DNA from: an uncultured Gemmatimonadota bacterium
Lineage (GTDB): Bacteria; Gemmatimonadota; Gemmatimonadetes; Gemmatimonadales; Gemmatimonadaceae
DNA: 57,990 nucleotides
NCBI GenBank assembly: GCA_902825965.1
Contig: CADEDA010000019.1
Span: forward strand, 1-57,990
Reading direction: 5' to 3'
Part shown: positions 1 to 57,990 of the stretch, piece by piece
Layout: each line of letters starts with the position of its first letter
Numbering within the stretch: the stretch's first letter is position 1
Notes under the pieces: model-generated
Seen by the model: the letters and a program-made list of their open reading frames with translations, nothing else
The model's database searches: none
Told to the model about the DNA's origin: nothing
Program-made: the position numbers and the translations under genes

Positions 1-53
1 AAGGGCTCCCCCCCCGGGGGGCAGAACCCCGCGAATCCCGCACCGCCGTCCAC

Positions 54-82
54 TTGGAGGAAGCGAACGGAGCAGATAGCTT
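54..82 (+). promoter_or_regulatory. Promoter of ffh
   Basis: A TTGGAG -35 element (54-59) and a TAGCTT -10 element (77-82) are separated by exactly 17 bases. The -10 ends ten bases before the ATG at 93, so the predicted transcript has a leader of only about three bases. The same TAGCTT hexamer recurs before rplS and the ABC exporter gene. The in-frame TTG at 54 is therefore better read as the -35 box than as a start codon. Confidence 0.6.
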
Positions 83-92
83 TCAAGGCTCT

Positions 93-1391
93 ATGTTCGC
101 AGAACTCTCCGAAAAACTCGAAGCCACGTTCGCGAAGCTCCGCGGCCGGGGCGTCCTGACCGAAGCCGACATCAAGGACGGCCTGCGGGAAGTGCGCCGC
201 GTGCTGCTCGAGGCGGACGTCAGTTTCCAGTTGACCCGGGAGTTCCTCGAGCGGGTGGAGAAGCGCGCCGTCGGGGTGACGCAGCTCAAGACCGTCTCCC
301 CCGCCCAGCAGTTGGTGAAGATCGTCTACGACGAGCTCACCCTCATGCTCGGCGAGCGCCGCGAGGGGATCAAGCACTCGACGCTGCCGCCGACGGTGAT
401 CATGATGGTCGGCCTGCAGGGCTCGGGAAAGACGACGTCGTCGGCGAAGCTGGCGCGCCGGCTGAAGGCGGAGGGGCGGGCGGTGCGGCTCGTGGCGGCG
501 GACGTGTACCGCCCAGCGGCCATCGACCAGCTCGAGACGCTGGGCCGCGACCTCGAGGTACCGGTGTACGCCGATCGCTCGACGTCGGATGTGCTGCGGA
601 TCGTGCGGGCGGGCGTCGAACTCGCGCGCAAGGAACGGGACCGGGTGGTCATCCTCGACACCGCCGGCCGGCTGCAGATCGACGACGCGATGATGGACGA
701 GCTGCGCCGCGTGAAGGACGCCGTGCAGCCCGACGAGATCCTGCTCGTCGCCGACGGCATGACCGGCCAGGACGCCGTGCGCATCGCGCAGGGCTTCAAC
801 GATGCGCTGGGCGTGACGGGGGTGATCCTCACCAAGATGGACGGCGACGCCCGCGGTGGCGCCGCGCTGTCGATCTACGGGGTCACCAAGAAGCCGATCA
901 AGTACATCGGCGTCGGCGAGAAGTCGGATGCACTCGAGGAGTTCCATCCGGACCGCATGGCGGGCCGGATCCTCCAGCAGGGCGACGTCCTCAGCCTCGT
1001 CGAGAAGGCGCAGGAGTCGTTCGACGCCGACGAGGCGAAGCGGCTCGAGAAGAAGGTGCGCAAGGAAGGCATGGACCTGCAGGACTTCCTGGGCGCGATG
1101 AAGCAGATGGAGAAGCTCGGCAGCATCCAGAACATCCTGAAGATGCTGCCGGGCGTGAACAGCAAGATGATGAAGCAGGCCAGTCAGGTGGACCCCAAGC
1201 GCATGAAGCATCTCGAGGCGATCGTGCTCTCGATGACGCCGGAGGAGCGCAAGGACCACACGATCCTGAACGGCTCGCGTCGCGCCCGGGTGGCCAAGGG
1301 CAGCGGCCGGCCGGTGAGCGAAGTGAACAAGCTCCTGGAGCAGTTCCGGGAGATGCAGAAGATGATGAAGAAGATGGGAGCACGACGGTAG
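93..1391 (+). CDS. ffh: Signal recognition particle protein Ffh (SRP54 GTPase)
   Basis: Ffh is the GTPase of the signal recognition particle. It binds signal peptides on ribosomes together with SRP RNA and delivers them to FtsY at the membrane. The protein of about 432 residues shows the N domain, then the G domain with P-loop GLQGSGKTT, the DTAGR switch and TKMDGDARGG guanine-specificity region, then a methionine-rich M domain (MKQMEKLGSIQNILKMLPG). It ends in a lysine/methionine-rich tail. I chose ATG 93, where the SRP54 family begins (MFAELSEKLE). An in-frame TTG at 54 lies on the likely -35 box. It heads a conserved translation cluster with rpsP, rimM, trmD and rplS. Length and motifs are normal for the family. 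Confidence 0.97.
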   Translation: MFAELSEKLEATFAKLRGRGVLTEADIKDGLREVRRVLLEADVSFQLTREFLERVEKRAVGVTQLKTVSPAQQLVKIVYDELTLMLGERREGIKHSTLPPTVIMMVGLQGSGKTTSSAKLARRLKAEGRAVRLVAADVYRPAAIDQLETLGRDLEVPVYADRSTSDVLRIVRAGVELARKERDRVVILDTAGRLQIDDAMMDELRRVKDAVQPDEILLVADGMTGQDAVRIAQGFNDALGVTGVILTKMDGDARGGAALSIYGVTKKPIKYIGVGEKSDALEEFHPDRMAGRILQQGDVLSLVEKAQESFDADEAKRLEKKVRKEGMDLQDFLGAMKQMEKLGSIQNILKMLPGVNSKMMKQASQVDPKRMKHLEAIVLSMTPEERKDHTILNGSRRARVAKGSGRPVSEVNKLLEQFREMQKMMKKMGARR

Positions 1392-1401
1392 GATGCGGGA
1401 T

Positions 1402-1423
1402 GGCGCGCCCGAACGGGCGCGCC
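1402..1423 (+). terminator. GC hairpin after ffh
   Basis: A perfect 9-base-pair stem (GGCGCGCCC / GGGCGCGCC) with a four-base loop starts ten bases after the ffh stop. There is no T-tract behind it, so it may terminate or only attenuate transcription into rpsP. Confidence 0.5.
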
Positions 1424-1534
1424 CCTCACACCTCACCTCTCCCATCTGCAGTCCCCTGGTGCGCCCCGGAAACGCCGGTGTGCGCGATGAGCCAGGTCCG
1501 CAGGACCCGTCACCCGTTCCTCGAGGAATGTTCC

Positions 1535-1840
1535 ATGGCCGTTCGTATCCGTCTCCGTCGTCAGGGCCGCACCAAGGCGCCCACCTACCGCATCGTCGTC
1601 GCCGATGGGCGTTCGCCGCGCGATGGCAAGTTCCTCGAGATCATCGGGCAATACTCGCCGCGGACCGGGGAGCAGGCGCTCCAGCTCAAGGTCGATCGTG
1701 CCAACTACTGGCTCGACAGCGGCGCGCAACCGTCGGACACCGTCCGCTCGCTGCTCCGCAAGGCCGGGGTGCTCAAGGCCCGTCACGAGACCCGTCTCGC
1801 CGCGAAGCTGGCCGCCAAGGCCGTGCCGGTGAAGGGCTGA
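1535..1840 (+). CDS. rpsP: 30S ribosomal protein S16
   Basis: Small basic ribosomal protein of the 30S subunit, 101 residues, beginning MAVRIRLRRQGRTKAPTYRI, the canonical S16 start. It contains the family signature VADGRSPRDGKFLEIIGQY. The ATG at 1535 was chosen over longer in-frame starts because the family begins here and a GAGGA ribosome-binding site lies at 1523-1527. The rimM start at 1843 follows two bases after the stop, so the two are probably co-translated. The rpsP-rimM-trmD-rplS order is the standard bacterial arrangement. Confidence 0.96.
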   Translation: MAVRIRLRRQGRTKAPTYRIVVADGRSPRDGKFLEIIGQYSPRTGEQALQLKVDRANYWLDSGAQPSDTVRSLLRKAGVLKARHETRLAAKLAAKAVPVKG

Positions 1841-1842
1841 GT

Positions 1843-2391
1843 GTGACGCTCCCCGACTGCGCGATCGTCGCGCGGGTACGCCGCCCACACGGCGTGCGCG
1901 GGGAGCTGGTGGTGGAATCGTTCACCGACGAGCCGGACGCGATCCTCGCGCCCGGCCGTCGGCTTTTTCAGGGCACGCACGACGGGGATCTCTGGCTCGA
2001 TCCCGCGTCCCGCCGTCCCCGCGAAGTGCACGTGCAGGGGTTGCGGCCGTTCAAGGACGGCTGGCTGATCACCCTCGACGCGGTCGGCGATCGCACCGAA
2101 GCCGAACGCTGGAACGGCCGGCACCTGCTCGTCCCGGTCTCCGAGCTCTCCGAGCCCGAGGACGGCGAGGTCTTCGCGCACGAGCTGGTGGGCATGCAGC
2201 TGGTCGATGCCGAGTCCCGCGCGCCGCTCGGGGAGGTGGTGGAGTTCTACGAGCTGCCGCAGGGCCTGCTCCTCGAGTGCCGCAACGCGCAGGGGCTGTT
2301 CAGCCTCCCGTTCGTCGATGAGTTCGTCGACGAAGTCGATCGCGCGGGACGGCGCATCGTCGTGCGTTTGCCGGACGGGCTGCTGTCGTAG
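1843..2391 (+). CDS. rimM: Ribosome maturation factor RimM
   Basis: RimM assists assembly of the 30S head, binding S19 and acting on 16S rRNA. The 182-residue protein starts at GTG 1843. Its N-terminal beta-barrel begins with the family motif [20 protein letters not shown]. The C-terminal PRC-barrel part includes [25 protein letters not shown] and ends with [12 protein letters not shown] and a LPDGLL tail typical of RimM. A much longer open frame upstream is a read-through over rpsP and is not coding. It sits between rpsP and trmD as in most bacteria. Confidence 0.95.
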
Positions 2392-2421
2392 CCCGCGTCC
2401 TCCCCTCCCAAGGCGCCCGCC

Positions 2422-3099
2422 GTGCTCCAGATCAACCTGATCTCGATCTTCCCCGACTTCTTCACCGCACCGCTCGCGTTGAGCATCCCCAAGCGCGCGG
2501 CGGAGGCGGGGCTGGTCGCATACCGGACGATCGACCTGCGCGAGTTCGCCACGGACAAGCACAAGACGGTGGACGACGCGCCGTTCGGCGGCGGACCGGG
2601 GATGGTGATGAAGCCGCAGCCGTTCTTCGACGCGGTCGAGTCCATCGGCGCCAAGGCCCCGATCGTGCTGCTCTCGCCCCGCGGCCGGGTCTTCTCGCAT
2701 GCCGACGCGATGCGATTCGCGGCCGGGGCCGAGCTCACGCTGCTCTGTGGGCACTACAAGGACGTGGACCAGCGCGTGGCGGACCATCTGGCCACGGAGG
2801 AGATCTCGCTGGGCGACTTCGTCCTCTCGGGCGGCGAGCCGGCCGCCCTGGCCATCGTGGACGCCGTCGTCCGCCTGCTCCCGGGCGCCATGAGCGACAT
2901 CGAGAGCGCCCGGACGGATTCGTTCTTCGACCGCGGGCTCTCGGCCCCGAGCTACACCCGGCCGGCCGAGTACCGGGGGTTCGGCGTGCCCGACGTCCTG
3001 CTGAGCGGCAACCATGCGGCCATCGAGAAGTGGCGCCGGGAGCAGGGCGAACGCCTCACGCAGGAGCGCCGGGGACCCGTTGCGCAAGGTCCGCAGTGA
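2422..3099 (+). CDS. trmD: tRNA (guanine-37-N1)-methyltransferase TrmD
   Basis: TrmD methylates N1 of G37 in tRNAs with G at position 36, using S-adenosylmethionine, and prevents +1 frameshifting. This 225-residue SPOUT methyltransferase begins at GTG 2422 ([13 protein letters not shown]). It carries the trefoil-knot residues: [37 protein letters not shown] and [19 protein letters not shown]. The C-terminal domain includes the [11 protein letters not shown] substrate region. The distal end of the gene overlaps the apparent promoter of rplS. Confidence 0.96.
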
Positions 3100-3108
3100 C
3101 AGTAGCTT
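3080..3108 (+). promoter_or_regulatory. Internal promoter for rplS
   Basis: TTGCGC (3080-3085) and TAGCTT (3103-3108) are separated by 17 bases across the end of trmD. This would give rplS its own transcript with a leader of roughly 45 bases. Confidence 0.55.
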
Positions 3109-3133
3109 ACAAGGCTCAACACGACACCCTCAG

Positions 3134-3155
3134 CGGACCGCCTTCCGGTCCGGAG
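3134..3155 (+). promoter_or_regulatory. rplS leader hairpin next to the ribosome-binding site
   Basis: A 7-base-pair perfect hairpin (CGGACCG, loop CCTTC, CGGTCCG) spans 3134-3152. Its last base is the first base of the GGAG Shine-Dalgarno (3152-3155) of rplS. This arrangement could let a protein or a competing fold control access to the start codon. Confidence 0.4.
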
Positions 3156-3161
3156 CCGCAT

Positions 3162-3533
3162 ATGCATCCGTTCGCCGAAACCCAGAAGGAATATCTCAAG
3201 CAGGTGCCGCCGTTCCGTGCCGGCGACACGCTCCGCGTGAACGTCCGCGTCAAGGAAGGCGAGAAGGAGCGTCTGCAGGCCTTCGAAGGCGTCTGCATCG
3301 CCCGCAAGGGAACCGGCGTCTCGGCCACGTTCGCGGTCCGGAAGATCTCCAACGGCGTCGGCGTGGAGCGCATCTTCCCGCTGCACTCGCCGATGCTGGC
3401 CGAGATCAAGGTGGTCCGCCGCGGTCGCGTGCGGCGCGCCAAGCTCTTCTACTTGCGCGAGGTGACGGGCAAGGCCGCCCGCATCGCCGAGAAGAAGGTG
3501 CGGGTGCAGGTCCCGGTCACCGGCGAGGCGTAA
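3162..3533 (+). CDS. rplS: 50S ribosomal protein L19
   Basis: L19 lies at the 30S-50S interface. The protein of 123 residues starts [21 protein letters not shown] at ATG 3162 and contains the diagnostic core ([26 protein letters not shown], then [18 protein letters not shown]). A GGAG ribosome-binding site lies at 3152-3155. Upstream in-frame codons would overlap trmD and are not part of the family. It is followed after eleven bases by rnhB, a common bacterial arrangement. Confidence 0.96.
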
Positions 3534-3544
3534 CACCCGCCCGC

Positions 3545-4180
3545 ATGGCCGGCGGCTGGAGCGCTCTCGAGCGGTCGCTGCGCGACGCCGGAGTCGGGTC
3601 CATCGCTGGAGTGGATGAGGTCGGACGGGGCCCGCTTGCGGGCCCCGTCGTCGTTTGTGCCGTCGTCATGCCCCTCGACCGCCGAGCCATCGCCGGCGTC
3701 GATGACTCCAAGCGGCTCGACGCGGCCGCGCGCGAACGGCTGGCCACCCGGATCCGCGCCGAGGCCCTGGCGCTGGGTCTCGCCGCCGCCCCGGTCGCGG
3801 AGATCGCCCGCTACAACATCCTCGAGGCCACGGTGCGCGCCATGGGCCGAGCGCTGGACCGCGTCGCACGCCAGTTGGGCGCCGAGCCGGGGGAGATCCT
3901 CATCGACGGGAAGCCGCTCCGGACCCTCGGGCGCCCACACCGCGCCATCGTCCAGGGCGATGGCCGCTGCTACAGCATCGGCTGCGCGAGCATCGTGGCG
4001 AAGGTGCTGCGCGACCGCCTGATGACGCGCCTGGATCCGCGCTACCCGGCGTACGGCTGGGCGTCCAATGCCGGATACGGCACGCCGGCGCACCTCGAGG
4101 GACTGCGCCGCGCCGGCCTGACCGCGCACCATCGCGTGAGTTTCTGCCGGTCCGCGCTCGGGCGGCAGCTCGAGCTCTGA
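3545..4180 (+). CDS. rnhB: Ribonuclease HII
   Basis: RNase HII cleaves RNA in RNA-DNA hybrids and initiates removal of single ribonucleotides from DNA. The 211-residue protein shows the family signature GVDEVGRGPLAGPVVVCAVV, which carries the first catalytic Asp and Glu. It also has the IDGKPLR Asp, and the ASIVAKVLRDR segment with the last acidic residue. ATG 3545 is eleven bases after rplS. It ends just before a convergent gene; a short GC-rich inverted repeat sits at the junction. Confidence 0.95.
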   Translation: MAGGWSALERSLRDAGVGSIAGVDEVGRGPLAGPVVVCAVVMPLDRRAIAGVDDSKRLDAAARERLATRIRAEALALGLAAAPVAEIARYNILEATVRAMGRALDRVARQLGAEPGEILIDGKPLRTLGRPHRAIVQGDGRCYSIGCASIVAKVLRDRLMTRLDPRYPAYGWASNAGYGTPAHLEGLRRAGLTAHHRVSFCRSALGRQLEL

Positions 4181-4202
4181 TTAGGGGCGCCGGCAGCGCG
4201 CG

Positions 4203-5228
4203 CTACGGCGCGCGGAGCCAGACCGAGACGAATCGCACCTGGTTGGAGCTGCGTTGCGCGGCGGCCGGCGCGACGCCGTTGCCGCAGGTGCCGCCGGGCG
4301 GCCACTTCATGGTGAGTGTGCGCGTGAGGTCGGAGCCCGCCGGATACATCTCCACGAACTCGACATTGCCCGCGAGGATCGAGCTGACGGGATAGCCGGG
4401 ACGCGGTTCCCCGTTGACGTAGAGGCAGGCGTCGTTGGAGATGCGCAGTCCCAGTCGCGCGACCGAGCCGGTGTACGGGAGCGCGTCGGCGAGTGAGGTC
4501 GCCCCGGTGCGCGAGAGTTCGTCACGGTGGATCAGCCCGGCGCGCGGAGTGGCGTACTTGAGACGCTGGTCGAGGTCGCGCCAGACCCAGTAATCCTTTG
4601 GGGCCTTGAGCACCGTGTCGAGGCCCACCTCGAGTTCCACATATCCGTCCGCGGGGACGGAGGCACTGACCAGCTGCGTGGCGTACCCTGCGCGTTCCAC
4701 GCGCAGCAGGAACTCGCGGCCCGACGGCAGCGGCAGCGAGAAGTTCCCGTCGATGTCGCTGCTCACGCTGGCGTCCCCGCCCAGGACGCGGATGGTCGCG
4801 CCCGCCAACGGCGTAAGGAGCCGGGCGTCCCGCACCAGCCCGCGAATGCCCGTCCACCGCTCGGCGATGAGGACGGGATCGAGCGCGCGGCTCACGGCGA
4901 TGAGTCCGAAATCTCGGCGGAGCCCCGCCTCGGGCATGGTGATGTCGAACCGCGCCGCCGTGTAGCCGAGTCGTCGGATGGACAAGGTCCACTGTCCGGC
5001 AGCGAGTGCGGAGAGCCGGAAGCTGCCGTCGTCGTCGGAGTAGGCCAGCACCGTCTGCGTCCCGCGGGAGGCCCGGAGCGTGGCGCCCTCCACGGCGGCG
5101 CCCTCGGCGTCGAGCACGCGACCCACCAGGAGACCCGGACGCAGGGACTGCGCCGCCGCGTAGGCGGGCAGCGTCAGGCCGAGGGTGAGGGCCAGTGGGC
5201 GAGCGGCGCGCGCGAGCGCAGTGACCAT
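4203..5228 (-). CDS. Exported protein with two carboxypeptidase-regulatory-like domains and a plug-like C-terminus
   Basis: 341 residues with an N-terminal signal peptide ending near AYAAAQ. Two beta-sandwich segments follow (about residues 30-110 and 125-215). The first has the GRVLDAEGAAVEGATL / DDDGSFRLSALAAGQW pattern of carboxypeptidase-D regulatory domains, and the second resembles it. The last 110 residues resemble a TonB-receptor plug (SLADALPYTGSVARLGLRI, then CLYVNGEPRPGYPVSSIL and NVEFVEMYPAGSD), but no beta-barrel follows. Two late cysteines could form a disulfide. It probably acts in the periplasm or at the outer membrane, role unknown. The start at 5228 is chosen because the signal peptide begins there; the open frame continues far upstream without coding character. 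Confidence 0.7.
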   Translation of the reverse strand: MVTALARAARPLALTLGLTLPAYAAAQSLRPGLLVGRVLDAEGAAVEGATLRASRGTQTVLAYSDDDGSFRLSALAAGQWTLSIRRLGYTAARFDITMPEAGLRRDFGLIAVSRALDPVLIAERWTGIRGLVRDARLLTPLAGATIRVLGGDASVSSDIDGNFSLPLPSGREFLLRVERAGYATQLVSASVPADGYVELEVGLDTVLKAPKDYWVWRDLDQRLKYATPRAGLIHRDELSRTGATSLADALPYTGSVARLGLRISNDACLYVNGEPRPGYPVSSILAGNVEFVEMYPAGSDLTRTLTMKWPPGGTCGNGVAPAAAQRSSNQVRFVSVWLRAP

Positions 5229-5409
5229 CAAGGCGGAGGACTCCGGGGGAGAGCGGACCAGCACGGAAACTGACTGGTGCCGTGGGTACGGGCAACCCGT
5301 GTTGGTGCTACCGGAAGGGCAGGAAAGGGTTCCCTCCGGGCGGCCCTCGCCCCCCTGACGAGACGGCGATGCACAGGTCACCTTTGGACGTTCCCGAACC
5401 CCATCCCTC

Positions 5410-6900
5410 GTGCACGCCCAAGCGGTCGCCAGCACCACCGATCCGATCTCCCAGCTGCTGGTCGCGGTGCTCCTGGTCGCGATGTTCGCGATGCTGAGCA
5501 TCGAGAAGGCGCATCGCGTGCTGATCGTGCTGTCGGCCGTCGCACTGCTCTGGGGGATCACGTACCTCACTCCGTACCATCTGCTCTCGCTGGAGCAGAC
5601 GGCCGGGGCGCTGGACCTCAACGTCCTGCTGCTGCTCGCGGCGATGATGGCACTGGTGGGCGTACTCAAGGAGACCGGGGTGTTCGGCTGGACGGTGGAG
5701 CGCCTGCTGGAGCGCTTCGGAGGACAGCCGGCGCGTGCCATCGCCGTGCTCTGGTGGTTCACGGGCGTCGCCTCGGCGTTCCTGGACAACGTCACCACCG
5801 TCATCTTCGTCACGCCGGTGGTGCTGGCGACGGTGCAGCGACTCAACGCGCCGCCGGCCCTCGTGCTGATCCCGGTGGTGATGGCGGCGAACATCGGCGG
5901 GACCGCGACGCTGATCGGCGATCCGCCGAACATCATGATCGGATCCGGGGCCGGCCTCACGTTCCTGCAGTTCATCGAAACGCTCGCGATCCCGGTGCTG
6001 ATCATGATGTGTGCGCTGCACTGGTGGGGGTCGCGTCGCCTGCGCGCGGCGATGGGGGGGCGCGCCGACCTGCCGGCCCGTGCCGACGAGCCGGGGGCAG
6101 GTCCGCAGATCTCCGACCCGGGCCTGCTCAAGTGGCTCGGGTGGATCAGCGCCTTCGTCCTCGCTGGCTTCGTCTCGCACGGCTTCACTGGCATGCCAGC
6201 GGCCGTCCCCGCGATCATCGGGGCGGCGGTGGCCCTGGTGGTGCAGGACGTGCGCTACGTGCGGACCCATCGTCCGACCCACGACGAGCGACGGCACGGG
6301 ATCCTGCACGTGCTGGAGCGCGAGATCGAGTGGCCCACACTCACGTTCTTCGCGTTCCTGTTCATCATCGTGGGCGCCGCGGTGGAGACGGGCCTGATCG
6401 GCACGATGGCCGCCGCGCTCGAGCGCACCATCGCGGCCGGGCGCGGCGCGTTCGGCCTCGGCGAGGCCGGCACCCTGATCTTCGCGGCCCTGCTCGTGCT
6501 CTGGGTCGCCGGCGTGCTCTCGGCCGTGATGGACAACATCCCGTTCGTCGCGGTGAGCATCCCGATCATCGCGGCGCTCACGCGGTCGTTGCCCGGCGAG
6601 ACCGCCGTGCTCTGGTGGGCGCTGTCGCTCGGTGCCTGCCTCGGCGGCAACGGCACGCCCATCGGGGCCTCCGCCAACGTGACGACGCTCGGGCTGGCCG
6701 AGCGTGTGGGGGTCCGGATCTCGTTCGCGGAGTTCGCCCGGACAGGCGTGAAGGTCACCGTCTTCACGCTGCTGGTCAGCTCGGTGTTCCTGGTCGGCTA
6801 CGTCACGCTCGGCAGGCGCGGCGTGGCGGCTGCCGGTGGCGCGGTGCTCGCGATCGCGTTGATCGGGCTCTGGCGCTACGAGTCCCGGGCCCACGGGTGA
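5410..6900 (+). CDS. ArsB/NhaD-type ion or carboxylate permease
   Basis: 496-residue inner-membrane protein with about 12 hydrophobic segments. It shows the paired repeat motifs of the ion-transporter superfamily: SAFLDNVTTVIFVTPV and NIGGTATLIGDPPNIMI in the first half, SAVMDNIPFVAVSIPII and LGGNGTPIGASANV in the second. These asparagine/glycine hairpins form the substrate and cation sites in ArsB, NhaD and SLC13 relatives. The substrate cannot be read from the sequence. The start is GTG 5410. Its stop overlaps the start of the N-formylglutamate amidohydrolase gene by four bases (GTGA), indicating translational coupling and a shared pathway. Confidence 0.85.
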   Translation: MHAQAVASTTDPISQLLVAVLLVAMFAMLSIEKAHRVLIVLSAVALLWGITYLTPYHLLSLEQTAGALDLNVLLLLAAMMALVGVLKETGVFGWTVERLLERFGGQPARAIAVLWWFTGVASAFLDNVTTVIFVTPVVLATVQRLNAPPALVLIPVVMAANIGGTATLIGDPPNIMIGSGAGLTFLQFIETLAIPVLIMMCALHWWGSRRLRAAMGGRADLPARADEPGAGPQISDPGLLKWLGWISAFVLAGFVSHGFTGMPAAVPAIIGAAVALVVQDVRYVRTHRPTHDERRHGILHVLEREIEWPTLTFFAFLFIIVGAAVETGLIGTMAAALERTIAAGRGAFGLGEAGTLIFAALLVLWVAGVLSAVMDNIPFVAVSIPIIAALTRSLPGETAVLWWALSLGACLGGNGTPIGASANVTTLGLAERVGVRISFAEFARTGVKVTVFTLLVSSVFLVGYVTLGRRGVAAAGGAVLAIALIGLWRYESRAHG

Positions 6901-7781
6901 GCGAGGTCCCGCGTCGGGCGGCGCGTCCGTCCTACCTCGTCTCGCCGCCGCAGGGACGACCGGCGCCGGTGGTGGTCGACTCCCCGCACAGCGGCTTCAC
7001 GTTCCCGACGGAGTTCGCTCCCGTCGCCCCGCTCGCGGCGCTGCGCAGCACCTGGGACGCCCACGTCGACCGGCTCTGGATGGCCGCACCCCGCGTCGGC
7101 GCGACGCTGCTCGCGGCGGAGTTCCCGCGGGCCTTCTGCGACGCGAACCGGGCGGAGGATGACATCGATGCGGCGCTGCTGGCGTCGCCGTGGCCGCGTC
7201 CGCTGCAGCCGACCGCGTATACGGCACGGGGGATGGGGCTGATCCGGCGGTTCGCACTGCCCGATGTCCCCATGTACGACGCCCCGCTGGCGGTGGCCGA
7301 GGTGGAGCAGCGCATCACGCAGTACTATCGGCCGTATCGCGCGGCGTTGCGCGCGCTCATCGACGAGGCGCTTGCGGCGGACGGGATCGCGTGGCACCTC
7401 AACTGCCACTCGATGAAGTCGCAGGGCAATGCGATGAACGTGGACGCCGGAGCCGCCCGGCCGGATATCGTCGTGAGCGACCGCCGCGGCACAAGCGCCG
7501 ATCCCGCGCTCACCGCCCGGATCGTCGGCTGGTTCACGCTGCGCGGTTACCGGACGGCGGCCAACGATCCGTACCAGGGCGGGGATCTCGTGCGCACGTT
7601 CGGGGCCCCGGCGCGCGGCGTGCAGAGTGTGCAGATCGAGGTGAATCGCGCCCTGTACCTCGATGAGCGGAGCGCGGAGCCCCATGCCGGCTTCACGGCG
7701 CTGCAGGATGACCTTGGCGCGTTCGTGCAGGAGTTCTGCGCCTGGGCGCGTGCCGCCGCTCCGGGCGGGGTGGGGCCGTGA
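6897..7781 (+). CDS. N-formylglutamate amidohydrolase family protein
   Basis: 294-residue zinc hydrolase of the HutG/N-formylglutamate deformylase family, which releases formate or another acyl group from N-acyl glutamate. Visible motifs are VVDSPHSGFTFP near the N-terminus, FCDANRAEDDID, the HLNCHSMKSQG metal/substrate segment, and RGYRTAANDPYQGGDLVRTFG. The start GTG 6897 overlaps the preceding permease stop by four bases, and its stop overlaps the AbgT gene start by four bases. No histidine-degradation genes are nearby, so the substrate may be another N-acyl amino acid delivered by the flanking transporters. Confidence 0.85.
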   Translation: MSEVPRRAARPSYLVSPPQGRPAPVVVDSPHSGFTFPTEFAPVAPLAALRSTWDAHVDRLWMAAPRVGATLLAAEFPRAFCDANRAEDDIDAALLASPWPRPLQPTAYTARGMGLIRRFALPDVPMYDAPLAVAEVEQRITQYYRPYRAALRALIDEALAADGIAWHLNCHSMKSQGNAMNVDAGAARPDIVVSDRRGTSADPALTARIVGWFTLRGYRTAANDPYQGGDLVRTFGAPARGVQSVQIEVNRALYLDERSAEPHAGFTALQDDLGAFVQEFCAWARAAAPGGVGP

Positions 7782-9313
7782 CGGACACCGCGCCTGAGCG
7801 CATCGAGCCCGCCGGCGCGGCGCCGCGCGGCTGGTTCCAGCGCAGCCTCGACGGCGTGGAGCGGGTCGGCAATGCGCTGCCGCACCCGGCGACGCTCTTC
7901 CTCATGCTCAGCGCGGTCGTCGTGCTGTTGTCCGCGCTCTGTGCGTGGCTGGCGGTGACGGTGCCGCACCCGCTGAGCGGGGAGACGGTCGCCGTGGTGA
8001 ACCTGCTCTCGGCAGAGGGGCTGCGGCGGCTCGCGCTGAACGTGGTGCCGAACTTCGTGCAGTTCGCGCCCCTGGGCCCGGTGGTCGTGAGCCTGCTCGG
8101 CCTCTCGGTGGCGGAGCGCAGCGGCCTCTTGGGCGCCGTGGTGCGCGCCGTGGTCGCGGCGGCACCGGCGCGGGTGCTCACCGTGGTGCTCGTCTTCTGC
8201 GGGGCGATGTCACACACGGTCGGCGATGTCGGCTACGTGCTGCTGCTGCCGCTCGGGGCCGCGCTGTTCCACTCGCTGGGGCGGCACCCGCTCGCCGGCC
8301 TCGCCGCGGCGTACTACGGCGTCTCGGGCGGGTTCGCCGCGAACATGCTGCTCTCGCCCACCGACGTCGTGCTCGCGGGTCTCACGCAGGAGTCGGCCCG
8401 ACTCATCGACCCGGCGTACGTCGTGTCGCCGATGGCCAACTACTACTTCCTCTCGGCGTCCGTGCTGTTCGTGACGCTCTCGGGCACGGTGATCACCGAG
8501 CGGGTGATCGTCCCGCGGCTCGGACCGTACCGTGGCGCGGCGGTGGCGGCGTCGTTCGAGCCGCTGAGTGCCGCGGAGCGCAGCGGCCTGCGCTGGGCGT
8601 TCGGCGTGATCGCGCTGCTGGGCGTGCTCCTGGTGCTCGGCCTCGCGCCCGCGGACGGCGTCCTGCGCGATCCGGCGCGGCCGGCGCTGGTCGATTCGGT
8701 GCTCATCCGGGGACTGGTGTTCTTCCTCTTCGGGTTCGGGTTGCTGCCCGGCCTCGCGTACGGCTGGCGCGCCGGCACCATCCGCCGCGACCGCGACATC
8801 TACAAAGGCATGGAGCAGAACGTCGAGGTGCTGGCGAGCTACATCGTCGTGATCTTCTTCATCGCGCAGTTCGTCAACCTGTTCAACTGGACCAACCTCG
8901 GCGTGGTGCTGGCGGTGCAGGGCGCCGCGACGTTGAAGGCGCTCTCGCTGGGGCCGGTCGCGCTGCTGCTGGCGCTGGTCCTGCTGACGGCGCTGATCGA
9001 CCTCGTGCTGGGATCGGCGTCGGCGAAGTGGGCGATGCTGGGACCCATCCTGATCCCGATGCTGATGCTGCTGGGCAGTCCGCCCGAGCTCACGCAGGCG
9101 GCCTATCGCGTGGGCGACAGCATCACGAACATCATCACGCCGCTGGCGAGCAACTTCCCGCTCGTGTTGCTGTTCGCGCAGCGATACGAGCCGCAGGCGG
9201 GCATCGGCACACTCACGGCGACCATGCTGCCGTACTCGCTGGTGAACCTGCTGGTCTGGCCGCTGCTGCTCGTCGGTTGGATGCTGCTGGGCTGGCCGCT
9301 CGGGCCCGGGTGA
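7778..9313 (+). CDS. AbgT family transporter
   Basis: 511-residue membrane protein of the AbgT family, known for p-aminobenzoyl-glutamate uptake in E. coli and for sulfonamide efflux in other members. Features include VERVGNALPHPATLF at the N-terminus, FAPLGPVVVSLLGLSVAERSG, the HTVGDVGYVLLLPLGA hairpin, the GGFAANMLLSPTDVVLAGLT segment, SAKWAMLGPILIPMLMLLG and a C-terminal RVGDSITNIITPLASNFPL motif. These match both re-entrant regions of the family. It is the third gene of the trio starting at 5410, joined by a GTGA overlap. Context suggests uptake of an N-acyl or benzoyl-glutamate-like substrate. Confidence 0.92.
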   Translation: MTDTAPERIEPAGAAPRGWFQRSLDGVERVGNALPHPATLFLMLSAVVVLLSALCAWLAVTVPHPLSGETVAVVNLLSAEGLRRLALNVVPNFVQFAPLGPVVVSLLGLSVAERSGLLGAVVRAVVAAAPARVLTVVLVFCGAMSHTVGDVGYVLLLPLGAALFHSLGRHPLAGLAAAYYGVSGGFAANMLLSPTDVVLAGLTQESARLIDPAYVVSPMANYYFLSASVLFVTLSGTVITERVIVPRLGPYRGAAVAASFEPLSAAERSGLRWAFGVIALLGVLLVLGLAPADGVLRDPARPALVDSVLIRGLVFFLFGFGLLPGLAYGWRAGTIRRDRDIYKGMEQNVEVLASYIVVIFFIAQFVNLFNWTNLGVVLAVQGAATLKALSLGPVALLLALVLLTALIDLVLGSASAKWAMLGPILIPMLMLLGSPPELTQAAYRVGDSITNIITPLASNFPLVLLFAQRYEPQAGIGTLTATMLPYSLVNLLVWPLLLVGWMLLGWPLGPG

Positions 9314-9347
9314 GCGTCGGTGCTGCCCGCGGCGACGGTCGCCCCGC

Positions 9348-9353
9348 TATCTT
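9348..9353 (+). promoter_or_regulatory. -10 element of tRNA-Lys
   Basis: TATCTT ends 13 bases before the first base of the tRNA. No convincing -35 box is visible. Confidence 0.4.
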
Positions 9354-9366
9354 GAACGGGTCCCAG

Positions 9367-9439
<73 letters not shown>

Positions 9440-9483
9440 TTCCGCCCCACTCCTCCTTCCGCCGCCCTCCCGCCGCTCGCCTC

Positions 9484-9849
9484 GTGTCGCCGTCCCCCTT
9501 CCGCCGCTTCGCCGCTCTGCTCGCCGCGGTCGCCTGCCTGGCGACGCCGCTGCGTGGGCTGGCGATGTGTGCGTCGGACGCGATGTCGCATCCGGGGTCG
9601 GAACCGGCCTGTCACGGCGACGCGTCGTCCCCTGCGGCGGCCGATGCCATGGCGCACGGGGCGCCGGCTCCGGCGACGGCTCCGCAGCCGCATTGCGACG
9701 ACATGGCCGCCTGCTCGGTCCTCGCGCTCACCCCGGGCGCGCCCTGCACGACACTGCACGTCGAGCCCGGCAGCGCCCGCACGGCCCTGCGCACGACGCA
9801 GCACGAGTCGCCGAGTCCCTCGCTCGAGCCGCCGCCTCCGCGCGCCTGA
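9484..9849 (+). CDS. Small exported Cys/His-containing protein of unknown function
   Basis: 121 residues starting at GTG 9484, with a clear signal peptide (FRRFAALLAAVACLATPLRGLA). The mature part is rich in Ala, Pro and His/Cys pairs: CHGD, PHCDDMAACSV and GAPCTTLHVEPG. The paired His and Cys could bind a metal ion or form disulfides. It resembles in style the small protein at 46101, which precedes a TonB receptor. It precedes two exported-protein genes (9952-11915). No family is recognised. Confidence 0.6.
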   Translation: MSPSPFRRFAALLAAVACLATPLRGLAMCASDAMSHPGSEPACHGDASSPAAADAMAHGAPAPATAPQPHCDDMAACSVLALTPGAPCTTLHVEPGSARTALRTTQHESPSPSLEPPPPRA

Positions 9850-9858
9850 TCCTCCGCG

Positions 9859-9876
9859 CACGCGCCCTCGCGCGTG
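9859..9876 (+). terminator. Short GC hairpin after the 9484 gene
   Basis: A 7-base-pair stem (CACGCGC / GCGCGTG) with a four-base loop, ten bases after the stop and followed by TCCGTTCCCC. Weak as a terminator. Confidence 0.3.
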
Positions 9877-9951
9877 TCCGTTCCCCCTGATCGCCGAGCG
9901 TCGCGCGCACCTCCTGCGCCGCGCACGCGGTGATCCCACGCGGATGACAAC

Positions 9952-10800
9952 ATGCGGATACCACACCGCCGGGCGCAGCGCCCGGTGTCGCCGATGCGCA
10001 CCGCCGGCCTCGCGATGGTCGGCGCACTGGCGCTCACCACTGCGTTGCCAGCGCAGACCGACTTCTACAACACCGATCGCGGCCGTCCCCTGCTCACGGA
10101 GGACGCACTCGTGATCGAGCGGCGGGCCTTCGAGCTGCAAGCCGCCCCGCTCACGCGCACGCGGGTGGCGCGCGGCGCGACGCAATGGACGATCGCGCCG
10201 GAACTGGCGTGGGGCGTGCTGCCCCGTACCCAGATCGAGTTCGCGCTGCCGGTCGGTATCGCCGAACGCGCCTCGGCCAGGGCGGACGTCGAGGTCGAGG
10301 GCCTGGAGATCGAGGCCCTGCATCAACTGAATGCGGAGACGATCGGTTGGCCGGTGCTCGCGATCGGCGTGGGTGTCCACGTGCCGGGGGCGACGCGCGA
10401 CGGGGCGTCCACCACCGGCATGCTCCGCGCGCTGGCCACGCGGACCCTGCGCTGGGGACGTGTGCACCTCAACGCCGGCCAGCTGCTCGGTGCAGGGGAT
10501 GGCGGCGCGGACGCGGCGTCGCGCTGGACCGCAGGGGTGGCGATCGACCGCACCTTCGTGTTCCGCTCACTGCTGGTCGGTGCGGAACTGGTCGCGGCCG
10601 ATCTGCCACGCATGACTGGCGCGGGGAGCGCGGGGCGCACCGAGTGGTCGGCGGGCGCAGGGCTGCGACATCAGCTCTCACCGCGACTCGCCGGCGACCT
10701 GGGTGTGCGGCGTCGGCTGAGCGCCGGCGAATCGGCGTGGACGCTCACGGCGGGTGCGGCGTACGCGTTCGCGCGGCCGTCGCGGCGGGGGGTGCGCTGA
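9952..10800 (+). CDS. Exported outer-membrane-type beta protein (transporter-like)
   Basis: 282 residues. A signal peptide (TAGLAMVGALALTTALPAQ) is followed by alternating-hydrophobicity strands typical of a small outer-membrane barrel: ERRAFELQAAPLTRTR, TIAPELAWGVLPRTQIEFALPVG, AGVAIDRTFVFRSLLVGAELVAADL and GLRHQLSPRLAGDLGVRRRLSAG. The pattern is like the MetA/'transporter' outer-membrane family sometimes found beside metal or organic-solute systems, but I cannot name a substrate. An alternative start is ATG 9994, which gives a more compact signal peptide. Its TGA overlaps the next ATG by one base (TGATG), so the two products are coupled. Confidence 0.6.
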   Translation: MRIPHRRAQRPVSPMRTAGLAMVGALALTTALPAQTDFYNTDRGRPLLTEDALVIERRAFELQAAPLTRTRVARGATQWTIAPELAWGVLPRTQIEFALPVGIAERASARADVEVEGLEIEALHQLNAETIGWPVLAIGVGVHVPGATRDGASTTGMLRALATRTLRWGRVHLNAGQLLGAGDGGADAASRWTAGVAIDRTFVFRSLLVGAELVAADLPRMTGAGSAGRTEWSAGAGLRHQLSPRLAGDLGVRRRLSAGESAWTLTAGAAYAFARPSRRGVR

Positions 10801-11915
10801 TGCGACGCTTCCTCTTGCTGGCTGCCCTGCCTGCTGGCCTGCCTGCTGCACTTCCTGTCGCACTGCCTGTCGCACTGCTGGTGCCCGCGAGGGCGGTCGG
10901 GGCCCAATGGTCGCAGGTGTACGAGCAGTTCTACCTCCCGGCCGATCACAACTTCGTCTTCCGGCGGGAGTATCCAGCCGCGGATCGCCTGTTCAACGCC
11001 TTCGACTACGGGCACGCCATCCTGTACGAGCGGCTCTACACCCGCCCCGGCGCGCCCGCGGCGTTGCTGGAGGAGCGTGAGTACGGCTTTCTCACGACCC
11101 AGCTCCTGAACCACCCGCCGCGGCTGCCACTCGTCGAGGACGCGATCGAGCCGATGTACGCGCGCCTCGCGCCGGAGGCGAAGGCGATGTTCGAGTGGGC
11201 GCACCTGCTGCATCGTCAGGTCTACGACATCCTCGCCGACGAGCGGCTGTCGGACGCGGACAAGGACGCCGAGCTGACACGGCTGACCGCCTACTACTTC
11301 ACCCGGCGCGACCTGGCCTTCAGCGCGAAGCCGAAGAACATGTCGCTCATGCAGGAGCAGCCGTACTCGCTGGCCTTCCGGCAGCGGTACCCCAAGTTCA
11401 ACGGCCTGATCTGGGCCTACCACTGGCTGCAGATCGGGCTGTACGAGCCGCTGGTGGTGGGACGCACGAGTCCGGAGCGACAGGCGCTGGTGGCGGCCAC
11501 GGTGGCGCGGTTCCGCCAGATGCTCCCGGAGGCACCGGAGGGCTTCCCGACCGTCATGCCGATGACGGCCGCGGTGGCGCCGCAGTTCGCGCAACGCTGG
11601 CCGACCCTGGCGATCGTATTCGACAACCTGCATTCGATGCATGACGTCATCTCGGACATCCTGGCCAACGACGCCGTGCCGCGATCGCAGAAGCGGGCGT
11701 TGATCCTCAAGGCGGCCGCCGCCTACCGCGACGACACCACCGAGGTCATGACCGTCGCGGGCTGGAAACGGATGTCCTTGGGCATGGGGCAGGAGAACCA
11801 GGGAGGGCCAGCGGTGGGGTTCCTGCCCCCGCTCCCCAAGCCGACCATGGCGCGGGGAGCGGTCATGCGGCACGACAAGGACGGCAACCCGATCGGCGGC
11901 CACCACGATCACTGA
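10800..11915 (+). CDS. Exported alpha-helical protein with His-rich C-terminus, family not recognised
   Basis: 371 residues with a signal peptide built from repeated LPxA units (residues 10-25) and cleavage likely near AVGAQ. The mature part looks mostly alpha-helical, with aromatic and charged motifs (QFYLPADHNFVFRREYPAADR, then EWAHLLHRQVYDIL, FDNLHSMHDVISDIL and AGWKRMSLGMGQENQGGPAVG). It ends MRHDKDGNPIGGHHDH. The regularly placed histidines could coordinate a metal or a haem, but no CxxCH is present. It overlaps the upstream gene by one base and precedes a two-component system by 91 bases. I do not recognise the family. Confidence 0.6.
   Translation: MRRFLLLAALPAGLPAALPVALPVALLVPARAVGAQWSQVYEQFYLPADHNFVFRREYPAADRLFNAFDYGHAILYERLYTRPGAPAALLEEREYGFLTTQLLNHPPRLPLVEDAIEPMYARLAPEAKAMFEWAHLLHRQVYDILADERLSDADKDAELTRLTAYYFTRRDLAFSAKPKNMSLMQEQPYSLAFRQRYPKFNGLIWAYHWLQIGLYEPLVVGRTSPERQALVAATVARFRQMLPEAPEGFPTVMPMTAAVAPQFAQRWPTLAIVFDNLHSMHDVISDILANDAVPRSQKRALILKAAAAYRDDTTEVMTVAGWKRMSLGMGQENQGGPAVGFLPPLPKPTMARGAVMRHDKDGNPIGGHHDH
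10827..10874 (+). repeat. 12-base tandem repeat inside a signal-peptide coding region
   Basis: Four in-frame 12-base units (10827, 10839, 10851, 10863), variants of CTGCCTGTCGCA, encode LPAG-LPAA-LPVA-LPVA in the hydrophobic core of the signal peptide. Confidence 0.75.
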
Positions 11916-11934
11916 GAAACAGCTAGACAGCTGT

Positions 11935-11987
11935 CGGGGTTTCCCCTAGCAACTTTCCAGCGACTCCCTACTGTCAGGGAAACCCCG
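11935..11987. promoter_or_regulatory. Inverted repeat over the response-regulator promoter (operator candidate)
   Basis: CGGGGTTTCCC (11935-11945) and its perfect inverted copy GGGAAACCCCG (11977-11987) lie 31 bases apart. The right copy fills the spacer between CTGTCA (-35, 11971-11976) and TAGGCT (-10, 11994-11999). A 10-base palindrome GACAGCTGTC (11926-11935) abuts the left copy. The position suits a repressor or an autoregulatory site rather than a terminator. Confidence 0.5.
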
Positions 11988-11999
11988 CGCCCCTAGGCT
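11971..11999 (+). promoter_or_regulatory. Promoter of the NarL-type response regulator
   Basis: CTGTCA-17-TAGGCT, with the -10 ending seven bases before the ATG at 12007. No Shine-Dalgarno is visible, so a leaderless transcript is predicted. Confidence 0.5.
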
Positions 12000-12006
12000 T
12001 CATCGC

Positions 12007-12666
12007 ATGAGCGACGACCTCATTCGCGTGATTCTCGCCGACGACCATGCCGTCGTCCGAGCCGGACTGAAAGCAGTCATCGGATCGGCGAAGGACATGT
12101 TGGTCGTCGGCGAGGCGTCCAATGGCCCTGAGGCAGTGGCCATGGCCGAACGCCTCAAGCCTCAAGTCGTGATCATGGATCTCTCGATCGGCGAGGTCGA
12201 CGGTGGCCAGGCCACCAAGATGCTCATCGAGAAAGGCATCCCGTCCAAGGTGCTCATCCTCACGATGCATCCCGAGGAAGACTACCTCGTGCCGATGCTC
12301 GAGGCCGGCGCGTCGGGCTTCCTGCCGAAGACCGCGGCCGATCGCGAGTTGCTCGAGGCCGTGCGCACGGTGGCCCGCGGCGACATCTTCGTACGCGCGG
12401 AGGCGGCGCGTATCCTGGCCAAGGGCTATCAGCGCAAGGACCCGATGGCGGAGGACCGCTCGCGCTACGAGCGACTCACGGAACGCGAGCGCGACGTCCT
12501 GCGGCTCACGGCCCAAGGCTACTCGGCGCCCGAGATCGGCGAGCGGCTGTTCATCTCGCCCAAGACCGTGGACACGTACAAGCAGCGGATCCAGGACAAG
12601 CTCGGACTCTCGCATCGCCACGAGTACGTGCAGTTCGCGCTGCGGCTCGGATTGCTTCACGCGTAA
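12007..12666 (+). CDS. NarL/FixJ-family response regulator
   Basis: 219-residue DNA-binding response regulator. The receiver domain (about 6-125) has the acidic pair ADDH and phospho-acceptor Asp58 (VVIMDLS). It also carries the LILTMHPEED switch segment, and the conserved Lys follows in FLPKTAAD. The LuxR-type helix-turn-helix (about 153-215) reads LTERERDVLRLTAQGYSAPEIG and SPKTVDTYKQRIQDKLGL. The following histidine kinase gene starts 39 bases downstream and is the likely partner. The predicted transcript appears leaderless and its promoter contains an inverted repeat, which suggests autoregulation. Confidence 0.93.
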   Translation: MSDDLIRVILADDHAVVRAGLKAVIGSAKDMLVVGEASNGPEAVAMAERLKPQVVIMDLSIGEVDGGQATKMLIEKGIPSKVLILTMHPEEDYLVPMLEAGASGFLPKTAADRELLEAVRTVARGDIFVRAEAARILAKGYQRKDPMAEDRSRYERLTERERDVLRLTAQGYSAPEIGERLFISPKTVDTYKQRIQDKLGLSHRHEYVQFALRLGLLHA

Positions 12667-12705
12667 CGGGTTTCGCGCGCGCGCACTTTCCGCCATTATG
12701 CGCGG

Positions 12706-14550
12706 ATGATCTCCACGGCTGCGAAGCTGCGCCTCGTCGTCATCGGCGGGGTGCTCTCGCTCATCTTGGTCGGCACGGTCGCGTTCCTCTGGACCGACCG
12801 CGTGGCCGAGGCGGCAGGTACGACGGTGGAACTGCGGACCGTCCAGGCCCTGCTGGGGGTGATGCTGCTGCTGGGCGCCGTGCTCGCGTGGTTCGCGTAC
12901 GCGAGCCTGCAGGACGACCTCACGCGCCGCACCAGGGACGAGGCCGCGGTCCGCGCCTCCGAGGCCAAGTTCTCCGGCATCCTCGACATCGCCGCCGACG
13001 CGATCATCTCGGTGGACACGCACCAGCGCATCCTGCACTTCAACCGCGGGGCCGAGCGCATCTTCGGCTACGTCGCCGCCGAGGCGATCGGCCAGTCGCT
13101 CGACCTGCTGCTGCCCGCGCGCTTCCGCAGCGCGCACGGGGCGCACCTCCGCGGGTTCGCCCAGGCGCGCGAGACGGCGCGCCAGATGGGGGACCGCCGC
13201 GAGATCTTCGGCCAGCGCAAGGACGGCAGCGAGTTCCCGGCCGAGGCGTCGATCTCCAAGCTCTCGATGATCGACGGGGAGCAGGTGTACACCGTGTTGC
13301 TGCGCGACGTCACCGAGCGGAAGCTGCGCGAGGATGCCCGGCGCCACCTGACGGACGCGGTCGCGCTGCTCGGCGAGACCCTCGAGGTCGATGCGACCGA
13401 GCAGTCGATCGTGCAGCTCGCGATCCCCTGGCTCGGCGACGGCGCGATCCTCGACGTGATGGTGGGCTCCGGCGAGTTCCGGCGCATCGTGTCCCGTTCG
13501 GACGACCCCGCGCGGGATGCCGCGCTGCGGGCGGTGGGGGAGCGCCGCATCGACCTCGACTCCCCGTCGCGGGCCGTGGACGTGCTGCGCCTCGCCCGCG
13601 CCGAGGTGGTGCCGCTGATCACGGAGGATTGGCTGGAGGCGCGGACCGCCGACCGCGACGAGTTCGAGCGGATGCGGGCGCTCGGGATGCAGTCGCTGAT
13701 CCTGCTGCCGCTCATCGCACGCGAGCACGTCCTCGGCGTGCTGCAGATCTTCCGTCGCGAGGGCCGACCGCCCTGCACCACGGCGGAGCGGACCGTCGCG
13801 GAGGAACTCGCGCTCCGCGCCGCCTTCGCGCTCGACAACGCGCGGCTCTATGCCACGGCGCGACAGGCCACGCACGCGCGGGACCATGCCCTCGGCGTGG
13901 TCTCGCACGACCTGCGCAACCCGATCTCCGCGATCGGCATGAGCGCCCGCGCGCTGCAGGCGAGCCTGGGCGAGTCGGACGGCGACCGCCGGGCGCTGGT
14001 GGCCAACATCCTGCAGAGCCAGGACCTGACGCAGCGCATGATCCGCGACCTGCTGGACGTCGCGAACATCGAGGTAGGGCGGCTCTCCGTCGAGCGGCGC
14101 GACGAGCAGGTGCGGCCGATCCTCGAGCGGACGGTTGCCCTCTTCCAGCAGGAGGCGGCCGATCGCGGCGTGGCGCTCACACTCGAACCTCCCGCGGCGC
14201 TGCCGTCGATCGTCGGGGACGCGGAGCGGCTGGTGCAGGTGCTCTCGAACCTCGTCGGGAACGCGCTGCGCTACACCGAGCGGGGCGGGCGCATCACCGT
14301 GCGCGCGGAGCGGCGTGGCGAGGAGGTGGAGATCTCGGTCACCGACACGGGGAGCGGCATCCCGGCCTCCGCGATGCCGTTGATCTTCGAGCGCTACTGG
14401 ACGGTGCGGGGCAACGCCCCGAAGGGCGGCACGGGCCTGGGCCTCGCGATCGCGCGCGGTATCGTGGAGGCGCTCGGCGGCCGCCTGTGGGCCGACAGTG
14501 AGCTGGGGAAGGGCAGCACCTTCCGCTTCACGGTCCGCGTGGCGACGTGA
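12706..14550 (+). CDS. PAS-GAF sensor histidine kinase
   Basis: 614-residue membrane kinase. Two N-terminal hydrophobic helices (about 8-28 and 46-66) bracket a very short periplasmic loop. A PAS domain follows (about 85-205; ILDIAADAIISVDTHQRIL, RKDGSEFPAEASIS), then a GAF-like domain (about 210-385). The dimerisation/phosphoacceptor domain has His401 in VVSHDLRNPISAIG, followed by the HATPase domain with NLVGNALRYTERGG (N box), DTGSGIP (G1) and GGTGLGLAIARGIV (G2). The small periplasmic loop suggests that sensing is cytoplasmic or within the membrane. A CATTAT -10-like hexamer lies six bases before the ATG. The 3' end overlaps the convergent glycosyltransferase by 23 bases. Confidence 0.93.
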   Translation: MISTAAKLRLVVIGGVLSLILVGTVAFLWTDRVAEAAGTTVELRTVQALLGVMLLLGAVLAWFAYASLQDDLTRRTRDEAAVRASEAKFSGILDIAADAIISVDTHQRILHFNRGAERIFGYVAAEAIGQSLDLLLPARFRSAHGAHLRGFAQARETARQMGDRREIFGQRKDGSEFPAEASISKLSMIDGEQVYTVLLRDVTERKLREDARRHLTDAVALLGETLEVDATEQSIVQLAIPWLGDGAILDVMVGSGEFRRIVSRSDDPARDAALRAVGERRIDLDSPSRAVDVLRLARAEVVPLITEDWLEARTADRDEFERMRALGMQSLILLPLIAREHVLGVLQIFRREGRPPCTTAERTVAEELALRAAFALDNARLYATARQATHARDHALGVVSHDLRNPISAIGMSARALQASLGESDGDRRALVANILQSQDLTQRMIRDLLDVANIEVGRLSVERRDEQVRPILERTVALFQQEAADRGVALTLEPPAALPSIVGDAERLVQVLSNLVGNALRYTERGGRITVRAERRGEEVEISVTDTGSGIPASAMPLIFERYWTVRGNAPKGGTGLGLAIARGIVEALGGRLWADSELGKGSTFRFTVRVAT

Positions 14551-15688
14551 GCACCTCGCGGTAGCTGCGATCGAGGCGGTCGAGTTCGCTGTCCCAGCTC
14601 CGTCGTGACGCGGTGGCCAGCGCTCCGCTGCGCAGGTGCTGGTGCAGTGTGGCATCCTCCACCAGCCGTCGCATGGCGGCGGTGCACGCGGCGCTGTCGT
14701 CCGGCGGGAAGGCGAGTCCGTTCTCCCCGTCGCGGAGATGCTCCGCGACGCCGCCGGCCGGTGTGGCGATCACCGGCAGGCCGGAGGCCATCGCCTCGAG
14801 GATGACGAGCCCCAGGGTCTCCGTCGTGGAGGCGAAGAGGAACGCGTCGGCGCTGGCGTAGAGCGCCGGCAGCTCGCGGTGCCGATCGAGGTTCCCGAGG
14901 AAGCTCACGCCCGGGCCCGCCTGCGCGCGCAGCGCGGCGGTGGACGGTCCTGCACCCGCCACCACGAGACGCACCGCGCCCTCCGGGAAGGAGCGCGCCA
15001 GCGACGCGAAGGCCGTGATCAGCACGGCCACGTTCTTCTCGGCCGCCAGCCGACCGACGTGCAGGAAGGTGAAGCCGTGTCCGGCGTGGATGCGCTCGCG
15101 CACCACGCGTGAGCGCTTGGCGGGCGTGAACAGCGTGGTGTCCACCCCGCGCCCCCACACCTCCACCGCCGAGACGCCGAGGGCCGCGAGGTCGGCGCGC
15201 GCACTCTCCGACGGCGTGAAGGTGCGCTGCGCCCGACGATGGAACCGTGCGATGCTGCGGCGGACGGGATCGCGCAGGAACGGCATCCCGTACGCATCGG
15301 TGTACTTCGCGAAGTCGGTATGGTAGGACGTGCAGAGCGGCACATCGTCGGCGTGCGCTGCCCAAGCCCCGAGGCGGCCGATGACGAACTCCGTGGCGGC
15401 GTGCACGACGTGCGGGCGGAACCGACGGACGAGATCACGCGCGACCGCGCGGCGCGGCATCGCCAGGCGGATGTCGGCGTACCCCGGCAGCGGCACCGAC
15501 GCGATCGTGGTGAGCTCGGGCTCGTCGGGTTCGAGCGTCGAGAGCCTCGCCCGTCCCGTCGGATACCGGGGCGCCAGCACCGCACACTCCCAGCCGCGTG
15601 CACGCAGGCCGTGGACCGAGAGTGCGGTGACGACGCTCACGCCGTTCACCTGCGGTGGATACGTGTCGGTGCAGAACAGGATACGCAT
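14528..15688 (-). CDS. GT4-family glycosyltransferase
   Basis: 386-residue retaining glycosyltransferase with two Rossmann domains. The N-terminal domain starts MRILFCTDTYPPQVNGVSVV, with the glycine/asparagine loop of MgtA/PimB-like enzymes, followed by HAATEFVIGRLG and TSYHTDFAKYTDAYG. The C-terminal donor-binding domain has FLHVGRLAAEKNVAVLI, YASADAFLFASTTETLGLVILEAMASGLPVIA and GGVAEHL. The ETLGLVILEA run carries the E-x7-E nucleotide-sugar motif. The start at 15688 is used rather than an extension ten codons longer. It resembles the enzyme at 17257; both probably glycosylate a lipid acceptor at the membrane. Confidence 0.9.
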   Translation of the reverse strand: MRILFCTDTYPPQVNGVSVVTALSVHGLRARGWECAVLAPRYPTGRARLSTLEPDEPELTTIASVPLPGYADIRLAMPRRAVARDLVRRFRPHVVHAATEFVIGRLGAWAAHADDVPLCTSYHTDFAKYTDAYGMPFLRDPVRRSIARFHRRAQRTFTPSESARADLAALGVSAVEVWGRGVDTTLFTPAKRSRVVRERIHAGHGFTFLHVGRLAAEKNVAVLITAFASLARSFPEGAVRLVVAGAGPSTAALRAQAGPGVSFLGNLDRHRELPALYASADAFLFASTTETLGLVILEAMASGLPVIATPAGGVAEHLRDGENGLAFPPDDSAACTAAMRRLVEDATLHQHLRSGALATASRRSWDSELDRLDRSYREVLTSPRGP

Positions 15689-15869
15689 CGTCGCATGGTG
15701 TGGGCGACGGGTCAACACCGCATGACGATCGCGTCACGGGACGGTCAGCAGGGGCGGCCGAGATGGCCGTGCAGCGTTACGCGAGGGATACGCCGCCGTC
15801 GTCGGGACGCGACCAGGTGCGGCGAGCTTCCTCAGCGTGAAGCCACTGCCCCCTCCAGCCGAGTCCCGC

Positions 15870-16715
15870 ATGACGCGTCCCGCCGCCGTCCGCCGCGTGA
15901 TCCTGGTCGTCCTCGATGGCCTCCGTCCCGATGCGATCCCGCGCTTCGGGCTCGAGCGCATCACTCAGCTCGCGCACAGCGGCGCGAGCACCATGCTGGG
16001 CCGCACCGTGAGCCCGAGCGTCACCGCCTGCGCCATGGCCTCGCTGCTGACCGGCGCCGATCCCGCGCGCCACGGGCTGCAGAGCGACCAGTTCCACATT
16101 CCGCGGCCCGGGGGCGCGCTGCACCCGCTGCCTCGTGTGCTCGCGGGCCACGGGCTGCCGACGACCGCGTTCCTCGCGCGGCTGCCGCTGTTGTTCGCGC
16201 CGATCGCGACGCGCATCGCGGCGCACGTCGGGGCCAAGGCCCGGTTCGCCGGTCGTGATGCGGCCGACATCGTGACCGTCGCCCGGCCCACCCTCGGCGC
16301 GCAGCGCCGGGGGCTCGTGCTCCTGCACTTCCCCGACGCCGACCGTGTGGGGCACGCGGCGGGCTGGATGTCCGACGCGTATGCCGACGCCGCGCGCGCC
16401 ATGGACCAGGCGCTCGGCCGGGTGGTGGACGCGGTGGGGCTCGACGATCCCGAGACCCTGCTGATCGCGCTCGCGGACCACGGGGGTGGGGGGCAGCGCG
16501 CGGACCATCACGACAGCGACCATCCGCTCGACCGCACGATCCCGATCATGCTCGGTGGGGCTGCGGTCCGCCGCGGGGAGTTGGCGGCGGGCACCTCGCT
16601 GCTGGACGTGCCCGCGACCATCTGTGCGGCGCTCGGCGTGCCGCGACCCGAGAGCTACCCCGGCACGCCGCTCCTCGGCGCGCTGCATCAGGCGCATGAT
16701 GCGCTGGCGGCCTAG
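15870..16715 (+). CDS. Alkaline-phosphatase-superfamily phosphodiesterase
   Basis: About 281 residues, cytosolic by sequence since no signal peptide is seen. It has the metal-site pattern of nucleotide pyrophosphatase/phosphodiesterases. LVVLDGLRPD supplies the first Asp, and the nucleophile region is SPSVTACAMASLLTGADPARHG. Next come FPDADRVGHAAG with Asp and His, LIALADHGGGG with Asp-His, and HDSDHPLD with the last His. An alternative GTG start at 15837 would add eleven residues. It is followed three bases later by a PAP2 phosphatase and then a glycosyltransferase, suggesting a role in a phospho- or glycolipid pathway. Confidence 0.82.
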   Translation: MTRPAAVRRVILVVLDGLRPDAIPRFGLERITQLAHSGASTMLGRTVSPSVTACAMASLLTGADPARHGLQSDQFHIPRPGGALHPLPRVLAGHGLPTTAFLARLPLLFAPIATRIAAHVGAKARFAGRDAADIVTVARPTLGAQRRGLVLLHFPDADRVGHAAGWMSDAYADAARAMDQALGRVVDAVGLDDPETLLIALADHGGGGQRADHHDSDHPLDRTIPIMLGGAAVRRGELAAGTSLLDVPATICAALGVPRPESYPGTPLLGALHQAHDALAA

Positions 16716-16718
16716 CCC

Positions 16719-17246
16719 ATGCAGATGCCACCGCTGATCGCGCGGCTGGACGCAAGGGACCGCGCCCTGCTCGCGCGCTGGATGCTCGATGCCCTCGCGC
16801 CCGTGCGGCAGGCGCGGGCGTGGCGCGTCCTCACGCATCTCGGCGGGGCGCGGATGACGATCGCGGCGGTGCTGGTCCCGTTCGCACTCGGCGGGGCGGC
16901 CGAGCGCGCGGCGGCCGTGGCGGCGGCGATCGCGCTCACGGTCTCGCACCTGGTGGTGCAGGTGGTGAAGCGGAGCGTCGGGCGCCCGCGGCCGCGATTC
17001 GCCGAGGGGACTGCACTGGTCGAGATCCCCGACCGGTTCTCGTTCCCGAGTGGCCACGCCTGCGCGGCGCTCGCGGTGGCGCTGACCTACGCGCTCGCGT
17101 TCCCCGCCTACGCCGTGTCGTCGATCCTGCTGGCGACGTTGATCGGCCTGTCGCGCGTACGGCTCGGCGTGCACTACCCCGGCGACGTGCTCGCCGGCCA
17201 GGGGATCGCCGTGCTCACCGTCGCGGGAGTGCGTGCGCTCCTCTAG
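16719..17246 (+). CDS. PAP2-family membrane phosphatase
   Basis: 175-residue membrane phosphatase of the phosphatidic acid phosphatase 2 type. The three conserved motifs are present: KRSVGRPRPRF, FPSGHACAALA with the catalytic His, and SRVRLGVHYPGDVLAG. Substrates in the family include phosphatidate, phosphatidylglycerol phosphate and undecaprenyl pyrophosphate. It follows the phosphodiesterase gene by three bases and precedes a glycosyltransferase by ten. A lipid-phosphate substrate fits the neighbours. Confidence 0.9.
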   Translation: MQMPPLIARLDARDRALLARWMLDALAPVRQARAWRVLTHLGGARMTIAAVLVPFALGGAAERAAAVAAAIALTVSHLVVQVVKRSVGRPRPRFAEGTALVEIPDRFSFPSGHACAALAVALTYALAFPAYAVSSILLATLIGLSRVRLGVHYPGDVLAGQGIAVLTVAGVRALL

Positions 17247-17256
17247 ACTACTCCGC

Positions 17257-18420
17257 ATGACTGCGGACGGACGGGCCAGCGGACTCCGACTCGCGCTCTT
17301 CACGGACACGTTCACGCCGCAGATCAACGGCGTGGCGCGGACGCTCGAGCGCCTGGTCGCGGCGGTGGAGCGGCGCGGGGGTGCGGTGCACGTGGAGACG
17401 GTCGACGTCCCGGAGGCGTCGGTCGATCCGCGCGTCGAGCGGGCCGGGAGCATCCCGTTCTGGGCGTACCCGCAGCTGCGCATCGCGGCGCCGAGTGCGC
17501 GCCGTGCGGCCGAACGGCTCGCGCGCTGGCGACCCACGCTGGTGCATGCGACCACGCCGTTCGGGGTGGGGCTCGCCGGCCGCTCCGCCGCCCTCGCGAC
17601 GGGTGTGCCGCTGGTGACCTCGTATCACACGTCGTTCAGCGCGTACCTCAAGCACTACCGCCTGACGGCCCTCGACCGCATCGCGTGGCCGTATCTGCGC
17701 TGGTTCCACAACTCGGGACGCTGCACCTTCGCGCCGTCAGCGGCGGTGCAGGCCGAGCTGGCGGCGCAGGGCTTCCACGATGTGCGCCTCTGGACGCGCG
17801 GGGTGGACGCGTCGCGGTTCTCGCCCACGCACCGCTCCGCGGCGATGCGCGCACGCATGGGTGCCGGCCCCGACCGCGTGGTGTTCGCGTACGTGGGGCG
17901 CCTCGCCCCGGAGAAGGGTGTGCACACCGCGATCGAGGCCATGCACGCCATCCGGGCGCGACACGGCGATGCCGTGCGCTTCGTGCTGGCGGGCGACGGA
18001 CCCGACGAGGCGAAGTGCCGTGCGACCGCGCCCGAGGGGACCTGGTTCGCCGGTGCACTCAGCGGCATCGAGCTCTCGCAGTTCTATGCTTCCGCCGACT
18101 GCTTCATCTTCCCCTCCGCGACCGAGACGTTCGGCAACGTGGTGTTGGAGGCGATGGCGTCCGGCCTGGCGGTGATCGCGCCGGATGCGGGGCCCACGCT
18201 GGAGTTCGCCCGCGCGGGGACGGCGCTCACCTGTCCGACGGGCGACGTGCCTGCGTTGGTGTCACGGGTGGAGCGGCTGCTTGCGGACCCTGCGCTGGTC
18301 GCGTCGCTGGGGGCTGCGGCAGCCGAGGAGTCCGCGCGCTGGGGCTGGGACGCGGTCTGGGACCGCCTCGTGGACGACTACCGCGACGTGGTCGCGCTGC
18401 CGACGCCGCGCGTCGCATAG
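17257..18420 (+). CDS. GT4-family glycosyltransferase
   Basis: 387 residues, with the same architecture as the enzyme at 14528. The N-terminal loop is LALFTDTFTPQINGVARTLERL, with HATTPFGVGLAGRSAA and TSYHTSFSAYLKHY after it. The donor domain has FAYVGRLAPEKGVHTAIEAM and FYASADCFIFPSATETFGNVVLEAMASGLAVIAPDAG. Such enzymes transfer sugars to diacylglycerol or phosphatidylinositol-type lipids (MgtA, PimB, SqdX). ATG 17257 was chosen; TAGACT lies seven bases upstream, so the transcript may be leaderless. An upstream GTG at 17233 would overlap the PAP2 gene. Its 3' end overlaps the convergent hydrolase gene by 43 bases. Confidence 0.9.
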   Translation: MTADGRASGLRLALFTDTFTPQINGVARTLERLVAAVERRGGAVHVETVDVPEASVDPRVERAGSIPFWAYPQLRIAAPSARRAAERLARWRPTLVHATTPFGVGLAGRSAALATGVPLVTSYHTSFSAYLKHYRLTALDRIAWPYLRWFHNSGRCTFAPSAAVQAELAAQGFHDVRLWTRGVDASRFSPTHRSAAMRARMGAGPDRVVFAYVGRLAPEKGVHTAIEAMHAIRARHGDAVRFVLAGDGPDEAKCRATAPEGTWFAGALSGIELSQFYASADCFIFPSATETFGNVVLEAMASGLAVIAPDAGPTLEFARAGTALTCPTGDVPALVSRVERLLADPALVASLGAAAAEESARWGWDAVWDRLVDDYRDVVALPTPRVA

Positions 18421-19367
18421 GCGTCCCACACCAGGCGAGCACAGTCGGCCATGAGCCGCTGCGCGACCGCGCGCTCGGGGATCGCCCGCGTGAGGATCAC
18501 GAGCACGAAGGGGGCGCGCCCCGGCGGATAGACGATCGCGGCATCGTGCGTGGTCGCGGTGATCCAGCCGGTCTTGTGTGCGACACGAGTGCCCGGGGGC
18601 AATCCGGCCGGGATCTCGTCCGCGAACTCCTGGCGCAGCAGCGTCTCGCGCATCGCCGCCGTGGAGGCTGGGGATGCGACCTGCCCGCGCTCGAGGGCCG
18701 CGAGGAGTTTCCCGAGCCCCTTCGCGGTCGTCTCGTTGTTGAGGCCGGCGCGGAACGCCGGGATGTCCTCAACCCCACGCCGGACCACCACGCCCGCCCC
18801 TCCGAGGCTGCGGGCGAAGGATGTCACGCGCGTGGGATCGAGTCGTTCGATCAGCACGTTCGTCGCAAGATTGCTGGAGCGGACAATCATGCGTTCGTTC
18901 AGCTCCCGCAACGAGATGGGGCTCCCGATCCGGGCATAGAGGGTGCTGTCGGAATCGTCGGCGAGCTCAAGCTGGTACGGGGAGCGGTCGACGATCGAGA
19001 GGAAGCGGTTCTCCAACGTGATCGTGGCATCCAGGTCGAGCCGGCCCTGGTCGACCTGTCGGAAGAGCTCGAACATCACCGGCACCTTCATGGTGCTGGC
19101 GGCGTGGAAGGTGACGGTGTCGTGGATTCCGAAGGACTCCCCGCTGCCGAGGTCCTCGAAGTAGAGCCCGACCTGCGCGCCTGGGACCGCTGCGATGCGG
19201 CCGCGGAGTGCGGCGAGGAGTGTTGTGTCCTGTCCGGACGGTCGCTGGCCAACGTCGGCAGGCCCTGCGAACGTAGTGGACCGGTGAGGGAACCCGCGCG
19301 CCGCGGGTTGTGTCGAAGGGAAGGCCGCGCAGCAGGCGGCGAGCAGGAAGACAGTGAGAGTGCGCAC
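18378..19367 (-). CDS. Exported serine hydrolase, class A beta-lactamase-like
   Basis: 329 residues with an N-terminal export signal. The penicillin-binding fold motifs are present: Ser91-x-x-Lys94 in AASTMKVPV, SSN at 164-166, and KTG at 265-267 (VAHKTGWIT). This places it with class A beta-lactamases or related serine hydrolases. The omega-loop Glu motif (ExxLN) that provides the deacylating base is not evident; the region reads VEDIPAFRAGLNN. Activity on beta-lactams is therefore uncertain. The start is GTG 19367, six bases after a TATATT -10 hexamer (19374-19379). Confidence 0.82.
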   Translation of the reverse strand: MRTLTVFLLAACCAAFPSTQPAARGFPHRSTTFAGPADVGQRPSGQDTTLLAALRGRIAAVPGAQVGLYFEDLGSGESFGIHDTVTFHAASTMKVPVMFELFRQVDQGRLDLDATITLENRFLSIVDRSPYQLELADDSDSTLYARIGSPISLRELNERMIVRSSNLATNVLIERLDPTRVTSFARSLGGAGVVVRRGVEDIPAFRAGLNNETTAKGLGKLLAALERGQVASPASTAAMRETLLRQEFADEIPAGLPPGTRVAHKTGWITATTHDAAIVYPPGRAPFVLVILTRAIPERAVAQRLMADCARLVWDAYATRGVGSATTSR

Positions 19368-19373
19368 GGGCCG

Positions 19374-19379
19374 AATATA
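19374..19379 (-). promoter_or_regulatory. -10 element for the beta-lactamase-like gene (leaderless)
   Basis: TATATT on the minus strand ends six bases before GTG 19367, with no Shine-Dalgarno between. Confidence 0.45.
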
Positions 19380-19419
19380 CGGGTCGCCGCGCCAGTCAGC
19401 CCATGGGTCAGGGGGAAGC

Positions 19420-20874
19420 GTGGCGGTTTCGTTCAGGGGTTACAAGGTCTCCATCGTCGCTGTCGCACTCGTGTCGGCAGGTTGTTTCTCGTTCCCGCTG
19501 CAGTCGCGGGGCAACCGGCCGCAGCCCGTGCCGGCGCCCGCGCCGCCGGCCCCCGCGGCCGCGCCCGGCGCTGCCGTGGTGCGCGAGGAGCCCGAGCCCG
19601 AGAACCAGCCCCAGGCACGGCCGGAGACGCCTGCCGAGGTCACGCCCGAGCCCGTCGCGGTTCCCGCTGACACCACGCCGGCACCGCCGGCCTGGGACAT
19701 CGAAGTCGCCCCGTACGAGAGCAACGCCCGCGTCGCCTACTTCGTCTCGCGTTTCAGTGGCGCGATGCGCCCGACCTTCGAGGTCGCCCTGGCGCGGCAG
19801 ACCCGCTACGCGCCGATGATCCACGCGAAGCTGCGCGCCGCGGGCCTGCCCGAGGACATGATCTACCTGCCGCTGATCGAGAGCTGGTACGATCCCCACG
19901 CGTATTCGCGCGCCGCCGCGGTGGGCATGTGGCAGTTCATGACGACCACCGCGAAGGGGGTCGGCATGCGCGTGGACTGGTGGGTGGACGAGCGCCGCGA
20001 CCCCGTGCGGGCCACCGACGGTGCCGTCGCGCACCTGCTCGAGTTGCGCGAGGACTTCGGCTCCATGTACCTCGCGGCTGCCGCGTACAACGGCGGGTCG
20101 GGTCGGATCTCGCGTGGCCTGGCCAAACACGCCAGCCAGCTGGAGGGTGTCGAAGGCGAGGACCTGTTCTTCGCACTCGCCGACGAGAAGGCGCTGCGGG
20201 CCGAGACCGCGGACTACGTGCCGAAGCTCATCGCTGCGGCGCTGGTGGGCAAGGACCCGGCGCGCTACGGCGTCTCGATCGCCCCGGTGATCCCGTTCAC
20301 CTTCGACTCGGTGCTGGTGGCGCCGGCCACGCCGCTGGCTGCGGTCGCCAAGGCCCTCGATGTCCCGGTGGACACGGTGCTGGACTACAACCCGCACGTG
20401 CTGCGCGGCATGACGCCCCCGGTGGGCGCGGACCTGTGGTTGCGGGTGCCGGCGGGCGCGAGCGAGGGGTTCGCGGAGCGGCTCGCCGCGCTGCCCGAGG
20501 CCGAACGCAGCGGGGCCAAGCGCGTGGTGACCAAGAGCGGCGACTACATCACGAAGATCGCCAAGGCCAACGGCCTCACCGCCAAGCAGTTGAACATGTA
20601 CAACCCGCAGGCCACCCGGATGAAGAACGGCAACCTGCATCCCGGCCAGCGGATCCTGGTGCCGCGGCTCGACGTGGTGCGCGCAGCGCGTGACGTCCCC
20701 GACCCGAAGATCGAGCGCTACGGCACGGCTGCCGGCGGGGTGCACGTGGTGAAGAAGGGCGAGTCGCTGAGCGTGATCGCCAAGAAGAACGGCACCAGCG
20801 TGACGGCGCTCAAGCGGTTGAACCGGCTCAAGAGCGATCGGATCCGGGTGGGGCAGCGCCTGCGCGTGCGCTGA
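19420..20874 (+). CDS. Lytic transglycosylase with LysM repeats (MltD-like)
   Basis: 484 residues, probably a lipoprotein or membrane-anchored (Cys22 after VALVSAG). A Pro/Ala/Glu-rich linker runs to about residue 90. The SLT domain follows, with LIESWYDPHAYSRAAAVGMW carrying the catalytic Glu, FMTTTAKGVG, and AAAYNGGSGRISR. Three LysM-type segments come next: a degenerate one ending LWLRVPAG, then KRVVTKSGDYITKIAKANGL, and a C-terminal VHVVKKGESLSVIAKKNG. It cleaves peptidoglycan glycan strands to anhydro-muropeptides. GTG 19420 was chosen because GGGGGA lies five bases before it. Confidence 0.9.
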   Translation: MAVSFRGYKVSIVAVALVSAGCFSFPLQSRGNRPQPVPAPAPPAPAAAPGAAVVREEPEPENQPQARPETPAEVTPEPVAVPADTTPAPPAWDIEVAPYESNARVAYFVSRFSGAMRPTFEVALARQTRYAPMIHAKLRAAGLPEDMIYLPLIESWYDPHAYSRAAAVGMWQFMTTTAKGVGMRVDWWVDERRDPVRATDGAVAHLLELREDFGSMYLAAAAYNGGSGRISRGLAKHASQLEGVEGEDLFFALADEKALRAETADYVPKLIAAALVGKDPARYGVSIAPVIPFTFDSVLVAPATPLAAVAKALDVPVDTVLDYNPHVLRGMTPPVGADLWLRVPAGASEGFAERLAALPEAERSGAKRVVTKSGDYITKIAKANGLTAKQLNMYNPQATRMKNGNLHPGQRILVPRLDVVRAARDVPDPKIERYGTAAGGVHVVKKGESLSVIAKKNGTSVTALKRLNRLKSDRIRVGQRLRVR

Positions 20875-20913
20875 GTCCTGCGCGGGGCGGGGGCGGCACC
20901 GCGCCTGCGGGGC

Positions 20914-21381
20914 CTACTTCCGCTTCTCCAGCAGCCGCACCCCTTCGATGTGCATCGCCTTGTCGGCGCTCTTCGTCATGTCGTAGACGGTGAGCAGCGC
21001 CACGGACACGGCCGTGAGCGCTTCCATCTCCACGCCGGTCACGCCGTGCAGGCGCACCTCCGACTCGCAGCGGATCGCCGATGCCGCGGGCTCGAGCGTG
21101 AACCGCACTTGGACGTCGGTGAGCGCGAGGGGATGACAGAGCGGGATGAGCTCCGCCGTGCGTTTCGCCGCCATCACGCCGGCCACCCGCGCGACCCCGA
21201 GCACGTCACCCTTGGCGAGGGTGTTGTCGCGGACGGCGGCGAACGCGGCCGCGCTCATGCAGATGCGCCCCTCGGCGCGCGCCGACCGTGCCGACGGCAA
21301 CTTGGCCGAGACGTCGACCATCGCGGCCTTGCCGCCGGCGTCCACGTGCGAGAGGATCGGCTTCGGTTTCCGGGCTGCCAT
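20914..21381 (-). CDS. moaC: Cyclic pyranopterin monophosphate synthase MoaC
   Basis: 155 residues. MoaC converts the MoaA product into cyclic pyranopterin monophosphate in molybdenum cofactor synthesis. Visible motifs are [44 protein letters not shown], the [26 protein letters not shown] core, and the terminal [15 protein letters not shown] with the catalytic Lys/Asp region. Its ATG shares one base with the stop of holB (TGATG), so translation is coupled. No other moa genes lie in this window. Confidence 0.95.
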
Positions 21382-22433
21382 CAGGCCCTCGCGAGGTCGT
21401 CGAGCAGCTTGGCGGTCACCAGCTGCGGGTTCGCATTCCCCTCGGCCGCCCGCTTCGCCTCCTCGACGGCCGGCACGGCCCGGACCGCGTGCCGCGCGGC
21501 CTGCGCGTCGCCGCGCTCGGTCGCCACGCGCGCGCGCTCGTGCAGGAGCACGGTGATCGCATCGAGCACGTCGGTGAAGGCGCCGCGGGACTTGCCCGAG
21601 CCCGAGGTGAAGGCCGCGCGCAGGGCCTGCTCGCGACCCTGGTCGGCGGCGGACAGCAGCTGCCGCGCCCGCGTCATCGCGGCGCTGCGGTCGCCGCCGC
21701 CGATGAGGGCACCCGGCGCGCCGGCACAGAACCGCACGAGGTCGTCCGCGGTCTCGTTGGGCACCACCGTGCGCACGTAGTCGTCGGCGACGAACCGGCG
21801 CACGGCGGCATCGGCCAGCGGCGCGATCCGGAAGGCCACCACGCGCGACCGGATGGTCGGCAGCAGGGCGCCCGGCTCACTGGAGGTCAGGATGTAGGTC
21901 GTGCCCGGTGCCGGCTCCTCGAGCAGCTTGAGGAACGCGTTCGCGCCCTCGGGTGACGCGGCCTGCGGCACCATCCGTTCCGCATCCCCGATCACGAAGA
22001 CCTTGCGCCGCGCCATCGCGGGAGACTTCGCTGCGAGTTGGAGGATCAAGCGGGTCACGTACAGGTAGAGGCCCGCCGATCCGTCCGGGCGCGCGTACAG
22101 CCCGTGCGCCTCGACCCGCTCGCGGATGGCCGCGTCGTACTCCTCCTGGACCTCGTCCGTCGCGATGTCCGAGCCCGTGATGCGCGGGCGCGGGAAGAAC
22201 CAGCGCAGGTCCGGGTGCTGCAACTCGAGCGAGTAGCGGCACTGTGCGCAGAGGCCGCAGGGGCGGTCGTCCGCCTCGCAGAGCAGGAACTGCCCGAGCC
22301 AGAGTGCGAGCCGCTGCTTGCCCACGCCCGCCGGGCCCTGCAGCAGGATGCTCGACGGCAGCGCGTCCCGCCGCACCTGTTCGGCGAAGCGGTCGCGGAG
22401 CGTCTCGTGGCCGTAGAGCGGGACGATGGGCAC
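21381..22433 (-). CDS. holB: DNA polymerase III delta' subunit (clamp loader)
   Basis: About 350 residues, AAA+ clamp-loader subunit. It has a P-loop ([16 protein letters not shown]) and the zinc-binding set [14 protein letters not shown]. Further on are [10 protein letters not shown], the [20 protein letters not shown] sensor region, and [17 protein letters not shown]. The GTG at 22433 is used. A longer ATG start (22463) would overlap the divergent P1 peptidase gene. TATCTT lies six bases before GTG 22433. It is followed without a gap by moaC. Confidence 0.9.
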
Positions 22434-22438
22434 GGGAG

Positions 22439-22445
22439 TAAGATA
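22439..22445. promoter_or_regulatory. Overlapping divergent -10 elements
   Basis: TAAGAT (22439-22444, plus strand) ends seven bases before the P1 peptidase ATG. TATCTT (22440-22445, minus strand) ends six bases before the holB GTG. Five of the six base pairs are shared, so both genes would start leaderless transcripts from one AT-rich patch. Confidence 0.5.
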
Positions 22446-22451
22446 AGCGCC

Positions 22452-23684
22452 ATGCGAATCCACCGCCCCGATCCCTCACGCGCTGCACGGGCCAGGGTGC
22501 GCGCGCTCGGCCTCGCCGCCGCCTTCCTCCTGCTGCCGGGCAGCGCCCTCGACGCACAGCAACCGTCGTCCCCGCAGGTGCAACCGCGTGCGCGGGCGCG
22601 CGAGCTCGGCGTCGCACCCGGCGTGTTCGCGCCAGGGCCACGCAACGCCATCACCGACGTGGCGGGTGTCGCCGTCGGCCAGGTGACGCTGATCGACGGC
22701 GACCGTGTCCGCACGGGCATCACCGCCATCCTCCCGCACGCGGGCAACACGTACCAGTCGCGCGTGCCGGCCGCCCTGCACGTGGGCAACGGATTCGGGA
22801 AGTTCGCCGGCAGCACGCAGCTGGCCGAGCTCGGGGAGCTCGAGACACCGATCCTGCTCACCTGCACGCTCTGCGTGTGGAAGGCCGCCGACGCGATGGC
22901 CGCGTGGATGTTGGAGCAGCCCGGCATGGAGAACGTGCGCTCGATCAATCCGGTCGTCGGGGAGACCAATGACGGCGGGCTCAACGACATCCGCGCCCGA
23001 CCCATCACCGCGGTCGACGTGCGGAAGGCGCTGGAGTCGGCGACCGACGGCCCGGTGGCCGAGGGCAGCGTGGGCGCCGGCACCGGCACCGTGGCGTTCG
23101 GCTGGAAGGGCGGCATCGGCACCGCGTCGCGCGTGCTGCCCGCGCGACTGGGCGGCTGGCGCCTCGGGGTGCTCGTGCAATCGAACTTCGGTGGTGTGCT
23201 GCAGGTGCTGGGCGCGCCGGTCGGGCGCGAGCTCGGGCGCTACGCCTTCCAGAACGTCACCGGCGGCGGGTCCGACGCCGCGGACGCCGCGGACGCCGGC
23301 GGCAACGGCGACGGCTCGATCATCATCATCATCGCCACCGACGCACCGGTCGACGACCGCAACCTCGGCCGCCTCGCCTCGCGTGCGATGATGGGGTTGG
23401 GGCGGACGGGCAGTTCGGCCTCGAACGGCAGCGGAGACTATGCGCTGGCGTTCTCGACGGCGACGGCCGTCCGGCGCGCGTACGATGCCCCGCGCCTGCA
23501 GACCACACAGCTCGCGAACGAGGAGATGACGGCGCTCTTCCAGGCCGCCGTGGAAACGGTGGAGGAGGCGATCTACAACTCGCTGTTCCAGGCGACGACG
23601 CTCAGCGGCAACGGGCGCACGGTGGAGGCGATCCCGCTCGACCATGTGCGGGAGATCCTCCGCACGTACGGGATCGCGCGCTGA
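22452..23684 (+). CDS. P1-family peptidase (DmpA-like), exported
   Basis: 410 residues with a signal peptide ending LDAQ. The DmpA/peptidase P1 family comprises self-cleaving N-terminal-nucleophile aminopeptidases. Recognised segments are RARELGVAPGVFAPGPRNAI, VGQVTLIDGDRVRTGITAI, and PVVGETNDGGLNDIR. The mature beta chain would begin at nucleophile Ser244 (VQSNFGGVLQVLG), and GSIIIIIATDAPVDDRNL follows. A glycine/alanine/aspartate-rich insertion (about 269-283) precedes the last. It acts outside the cytoplasm on D- or beta-amino-acid peptides, by family analogy. Confidence 0.9.
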   Translation: MRIHRPDPSRAARARVRALGLAAAFLLLPGSALDAQQPSSPQVQPRARARELGVAPGVFAPGPRNAITDVAGVAVGQVTLIDGDRVRTGITAILPHAGNTYQSRVPAALHVGNGFGKFAGSTQLAELGELETPILLTCTLCVWKAADAMAAWMLEQPGMENVRSINPVVGETNDGGLNDIRARPITAVDVRKALESATDGPVAEGSVGAGTGTVAFGWKGGIGTASRVLPARLGGWRLGVLVQSNFGGVLQVLGAPVGRELGRYAFQNVTGGGSDAADAADAGGNGDGSIIIIIATDAPVDDRNLGRLASRAMMGLGRTGSSASNGSGDYALAFSTATAVRRAYDAPRLQTTQLANEEMTALFQAAVETVEEAIYNSLFQATTLSGNGRTVEAIPLDHVREILRTYGIAR

Positions 23685-23689
23685 CGTCG

Positions 23690-23735
23690 GCGTGCGTCAG
23701 GCGCGCGCGTCATACGCGTGCGTCACGCGCGCGCG
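23690..23735. repeat. 20-base direct repeat at a convergent gene junction
   Basis: Copies at 23690-23709 and 23716-23735 differ at one base (GCGTGCGTCA followed by GGCG... or CGCG...). The repeat spans the short gap between the convergent P1 peptidase and PPOX genes and includes the stop codon of the latter. Confidence 0.6.
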
Positions 23736-24169
23736 GCGCGACCCGTGATCTCGTCGATATGGATGCGGAAGAGCAACGCACGCTCCGGTGTGGGATCGGC
23801 GTTGGTCAGCGCGACCGGCAACACCCGACGGATCACCGCGAGCCCGTGGTCGTAGGTCTCCATCTCCTGGGCGCTGCCTTCGCGCCGCAGTAGGTAGAGC
23901 CCGCCCTTCACGACCACCGATTCCCAATCGAAGGGTCCACGGACCTCGTCGACCTCGAAGGCGATCCAGCGGTTGTGCGTGACGACCTCGAGCTTGGTGC
24001 CGGCGCTGGTGCGGCCGTACAGCCAACCGTTGTCGTGCACGTAGTGGATCGGTTCGATGTCCACCCGGTCCTTGTACGCGAACGCCAAGCGCCCGACGTG
24101 CTGCGACGCGAGCAGGGCATGGCATTCCTCGACACTGAGGTCGCGGAACCGTGGCTGGGGCGAGCGCAT
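23723..24169 (-). CDS. Pyridoxamine 5'-phosphate oxidase-like flavin-binding protein
   Basis: 148 residues of the PPOX/split-barrel family that binds FMN, F420 or haem. Features include FRDLSVEECHALLASQHVGR, LAFAYKDRVDIEPIHYVHD, GTKLEVVTHNRWIAFEVDEV and WESVVVKGGLYLL. These match small 'pyridoxamine 5'-phosphate oxidase family' proteins of unknown substrate. ATG 24169 was chosen because AGGAGG precedes it; a longer start adds 20 residues across that site. It follows purK by ten bases on the same strand. Confidence 0.85.
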   Translation of the reverse strand: MRSPQPRFRDLSVEECHALLASQHVGRLAFAYKDRVDIEPIHYVHDNGWLYGRTSAGTKLEVVTHNRWIAFEVDEVRGPFDWESVVVKGGLYLLRREGSAQEMETYDHGLAVIRRVLPVALTNADPTPERALLFRIHIDEITGRAARA

Positions 24170-24179
24170 GTGGGCCTCC

Positions 24180-25316
24180 TCAGGGGGTGAGAGCGCGATA
24201 GGCCGCCTGCACGCGGAGCAGGGCTTCATCCGGCGTGCTGCCGTCCGCGGACAGGTGTCCCATCTTGCGGCCGGGGCGCGCCTCCTTCTTCCCGTACAGA
24301 TGCACGCGCACCCCGGGCACCGCCAGCGCGCGCGTGAAGTCCGGCTCCTCGTTGGTCCACAGGTCGCCGAGGAGGTTGTGGATGGCGGCCGGCCGCACGA
24401 CGTCCACGCCGCCGAGCGGGAGCTGGCAGATGGCGCGCACCAGCTGCTCGAACTGGCTGGTGGGATGCGCGCGCTCCGAGTGGTGGAAGGTGTTGTGCGG
24501 ACGCGGGGCGAGCTCGTTCACGAGCAGGCTGCCGTCGCGCAGCACGAACATCTCCGTGGCGAGCAACCCCACGACGCCGAGGCGTTCGGCGATCGCGAGG
24601 GCGAGGGTGCGGGCGCGCGACTCGAGCGCCTCCGGGACCCCGGAGGGCGTCACGGCCCAGGTGAGCACGCCGTCGGTGTGATGGTTGCGCGAGGTCGGGT
24701 ACGCGACAGCGACGCCATCGCTGCGTCGTGCGACGAGCACGCTGATCTCGACGGCGATGTCGAGGAAGGCCTCGACCACGCAGACCGGCGCCCGCAGCGA
24801 CTCGAAGGCGGCGCGTCCGTCGTCGGGGGTCTTCACGCGCACCTGCCCGCGCCCGTCGTAGCCACCCATCGCGCTCTTCACGATCGACGGGCCGAGGGCG
24901 GCGACCGCGTCGGCAGCCGTGGTCGCGTGCCGCACGCTGCGGAAGGCCCCGAGCGGGAACCCGTTCGACGCGAGCCATTCCTTCTGGCGCGCGCGCTCCT
25001 GCACGGTGTAGACCGCCTCGACGCTCGGATGCAGCGGTGCGATGGCGGCCACCGCCTCGAGCGAGGCGCGGGGGATCTGCTCGATCTCGAGCGTGACGGC
25101 CGCACAGCCGGTCGCCAGCGCCGCGGCGGCCGCCGCGTCGCTCCACGCGGCCGTGATGGTGTGGCTGGCCACCGGGCGCGCGGGGCAATCGCGTTCCGGG
25201 TCGAGCACGCGCACGTCGTAGCCCATGGTCCGCGCGGCCATCGCGGTCATGCGACCGAGCTGGCCACCGCCGAGGAAGCCCAACGTGGCGCCCGGAGGGA
25301 CGGGCGCGTGCGTCAT
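24180..25316 (-). CDS. purK: 5-(carboxyamino)imidazole ribonucleotide synthase PurK
   Basis: 378-residue ATP-grasp enzyme of purine synthesis; it converts AIR, bicarbonate and ATP to N5-CAIR. Motifs are [68 protein letters not shown], and [20 protein letters not shown], then [16 protein letters not shown]. Its ATG overlaps the purE stop by four bases (ATGA). PurK plus PurE is the usual bacterial route to CAIR. Confidence 0.96.
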
Positions 25317-25807
25317 GGCAGGGTCTGCGTGCGCACGTCGGCCGCGCGGCTCGCGCGCCAGGCCCGCAACTTCTCGCGCACCTCGGGGCGATGCGTGCCC
25401 ACGATCTCGGCGGCGAGGATCGCCGCGTTGGTCGCGCCGGGCTTGCCGATCGCCAGGGTGCCCACCGGCACGCCCGCGGGCATCTGCACGATCGAGAGCA
25501 GTGCGTCGAGTCCGTTGAGCGTGGTGGCGGGCACCGGCACGCCGAGCACCGGCACCAGCGTCTTGGCCGCCACCATGCCCGGCAGGTGCGCGGCCCCGCC
25601 CGCAGCCGCGATGATCACCATCAGGCCGCGCGACTCGGCCGACGCGGCGTACTCGAACATGTAGTCGGGCGTGCGGTGCGCCGAGACGACCTTCGCCTCG
25701 TGTGGGACACCCAGATGCTGCAGCAGCTCGAGGGCGGGCGCGAGGTGCTCGAAGTCGGACTTCGAACCCATGATGACGCCGACGAGCGGATTGGCAGAGG
25801 CGGTCAT
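25313..25807 (-). CDS. purE: N5-CAIR mutase PurE
   Basis: 164 residues. PurE moves the carboxyl group of N5-CAIR to give CAIR. It shows [74 protein letters not shown] and [17 protein letters not shown], the class I PurE active-site set. It heads the purE-purK-PPOX run. CATATT lies six bases before the ATG with no Shine-Dalgarno, a leaderless pattern. Confidence 0.96.
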
Positions 25808-25825
25808 ACCGGAAATATGACGACG

Positions 25826-25863
25826 CGACGGGGCCCGCGCCTAGGGAGACGCGGGCCCCGTCG
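25826..25863 (-). terminator. Hairpin between the S9 peptidase and purE
   Basis: A 14-base-pair perfect stem (CGACGGGGCCCGCG / CGCGGGCCCCGTCG) with a ten-base loop lies 45 bases after the S9 peptidase stop on the minus strand. A patch of repeated GCACCGA/GAGCAG units precedes it. Confidence 0.65.
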
Positions 25864-25908
25864 GTCCTGCTCGGTGCCATTCGGTGCTGCTCGGTCCTCA
25901 GCGGACCA

Positions 25909-27984
25909 TCACATCGTCGGCTTGTTGGGCCACTTCTCGAACCAGCTGCGCAGGAACGCCTGCGTGCGCAGGAAGTTCGACGGCGTGGAGCTGGTGCCGT
26001 GCCACTCGTTGTTGAAGCGGATCATGGCCGTGGGCACCTTCAGCACCTTCAGCGCCTCGTAGTACTCCTCCGTCTGGCCCATCGGGGTGCGCAGGTCGTT
26101 CACGCCCGTCATCAGCATGGTCGGCGTCTTCACGTTGCCGACGTACATGATGGGCGAGCGCTTGAGGTGCTCGCTGGGATCCTCCCAGGGGAGCTTCTCG
26201 AAGTTCTTGTACCAGGTGGCCCCGTCGGTGGTGCCGACGAAGCTCATCCAGTTGGTGACCGGGCAGTTGGCACTGGCCGCGGCGAACCGGGTGGTGTGCC
26301 CGACGATCCAGCTGGTGAGCACGCCGCCGCCCGAGCAGCCGAACACGTACATCTTGTTGGTGTCGATGTACCCGCGGCCGATGACGCTGTCGACGCCGGC
26401 CATGAGGTCGTCGTAGTCCTTGCCCGGATAGGCGTTCTTGATCGCGTTGCCGAACGCCGAGCCGTAGCCGGTGGAGCCGCGCGGGTTGGTGTACAGCATC
26501 ACATAGCCATGGGCGGCGTGGTCCTGCCGTGCGAAGCTGAACGCCACGTTGTACATCGCATGCGGACCGCCGTGGATCTCCAGCATCAGCGGATACTTCT
26601 TCCGCGGGTCGAAGTCGGGCGGCTTCACGATCCAGCCCTGGATGCGGTACCCATCCACCGACGGGTACCAGATCTCCTCGACCGTCGCGAGCTTCTTGCC
26701 GGCGAGCAGGTCGCCGTTGACGCGGGTGAGCGTCGTCATCTTCATCGGTGCCTTGGCGTCGAACTTGACGATGTTGGGCGGCGAGTCGAAGGTCGCGCGT
26801 GTGCCGACGAAGACACCGGCGGCGCTCATGTCCGTCACCTGCAGCATATGCGCGCCGGTGGTGAGTGCCTTGGCGCCACCGGTACGTGGCGCGTAGAAGA
26901 GCTGCCGGGCGCCGGCGTCATCGGCCAGGAAGTACACGCCGGCGGACTTCGCATCCCACATGAGCTCGTTCGGCGTGCGGTCGAGCGCGGCCGTGAGCAC
27001 CCGGGGGTCGGAGCCGTCGGCATTCATCACGTAGAGCGCGGCGTCCTTCCAGGTCGCGTCGGTGGAATCGTAACCGGTGTACGCGATGTACTTGCCGTCG
27101 GGCGACGGCACCGGGTTGCCGTCCGGTCCGTTGCGGGTGGTGAGCCGGCGGATCTCCCCCGTCGCGACACGCACCGAGTAGATGTCGGACTGCCGCCAGG
27201 AGTAGGCGGCGTCGGGGATGCGGTTGGCCGCGAAGACCAGCGCGGAGCCGTCCGGCATCCATCGGGCACCGGCATGGTCCCAGTCCCCCGTGGTGACCTG
27301 CCGTGGTGCGCCGCCGTCGGCGGAGACCACGAAGAGCTGCGTGTTCCCGTCCGGGAGGAAGCCCTGCCGGTCGGCGCGGTACTTCACCGACTGCACCACC
27401 CGTGGCGGCTCCGTCCACTTGGCCCCCTTCGGGGCGGGGGGCATCTCCAGCGGCCAGGGTTCCGGCTTGGGCACGCGCATCTGGAAGCTGAGCATCTTGC
27501 CGTCGGGCGACCACTCGATGCCGCTCGGGGACTCGACCACACGCGTGACCTGCGAGGTCGCGCCCTCCGCGTCCATCCAGCGCACATGGATCTGTGCGCC
27601 GGTGGGCTCCCCATCGGCGATGTAGGCGATACGCGTCCCGTCGGGCGACCACTTGGCGCCGCTGCCTTCCACGAGGAAGCGCTGCCGCGACCCGTCGGCA
27701 TCCATGATCCAGAGCGCGGACTTGCGCCGGTCGTTCATCTGGTCGATCCAGCCCTTGGTGAACAGGATCTTGGTCCCGTCGGGCGAGAGCTGCGGGTTGC
27801 CCACATCCTCCCAGCTCATGTAGTCGGCGATCGTGAGCTTGTCGGGACCGGGCTTGCCCTGGGCGCGGGCGAGGGCGGGGAGCAGGAGCGTGGCCGTCGC
27901 GAGCACGAGGGCCGCCCGGCGCGCGAGCCAGCGTCCTCGTGAGCGCAGTCGCTCGGCGGTCGGTCGAAGCGAGTGTGCCGTCAT
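25909..27984 (-). CDS. Exported S9-family (prolyl oligopeptidase-type) peptidase
   Basis: 691 residues with a long signal peptide (RRAALVLATATLLLPALARAQ). An N-terminal beta-propeller of TolB/PD40 repeats spans about residues 45-430; repeats of the form LSPDGTKI, WSPDGTRI and PSPDGKYIAY are visible. The C-terminal alpha/beta hydrolase domain carries the catalytic Ser near residue 550 (FGCSGGGVLTSW), Asp near 631 (GVNDLRTPMGQTEE) and His near 660 (NNEWHGT). It hydrolyses oligopeptides in the periplasm or outside the cell. ATG 27984 has GAGG five bases upstream. Confidence 0.93.
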   Translation of the reverse strand: MTAHSLRPTAERLRSRGRWLARRAALVLATATLLLPALARAQGKPGPDKLTIADYMSWEDVGNPQLSPDGTKILFTKGWIDQMNDRRKSALWIMDADGSRQRFLVEGSGAKWSPDGTRIAYIADGEPTGAQIHVRWMDAEGATSQVTRVVESPSGIEWSPDGKMLSFQMRVPKPEPWPLEMPPAPKGAKWTEPPRVVQSVKYRADRQGFLPDGNTQLFVVSADGGAPRQVTTGDWDHAGARWMPDGSALVFAANRIPDAAYSWRQSDIYSVRVATGEIRRLTTRNGPDGNPVPSPDGKYIAYTGYDSTDATWKDAALYVMNADGSDPRVLTAALDRTPNELMWDAKSAGVYFLADDAGARQLFYAPRTGGAKALTTGAHMLQVTDMSAAGVFVGTRATFDSPPNIVKFDAKAPMKMTTLTRVNGDLLAGKKLATVEEIWYPSVDGYRIQGWIVKPPDFDPRKKYPLMLEIHGGPHAMYNVAFSFARQDHAAHGYVMLYTNPRGSTGYGSAFGNAIKNAYPGKDYDDLMAGVDSVIGRGYIDTNKMYVFGCSGGGVLTSWIVGHTTRFAAASANCPVTNWMSFVGTTDGATWYKNFEKLPWEDPSEHLKRSPIMYVGNVKTPTMLMTGVNDLRTPMGQTEEYYEALKVLKVPTAMIRFNNEWHGTSSTPSNFLRTQAFLRSWFEKWPNKPTM

Positions 27985-28070
27985 GCGAACCTCGATTGGG
28001 AAGGTGGGGCGAGCGGCGGCGACCGCCGCTCGCGCGACGATACCACCCGGATCGCTACGCGGCAACGTCG

Positions 28071-28682
28071 CTACGTGCTGGCGCGCCCGCGCCCGTGCCC
28101 GCGCCCGCGACCGCGCCCACTGCCCCGTGCGCCCTCGCCGCCAGCGTTGCGGTCGGCGGTCCCATCCGCGCCCCTGGCAAGGGCGATGAGGGCGCGCACC
28201 GTGTTGAGGTTGCGGCCGGTGCCGATGTCGGCGTACGGGATCCTCAGCTTGGACGGCCCCATGCCGTCGGGGAAGTGGAGGTAGAGTTCGCGGCCGAGGA
28301 GCTTCAGGCGCTCCCGCCCGGGGATCTTGACGGTCTTGAGCAGCGCGGCGTCCGGCGGGGCATCGAGGAAGAGCACGAGCAGCTGTGCCGGCGCGGCGTC
28401 GGGGAAGGGATTCGCCGCCTCGACCGCCACGAGCTCCTCCAGGGTGCGCATGATGACGGCGCTGGGCTTCCCGAGTCGTGCCGCGAGGGCCTGCTCGAGT
28501 GCAGCCTTCGCGGCAGCGGCGCTGCGCCGGGTGGCGAACACCACGTTGCCGGACTGGATGTAGGTGCGGACATCGGCGAAGCCGAGGTCGGCGCAGAGGC
28601 TGCGGAGCTCGGCCATCGGCAGCTTGCCGGTGCCGCCGACGTTGATGGCGCGGAGCAGGGCGATGTAGGTGGGCACGCTCAA
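28071..28682 (-). CDS. DUF1697-family protein with Arg/Gly-rich tail
   Basis: 203 residues. The first 165 match the DUF1697 family: YIALLRAINVGGTGKLPMAE, YIQSGNVVFAT, and LYLHFPDGMGPSKL. The function of that family is unknown. The last 20-25 residues are low-complexity glycine/arginine (GSGRGRGRGHGRGRAST) and are not part of the domain; such tails bind nucleic acids in some proteins. The ATG overlaps the SDR gene stop by four bases, so the two genes form an operon. Confidence 0.85.
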   Translation of the reverse strand: MSVPTYIALLRAINVGGTGKLPMAELRSLCADLGFADVRTYIQSGNVVFATRRSAAAAKAALEQALAARLGKPSAVIMRTLEELVAVEAANPFPDAAPAQLLVLFLDAPPDAALLKTVKIPGRERLKLLGRELYLHFPDGMGPSKLRIPYADIGTGRNLNTVRALIALARGADGTADRNAGGEGARGSGRGRGRGHGRGRAST

Positions 28683-29428
28683 CGATAACGTAGCGCCGCC
28701 ATCCCTCCATCCACGCCGAGGACCTGACCGCTGACCCAGTCGCTGGCGGGGTCGAGCAGCCAGCGGGCCGGGGCGACGATGTCCGCCGCCGTCCCGATGC
28801 GCCCCACGGGATGCATCGCCGTGGAGAGTTCCAGCGACTTGGCGTTGCCCGTGATGCGCGACGCCAGCGGCGTCTCGACCAGGCCGGGCGCGATCGCGTT
28901 CACGCGGAGGCGCCGCGCAGCGTAGGTGGCCGCCGCGCTGCGCGTGAGGGCCGCGACCGCGCCCTTGGCGGCGGCGATCGCCTCGTGGTTGGGCAGTCCC
29001 ACCTCGGCCGCGCTGCTCGAGAAGAGCAGCACGCTGCCGCCGTCGGTCATGACGCGCGCGCTCGCGCGCACCGTTGCAAAGGCGGTCTGCAGGTTCAAGC
29101 GGAGCGTCTCGGCGAGCTCCGCCTCGCTGGTCAGGTGCGCCGGTTTGAGCAGGATGGAACCGACCGCGTTCACGGCACCGGCGACGCGGCCGAAACGGGC
29201 GCGCGCCTCGGTGAGCAGCGCCTCGACCTCGCCGAAATCGGCGGCCTCGACCTCGAGCGCGATCGCGCCGAGCGTGTCGGCGATCGGATACAGGCGATCA
29301 AGGTTGCGCGCGGCGAGCACCAGACGCGCGCCGTCCGCTGCGAGCGCGCGGGCGATGGCGGATCCGATGCCGCCGGACCCGCCGAGGATGACGAAGGCGC
29401 CGGCATCGGCGAGCGGGGAAGACGACAT
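28679..29428 (-). CDS. Short-chain dehydrogenase/reductase-like protein lacking the catalytic Tyr
   Basis: 249 residues with a Rossmann fold. The dinucleotide motif is FVILGGSGGIGSAIARALA, followed by LVLAARN and the NAVGS equivalent of NNAG. The Ser of the triad is present in VLLFSSSAAEVGLPN. The following YxxxK motif reads IAAAK (NHEAIAAAKGAV), so the Tyr is replaced by Ile. The C-terminal VNAIAPGLVETPL and DPASDWVSGQVLGVDGGMA segments are typical. It either uses a changed mechanism or is not an oxidoreductase. The substrate is unknown. Confidence 0.85.
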   Translation of the reverse strand: MSSSPLADAGAFVILGGSGGIGSAIARALAADGARLVLAARNLDRLYPIADTLGAIALEVEAADFGEVEALLTEARARFGRVAGAVNAVGSILLKPAHLTSEAELAETLRLNLQTAFATVRASARVMTDGGSVLLFSSSAAEVGLPNHEAIAAAKGAVAALTRSAAATYAARRLRVNAIAPGLVETPLASRITGNAKSLELSTAMHPVGRIGTAADIVAPARWLLDPASDWVSGQVLGVDGGMAALRYR

Positions 29429-29523
29429 GACGGGGCGAACGACCCGTGCGCCGCGGAGGTTCCGCCGGTGGCGGAACGCAAACGCCCCCCGCGCGTCATG
29501 GCGAAGGGGGCGTTTACACGAAG

Positions 29524-29596
29524 CGACCGCGACAGGACTCGAACCTGTGACCCGGTGATTAACAGTCACCTGCTCTACCAGCTGAGCTACGCGGCC
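29524..29596 (-). tRNA. tRNA-Asn (anticodon GUU)
   Basis: Read on the minus strand: the acceptor GGCCGCG pairs with CGCGGTC (one G-U). The D arm is GCTCAGCTGGTAGAGC, and the anticodon arm GGTGA-CTGTTAA-TCACC carries GTT. The T arm is ACAGG-TTCGAGT-CCTGT and the discriminator is G. CCA is not encoded. Confidence 0.97.
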
Positions 29597-29607
29597 AGAG
29601 ACATCAA

Positions 29608-29636
29608 AAGCTAGTCGGCGGGCTGGGCCCGTTCAA
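29608..29636 (-). promoter_or_regulatory. Promoter of tRNA-Asn
   Basis: On the minus strand, TTGAAC (29631-29636) and TAGCTT (29608-29613) are 17 bases apart. The -10 ends 11 bases before the tRNA. Confidence 0.65.
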
Positions 29637-29792
29637 CCCTTGGAGTCTCGGCACGCGAGCCGCCCGGCGGTACCGCCCGTGGCCCAGATTGGCGCGGGTT
29701 GGCCAAGGTGCCGAAACAGCCCCTCCCGGTGGCCCGTAGACCTCGCACGCGCACACTAGCGCGCGCCCGCACCCCCGCATCCTTCCGTTCGC

Positions 29793-31025
29793 ATGACCAT
29801 CTCCGCCCGTTCATCCCTCTCCGTCGGCCTCGAGGCGCTGCGCGCCAACCCGCTCCGCACCCTACTCTCGACCTTGGGAGTGGTCATGGGCGTCGCGGCC
29901 ATGGTCTCGGTGCTGTCCATGGGCGACGGGGTCGAGGCCTTCGCGCGCCAGCAGATCGAGGAGACCACCGACCTGCTCGGCATCACGGTCGCCCCACGCA
30001 CCACGGCCAACGTCGACGGCCAGTTCGTCCGGCGCCTCGATGCGATCAGCTTCACGCGCGCCGACGCGGAGTCGCTGTTCGCGGCGGTGGAGGGCGAGGC
30101 GAAGGTCGCGATGCTCACCAGCGGCGCCACCCTCGTGCAGTTGGACTCGCTCGCGGCGCCCCGCGGCTTCGGGATGTCGGGGGTGCTCGCCTCGCACTTC
30201 GCGGCCGCGGAGATGTCGTTCGTCGCCGGTGGTCCCTTTGCCGACACCGACACGGCCGTGGTGGTGCTCAACGAACGGGCAGCCGGCGTCGTCGCCCGCG
30301 ACAGTCTCGCGCCGGCCAAGGCGCTCGGCCTCTCGCTCGCACTCAACGGCCACACGCACCGCGTGGTCGGTGTGGTGAAGGGCGGCCGCAGTGGCGGCGC
30401 GCCACTGGCCGGATTCGTCCCCGTGGATGATGCGGCCCGCGCGATGCCCGGCTTCCGCGCGCCGCAGATCATCCTCGTGGCCCCGGTGATCGAGGACGTC
30501 GATCGCATGCGCGGCGAAGCCGAGGCGCACATGGCGTCGCGGTTCGGCCCGAAGTGGAAGGAGCGCGTGGACGTCTCGACCAACCAGGCGCGGGTCGATC
30601 AGGTCGCGACCGGCATGATGGTCTTCAAGCTCCTCATGGCGGCGATCACCGGCGTGTCACTGCTCGTGGGCGGCATCGGCATCATGAACGTGCTCCTCGC
30701 AGCGGTGGCGGAGCGCACGCGGGAGATCGGGATCCGCAAGGCGACGGGGGCACGCGACCGCGACATCCTCGTGCAGTTCCTCTCCGAGTCGGTGACGATC
30801 ACCGGCTTCGGCGCGACGATCGGGGTGCTGCTGGGGCTCGGGATCGCCTTCCTCACGGCGTGGATCATGCGCCTCCAGACGAAGGCGCCGATCGAGGCCG
30901 CGGTCACACCCGGCACCATCGTGAGCGTGGCGGCGCTGTCGATCGCGATCGGGTTGATCTTCGGGCTGTATCCGGCGTTGCGGGCCGCCCGGCTCTCGCC
31001 GATCGACGCCATCAGGCACGAATAG
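29793..31025 (+). CDS. MacB-like ABC transporter permease (FtsX/MacB_PCD type)
   Basis: 410 residues with the four-helix MacB topology. There is one N-terminal transmembrane helix (ALRANPLRTLLSTLGVVMGV), a periplasmic core domain of about 220 residues, then three C-terminal helices. The cytoplasmic coupling motif AAVAERTREIGIRKATGARDRDIL and the end LYPALRAARLSPIDAIRHE are diagnostic. Such permeases work with a MacB/LolD-type ATPase and often a membrane-fusion protein. No ATPase gene is adjacent, so the partner must be encoded elsewhere. Confidence 0.9.
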   Translation: MTISARSSLSVGLEALRANPLRTLLSTLGVVMGVAAMVSVLSMGDGVEAFARQQIEETTDLLGITVAPRTTANVDGQFVRRLDAISFTRADAESLFAAVEGEAKVAMLTSGATLVQLDSLAAPRGFGMSGVLASHFAAAEMSFVAGGPFADTDTAVVVLNERAAGVVARDSLAPAKALGLSLALNGHTHRVVGVVKGGRSGGAPLAGFVPVDDAARAMPGFRAPQIILVAPVIEDVDRMRGEAEAHMASRFGPKWKERVDVSTNQARVDQVATGMMVFKLLMAAITGVSLLVGGIGIMNVLLAAVAERTREIGIRKATGARDRDILVQFLSESVTITGFGATIGVLLGLGIAFLTAWIMRLQTKAPIEAAVTPGTIVSVAALSIAIGLIFGLYPALRAARLSPIDAIRHE

Positions 31026-31070
31026 GAGCGAGGACGGCGGGAGAAGGGCAGCGAGATCCAGACCGAAAGC

Positions 31071-31109
31071 GAGGGGAGCGACGATTCAGGCCGAATCGTC
31101 GCTCCCCTC
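31071..31109. terminator. Bidirectional hairpin between convergent genes
   Basis: A perfect 17-base-pair stem (GAGGGGAGCGACGATTC and its complement) with a five-base loop lies between the convergent permease and histone-like genes. It is well placed to end both transcripts; T-tracts are short or absent. Confidence 0.8.
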
Positions 31110-31170
31110 TCGCTTCCCTCCACCACAACCACCTGGGTGCGGCGGCACCCCACACCCATCGTCCATCCGC

Positions 31171-31644
31171 TCAGAACGCGATCGGTCCGTTCGATCCGGG
31201 AGCGGCGGGCGGGTTCCAGGCCGGCGGTGGCGCGACCGGCGGGGCCGGCGGTGCAACCGGAGCGGGCGCGGGCGCTGGTGTGGCCGCCATGGGCGGACGC
31301 GGGGCACTCGGCGTCGAGACGAGCGTGAGGACCGGCTTCGCCGCCACCGGTGCGGGCTTCGCAGCGGCGTTCGGCGCCGACGGCTTCGGCTTCGCGGCGG
31401 CCACCTTCTTCTTGACCGCGCTCACCTTCCGGGCGGCGGACTTCTGCACCGCCTTCTTCACGGCCTTCGCCTTCGTCGCCACGCGCTTGGCGACCTTCTT
31501 CACGGCCTTGCGCGCCTTCGAAGCGGACTTCTTCACGCGTGATACGGCGCGCTTCGCCTTCTTCGCCACCGTCTTCTTCGCGCGCTTGGCGCGGGTCGCT
31601 GCCTTGCGCGCCACCTTCTTCACCTTCCGCTTCTTGGTCGCCAT
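31171..31644 (-). CDS. Histone H1-like Lys/Ala/Pro-rich DNA-binding protein
   Basis: 157 residues. Residues 1-90 are almost only Lys, Ala, Arg, Val and Ser in KKA/AKK repeats (MATKKRKVKKVARKAATRAK at the start), like the C-terminal tail of histone H1 and bacterial Hc1/AlgP-type proteins. Residues 90-157 are Pro/Ala-rich with PAPAPAP and PPVAPP runs. No globular domain is seen. It most likely coats or compacts DNA nonspecifically. It lies directly after uvrA on the same strand, with AGAGGA before the ATG. Confidence 0.85.
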   Translation of the reverse strand: MATKKRKVKKVARKAATRAKRAKKTVAKKAKRAVSRVKKSASKARKAVKKVAKRVATKAKAVKKAVQKSAARKVSAVKKKVAAAKPKPSAPNAAAKPAPVAAKPVLTLVSTPSAPRPPMAATPAPAPAPVAPPAPPVAPPPAWNPPAAPGSNGPIAF

Positions 31645-31686
31645 GGAGTCCTCTGGGAGGGAAATGCGGGAGCCGACGTGATAAAA

Positions 31687-34499
<2,813 letters not shown>

Positions 34500-34503
<4 letters not shown>

Positions 34504-36332
34504 CCGAGCGGATCGTCGTCGAAGATCGACCGCGACCGCAGCGACCCGTCGACCGCGCGCAGCAACTCCTCCAGCTCGGCCTTCACCGCGCGCACTTCCC
34601 AGCGATACATCGCGCGCGAGGCGCCCACGGAGAGTGCGCCGACGGCGATCGCGGTGAGGCCGACGGGCGCGGCGAGGAGCAACCCGCCCAGTGCCGCGGC
34701 CTTCGCCGCGATCACGCCCCCGATGGACGAGGCCGTCGCGGTGGCCCCGAAGCTGAGGCCGGCGTAGCCCCACACGTTGGCGCCCAGGCCCGGGCGAAGG
34801 TCCGCGACGAGCGTGACCTCCACCGCGCCGCGGTCATGCTCGAGCGTGCGCAACGTCGCCCGGACCTCCTTGGCGAACAGGCCGTAGCGCAGCCAGGTGA
34901 ACTTGTAGCCGCCACCGTAGCCGGCGGCCATGCCGCTGCCGTCCATCGCCGGGATGGCGAACACGAGGATGCCGCCGTCGAGCGGGTGCGGCCCGATCTG
35001 GTCGCGCAGGCTCATCACGAACGGGATGCCCTGGAACGTGCGCCCGATGGCCTTGAGCACGTCGCGCGCCGGTGCCCGGATGATGAGCGAGACGGAGATG
35101 GAGCGCGCCATCTCCCCGAGCAGCGCCTTGCCGACCCGTTCGCGCACGCCGCCCTCGGCCACTGCCGCGAGCGCCGAGGTGTCGCGGGGGAGTTCGGAGA
35201 GCGCCAGGGCCACGAAGCGCTGCGAGATACCGGCCTCGACGGCCGCCGCCTCGACGTCCTGCACGCGGAAGGTGGAGGTGGGCGCGACGCCCGGGGCACC
35301 CGAGGCGACGCCGGCGGGTGTCACCTCGCCGCCGAGTGCGCGTGTGGCGTGGGCTCGCGTCTCCCGCTCGAGCCGCGCGGCCGCCTCGGCCTGCAGCTGC
35401 GCCGCACGCCGCCACACCAACGCGGCCTGGTCCTCGGAGAGCACGGCGTGACCGCCGCTGACCTGCGCCGGCATCGCCGCCACGCCTTCCATCGCCTTGC
35501 CCAGCGCGTCGGCGAGCGCCTCGCCGTTCTCGAAGCGCTGGGCGGGGTCCTTGGCCAGGCAGCGGTCGATCACCGCGGCCAGCGGCCGCGGGACCCCTGG
35601 CGCCACGGTGAGCAGGCTCGGTGCGGGTTTGGTGACGTGCGCGACGAGCACCGCCGTCGCGGCGTCGCCCTCGAACGGCAGGCGTCCGCTCAGCAGGTGG
35701 AAGCCCACGACGCCAAGGGCGTAGAGGTCCGAGCGGCCGTCGATCGGGGCGCCCTGGATCTGCTCGGGGCTCATGTAGTGCGCCGTCCCCACGACGTGCC
35801 CCTCGGAGGTGAGGCCGGGTGCACGCTCGGAGCGGGCGATGCCGAAGTCCGTGACGAGCGCGCGGTTGGTGCCGCGCTCGATCATGATGTTCTCCGGCTT
35901 CACGTCGCGGTGGATCACGCCGCGGGCGTGCGCGTAGGCGAGCGCCCAGGCGACTTCGCGGAGGTGGCGCACGACTTCGCTGGGGGCGAGCGGGCCGCGG
36001 TCCTTCACCCGCTGGCCGAGCGACTCGCCGTCCACGAGCCCCATCGCGAAGAACGCGAACCCGCCGCGCTCGTCGGCGCGATGCACCGGCACGATGTTCG
36101 GGTGCGAGAGCTGGCCGGCGGTGCGTGCCTCGCGCAGGAAGCGGGCCCGCACCTCGTCGTTCTGGCCGAGGTCCGGCGGCAGCACCTTGAGGGCGATCGG
36201 CCGCTCCAGCCGCACGTCGCGGGCGCGGAAGACCACGCCCATGCCGCCGCGACCCAACTCGGATTCGAGCTCGAACTCGCCGGCCAAGGCAGCGGGCAGT
36301 CCAGCGAGAGCAGCGTCGAGCGTGGGCGGCAT
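34500..36332 (-). CDS. Ser/Thr protein kinase with C-terminal membrane-associated domain
   Basis: About 610 residues. The Hanks-type kinase domain (about 20-285) has P-loop GRGGMG, the ALKVLPPDL Lys, [33 protein letters not shown] and [17 protein letters not shown] linker region (about 300-400) is Ala-rich. The last 200 residues are not a known repeat type ([20 protein letters not shown] ... [18 protein letters not shown]). They contain one or two hydrophobic stretches ([20 protein letters not shown]) that may anchor it to the membrane, and an acidic end. ATG 36332 is used; a GTG lies one codon earlier. It overlaps uvrA by four bases and is near FHA and PP2C genes. Confidence 0.92.
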
Positions 36333-36385
36333 CACGGGAGTCGAGTGGGTCGGCGGTCGGAATGCACGAATCTAATGCCTGGGGT

Positions 36386-36391
36386 TAGCTT
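36386..36391 (+). promoter_or_regulatory. -10 element of the ABC exporter gene (leaderless)
   Basis: TAGCTT ends six bases before GTG 36398; no Shine-Dalgarno is present. Confidence 0.5.
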
Positions 36392-36397
36392 GCGGCC

Positions 36398-38227
36398 GTG
36401 ACGGCACCTCCGGCGATCTCCCACGAGGAAGAGGCACTCGGCAAGGCGTTCGACGGCCGTCTGGCGCGACGGCTCTTGGACTACGTGCGACCCTACCGCG
36501 GGCTGGTGCTGGGGGCGGTGGGCGTGCTGATGATCGAGGGGGCGCTCCAACTCGTGCCGCCGCTGCTCACGCGGCACGTGATCGACGAGGCCATCCCGGC
36601 CGGCGACGCGACGCTGCTGCGCAACAGCGTGATCGTGATGGTGGCCGCCCTCCTGCTGCAGGTCGCCTGCGCGTACCTGGAGACCTACCTCACCGGGTTG
36701 CTGGGCCAGCGCGTGATGCACGACCTGCGGCGGCAGCTCTTCCGCCACCTGCAACGGCTCCCGATCCCGTTCTTCGACCGGAATCCGGTCGGTCGGCTCG
36801 TCACCCGCGTGACGACGGATGTCGAGTCGCTCAACGAGTTGTTCGCGTCGGGTGTGGTGGCCGGCCTGGGCGACCTCTTCACGCTCGCGGCGATCACCGT
36901 GCTCATGCTGGTCGTCGACTGGCGCATGGCGATCGCGGCGTATCTCGTGGTGCCGGGCATCATCTGGGTCTCCAAGGTGTTCCGGCACCGCGTGCGGGAG
37001 ACGTACCGGGAGATCCGCACGCGCATCGCGCGGATCAACGCGTACCTGGCCGAGCGGATCTCGGGCATGCGCGTGGTGCAGCTGTTCGGGCGCGAGGGGC
37101 ACGAGCAGGCGCAGTTCCGGGCGCTGGACCAGGCGCATCTGGACGCCCACCTCAAGTCGATCACCGTGTACGCGCTCTACTTCCCGGCCATCGAGGTGCT
37201 GACCTCGGTGGCGCTTGCGAGCCTGATCGTGGCGGCGGCGCCGCGGGTGGAGGGCGGCGTGCTGAGTGTGGGCACCGTAGCGGCGTTCATCCAGCTGGCA
37301 CGGCGGTTCTACCAGCCACTGCAGGACCTCTCGGACAAGTACAACACGCTGCAACAGGCGATGGCGAGTTCGGAGCGGATCTTCCGGTTGCTGGACACCG
37401 AGGCCGCCGCGGGCACGGGCGACGCGGTGGTGGGGGAGCGGCGCGGCGAGGGGGTGACCGTGGCGTTCGAGGATGTCTGGTTCCGGTACGGGGAGGAGGT
37501 CGCCGGGACGCCGGACGCGGGCGGATGGGTGCTCCGCGGCGTCTCGTTCGTGGTGCGTCCGGGTGAGACCCTCGCGTTGGTGGGCCACACGGGCGCGGGC
37601 AAGACCACCATCGTCAACCTCCTGCTCCGCTTCTACGAACCCCAGCGTGGGCGCATCCTGCTCGACGGCCGCGACATCCGGGAGCTCTCCGTGGGGGAGT
37701 TGCGGCAGGTGGTGGGTTACGTGCAGCAGGACATCTTCCTGTTCGCGGGGGACATCGCAACCAACATCCGGCTGTCGGCGCCGCTGAGCGACGAGGCGGT
37801 GCGAGCGGCGGCGGCGCGGGTCGGGGCGGATCGGGTGATCGCCCGGCTGCCCGACGGCTACGGGCAGCGGCTGGGGGAGCGCGGCGCCAGTGTCAGCGTG
37901 GGCGAGCGGCAGCTGCTGTCCTTTGCGCGGGCCATCGCCGCGGACCCGGCCCTGCTGCTCCTGGACGAGGCCACCAGCGCCGTCGACAGCGAGGTGGAGG
38001 CGGAGATCCAGCGGGGCCTGACGACACTGATGAAGGGCCGGACGACGATCGCCGTGGCGCACCGGCTCAGCACCATCACCAGCGCCACCGAGATCCTGGT
38101 GCTGCACCACGGCGAGGTGCGGGAGCGCGGGACACATCGCGGGCTCCTCGCGCGTAATGGCTTGTACGCTCGACTCTTCCGCCTCCAGGCGGGCGAGTGG
38201 GACGCCGCCGCGAAAGCCTCTGCCTGA
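36398..38227 (+). CDS. ABC exporter, fused transmembrane and ATPase domains
   Basis: 609 residues. Six transmembrane helices (about 30-330) carry the coupling region DLRRQLFRHLQRLPIPFFDRNPVGRL. The nucleotide-binding domain has Walker A GHTGAGKTTIVNLLLRFYEP, VVGYVQQDIFLFAGDIATNI, the signature ASVSVGERQLLSFARAIA and Walker B LLLLDEATSAVD. The SVGERQ signature in place of SGGQ is typical of the YheH-type half of heterodimeric multidrug/lipid exporters, but no second half is adjacent. Substrate unknown. It is divergent from the kinase gene and 54 bases upstream of the FHA gene. Confidence 0.92.
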   Translation: MTAPPAISHEEEALGKAFDGRLARRLLDYVRPYRGLVLGAVGVLMIEGALQLVPPLLTRHVIDEAIPAGDATLLRNSVIVMVAALLLQVACAYLETYLTGLLGQRVMHDLRRQLFRHLQRLPIPFFDRNPVGRLVTRVTTDVESLNELFASGVVAGLGDLFTLAAITVLMLVVDWRMAIAAYLVVPGIIWVSKVFRHRVRETYREIRTRIARINAYLAERISGMRVVQLFGREGHEQAQFRALDQAHLDAHLKSITVYALYFPAIEVLTSVALASLIVAAAPRVEGGVLSVGTVAAFIQLARRFYQPLQDLSDKYNTLQQAMASSERIFRLLDTEAAAGTGDAVVGERRGEGVTVAFEDVWFRYGEEVAGTPDAGGWVLRGVSFVVRPGETLALVGHTGAGKTTIVNLLLRFYEPQRGRILLDGRDIRELSVGELRQVVGYVQQDIFLFAGDIATNIRLSAPLSDEAVRAAAARVGADRVIARLPDGYGQRLGERGASVSVGERQLLSFARAIAADPALLLLDEATSAVDSEVEAEIQRGLTTLMKGRTTIAVAHRLSTITSATEILVLHHGEVRERGTHRGLLARNGLYARLFRLQAGEWDAAAKASA

Positions 38228-38241
38228 GCGCGGTTTGGCGC

Positions 38242-38271
38242 TTGCCGACCCCCCCTGAACCCCGGTAGTTT
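38242..38271 (+). promoter_or_regulatory. Promoter of the FHA gene
   Basis: TTGCCG (38242-38247) and TAGTTT (38266-38271), spacer 18 bases, ten bases before the ATG. Predicted leader of a few bases only. Confidence 0.5.
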
Positions 38272-38281
38272 CCCCTATTCA

Positions 38282-39676
38282 ATGCCCTACCTGAAGCTGC
38301 AAGACCGGCAATACCCGCTTGAGGCGGGCGAGAGCACGATCGGCGCCTTCCCCGGCGCGACGATCCCGCTCCCCGGTGGCGACCCCGAGACCCGCGCGAT
38401 CGTCTCGCTCGGGCCGACCGGCGTGTCGATCCGCAGAGGCAGCCCGGACGCCGTCGTATTGGTGAACGGTGTCCAGCTTGGAGTCGAACCGAGTCCGCTG
38501 CTGCACGGCGACAAGGTGCAGATCAGCGGTTTCGAGCTGCGCTTGGGCGACGACCAGAAGGGTGGGAGCACACAGTTCGTGAGTGCCGCGGACGTGGCCA
38601 AGTTCGCCGCGGCGGCCAAGGGTGCGGCACCCAAGAAGCCGACCGCCGCGACCGGCGGCCGCCTGGTGAGCCTCGTGGACGGGCGAGAGTATCCGGTGCC
38701 CGACGCGGGCATGAGCTTCGGCCGCGAAGTGGGCAACGAGGTGGTGATCGCTTCCACCGAGATCTCGCGCAAGCACGCCAGCATCGCACCGACGCTGGAC
38801 GGCTACGTGCTCACCGACCACAGCACCAATGGTGTCTGGGTCAACGGCTCACGGGTCTCGGAGTCGCAGCTGCTGGGCCGCGGCGACGTGATCAAGATGG
38901 GCGCCGAGGAATACCGGTTCTACGCGGACGTGCCCAAGCCGCCGGCTCCGGCCGCGCCGGTCACGCCTGCGGATGTGCCCTCGCTGGCGGCCACGATGAT
39001 CGGCGTACCGGCCGCGGTGCGACCCCCCGCGGCAGCGACGCCACCGGCACCGCCCGTCGCACCGCCAGCGGCAGCTCCCGCCGCCCCGCCGGCGCCCGCA
39101 CCGATCGTCGAACCACCGACCGCCCCGACGCCGGCACCCGCCGCGGCGCCGACGGCGCGTACGGCGGGTCGTCAGGCCCTGGCGACCCTCGAAGTCATCA
39201 ATGAAGGGCCCCTCAAGGGGACCAAGTTCGAGCTCCACTCGGCGCTCACGAACATCGGGCGCGGCGAGCACAACGACATCGCGATCAAGGACGAGTCGAT
39301 CTCCGACTCGCATGCCAAGGTCCAGAAGCGGCCGGACGGTTGGTACGTCGTGGACCAGGGCTCGACCAACGGCACCTACGTGGGCGGGCGGCGCGTGCAG
39401 GGTGAGGTACGCATCGAAGGCGCGCCGGACCTCCGCTTCGGTGGCATCAAGATGACCTTCCGGCCCGCGGCGCTCCCCGCCTCCGAGCAGGCCGGGACGC
39501 GGGCGATCGCCGCGGTGAACGTCGAGGCGCTCAAGCGCCAGCAGGCCGCCAAGTCGGCACCTGCCGCCGCGCCGGTGGAACAGAAGAAGGGGTGTGCTTC
39601 CGTGATCGCTGTCGTCGTGTCCCTCGTCGGCGCTGGCGCCGGACTCCTGAGCCTCTTCCTTCTCATCGGGCGCTGA
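38282..39676 (+). CDS. FHA-domain protein with C-terminal membrane anchor
   Basis: 464 residues. A degenerate FHA-like segment (1-90) is followed by a clear FHA domain (about 125-215: MSFGREVGNEVVIASTEISRKHA, DHSTNGVWVNG). A Pro/Ala linker (220-300) comes next, then a second clear FHA domain (about 305-395: NIGRGEHNDIAI, SISDSHAKVQKR, DQGSTNGTYVGG). The last 30 residues form a transmembrane helix (VIAVVVSLVGAGAGLLSLFL). FHA domains bind phosphothreonine, so this is a likely target or scaffold of the kinase at 34500. A PP2C gene follows after four bases. Confidence 0.92.
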   Translation: MPYLKLQDRQYPLEAGESTIGAFPGATIPLPGGDPETRAIVSLGPTGVSIRRGSPDAVVLVNGVQLGVEPSPLLHGDKVQISGFELRLGDDQKGGSTQFVSAADVAKFAAAAKGAAPKKPTAATGGRLVSLVDGREYPVPDAGMSFGREVGNEVVIASTEISRKHASIAPTLDGYVLTDHSTNGVWVNGSRVSESQLLGRGDVIKMGAEEYRFYADVPKPPAPAAPVTPADVPSLAATMIGVPAAVRPPAAATPPAPPVAPPAAAPAAPPAPAPIVEPPTAPTPAPAAAPTARTAGRQALATLEVINEGPLKGTKFELHSALTNIGRGEHNDIAIKDESISDSHAKVQKRPDGWYVVDQGSTNGTYVGGRRVQGEVRIEGAPDLRFGGIKMTFRPAALPASEQAGTRAIAAVNVEALKRQQAAKSAPAAAPVEQKKGCASVIAVVVSLVGAGAGLLSLFLLIGR

Positions 39677-39680
39677 CCGC

Positions 39681-40436
39681 ATGCAGATCCGAGTCGGTGC
39701 ACGCACGGATGTCGGCATGGTCCGGCAGGGGAACGAGGACAATTTCTTCGCCGAGGCGGATGCGATCCGCGGCGTGTTCATCGTCGCCGACGGCATGGGT
39801 GGCCATGCGGCCGGCGAGGTGGCCTCGGAGATGGCGGTGCAGATCGTCTCCCGGGCGCTGCTGCCGCTGAAGCGAGTCCGGCAGGAGACGGTGCCGGCCG
39901 CCATGACGCAGGCCCTCAAGGACGCGAATCGCGCGATCTACGAGCGCATGCTCGCCGAGGTGGACAAGCAGGGCATGGGAACCACCTGTTCGGCGATGTT
40001 GATGGCCGACGACGGATTCATCATCGGGCACATCGGCGACTCGCGTGTCTACCTGCTGCGCGACGGCGCGCTCACGCAGATCACCAAGGACCATTCGTAC
40101 GTGCAGGAGCAGGTCGACGCGGGGCTGCTCACGCCGGAGCAGGCGCGCTACCATCCCTACAGCAACGTGATCACCCGCTGCGTGGGCGCGAGCGACGACG
40201 TCGAGGTCGACCTCTACGGCGGTGAACTCAAGGCCGGCGACGCGTTCCTCCTCGCCTCCGACGGCTTGACCGGCATGGTGGACGATCGGCGGCTGCAGCA
40301 GCTGCTGCTCGCGCGGTCCGGCCCCGGGCGCATCGTCGATGCGCTCATCGCCGAGGCCAACCAGCGCGGCGGCCTCGACAACATCACGGCGATCGTCATC
40401 CAGGTGGACGCCCTCGACCCGATCACCGATGGCTGA
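39681..40436 (+). CDS. PP2C-type Ser/Thr phosphatase
   Basis: 251 residues, Stp/PrpC type. The metal-binding motifs are VRQGNEDNFF, FIVADGMGGHAAGEVAS, MGTTCSAML, GHIGDSRVYLLRDG, FLLASDGLTGMVDD and GGLDNITAIVIQ. They cover the two-metal centre. It opposes Hanks-type kinases by removing phosphate from Ser/Thr. It has no transmembrane part. It lies directly after the FHA gene and overlaps the next small gene by eight bases. Confidence 0.94.
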   Translation: MQIRVGARTDVGMVRQGNEDNFFAEADAIRGVFIVADGMGGHAAGEVASEMAVQIVSRALLPLKRVRQETVPAAMTQALKDANRAIYERMLAEVDKQGMGTTCSAMLMADDGFIIGHIGDSRVYLLRDGALTQITKDHSYVQEQVDAGLLTPEQARYHPYSNVITRCVGASDDVEVDLYGGELKAGDAFLLASDGLTGMVDDRRLQQLLLARSGPGRIVDALIAEANQRGGLDNITAIVIQVDALDPITDG

Positions 40437-40620
40437 GCAGCCCGAGACGGTCGGCGGGGTCGCGGAGCTCTATCTCGGGAACATCCTCTACGCCTTGGAG
40501 CGCTGTGCGCTGGCGATGGCGGAGGAAGGGAAGGGGTCCGACGCCGCGTTCTACCGCGGCATCGGCAAGATGCTCGCCGAGGCGCACGGGCGCGCGAAGA
40601 AGGCCGCGCCCCAGGGCTAG
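40429..40620 (+). CDS. Small hypothetical protein (63 residues)
   Basis: The ATG at 40429 lies inside the PP2C gene (eight-base overlap), so translation is probably coupled. The product (MAEQPETVGGVAELYLGNIL ... CALAMAEEGKGSDAAFYRGI) is predicted to be helical, acidic at first and basic at the end (GRAKKAAPQG). It has one Cys and no signal peptide. No family is recognised. It may be an accessory of the FHA/PP2C module. Confidence 0.55.
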   Translation: MAEQPETVGGVAELYLGNILYALERCALAMAEEGKGSDAAFYRGIGKMLAEAHGRAKKAAPQG

Positions 40621-40623
40621 CGC

Positions 40624-41856
40624 TCAGGCCCCGCCGAGCACACCGAGCAGTTCCGGCACCTTGATCCGCACGTCGCCGCGCACGAACACGCGGAGCCAGC
40701 GCGCCGAGTGGTAGAGCTGCTCCGCCAGGATGGGGAGATTGATCGCGCCGGCCAGCCCGCGGTCGTTCAAGTGCCGCACACTGCCGTCGCGTGCGAGCAG
40801 CGGCAGGTCGAGCCCGATCATGCGTTCCTTGCGCGGGTAGTCGAGCAGCAGTTCACCGCTCCGCAGCCCGTGGCGCTTGGCCAGCAGGTCCTCCGCCGCG
40901 CGGGTCCGCGCGCGATCCTCGGCGATCCACTCCAGGTCCATGTCGCTGCGCGTCACGAGCTCCGCCGCCGGCGCTTCCGCCGCCCGCTTGTAGAGCCGCC
41001 GCTCGCGGATCGCCGCGAGCAGCGGCGGGGCGTCGGCGGCGTCGAGCGCATGGAGCAGGCCCTCGTCCGTGTAGGAGACGAGGCGGTCCACCTGCAGTCG
41101 TCCCGAGGCGAGTGCGTCCTCGACCAGCCGCTTGTACATCGCGGTCGCCGACCGCACCGCATGCTGCCAGTAGACGTTCCGGTACATCTGGTACTTGGCG
41201 AAGAGCAGCGACTCGAGTGCCGACAGTCCCTTCTCGCGCAGGCCCACGCCGAGGCGCCCGGTGGACGGGTCGCGCAGCAGCACCAACGCGTGCCGCAGGC
41301 GATCCACGTCGATCTCGCCGTAGGCGACACCGCACATCATGGCGTCACGCTTGAGGTAGTCGGTCTTGTCGAGGTCGATCGACCCCGAGATGAGGCCCTG
41401 CAGCGGTGAATCGCTGCTGCCGCGGATGAGGGCGAGCACCCGCGCGGGCGCCTCGGTCCCGAAGGCCGCGCGCAGGATCTCCCCCACCGGGCCGTCGGTG
41501 ATGAGCGGGCCGGCGATCTGCTCGTGGTGCGGTACACCGAGCTCCTCGAGGGCGTGGGAGAACGGGTAGTGGCCGATGTCATGCAGGAGCGCGGCGGCCA
41601 CCACCAGTTCGCGTGCCGTCTCGTTGACCTCCGAGAGCTGGCCCGCGTCGTCGAGCACCCGCACGGTCTGTCGGGCGAGATGGTAGGCGCCGAGGGCGTG
41701 TTCGAACCGGCTGTGCGTCGCGCCCGGGTACACCAGGTGGGCCAGCCCGAGCTGGCGCACGTAGCGCAAGCGCTGGAACGGCGCTGAATCGAGCAGCGCC
41801 AGGTAAGGGCCGTCGACGCGGATGTTGTTCCAGAGCGGGTCGCGGAGGAATGGCAC
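40624..41856 (-). CDS. HD-domain phosphohydrolase
   Basis: About 410 residues, similar in layout to dGTPase/SAMHD1-like and YwfO-type HD enzymes. The start region is LRDPLWNNIRVDGPYLALLD, followed by QRLRYVRQLGLAHLVYPGA. The HD site reads HSRFEHALGAYHLARQ, AALLHDIGHYPFSHALE, and later SGSIDLDKTDYLKRD. These give the H...HD...D metal ligands. Likely substrates are nucleotides. The GTG at 41856 is used because the family starts near here and a TAGCTT -10 (41895-41900) lies upstream, inside the longer open frame. Confidence 0.86.
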   Translation of the reverse strand: MPFLRDPLWNNIRVDGPYLALLDSAPFQRLRYVRQLGLAHLVYPGATHSRFEHALGAYHLARQTVRVLDDAGQLSEVNETARELVVAAALLHDIGHYPFSHALEELGVPHHEQIAGPLITDGPVGEILRAAFGTEAPARVLALIRGSSDSPLQGLISGSIDLDKTDYLKRDAMMCGVAYGEIDVDRLRHALVLLRDPSTGRLGVGLREKGLSALESLLFAKYQMYRNVYWQHAVRSATAMYKRLVEDALASGRLQVDRLVSYTDEGLLHALDAADAPPLLAAIRERRLYKRAAEAPAAELVTRSDMDLEWIAEDRARTRAAEDLLAKRHGLRSGELLLDYPRKERMIGLDLPLLARDGSVRHLNDRGLAGAINLPILAEQLYHSARWLRVFVRGDVRIKVPELLGVLGGA

Positions 41857-41910
41857 CGGGAGCGCGGAGCGGGGAAACGGGGAACCGAAGGGAAAAGCTA
41901 CAGGGAAGAA

Positions 41911-41944
41911 CGGCGGCGCGGAGACTGGAGTCCCCGCGCCGCCG
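41911..41944 (-). terminator. Intrinsic terminator after pckA
   Basis: An 11-base-pair GC stem (CGGCGGCGCGG / CCGCGCCGCCG) continues through one mismatch into a further 4-base-pair stem. On the minus strand it is followed by TTCTT. It sits 33 bases after the pckA stop. Confidence 0.75.
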
Positions 41945-41976
41945 TCCCGCACGCAGTCCTGCTCACCCCAGCGCGC

Positions 41977-43584
<1,608 letters not shown>

Positions 43585-43619
43585 GAGTGGGAAGGTCGGT
43601 GGGAAGGGAGGACGACGAC

Positions 43620-45890
43620 TCAGAGGCGGGGCGCGTCGGGGCCGCGCGTCCGCTGTTGTGCATCGATGACGGCGACCGCCGCCATGTTGACGATCTCCTG
43701 CACGTCGGCACCCTGTTCGAGCACGTGCACGGGGTGTTGCATGCCGACGAGGATGGGGCCGATCGCCGTGGCCCCGCCCAACTGGGTGAGCAGCTTGTAC
43801 GCGATGTTGCCGGCGCTGAGGTTGGGGAAGATGAGGACGTTGGCCGCTTCCTTGAGCATGCTGAAGGGGTAGCGCCCCGCCAGCACCTCCTCGGAGAAGG
43901 CTGTGTCGGCCTGCATCTCGCCGTCGACGATCAGCGACGGGTCCCGGAGCCGCAAGAGCCGTACCGCCTCCGCGACCTTGGCCGCCTCCGGGTGCTTGAC
44001 GGACCCGAAGTTCGAGAACGAGAGCATCGCGATCTTCGGGGAGATCCCGAAGGTCCGGGCCAGCCCGGCCGCCGACCAGGCGATCAGGGCCAGTTGCTCG
44101 GCGCTCGGGTCGATGTTCACCGTGGTGTCGCCGAAGAACACGATGTGCTTCTCGAACACCAGCATGTAGAGACCCGACGCCAGGCCCACCCGCGGGTGCG
44201 CGCCGATCACCTCGAGTGCCGGCCGCACGGTCTCCGGGTAGTGCTTGCCGATGCCGCCCACGAGCGCATCGGCGTCGCCCACGGCCACCATCACCGAGCC
44301 GAAGGTGGTGGCGCGCGAGATCCGCTGGTTGGCCTCCACCAGGGACATGCCCTTGCGCTGCCGCCGCTGCCAGAGGTGCTGGGCGTAGCGGTCGCGGCGC
44401 TTGGAGGCACCGGGTTCCTCGAGCGTGATGCCGTCGAGCGGGATCGCCATCTCGTCGGCCATCGCGCGTACGCGGTCCAGCCGGCCGAGCAGGATGGGGT
44501 GGGCGATGGCCTCGTCCACGAGGATCTGCGCGGCGCGGAGGATCTTGGGATCCTCGCCCTCGGGGAAGACGACCCGCTTGGGTTCCTGCTGCGCCCGCGA
44601 GATGAGGCCGCGCATGATGCCGCGGGCCCGGCCCAGCCGGGCCTCGAGACGGTCGCGGTACTCGTCGAGGTCGATGAACTCCTTCGCCACCCCGCTCGCC
44701 ACGGCCGCCCAGGCGACCGCCGGTGCCACGCGCAGGAGCGCCCGCGGGTCGAAGGGGAAGGGGATCAGGTACTCGGGGCCGAACTTCACGTTGGTGAGGC
44801 CGTAGAGCGCGGAGACGCTCTCCGGGACGTCTTCCTTGGCCAGCGCCGCGAGTGCGCGCGTGGCGGCCATCTTCATCTCCTCGTTGATCTCCGTCGCGCG
44901 GGCGTCCAGCGCGCCGCGGAAGATGAACGGGAAGCCGAGGACGTTATTGACCTGGTTGGCATAGTCCGAGCGCCCGGTCGCGATGATCGCGTCGTCGCGC
45001 ACCGCACGCACCTCGTGCGGCAGGATCTCGGGGACGGGGTTGGCGAGGGCGAAGATGATGGGCTGCTTGGCCATGCGCTTCACCATCTCGCCGGTCACGG
45101 CGCCGGCCACGGAGAGCCCCACGAACACGTCCGCACCGACGAGGGCGTCGGCGATGCTGCGCGCCGGCGTGTCGTTCTGGAAGCGCGCCTTGTACGGGTC
45201 CATGTCGTCGGTGCGGCCCTTGTAGATCACACCCTTGCGGTCGCACATCAGGATGTGCTCGCGCTTGACACCGAGCCGGACGTAGTGCTCCGCCGTGGAG
45301 ATCGCGGCGGCCCCGGCGCCCGAGAACACCACCTTCACGCTGCCGATGTCCTTGCCGGAGACCTCGAGGGCATTGAGCAGGGCCGCACCGGAGATGATCG
45401 CCGTGCCGTGCTGGTCGTCGTGGAAGACCGGGATCTTGAGGGTCTTCCGCAGCGTCTCCTCGATGTAGAAGCAGTCGGGCGCCTTGATGTCCTCGAGATT
45501 GATGCCGCCCACGGTGGGCTCGAGGAGCTGGCAGAACTTGATGACGTCGTCGGGATGCTCGGAGCCGACCTCGAGGTCGAACACGTCGAGGTCCGCGAAC
45601 TGCTTGAAGAGGTTGCCCTTGCCCTCCATCACCGGCTTGCCGGCGAGCGCGCCGATGTTGCCGAGCCCCAGCACGGCCGTGCCATTGGTCACGACCGCCA
45701 CCAGGTTGCCCTTGGCGGTGTACTTGTAGGCGTCGTCCGGGTTGGCCTTGATCTCCAGGCAGGGTTCTGCGACCCCCGGGGAGTAGGCGAGCGCGAGGTC
45801 CCGCTGATTGGTCAGGGGCTTGGTCGGAACGACCGCGATCTTGCCCGGCCGGCCTCGCGCGTGGTACTCGAGGGCATCCTCTCTTCTCAT
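43620..45890 (-). CDS. maeB: NADP-type malic enzyme with phosphotransacetylase-like domain (MaeB)
   Basis: 756 residues, the long two-domain form. The malic enzyme part (1-430) has [56 protein letters not shown] and the NAD(P) fold [18 protein letters not shown]. The C-terminal third is a PTA domain ([20 protein letters not shown] ... [16 protein letters not shown]) that is usually non-catalytic and senses acetyl-CoA in MaeB enzymes. Its reaction is malate to pyruvate and CO2. ATG 45890 is preceded by TAGATT with a seven-base gap, a leaderless pattern. Confidence 0.95.
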
Positions 45891-45897
45891 CCAGCTA

Positions 45898-45903
45898 AAT
45901 CTA
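45898..45903 (-). promoter_or_regulatory. -10 element of maeB (leaderless)
   Basis: TAGATT on the minus strand, ending seven bases before the ATG. Confidence 0.45.
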
Positions 45904-46064
45904 GTGGCTCCATTGGGATGCGGCAGCCCGAGGGGGGTGGGGCGAAGGGGCTGTGGGGCTCCCGCTGCCGTCCCCCGGCCGCGCACGGTCCGAGGCCCGG
46001 GGGTCGGTCGCTGTCCAGTTCCCCGGGAGCGGGAACGCCCTCCGGCCCGACGGCGTACTTGAGG

Positions 46065-46093
46065 TTGTTTCCCTCCTCCTTCCGCGCTAGTCA
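46065..46093 (+). promoter_or_regulatory. Promoter of the ZnuD-like locus
   Basis: TTGTTT (46065-46070), 17-base spacer, TAGTCA (46088-46093), then seven bases to ATG 46101. The rest of the 210-base divergent gap (45891-46100) is GC-rich with no other clear element. Confidence 0.5.
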
Positions 46094-46100
46094 TTCCCCG

Positions 46101-46475
46101 ATGACCCCGAGCCCGACCCTTCACCGCCCGAAGGCCCGCCGACGCGGGTGGTTCGTGCGCGCGTTCGCGGGGGTCTGGTGCGCGCTCCAGCTGGCCGTGG
46201 TCGGCGGATTGCCGATCGTGGACGCGGAGATCGGCCACGGGCCGGTGGTGGCGCACTGGGAAGACGTCTCGGACGAGCAGTGCCCGCCGCAACATGGCGG
46301 CCTCGAGTGCTCGCTGTTCCAGGTGTTCGGGAGCGGCGCGGCGCCGGCAGCCGGCGCCGACGCGATCGCGGTCGGCCAGCCCGACGCGGATGTCGCGCGT
46401 CCGGAGGCGGCGGACCGGATCGCCTCGGGCGCCACGCATGCCCCACCGGCGTCGCGCGGACCTCCCACGGCGTGA
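46101..46475 (+). CDS. Small exported protein of unknown function, upstream of a TonB receptor
   Basis: 124 residues. A basic N-terminus (RRRGWFVRAFAG) and hydrophobic segment (VWCALQLAVVGGLPIVDA) form a signal peptide or anchor. The mature part has two Cys and three His in the first half (IGHGPVVAHWEDVSDEQCPP, QHGGLECSLFQVFGSG), then an Ala/Pro-rich tail. This resembles DUF2946-like small periplasmic proteins that accompany metal-import or -resistance genes, but only in style. The TonB-receptor gene follows after 82 bases. Confidence 0.6.
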   Translation: MTPSPTLHRPKARRRGWFVRAFAGVWCALQLAVVGGLPIVDAEIGHGPVVAHWEDVSDEQCPPQHGGLECSLFQVFGSGAAPAAGADAIAVGQPDADVARPEAADRIASGATHAPPASRGPPTA

Positions 46476-46557
46476 CGTGATGCCGCGCCCCGCGCGCGGC
46501 GGACGGTCGAGCTCCGCTCCCGTCGCAGCAGCACCTCCCTCATCCCCTGGAGACGCC

Positions 46558-48834
46558 ATGTCGGCGTTCCGATCGACCCTGCGCGCGGCGATGGTCGCCG
46601 CATGCTGTGGCGTGGCGTTCACGCCGCTGCAGGCGCAGGACACAGCGGTGACGGTGTCCGGCCGCGTGGTGGTGGCCGGCAGCGACACGCCCTTGCCTGC
46701 GGCCAACATCCGCATCGTGGAGCTACATCGCGATGCCCGTGCGCATGAGGACGGGACGTTCGTGTTCTCGGCGGTGCCGAGTGGCACGTACGAACTCGTG
46801 GTGCAGCGCATCGGGTATCGGGCGGTGCGGCAGCCGCTCGTCGTCGGGCGCAGCGCCGTCACGGTCACCGTGCGCATGGTGGAGGCGCCGATCCAGTTGG
46901 CCGCCAGCGTGGTGACCGGGCAGATCTCGGAGCGGGGGTCGGTGGATGCGATCACCGCCACCAGCGTGCTGAGCGACGCCAAGCTCGACCGACGCCTCGA
47001 CGGCACGCTGGGCGCGACGGTCGCGGGCACACCGGGCGTCGCGGTGACGTCGATGGGACCGGCCACGGCGCGCCCCGTGCTCCGCGGCATGAGCGGTGAC
47101 CGGGTGCTCATCCTCGAGGACGGCCTGCGGCCGGGTGACCTGTCGAGCACGTCGATGGATCATGCCGTCGCGATGGACCCACTCACCGCGACGAAGGTCG
47201 AGGTGGTGCGTGGCCCGATGTCGTTGCTGTATGGGTCGAGTGCGCTCGGCGGCGTGGTGAACCTCATCCGGCAGGAGGTGCCGTCCACGTTGGCGGAGCA
47301 CCTGCACGGCAGCGTGAGTGTGCAAGCGACGTCGGCGAACGGCGGCGTGACCGCGGGCGGGTTCGGCGAGGCGCCGCTGCTGGGCCTCACTGTGCGCGGT
47401 GAAGCCAGCGGTCGGGTCGCAGGCGACATGCGCACACCCGTGGGTGCGCTGGTCAATACCGACGTGCAATCGGTGAACGGCAGCGTCGGCGCCTCACTGG
47501 TCCGCGATTGGGGCTACACGGGCGTCTCGTACCGGTTCTTCCAGAACGACTACGGCTTGCCGGGAGGCTTCGTCGGGGCGCACCCCGGCGGCGTGGACAT
47601 CACCATGACGCGGCACATGGTGCGGAGCGAGACCGATTGGCATCCGCAGGACGGGCGGTTCGAGAGCGTGAAGGCCAGCCTGAGCTTCACGGACTATGCA
47701 CACTCCGAACTGACCAACAGCGGGAACGTCTCCACGCGGTTCGAGCAACTGATGTCGGTGGGCGAGCTGCAGGTCCGGCACAAGCCGGTGGGCCCGTTCA
47801 CCTCCGGGGCGTTCGGCCTGCGCGCCCAGTACCGCGACATCACCACGGCGGGTGCGCTGCGCACCCCGTCCACCTCGGACTGGTCGGCGGCGGGGTTCGT
47901 GATCGAGGAGGCGGAGCTGGGCAAGCTGCGCCTGCAGGCCGGGGCGCGGTACGACCTCGCGAGGTTCACGCCGCTGGAGTCCGCGTCGGTCACGGTGGAC
48001 GGCGTCGCCATCCCGGCCGCGCCGCGGACCTTCGGTGCACTCTCCGCGTCGTTGGGTGCGTTGTACAAGTTCGACAACGGACTGCGGCTGGGGGCGAGCG
48101 CGAGCCAATCGTACCGCACGCCGGACTTCAACGAGCTGTACTCCGACGGTCCGCACCTCGCGGCCTACTCGTATGACGTCGGCAACCCGCGGATCCGTCG
48201 TGAGACGGGCCGCGGCGCGGAGCTGTTCGGCCGCGTCGAGCGCGAGCGCGTGCGCGTCGAGGTCGCCGCGTTCATGAACCGCATGGACGGCTACATCTTC
48301 CCGCGCAACACCGGCGAGCTCGGTCGCCAGGGCGAGCGCTGGAAGTTCCAGTACAGCAACGAGGACGCGACGCTGGTCGGCGCCGAGGGGGAGCTTGAGT
48401 GGACCCTGGCGCAGCATGTGGTGCTCGACGGGAGTGTGTCGTACGTGCGCGGGGACCTGCGCGGTCCGCGCGACACCGTCCCCGGCATCAACGGCGCGCC
48501 GGACGTGCTGGAATCGTCCTTCCTCCCCCTCATGCCGCCGTTGCACGGTCGCGTGGGTGCGCGCCATGAGACCGCACGCTGGTCGTACGGGGGCGGGCTC
48601 CGCTGGGCCGCCGCGCAGGACCGCCTCGGGGATTTCGAGACCGTGACGGACGCCTACGCGACCGCCGACCTGTTCGTGGGCTGGCGCCTGCTGCTGGGCG
48701 GCCGGCTGCACAGCGTCACCGTCAAGGTGGACAACCTGCTCGACGCGGAGATCCGGGACCATCTCTCGCGCACCAAGACCATCATCCCGGAAATGGGGCG
48801 CAACATCTCGCTCCTGTACCGGGTGCAGTTCTGA
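46558..48834 (+). CDS. TonB-dependent outer-membrane receptor, ZnuD-like
   Basis: 758 residues. A signal peptide ends near PLQAQ. A carboxypeptidase-regulatory-like domain (about 30-110: VSGRVVVAGSDTPLPAANI) precedes the plug (about 115-235: LGATVAGTPGVAVTSMGPAT, RPVLRGMSGDRVLILEDGLR, VRGPMSLLYGSSALGGVVNL). A 22-strand-type barrel ends with Phe. The segment with LPGGFVGAHPGGVDITMTRH and FTDYAHSEL resembles the zinc/haem receptor ZnuD group. It imports a metal complex across the outer membrane using TonB energy. GGAGA precedes the ATG. Confidence 0.9.
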   Translation: MSAFRSTLRAAMVAACCGVAFTPLQAQDTAVTVSGRVVVAGSDTPLPAANIRIVELHRDARAHEDGTFVFSAVPSGTYELVVQRIGYRAVRQPLVVGRSAVTVTVRMVEAPIQLAASVVTGQISERGSVDAITATSVLSDAKLDRRLDGTLGATVAGTPGVAVTSMGPATARPVLRGMSGDRVLILEDGLRPGDLSSTSMDHAVAMDPLTATKVEVVRGPMSLLYGSSALGGVVNLIRQEVPSTLAEHLHGSVSVQATSANGGVTAGGFGEAPLLGLTVRGEASGRVAGDMRTPVGALVNTDVQSVNGSVGASLVRDWGYTGVSYRFFQNDYGLPGGFVGAHPGGVDITMTRHMVRSETDWHPQDGRFESVKASLSFTDYAHSELTNSGNVSTRFEQLMSVGELQVRHKPVGPFTSGAFGLRAQYRDITTAGALRTPSTSDWSAAGFVIEEAELGKLRLQAGARYDLARFTPLESASVTVDGVAIPAAPRTFGALSASLGALYKFDNGLRLGASASQSYRTPDFNELYSDGPHLAAYSYDVGNPRIRRETGRGAELFGRVERERVRVEVAAFMNRMDGYIFPRNTGELGRQGERWKFQYSNEDATLVGAEGELEWTLAQHVVLDGSVSYVRGDLRGPRDTVPGINGAPDVLESSFLPLMPPLHGRVGARHETARWSYGGGLRWAAAQDRLGDFETVTDAYATADLFVGWRLLLGGRLHSVTVKVDNLLDAEIRDHLSRTKTIIPEMGRNISLLYRVQF

Positions 48835-48875
48835 CCCAACGCTCCATTCCACTCCACAACCACAGAGGCATCATC

Positions 48876-49334
48876 ATGGCTGTCTTCTCCGCTTTCACCC
48901 GTCGTCGTTTTGTCACCGCCACCGCCGCGCTGCTCGCCCTGAGCCTCGGCGCCTGCAAGGATTCCACCTCGCCCGAGGAGGAGCCCGAGGTCGTGACCAT
49001 GCGGATCACGCCGGCCGGCGGCGCCGCCGTCACGGTGAGCAGCACGGGTGTCGTCACGGGCACGCTCACGGTCCCGGCCGCGGGCACGCGTGCCTTCACG
49101 GTCGAGTTCCTGAACGCCGCCGGCGCGCCGGATCCGCTGGTGGTCGGCAGCACCTTCCAGGTCTCCGTCACGCCGGCGGCCGGCATCACCTTCGCGCGGA
49201 CGGGCCCCTTCGCCGGGACGCTGACCGCCGGCGCGGCGGGCACGGTGGCGGTGCAGTTCGGTCTCCTGCACATCGAGGAGAACCACAACGACTTCGGTCC
49301 GTTCACCGTGAACGTGTCGGTCGTCGCGCCGTAA
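48876..49334 (+). CDS. Lipoprotein, possibly Tat-exported, downstream of the TonB receptor
   Basis: 152 residues. The N-terminus has a TRRRFVT twin-arginine-like motif (8-14), a hydrophobic stretch and the lipobox SLGAC with Cys27. The mature protein is an all-beta, Thr/Val/Gly-rich domain (MRITPAGGAAVTVSSTGVVT, TVPAAGTRAFTVEFLNAAG). It ends in a His-containing part (LLHIEENHNDFGPFTVNV) that could hold a metal. An AGAGG ribosome-binding site lies before the ATG. Its position suggests a cell-surface or periplasmic partner of the receptor. Confidence 0.75.
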   Translation: MAVFSAFTRRRFVTATAALLALSLGACKDSTSPEEEPEVVTMRITPAGGAAVTVSSTGVVTGTLTVPAAGTRAFTVEFLNAAGAPDPLVVGSTFQVSVTPAAGITFARTGPFAGTLTAGAAGTVAVQFGLLHIEENHNDFGPFTVNVSVVAP

Positions 49335-49368
49335 GCGCCTCAGGCGCGACTCAGGCGCTTACGGCGCG
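49325..49368. terminator. Bidirectional hairpin overlapping the lipoprotein stop codon
   Basis: A 16-base-pair perfect stem (CGCGCCGTAAGCGCCT / AGGCGCTTACGGCGCG) with a 12-base loop includes the TAA stop (49332-49334). It ends two bases before the end of the convergent Mur-ligase gene. Confidence 0.8.
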
Positions 49369-49370
49369 CC

Positions 49371-51023
49371 TCACGCGCGCACGCGCGCCTTCACGCGCTC
49401 GCGTGCGTCGAGTGCGTGTACGGGCAACACCAGCAGGTCCCCGGGCGCCGCCCACCGCAGCAGTCGGTCCACCCCATCCGCTTCGTCGGTGGCGTGGTCG
49501 ATGCGGTCGGGCGGCGCGCCGCATGCGAGGAGTTCGTCGCGCAGGATCGCGGGCACCTCGCCCGGCAGCCGCCCGCGGAGGTAGCCGTCGATGTCCTTGA
49601 GCACCACACGATCGGGCCGGGCCTGCCACGCGGTGCGCGCGAGTTCGCGCACGGCGTCGTCACCGCGGTCGCCGGCCTGACCGAGCAGCAACCCGAGGCG
49701 CCCGTCGCCTCGTGCGGTCGCCGCGGCGTCGAGCAGCGCCCCCAGGCCGTGCGGGTTGTGCGCGTAGTCGATCCAGATGCGCACCCCAGCCCGCTCGAAG
49801 CGCTCGAGGCGTCCGGGATTGTCCTGGTTGGAGCGCCCGAACACGCGCAGTGTGGCGTCGATGAGTGCGGGACTCACGCCGAGTCCCCGCGCGACGTGTG
49901 CCGCGCCGATGGCGTTGGCCACGTTGTGCACTGCGGTCCCGCCGAGCGTGAACGGCATCGCCGCCGGCTCGGGGACGCCGTCACAGGTCTCCTCTACGTG
50001 GAACCAGTCGGTGCGCCCGCGGTGCCGCTCGACGTAGCGCGGGCCGATCTCGCGCAGCGTGGGGTCGCCGGCGTTGAGCACGAGCGTCCCCGTGGCGGCG
50101 AGCGCCTGCGTGACGACGAGCTTGGCCTCGGCAAGGTCCTGCAGCGACTGGATGCCATAGCCCCCGAAGTGGTCGGCGGCGATGTTGGTGACGATGGCGG
50201 CATCCGCGCGCGGCACCGCCAGTCCGCGCCGCAGAAGGCCGCCGCGCGCCGTCTCGAGCACCGCGGCCGTGACGCGCCGGTCACGCAGGACCATGCGCGC
50301 ACCGGCCGGCCCCGACCAGTCGCCGCGCGCCACCTGTTCACCTTCGACGAACACGCCGTCGCTGCAGCAGTACCCCACTGTGTGCCCGGCGCGCTGCAGC
50401 ATCGCCGCGACGAGGCGCACCGTGGTCGTCTTGCCGTTGCTGCCGGTGACGAGGGCGACCGGCACCGGCCGGTGTGCGGACCAATCCACGGACGCGGGGC
50501 TGGGCAGTGCCGCGAGTGGCCACTTGAGGCTGTTGATGCCGTACCCGAGGCTCACCTCGGCCTCGTCGAAGAGCATCGGCGTGTTGGTCACGCTCGCGCG
50601 GGCGGCGAGTGCGACCAGCGTGGGATGCTGCTCCAGCGCGATGTGCTCGCGCAGTGCGGCGAGTGCGGCGGCGTCGTCGATCGGCAGACGGGGCTCGGTG
50701 AGGTCGCCCGTGAGCGCGGCGCGTGCGGCGCCATCGGGCGCGGCGCGCGTCCAGGCCCACTCGTTGACCATCGTGGCGGCGAGCAGCAGGTCGATGGGTG
50801 CGGTGAGCGCGAGGATGCCGCCGCGCGCGGTGGTCCGCACCTGCCACCCCACGGCGCTGGTGAGCCGGTGCACGTACGCACGCCACGCGACGACCTCCGC
50901 CGCCTCACGGCGTGGGGTCAGCGCCGCATCGAGGACGGCACCGGGAGCGTCGAGCCAGAGGGACGGGCCGAAGAGCCGGCGGGAGTCAGTCCAGAGCGGA
51001 GGTGGGGCGGAGGACTCGGTCAC
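49371..51023 (-). CDS. Mur-ligase-type protein paired with cyanophycin synthetase
   Basis: 550 residues starting at GTG 51023, four bases after the cphA stop. Residues 1-180 form an N-terminal region without an ATP-grasp signature (LWTDSRRLFGPSLWLDAPGA ... NSLKWPLAALPSP). Residues 185-545 are a Mur ligase module with GSNGKTTT (194-201), VLETARGGLLRRGLAVPRAD, TNIAADHFGGYGI, and IDYAHNPHGLGALLDA. The module resembles that of CphA (GTNGKTTT, LEIARGGLLRAGMG, DYGHNAHAVDA). It probably forms a peptide bond on cyanophycin or a related dipeptide. It is not CphA1, because the G domain is absent. Exact role not known to me. Confidence 0.8.
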   Translation of the reverse strand: MTESSAPPPLWTDSRRLFGPSLWLDAPGAVLDAALTPRREAAEVVAWRAYVHRLTSAVGWQVRTTARGGILALTAPIDLLLAATMVNEWAWTRAAPDGAARAALTGDLTEPRLPIDDAAALAALREHIALEQHPTLVALAARASVTNTPMLFDEAEVSLGYGINSLKWPLAALPSPASVDWSAHRPVPVALVTGSNGKTTTVRLVAAMLQRAGHTVGYCCSDGVFVEGEQVARGDWSGPAGARMVLRDRRVTAAVLETARGGLLRRGLAVPRADAAIVTNIAADHFGGYGIQSLQDLAEAKLVVTQALAATGTLVLNAGDPTLREIGPRYVERHRGRTDWFHVEETCDGVPEPAAMPFTLGGTAVHNVANAIGAAHVARGLGVSPALIDATLRVFGRSNQDNPGRLERFERAGVRIWIDYAHNPHGLGALLDAAATARGDGRLGLLLGQAGDRGDDAVRELARTAWQARPDRVVLKDIDGYLRGRLPGEVPAILRDELLACGAPPDRIDHATDEADGVDRLLRWAAPGDLLVLPVHALDARERVKARVRA

Positions 51024-51027
51024 CGCG

Positions 51028-53820
51028 TCAGTCGTCGCTCGCGCGCGCGAGGCGCACGCCGCGTTCGTCGCGGACGAGCGACCCCAGCTCGCGCTGCACC
51101 AACTCGGCCGTCGGTTCACTCGGGGTCGGGACCGGGCGCGGCACGGGGTGCTCGGCCGTCACCGGCTTGGCGGCCCCTTCCGGGTGGAAGTGGATGATCT
51201 GCTTCCACGTGCGGACGATCTCGTCGCCGAAGACCAGCACGAGGTCGCCGGCGCGCGCCATGCGCAGGGCGGCGTCCACGGCCTGCTGCTCGTCCGGGAT
51301 CACGGCGATGCGGGCGGCCGGGACGCCGGCCTCCTTGAGCGTGGCCGCGATCATGGTGGGCACCTCGTCGCCGTCGCGGCCGCGGAGCGAGTCGTCGCGA
51401 CGGCAGATGTAGTGGTCGAAACGGTTGGCCACCGCGCGCGCGATCTCGCGGATGTCCTCGTCGCGCCGGTCGCCCGGGCCGGCGACCACCACGATGCGTC
51501 GGCCGCTGACGTCGAGGCGCTCCGCGAGCTGCGCCATCGCGTCCACCGCATGGGCGTTGTGGCCGTAGTCGAGGATGACCTTGAATGGGTGTTCGTTGAA
51601 GACGTTGGTGCGGCCCGGCGCCTGGAAGAACGTCGTGTCGAAGGTGCGCAGGCCCTGGCGGATGGTCTCGAGCTTGAGGCCCATGGAGAAGGCCATCGCG
51701 GCGGCGAACATCGCGTTGCCGACGTTGTGCATCGCCCGGCCTTCCATCGTCGCCGGGATGAGGTGCGTCCACAGCAGCGGGATGTGGGCGCCCTTGTCGT
51801 AGAGCGTGATCATCTGGCCGTTCACGCCGGTCTCGAGCGAGACCGCACGGCCGCCGGCGCGGATGTGCTCGCGGACGAGGGCGTGGGCCGGGTCCATCGT
51901 CACGTAGCAGAGGTGCTTGGCGTCGGTGTACGCCGCCATCTTCAGGCAGAGGGGGTCATCGGCGTTCAGCACCGCGGTGTCGCGTGCGACCTCCACGATG
52001 GTGCGCTTCACCTCGGCCAGGGCCTCGAGCGTGTCGATCCCCTTGAGGCCCAGATGGTCCGAGCGGACGTTCAGCACGGCGCCGACGTCCACGTACCGCG
52101 TGCCCATGCCGGCGCGCAGCAGTCCACCGCGCGCGATCTCGAGGACCGCGACGTCGATGGACGGATCCCCGAGCACGGTGCGCGTCGCGACCGGGCCCGT
52201 CATGTCACCCTCGACCGTGCGCTGTCCGTCGATGTAGACGCCGTCCGTGGTGGTGAGTCCGGGCGTCATGCCGCCCATCTTGCAGATGTGGGCCAGCATG
52301 CGGGACGTCGTGGTCTTGCCGTTGGTGCCGGTGATGGCCGCGATCGGCACGACCGTCGGCGAACCCACCGGGAAGAGCATGTCGATGACCGGCCCGGCCA
52401 CGTCGCGCGGCTTGCCCTCGCTGGGGGCGCTGTGCATGCGGAAGCCGGGCGCGGCGTTCACCTCGCAGATCGCGCCGCCGTGTTTCTTGTAGGACTCGGT
52501 GATGTCGGCACACAGGAAGTCCACGCCGCCGACGTCGAGCCCGATGGCCTGGATCGCGCGGACGGCCATCTCGGCGTTGTCCGGATGGATGACGTCGGTG
52601 ACGTCGGTGGCCGTGCCGCCGGTGGACAGGTTGGCGGTCGAGCGGAGGTAGACGACCTCTCCGGCCGCGGGCACGCTGGCGGCCGTATAGCCGAGTTTCT
52701 CGAGCAGGCGTTCGGCCTGCGCGTCGAGTTCGAGGCGCGTGAGCACCTTCTCGTGCCCGATGCCGCGGCGGGGGTCCTGGTTCACGACGTCGATCAGCTG
52801 GGCGATGCTGCGGCGGCCGTCCCCCACCACGTGACCCGGCGTGCGGCGCGTGGCGGCGACCAGCACGCCGTTCACCACGAGCAGCCGATGGTCATCGCCG
52901 GTGATGTAGCTCTCGACGAGCACCGAGCGCGAGACCTCCTGCGCGGCGGCGAAGGCGCTGCGGACCGCCTCCTCGGTGGTGAGGTGGATCGCGACCGCGC
53001 GACCGTGGTTGCCATTGTAGGGCTTCACGACCACCGGGTATCCGATCCGTTTGGCCGCGCGCACGGCGGCATCGGCGCTTTGCACCAGCTCCTGCTTGGG
53101 TACGGGCAGGCCGAGCATGCCGAGCAGCTTGTTCGTCTCCTCCTTGTCACTCGCGAGCTCCACCGCGATGTGCGAGGTGCGCCCCGTGACGGTCGCCTGG
53201 ATGCGCTGCTGGTACTTGCCGTAGCCGAGCTGGACGAGCGACTGGTTGTTGAGCCGGATCCAGGGGATGCCGCGCTTCTCCGCAGCCTGCACGAGGTTCG
53301 CGGTGCTGGGGCCCAGGGCACGTCGCTGTGCGAAGCGGATGAAGGCCTCGCGTTCGCGTGGCCAGTCGAAGGGCTCCTCCCCGGTCTGGGTGCGCAGTGC
53401 GGGCGGGAGCAGGGAATCGAGGAGCCGCATGGCGAGCTCGCCGGCTTCGAGCCCCTCGTCCTTCTGTTCGTACTCGTAGACCACGTGGTACACGCCGGGG
53501 CGGCCCGCCCCGCGGGTCTTGCCGAACGTGACCTTGATGCCCGCGACGTTCTGCAGCTCGATCGCGACATGCTCGAGCACGTGGCCCAGCCAGGTACCCT
53601 CGTCCTCGGTCATGCGGCGGATGAACCCACCCGGCTCGCCGTAGGAGCAGCCGTGTTCCGCCAGGCCGGGGAGTGCGGCGATCAGGCCACCGGTGAACGC
53701 GGGCCCGAGCTTCGCGGTGGGCCAGTCCTCGAGGGCGCCGAGGTCGAGTTCGAGCCGGATGACCGGGAAGTGGGCATACAGCGAGGGGCCGACGTAGACG
53801 GAGCGGTCGAGGATGCGCAT
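51028..53820 (-). CDS. cphA: Cyanophycin synthetase CphA
   Basis: 930 residues. CphA polymerises Asp and Arg into multi-L-arginyl-poly-L-aspartate using two ATP-dependent sites. The N domain (1-~160) contains the metallopeptidase-like HxxEH motif at 80-84 (GHVLEHVAIELQ), the position of the primer-generating site reported for some CphA1. The ATP-grasp G domain spans about 224-485 (SDKEETNKLLGMLGLPVPKQ, VVVKPYNGNHGRAVAIHL, EVNAAPGFRMH). The M domain follows with GTNGKTTT at 498-505, EIARGGLLRAGMG and VILDYGHNAHAVDAMA. A charged C-terminal tail is added. It lies between cphB and the Mur-ligase gene. Confidence 0.96.
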   Translation of the reverse strand: MRILDRSVYVGPSLYAHFPVIRLELDLGALEDWPTAKLGPAFTGGLIAALPGLAEHGCSYGEPGGFIRRMTEDEGTWLGHVLEHVAIELQNVAGIKVTFGKTRGAGRPGVYHVVYEYEQKDEGLEAGELAMRLLDSLLPPALRTQTGEEPFDWPREREAFIRFAQRRALGPSTANLVQAAEKRGIPWIRLNNQSLVQLGYGKYQQRIQATVTGRTSHIAVELASDKEETNKLLGMLGLPVPKQELVQSADAAVRAAKRIGYPVVVKPYNGNHGRAVAIHLTTEEAVRSAFAAAQEVSRSVLVESYITGDDHRLLVVNGVLVAATRRTPGHVVGDGRRSIAQLIDVVNQDPRRGIGHEKVLTRLELDAQAERLLEKLGYTAASVPAAGEVVYLRSTANLSTGGTATDVTDVIHPDNAEMAVRAIQAIGLDVGGVDFLCADITESYKKHGGAICEVNAAPGFRMHSAPSEGKPRDVAGPVIDMLFPVGSPTVVPIAAITGTNGKTTTSRMLAHICKMGGMTPGLTTTDGVYIDGQRTVEGDMTGPVATRTVLGDPSIDVAVLEIARGGLLRAGMGTRYVDVGAVLNVRSDHLGLKGIDTLEALAEVKRTIVEVARDTAVLNADDPLCLKMAAYTDAKHLCYVTMDPAHALVREHIRAGGRAVSLETGVNGQMITLYDKGAHIPLLWTHLIPATMEGRAMHNVGNAMFAAAMAFSMGLKLETIRQGLRTFDTTFFQAPGRTNVFNEHPFKVILDYGHNAHAVDAMAQLAERLDVSGRRIVVVAGPGDRRDEDIREIARAVANRFDHYICRRDDSLRGRDGDEVPTMIAATLKEAGVPAARIAVIPDEQQAVDAALRMARAGDLVLVFGDEIVRTWKQIIHFHPEGAAKPVTAEHPVPRPVPTPSEPTAELVQRELGSLVRDERGVRLARASDD

Positions 53821-53835
53821 GCCCCTAAGGTGCAG

Positions 53836-54678
53836 CTAGCTCTTCCCCACCGCGAGGGTGCCGGCGGAAGCCTCGCGACTGTGCAGGTTGAACGTGTTGC
53901 CGCGGATGAGCACGTGCATGGTCAGGCCCAGCATCGAGACGGGGTCGTTGGCGCCGGCCTGGTCCATCGACGAGAACTTGAGGTGCTCCGCGTCCACCAC
54001 CGTGAGCGTGCCGCTGCCCTCCACCTCGACGGTCTGGTCCGGCCCGATGAATGCGGCGGTGTCCTCGTCCAGTCCCAATCCGATGAGGAACGGGTTGAAG
54101 GCGAGGGCGGTGATGAGCCGGCCCAGCCGGTTGCGCTGCGTGAAGTGCTGGTCGATCACCACGCGATTGGTGAGTCCGAGGCCCGGGGCCAGTGTCACGG
54201 AGCCGGCGTGCGGCGTCACGTTGTCCTCGCCGAACGCGATCATGTGCTCGGAGAGGAAACTCGCGCCGGCGCTGGTGCCGGCGATGTGGGCGCCGTGTGC
54301 ATTGCGCTCGCGGAGCATACGCGCCACGTCGGTGCCGCCGATGAGCGTGGACAACCGCAACTGGTTGCCGCCGGTGAGGAAGATGCCGTCACAGTCCGCG
54401 ATCTGCGCGAGGCGGCCCGGCTCGTACGCGTCGCGGCGGGTGTCGAAGTCGAGCACGTGCACCTCTGCCGCGCCGAGGTCCGAGAACAGGCGCTGATAGC
54501 GCGCGCCGGTGTCCTCGAGCTTGGACGCGGTAGGGATCACCATCAGCCGTGCGTCCCGGCCGCCGCAGAGCTGCACGAAGCGGTCGAGGATCACCGGATT
54601 GTGTTCCTTCTGCTCCCCGCCACCGATGGGGATGATGTACCCACGCGCCCCGCCAGCGGGCACCTTGGACGGACTCAT
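53836..54678 (-). CDS. cphB: Cyanophycinase CphB
   Basis: 280-residue serine peptidase of family S51. It cuts cyanophycin to beta-Asp-Arg dipeptides. Motifs are GYIIPIGGGEQKEHNPVILD, VIPTASK, FLTGGNQLRLSTLIGG, the nucleophile Ser136 in HIAGTSAGASFLSEHM, and TLAPGLGLTNRVVIDQHFTQ, RNRLGRLI. Its start overlaps the isoaspartyl dipeptidase stop by four bases (ATGA). No signal peptide is present, as expected for a cytoplasmic storage polymer. Confidence 0.95.
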   Translation of the reverse strand: MSPSKVPAGGARGYIIPIGGGEQKEHNPVILDRFVQLCGGRDARLMVIPTASKLEDTGARYQRLFSDLGAAEVHVLDFDTRRDAYEPGRLAQIADCDGIFLTGGNQLRLSTLIGGTDVARMLRERNAHGAHIAGTSAGASFLSEHMIAFGEDNVTPHAGSVTLAPGLGLTNRVVIDQHFTQRNRLGRLITALAFNPFLIGLGLDEDTAAFIGPDQTVEVEGSGTLTVVDAEHLKFSSMDQAGANDPVSMLGLTMHVLIRGNTFNLHSREASAGTLAVGKS

Positions 54679-55832
54679 TCGAAGGTCCCTCGGACCACAG
54701 GTTGTCCGGCACGGACGTGCCAGAGGCCGCGCGCCATCACGTCGCGGACGGTGCCATCCGCATCGAGCACCACGAGGTCCGCGTCGGCACCGACCCGTAC
54801 CTGGCCCTTGCCCGGCAACCGGAGCAAGGCGGCCGGGTTGGCGGTGAACGCCGGCAGCACACGCTCCAGGGGTGCACCCTTGGCCACGGCGGCGCGCAGG
54901 GCCGTCGCGAGATCGCCCGGCTCGCCCACGCCCATGCGGGTCACCCGCCCGGCGTCATCGAAGGTCGGCAGGCAGCCGCCGCCGTCGGAACTCACGCTGA
55001 CACGATCCGCCGGCGCATCCGAGTCGAGATACCGCAGGAGCGCGTCCTCGGCCGCGTACGCATCCTCGCCCTCCGCCACCGGGAAGGCGGTGAGGTCCAC
55101 GTGCGAGCCCTCGCGCGCGAGCGCGATCGCGTCGTCGAGCAACGCCCTGCGCCGGTTGACGTGCGTGGGGTTGAAGGTGCGCGGGTACAGCTCCGTGCCG
55201 GCGAGCGCCGCGCGGATGGGCTCGAGCCCGCGCGCCCCGTCGCCCACATGCAGGTGCACCACGCCGGCCTTGCCCGTCATCAGGCCACCCACGTGGGCCT
55301 CGCTCGCGAGGCGTCGCAGCTCGTCCGTCGTCGGCTGCGACGAGCGATGGTCGCTGATCGCACACTTGGCACCGATCACGGCGTCGATGCTCGCGATGTC
55401 GCCCCGCACGGAGCCGGTGATGCTGACCGGCGGCACGTGGTAGCCGGCCGTGTAACACCACGCGGAGAGCCCTTCCTGCCGGATGCCGTGAACGGCGGTG
55501 ACGAGTTCACGCGGGTGGCGCGTCGCGTCGTCGGTGCCGAGCAGCGCGACGACGGACGTGATGCCGCTGCGCGTGAAGCGCGTGAGCGCGAGCGGGGGCA
55601 CCTTGGTGTGGGCACCGGCCTCCCCCCCGCCGCCGGTGAGGTGCACGTGGGCATCCACGAGTCCGGGGATGACGATGCGGCCCTCGCAGTCCACGGACTC
55701 GGCGCCGAGGTACGGCGGCAGGTCGAGGCGCGGCCCGCCCATCCACACGATGCGGCCGCCGGCGACGAGCAGGTGGCGGACGCCGAGCGGGGCGGGAGCG
55801 TAGACGCGCGCGTTGAGGAGGAGCGTGAGCAC
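54675..55832 (-). CDS. iadA: Isoaspartyl dipeptidase (beta-aspartyl peptidase)
   Basis: 385-residue amidohydrolase-superfamily enzyme that splits beta-aspartyl dipeptides. Here it would convert the cyanophycinase product beta-Asp-Arg to Asp and Arg. Visible motifs are VIPGLVDAHVHLTGGGGEAG with the HxH metal pair, GITSVVALLGTD, the AGYHVPPVSITGSVRGDI substrate loop, HLHVGDG, FNPTHVNRRRALLDD and VSVSSDGGGCLPTFDDAG. Start GTG 55832, five bases after TAACTT. It heads the cyanophycin operon. Confidence 0.93.
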   Translation of the reverse strand: MLTLLLNARVYAPAPLGVRHLLVAGGRIVWMGGPRLDLPPYLGAESVDCEGRIVIPGLVDAHVHLTGGGGEAGAHTKVPPLALTRFTRSGITSVVALLGTDDATRHPRELVTAVHGIRQEGLSAWCYTAGYHVPPVSITGSVRGDIASIDAVIGAKCAISDHRSSQPTTDELRRLASEAHVGGLMTGKAGVVHLHVGDGARGLEPIRAALAGTELYPRTFNPTHVNRRRALLDDAIALAREGSHVDLTAFPVAEGEDAYAAEDALLRYLDSDAPADRVSVSSDGGGCLPTFDDAGRVTRMGVGEPGDLATALRAAVAKGAPLERVLPAFTANPAALLRLPGKGQVRVGADADLVVLDADGTVRDVMARGLWHVRAGQPVVRGTFE

Positions 55833-55837
55833 GCTGG

Positions 55838-55876
55838 AAGTTACTCGGCTCCGAGCGCGTTTTGCACGCGCCGGAG
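55838..55876 (-). promoter_or_regulatory. Promoter region of the cyanophycin operon
   Basis: TAACTT (55838-55843) is the likely -10 element, five bases before GTG 55832. A hairpin (55849-55876; CTCCG/CGGAG and CGCGT/ACGCG with a small bulge) covers the spacer and -35 area. It could end the ftsX-envC transcript or bind a regulator. Confidence 0.4.
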
Positions 55877-55965
55877 TCGGGATTCGGTGGGCTCCGCTGC
55901 GCTGCCCGGCCGATCGGTCGCACTGCGGCTCCCACGCGCGTCGCCGCGAGACCGCGCGCGTCCGC

Positions 55966-57189
55966 CTACGGCCGCCGCAGCCACTCCAGCGGATCGAGTG
56001 CCGTCACGTCGCGGCGCATCTCGAAGTGCAGACGCGGCGGGAGATCGGGATCCGACTGCCCGACCGCCCCGAGCACGTCCCCCTTGTTGATCTTCGCGCC
56101 CTTCCGCACGCTGATCGCGCTGAGCGACATGTAGAGCGAGTACAGGCCGCCGCCGTGTTGCACGATCACCGTCAGTCCGTACGTGCCGTTCGGCTCGGCG
56201 TACACCACGTCGCCCGCGGCCACCGCCTTCACCGGTGTGCCCACCGGCGCGCCGATGCCGATCCCGTTCCAGCGGATCGACGTGTTGTTCGGGTTCATCG
56301 CCCGCCCGAACCGGTAGACGATCTCGCCGTTCACCGGCCAGTCGAGCCGCCCGAGGTCCGTCGTCGTCACCGAGCGCGTGGGCGGTGCGGCGTTGGGCCG
56401 CGCCTCGGCGCGCCGTCGCGAGGCTTCCAACGCGGCGATGATCCCGCCGAGCCGCTGCTCGTCGCGCTGCACCTGCTTGAGCCGCTCCTCCGCCTGCCGC
56501 GCCTGCGCTTGCAGCTGCGCCAGCGTGCGCCCGCGCTGCAGCTCCAGGCGCCGGAGCCGCGCCTCCTCGTCGGCCTTCTGCTGCCGGTTGGTCTCCATGT
56601 CGGACCGCAGGCGCACCAGCAGGTAGCGCTGGGCCGTGATCTGCCCGCTCAGCGTCTCCACGCGCTTCACCAGCGCCCGATCGCGTTGGGCCACCAGGTG
56701 CAGGTACTTGTAGCGCGCCACCAGCGCGCCGAACGATTCGGCCGAGAGCAGGGCCTCGAGGCTGTAGAGGGGCCCGCGCTTGTAGATCTCCTGCACGCGG
56801 TTCCGCAGGGTCGAGCGCTTGATGAGCAGTTCATCCTGCGTCCGCGCCAGGCTGGTGTTCACGTTCTCCACCTCCTCGACGAGCGACCCCAGCTGCGCGT
56901 CGAGGGAGCGCACCACGCGCGACGTGGCCGCGGCCTGCCGCTCGAGGTTCTGCCGTTCGGCGGCCACGTCGCGGGCATTGGATTGCAGGCGCCGCATGCG
57001 CTGCTCGAGTTCCTGGCGTTCGGTGCGGAGCCGCTCGAGTTCGAGTTGTTCCTGCCGCAGCCGCTCGGCGGCCTGCTGCGCGGACGGTGGCAACGGGGCC
57101 TTGGACTGCGCCGTCGCGGCGCCGGCCGGCAGGGCCAGCATGCCGGCGCCGAGCGCGAGCAGCAGCGCCGGCATCGCGCCGCGCATCAT
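55966..57189 (-). CDS. envC: EnvC-like murein hydrolase activator with degenerate LytM domain
   Basis: 407 residues. A signal peptide ends near GAATAQ. Long coiled coils follow (about 45-160 and 190-275; EQLELERLRTERQELEQRM, ERLKQVQRDEQRLGG). The LytM/M23 domain occupies about 295-405. Its metal ligands are missing: the HxGxD position reads RWNGIGIG, the HxH region reads PPRLHFE, and YAHL is YMSL. EnvC proteins lack catalytic residues and instead activate amidases on command from FtsEX. The gene follows ftsX by one base, which supports that role. Confidence 0.88.
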   Translation of the reverse strand: MMRGAMPALLLALGAGMLALPAGAATAQSKAPLPPSAQQAAERLRQEQLELERLRTERQELEQRMRRLQSNARDVAAERQNLERQAAATSRVVRSLDAQLGSLVEEVENVNTSLARTQDELLIKRSTLRNRVQEIYKRGPLYSLEALLSAESFGALVARYKYLHLVAQRDRALVKRVETLSGQITAQRYLLVRLRSDMETNRQQKADEEARLRRLELQRGRTLAQLQAQARQAEERLKQVQRDEQRLGGIIAALEASRRRAEARPNAAPPTRSVTTTDLGRLDWPVNGEIVYRFGRAMNPNNTSIRWNGIGIGAPVGTPVKAVAAGDVVYAEPNGTYGLTVIVQHGGGLYSLYMSLSAISVRKGAKINKGDVLGAVGQSDPDLPPRLHFEMRRDVTALDPLEWLRRP

Positions 57190-57190
57190 C

Positions 57191-57990
57191 TCAGACCCGC
57201 CGGAGGTGCCGGCCCACCGACACCGCACTGCCGAGAAGGCCGATCAAGGCGCCGCCGAGCACGCCGAGGATGGCGAGGCCGGTGCTGAAATACGTCGCCT
57301 CCACCACGTACTGTCCCACGAACTGGAACGTGAAGTACGTCAGCACGAGTGCGAGCAGCCCACCGAGCAGGCCCTTGAGGAACCCCTCCACGAGGAAGGG
57401 CGCGCGGATGAAGCCGTTGGTCGCACCCACGAGGCGCATGATGTGGATCTCGCGGCTCCGCGCCAGCACAGCCATGCGGATCGTCGAGCCGATGATGATC
57501 ACGGCGACGAGCGCGAAGGTGACGCCGAGCGAGAGGCCCACCGCGGTGGCGATGTTGCGGATCTTGTAGAGCTTCTCGACCCATTCCTCGCCATACCGGA
57601 TGTCGTCGATGAAGTCGTAGAACTCCAGGCGCCGCGCCACCGAGCGTACGTGCTCCGGGTCGCGGAAGCCCTCGCGCAGGCGCACTTCAATCGATGCCGG
57701 CAGGATGCCGGCCTCGAACACGTCCTCGAACTCGCCCAGCTCGCGGCGGGCGCGCTCGAGGGCCTGTACGTCGCTCACGTAGCGCACGGACGCGACCTCG
57801 GGGAACGCGGCGATGTCGCCCACCGCCGCACTCGTCGCCTCGGCCAGCGTGCCCTCGGCGACGAAGCCGCGGATCTCCACACGCTCCTCGACGTTGGCGA
57901 GCGCGTCGCGCAGGTTGAGGTAGACCAGGCCGAACAGCCCGAACGCGAACAGCGAGAACGCGATCGTGGTCACGCTCAGCAGGCTGAGCA
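57191..57990 (-). CDS. ftsX: Cell-division protein FtsX (5' end outside window)
   Basis: Partial: the reading frame continues past the window edge. The visible 266 residues contain the first transmembrane helix (TTIAFSLFAFGLFGLVYL), the periplasmic domain (NVEERVEIRGFVAEGTLAEA ... VEVRL-like region, FIDDIRYGEEWVEKLYKI) and three C-terminal helices. The cytoplasmic motif VLARSREIHIMRLVGATNGFI and FLVEGFLKGLLGG are typical. FtsX with ATPase FtsE signals through EnvC-type proteins to open septal peptidoglycan. ftsE probably lies just outside the window. Confidence 0.93.
   Translation of the reverse strand, partial: LSLLSVTTIAFSLFAFGLFGLVYLNLRDALANVEERVEIRGFVAEGTLAEATSAAVGDIAAFPEVASVRYVSDVQALERARRELGEFEDVFEAGILPASIEVRLREGFRDPEHVRSVARRLEFYDFIDDIRYGEEWVEKLYKIRNIATAVGLSLGVTFALVAVIIIGSTIRMAVLARSREIHIMRLVGATNGFIRAPFLVEGFLKGLLGGLLALVLTYFTFQFVGQYVVEATYFSTGLAILGVLGGALIGLLGSAVSVGRHLRRV

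Follow-up and report, generated by a model that had tools for sequence, protein, structure and literature searches.

A CphA-like Mur ligase without an ATP-grasp domain as the conserved fourth member of a predicted cyanophycin operon in Gemmatimonadota

Why should a bacterial locus that already encodes enzymes to make, cut and hydrolyse cyanophycin also carry a second Mur-ligase gene? The question arises from a 57,990 nt stretch (the window) of contig CADEDA010000019.1, from an uncultured Gemmatimonadota bacterium of the family Gemmatimonadaceae (assembly GCA_902825965.1). An initial annotation had placed there four minus-strand genes that overlap or lie no more than 15 nt apart, and both their coordinates and their order proved correct. 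The first, iadA (isoaspartyl dipeptidase, 385 aa; 54675..55832, minus strand), begins at a GTG at 55832, the first start codon past an in-frame stop, and overlaps cphB (intracellular cyanophycinase, 280 aa; 53836..54678, minus strand) by 4 nt, the cphB ATG being shared with the iadA stop codon as ATGA. After a gap of 15 nt, and with AGGGG just 5′ of its ATG, follows cphA (cyanophycin synthetase CphA1, 930 aa; 51028..53820, minus strand), and 4 nt further on lies the fourth gene, cphA′ (49371..51023, minus strand), for a CphA paralogue of 550 aa with a predicted N domain, a complete Mur ligase and no ATP-grasp domain. The longest open reading frame of cphA′ runs from 51119 and would encode 582 aa; the start was taken as GTG 51023, most likely the true one on account of homologue alignments and the position of the CphA stop codon.

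We infer that iadA, cphB, cphA and cphA′ are co-transcribed as one operon. A strong hairpin found by RNA folding at 49325..49370, in the gap where cphA′ and a plus-strand gene converge, is a possible operon end (−44.6 kcal/mol, z −4.0, no T tract); a scan for T-tract terminators did not detect it and found no terminators in this 72% GC DNA, a sigma-70 promoter scan of the locus gave no match, and neither did an Rfam search of 48000–57990. On the 5′ side, 133 nt from iadA, are two minus-strand genes (57973–55966 for both together), ftsX, called by position and sequence, and a gene for an EnvC-like M23 peptidase, a neighbourhood that is kept in three close relatives (L009, L062 and L083).

The products of the first three genes all exceed the curated NCBIfam equivalog cut-offs of their families and keep their catalytic residues, as their original identification would have it. 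IadA scores 367 bits against TIGR01975 (cut-off 331); its closest solved relative is the L. mucor enzyme LmIadA (8dqn), which is encoded in a cyanophycin cluster and against which the metal and substrate motifs HVH, VHLHVGDG and NPTHVNR and the Lys at the bridging position are kept. CphB scores 257 bits against TIGR02069 (cut-off 127), its GTSAGAS, IDQHF and DEDT motifs align to 3en0 and 7uqw, with GTSAGAS matching the nucleophile serine motif (S51) of 3en0, and inspection by eye revealed no signal peptide. CphA scores 1124 bits against TIGR02068 (cut-off 850), has an N domain, an ATP-grasp (G) domain and a Mur-ligase (M) domain in line with its Pfam matches, and aligns to 7lgn, 7lgm and 7lg5. 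From the published lists of CphA1 active-site residues (PMC9427784, PMC9262961), the 7lg5 alignment shows E215, K220, K261, H267, R309 and R323 of the G site and D585 and H586 of the M site to be present (SuCphA1/TeCphA1 numbering). The N-domain site Cx19HxxEH, a primer-making endo-cyanophycinase (PMC9262961), occurs here as Cx21HxxEH, with all four residues and two more loop residues, so CphA should be self-priming. The proposed sequence of making, cutting and hydrolysing the polymer is thus sustained by family cut-offs and alignments to solved enzymes. The host assembly has one CphA above the TIGR02068 cut-off and, elsewhere, a separate IaaA/asparaginase-2 gene. A locus for scavenging cyanophycin was ruled out: it has a cphA gene, there is no transporter gene next to it, and, as noted, inspection of CphB gave no sign of a signal peptide. 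Clusters of cphA1, a cyanophycinase gene and iadA occur in 37 of 231 genomes having all three according to a published survey (PMC10206079), and this part of the locus is therefore ordinary. The window locus shares three enzymes with those clusters and differs from them in its fourth: the accessible part of the survey, in whose tables minor phyla are pooled as ‘Other’, mentions no fourth gene for a Mur ligase alone.

In CphA′, Pfam recognised Mur_ligase_M and Mur_ligase_C only, both above cut-off, which agrees with the description of the fourth product as a second Mur-ligase protein; no ATP-grasp domain was recognised, and the score of 294 bits against TIGR02068 is below the cut-off of 850. 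An AlphaFold2 model built from 35 homologues (pLDDT 94.4, pTM 0.93) overlays, over residues 9–550, on residues 1–877 of TeCphA1 (Z 35.1, rmsd 3.2, 515 aligned), passing over the G domain of 7wae in the overlay, and Foldseek agrees with this placement on full-length CphA1. Sequence profiles gave weak collinear matches of the N region to the CphA N domain (E about 0.004–0.006), which the predicted fold settled in favour of a CphA-type N domain, one that lacks the HxxEH site. Judged from the model, CphA′ appears to be a CphA minus its ATP-grasp domain and with a dead N-domain protease site. With CphA1 (7lg5, 7wae, 7lgn) it has in common the N-domain fold, the entire Mur-ligase domain and the catalytic M residues; it differs in having neither the G domain nor HxxEH and in failing TIGR02068.

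Two known families invite comparison. Cyanobacterial CphA2 (7ta5, 8fxh) is likewise a cut-down CphA paralogue beside CphA1, and polymerises β-Asp-Arg through a single active site (PMC10206079), but its architecture is the reverse of that of CphA′, which drops G and keeps M. The solved CphA2 chains match the window CphA across its G domain and into the beginning of its M domain, and CphA2 was absent from the matches of a phmmer search with CphA′; without an ATP-grasp domain, CphA′ was ruled out as a CphA2. MurE (2xja, 1e8c) and other Mur ligases share the Mur core and lid fold, but their overlays on CphA′ are weaker (Z about 20–25 over roughly 300–380 residues, compared with 35 over 515), and CphA′, unlike them, has a CphA-type N domain in front and no peptidoglycan gene context. 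Both the overlay and the tree group it with CphA, which excludes its identification as MurE.

The Mur active site of CphA′ is conserved. Residues T193, G194, N196–T200, E257, D284, H285, K301, R405, D419, H422 and N423 are invariant among the 35 homologues; CphA′ thus has the P-loop, catalytic Asp-His, Lys and His-Asn of a Mur-type ligase, and catalysis is predicted from its sequence. Among 107 M-domain columns conserved in CphA, 51 are common to CphA′ at ≥90%, including the P-loop, E561, D588–H589, K605, R737, D751, H754–N755 and the RGR motif, and 31 are clearly different. The acidic residue before RGR, D809 in CphA (97%), is unconserved among the CphA′ homologues, many of which lack the Asp that the window protein has there (D479). 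By analogy with MurE, this is presumably where the incoming amino acid is recognised, and the amino acid added by CphA′ may consequently not be Arg. The conserved active site also bears on the possibility that CphA′ has no catalytic function and is instead a partner or regulator of CphA, its N domain binding polymer or hetero-oligomers tuning CphA. The dead N-domain site would suit such a role, as would strict linkage to one type of CphA and a divergence about twice that of CphA, fast as a regulatory subunit might diverge (both described below); but a full, invariant set of Mur ATP-binding and catalytic residues is unlike a decayed pseudo-enzyme, and contrasts with a protein encoded beside another type of cphA, whose Mur core has lost its P-loop. 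We consider a purely non-catalytic role unlikely.

For the distribution of the gene we used whole-genome searches of 249 Gemmatimonadota genomes of at least 90% completeness; a scan of a named genome collection with the fourth protein alone had returned a single relative, a ‘Gemmatimonadaceae bacterium’ MAG in which the four genes stand in the identical order and the fourth protein is 73% identical, in line with the Gemmatimonadota-like host first proposed. CphA above cut-off occurs in 58 of the 249 genomes, so that roughly one in four of those sampled has cyanophycin metabolism. Loci from CphA-positive and related genomes were sorted into type I (cphB-cphA-cphA′; 39, the window included) and type II (22). 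In type I, cphA′ lies directly 3′ of cphA at 37 of 39 loci; it is on another contig in one genome and was not found in one, so it is not strictly essential. None of the 22 type II loci has cphA′, and CphA-less genomes among the 249 yielded no CphA′-type match at E 1e-40. The search of Gemmatimonadota genomes that the initial annotation had proposed found the four-gene order again in relatives, with iadA and cphB no more than 26 nt apart, and the arrangement is far beyond chance. The position of iadA varies among type I loci: it is close upstream in 12, 1–1.8 kb off but on the same strand in 3, divergently oriented in 9 and missing from the vicinity in 15. The suggestion that the layout implies control at the enzyme level, not by separate transcription, is unsupported: gene spacing is silent on internal promoters, iadA is often divergent or distant, and clustering of cphA with a cyanophycinase gene is the rule, found in 81% of genomes with both (PMC10206079). 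The order cphB-cphA-‘Mur ligase family protein’ was also found on replicons of Alphaproteobacteria (Ruegeria, Shinella) and on a plasmid labelled Roseateles. It would be possible to regard the window as one more of the described three-enzyme clusters, its fourth gene a redundant, drifting duplicate; however, this gene, its catalytic residues invariant, is kept beside type I cphA phylum-wide and also occurs in Alphaproteobacteria, and we find mere redundancy highly improbable.

The CphA′ proteins form one clade (support 100/100) whose branching mirrors the CphA tree. CphA and CphA′ distances correlate (Mantel r 0.61, with none of 2000 permutations as high), and CphA′ has diverged about twice as much as CphA. 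CphA paralogues that keep the Mur P-loop and have a lost or broken G domain also occur in Deinococcus, in Legionella adelaidensis and, on the type II side, in one Gemmatimonadota genome. The G-broken Deinococcus paralogue adjoins the full Deinococcus CphA in the tree, and a single origin of all G-less proteins, some of which are long branches, was rejected (p-AU 9.7e-5); G-less paralogues thus seem to have arisen several times beside full CphA. Deinococcus sp. KNUC1210 has the order cphA, iaaA, cphB and G-broken paralogue, the last itself split into two annotated genes, and its locus is a parallel complete operon.

Several of these loci have features of their own. Deinococcus paralogues annotated as ‘Mur ligase family’ and without recognisable ATP-grasp catalytic motifs lie at L112:5699-8215, L116:5872-8046 and L115:5684-8183, the last belonging to a single run that also includes cphA, iaaA and cphB, and split into two annotated genes. 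On a Legionella adelaidensis plasmid, a CphA-like protein with the N motif and a Mur ligase but no ATP-grasp (L114:4995-8639) is followed by a cyanophycinase and an isoaspartyl peptidase; no full CphA was found on this plasmid. The type II-side protein (L109:4359-6263) is a G-less N+M paralogue of separate origin, from a genome (G215) that also carries a type II CphA and an N-only protein. Downstream of type II cphA (at L053, L059, L064, L078, L084, L086, L088–L090, L093, L095–L098, L101, L102 and L104) is a gene for a protein of about 350 aa that has no ATP-grasp but combines an N domain of the CphA type, its Cx19HxxEH intact, with a Mur core from which both P-loop and lid are missing (AlphaFold2 pLDDT 94; Z 33.6 to 7txv). 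This protein is a candidate stand-alone primer-making endo-cyanophycinase; at L104, where CphA has lost the N motif, the neighbour retains it.

Taken together, we favour, with a probability of roughly 60%, a four-gene cyanophycin operon in which CphA′ serves in trans as an accessory side-chain ligase that adds Arg or another amino acid to cyanophycin. Behind this reading stand the domain content, the intact catalytic residues, the linkage to one type of CphA, the co-divergence with it and the G-less forms of separate origin; the substrate and ligase activity of CphA′ and accumulation of the polymer are what we infer. CphA would polymerise Asp and Arg, with Asp placed on the backbone by the G domain and Arg on the side chain by the M domain, while the N domain would probably trim the enzyme's own primers; CphB would cleave the polymer to β-Asp-Arg, which IadA would split into Asp and Arg. 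CphA′, presumably an old CphA paralogue that lost the ATP-grasp domain and the N-domain protease site, would retain an N domain of the polymer-binding type together with a live Mur ligase, and would most likely attach Arg or another amino acid to an Asp terminus of cyanophycin at the expense of ATP. An enzyme with an intact M active site that cannot extend the backbone, for want of ATP-grasp, might instead join Arg (or Lys) to free Asp, giving β-Asp dipeptides that start or re-start chains, and so not act on polymer at all. We regard this as quite unlikely, since the neighbouring CphA retains its primer-making motif, a single β-Asp-Arg is not usable as a primer by TmCphA1 (PMC9262961), and the product would be hydrolysed by the IadA of the same operon. 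Extending the preferred side-chain ligase reading, we advance only tentatively, as a possibility we hold at somewhat under even odds, that CphA paralogues in which the G domain is lost or dead and the Mur ligase live have evolved repeatedly and act in trans with full CphA, either boosting Arg ligation or adding a different amino acid.

What is new at this locus is its fourth gene, for a conserved, uncharacterised CphA′ in an otherwise known system. Its counterparts in Alphaproteobacteria carry no specific name, only the annotation ‘Mur ligase family protein’, and a search of an open literature library for a Mur-ligase companion of CphA gave no match. Papers by Krehenbrink, Fueser and Steinbuechel reportedly describe a second, betaproteobacterial ‘cphA prime’, and in view of this older literature priority for CphA′ is uncertain. 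A full-text search combining cyanophycin with the names of the phylum returned, among the matches listed, no paper on cyanophycin metabolism in Gemmatimonadota. The role of CphA′ is open to direct test, as the enzymes involved are already well assayed, and the protein would merit inclusion in heterologous production strains. Cyanophycin synthesis is usually regarded as the work of one enzyme; a second, conserved ligase that accompanies one CphA lineage in two phyla, and that has parallels in CphA paralogues of independent origin, would change views of how the composition of the polymer and the rate of its synthesis are set. If CphA paralogues do act in trans, two enzymes would together synthesise cyanophycin in these bacteria, and its composition may depart from plain Asp-Arg.
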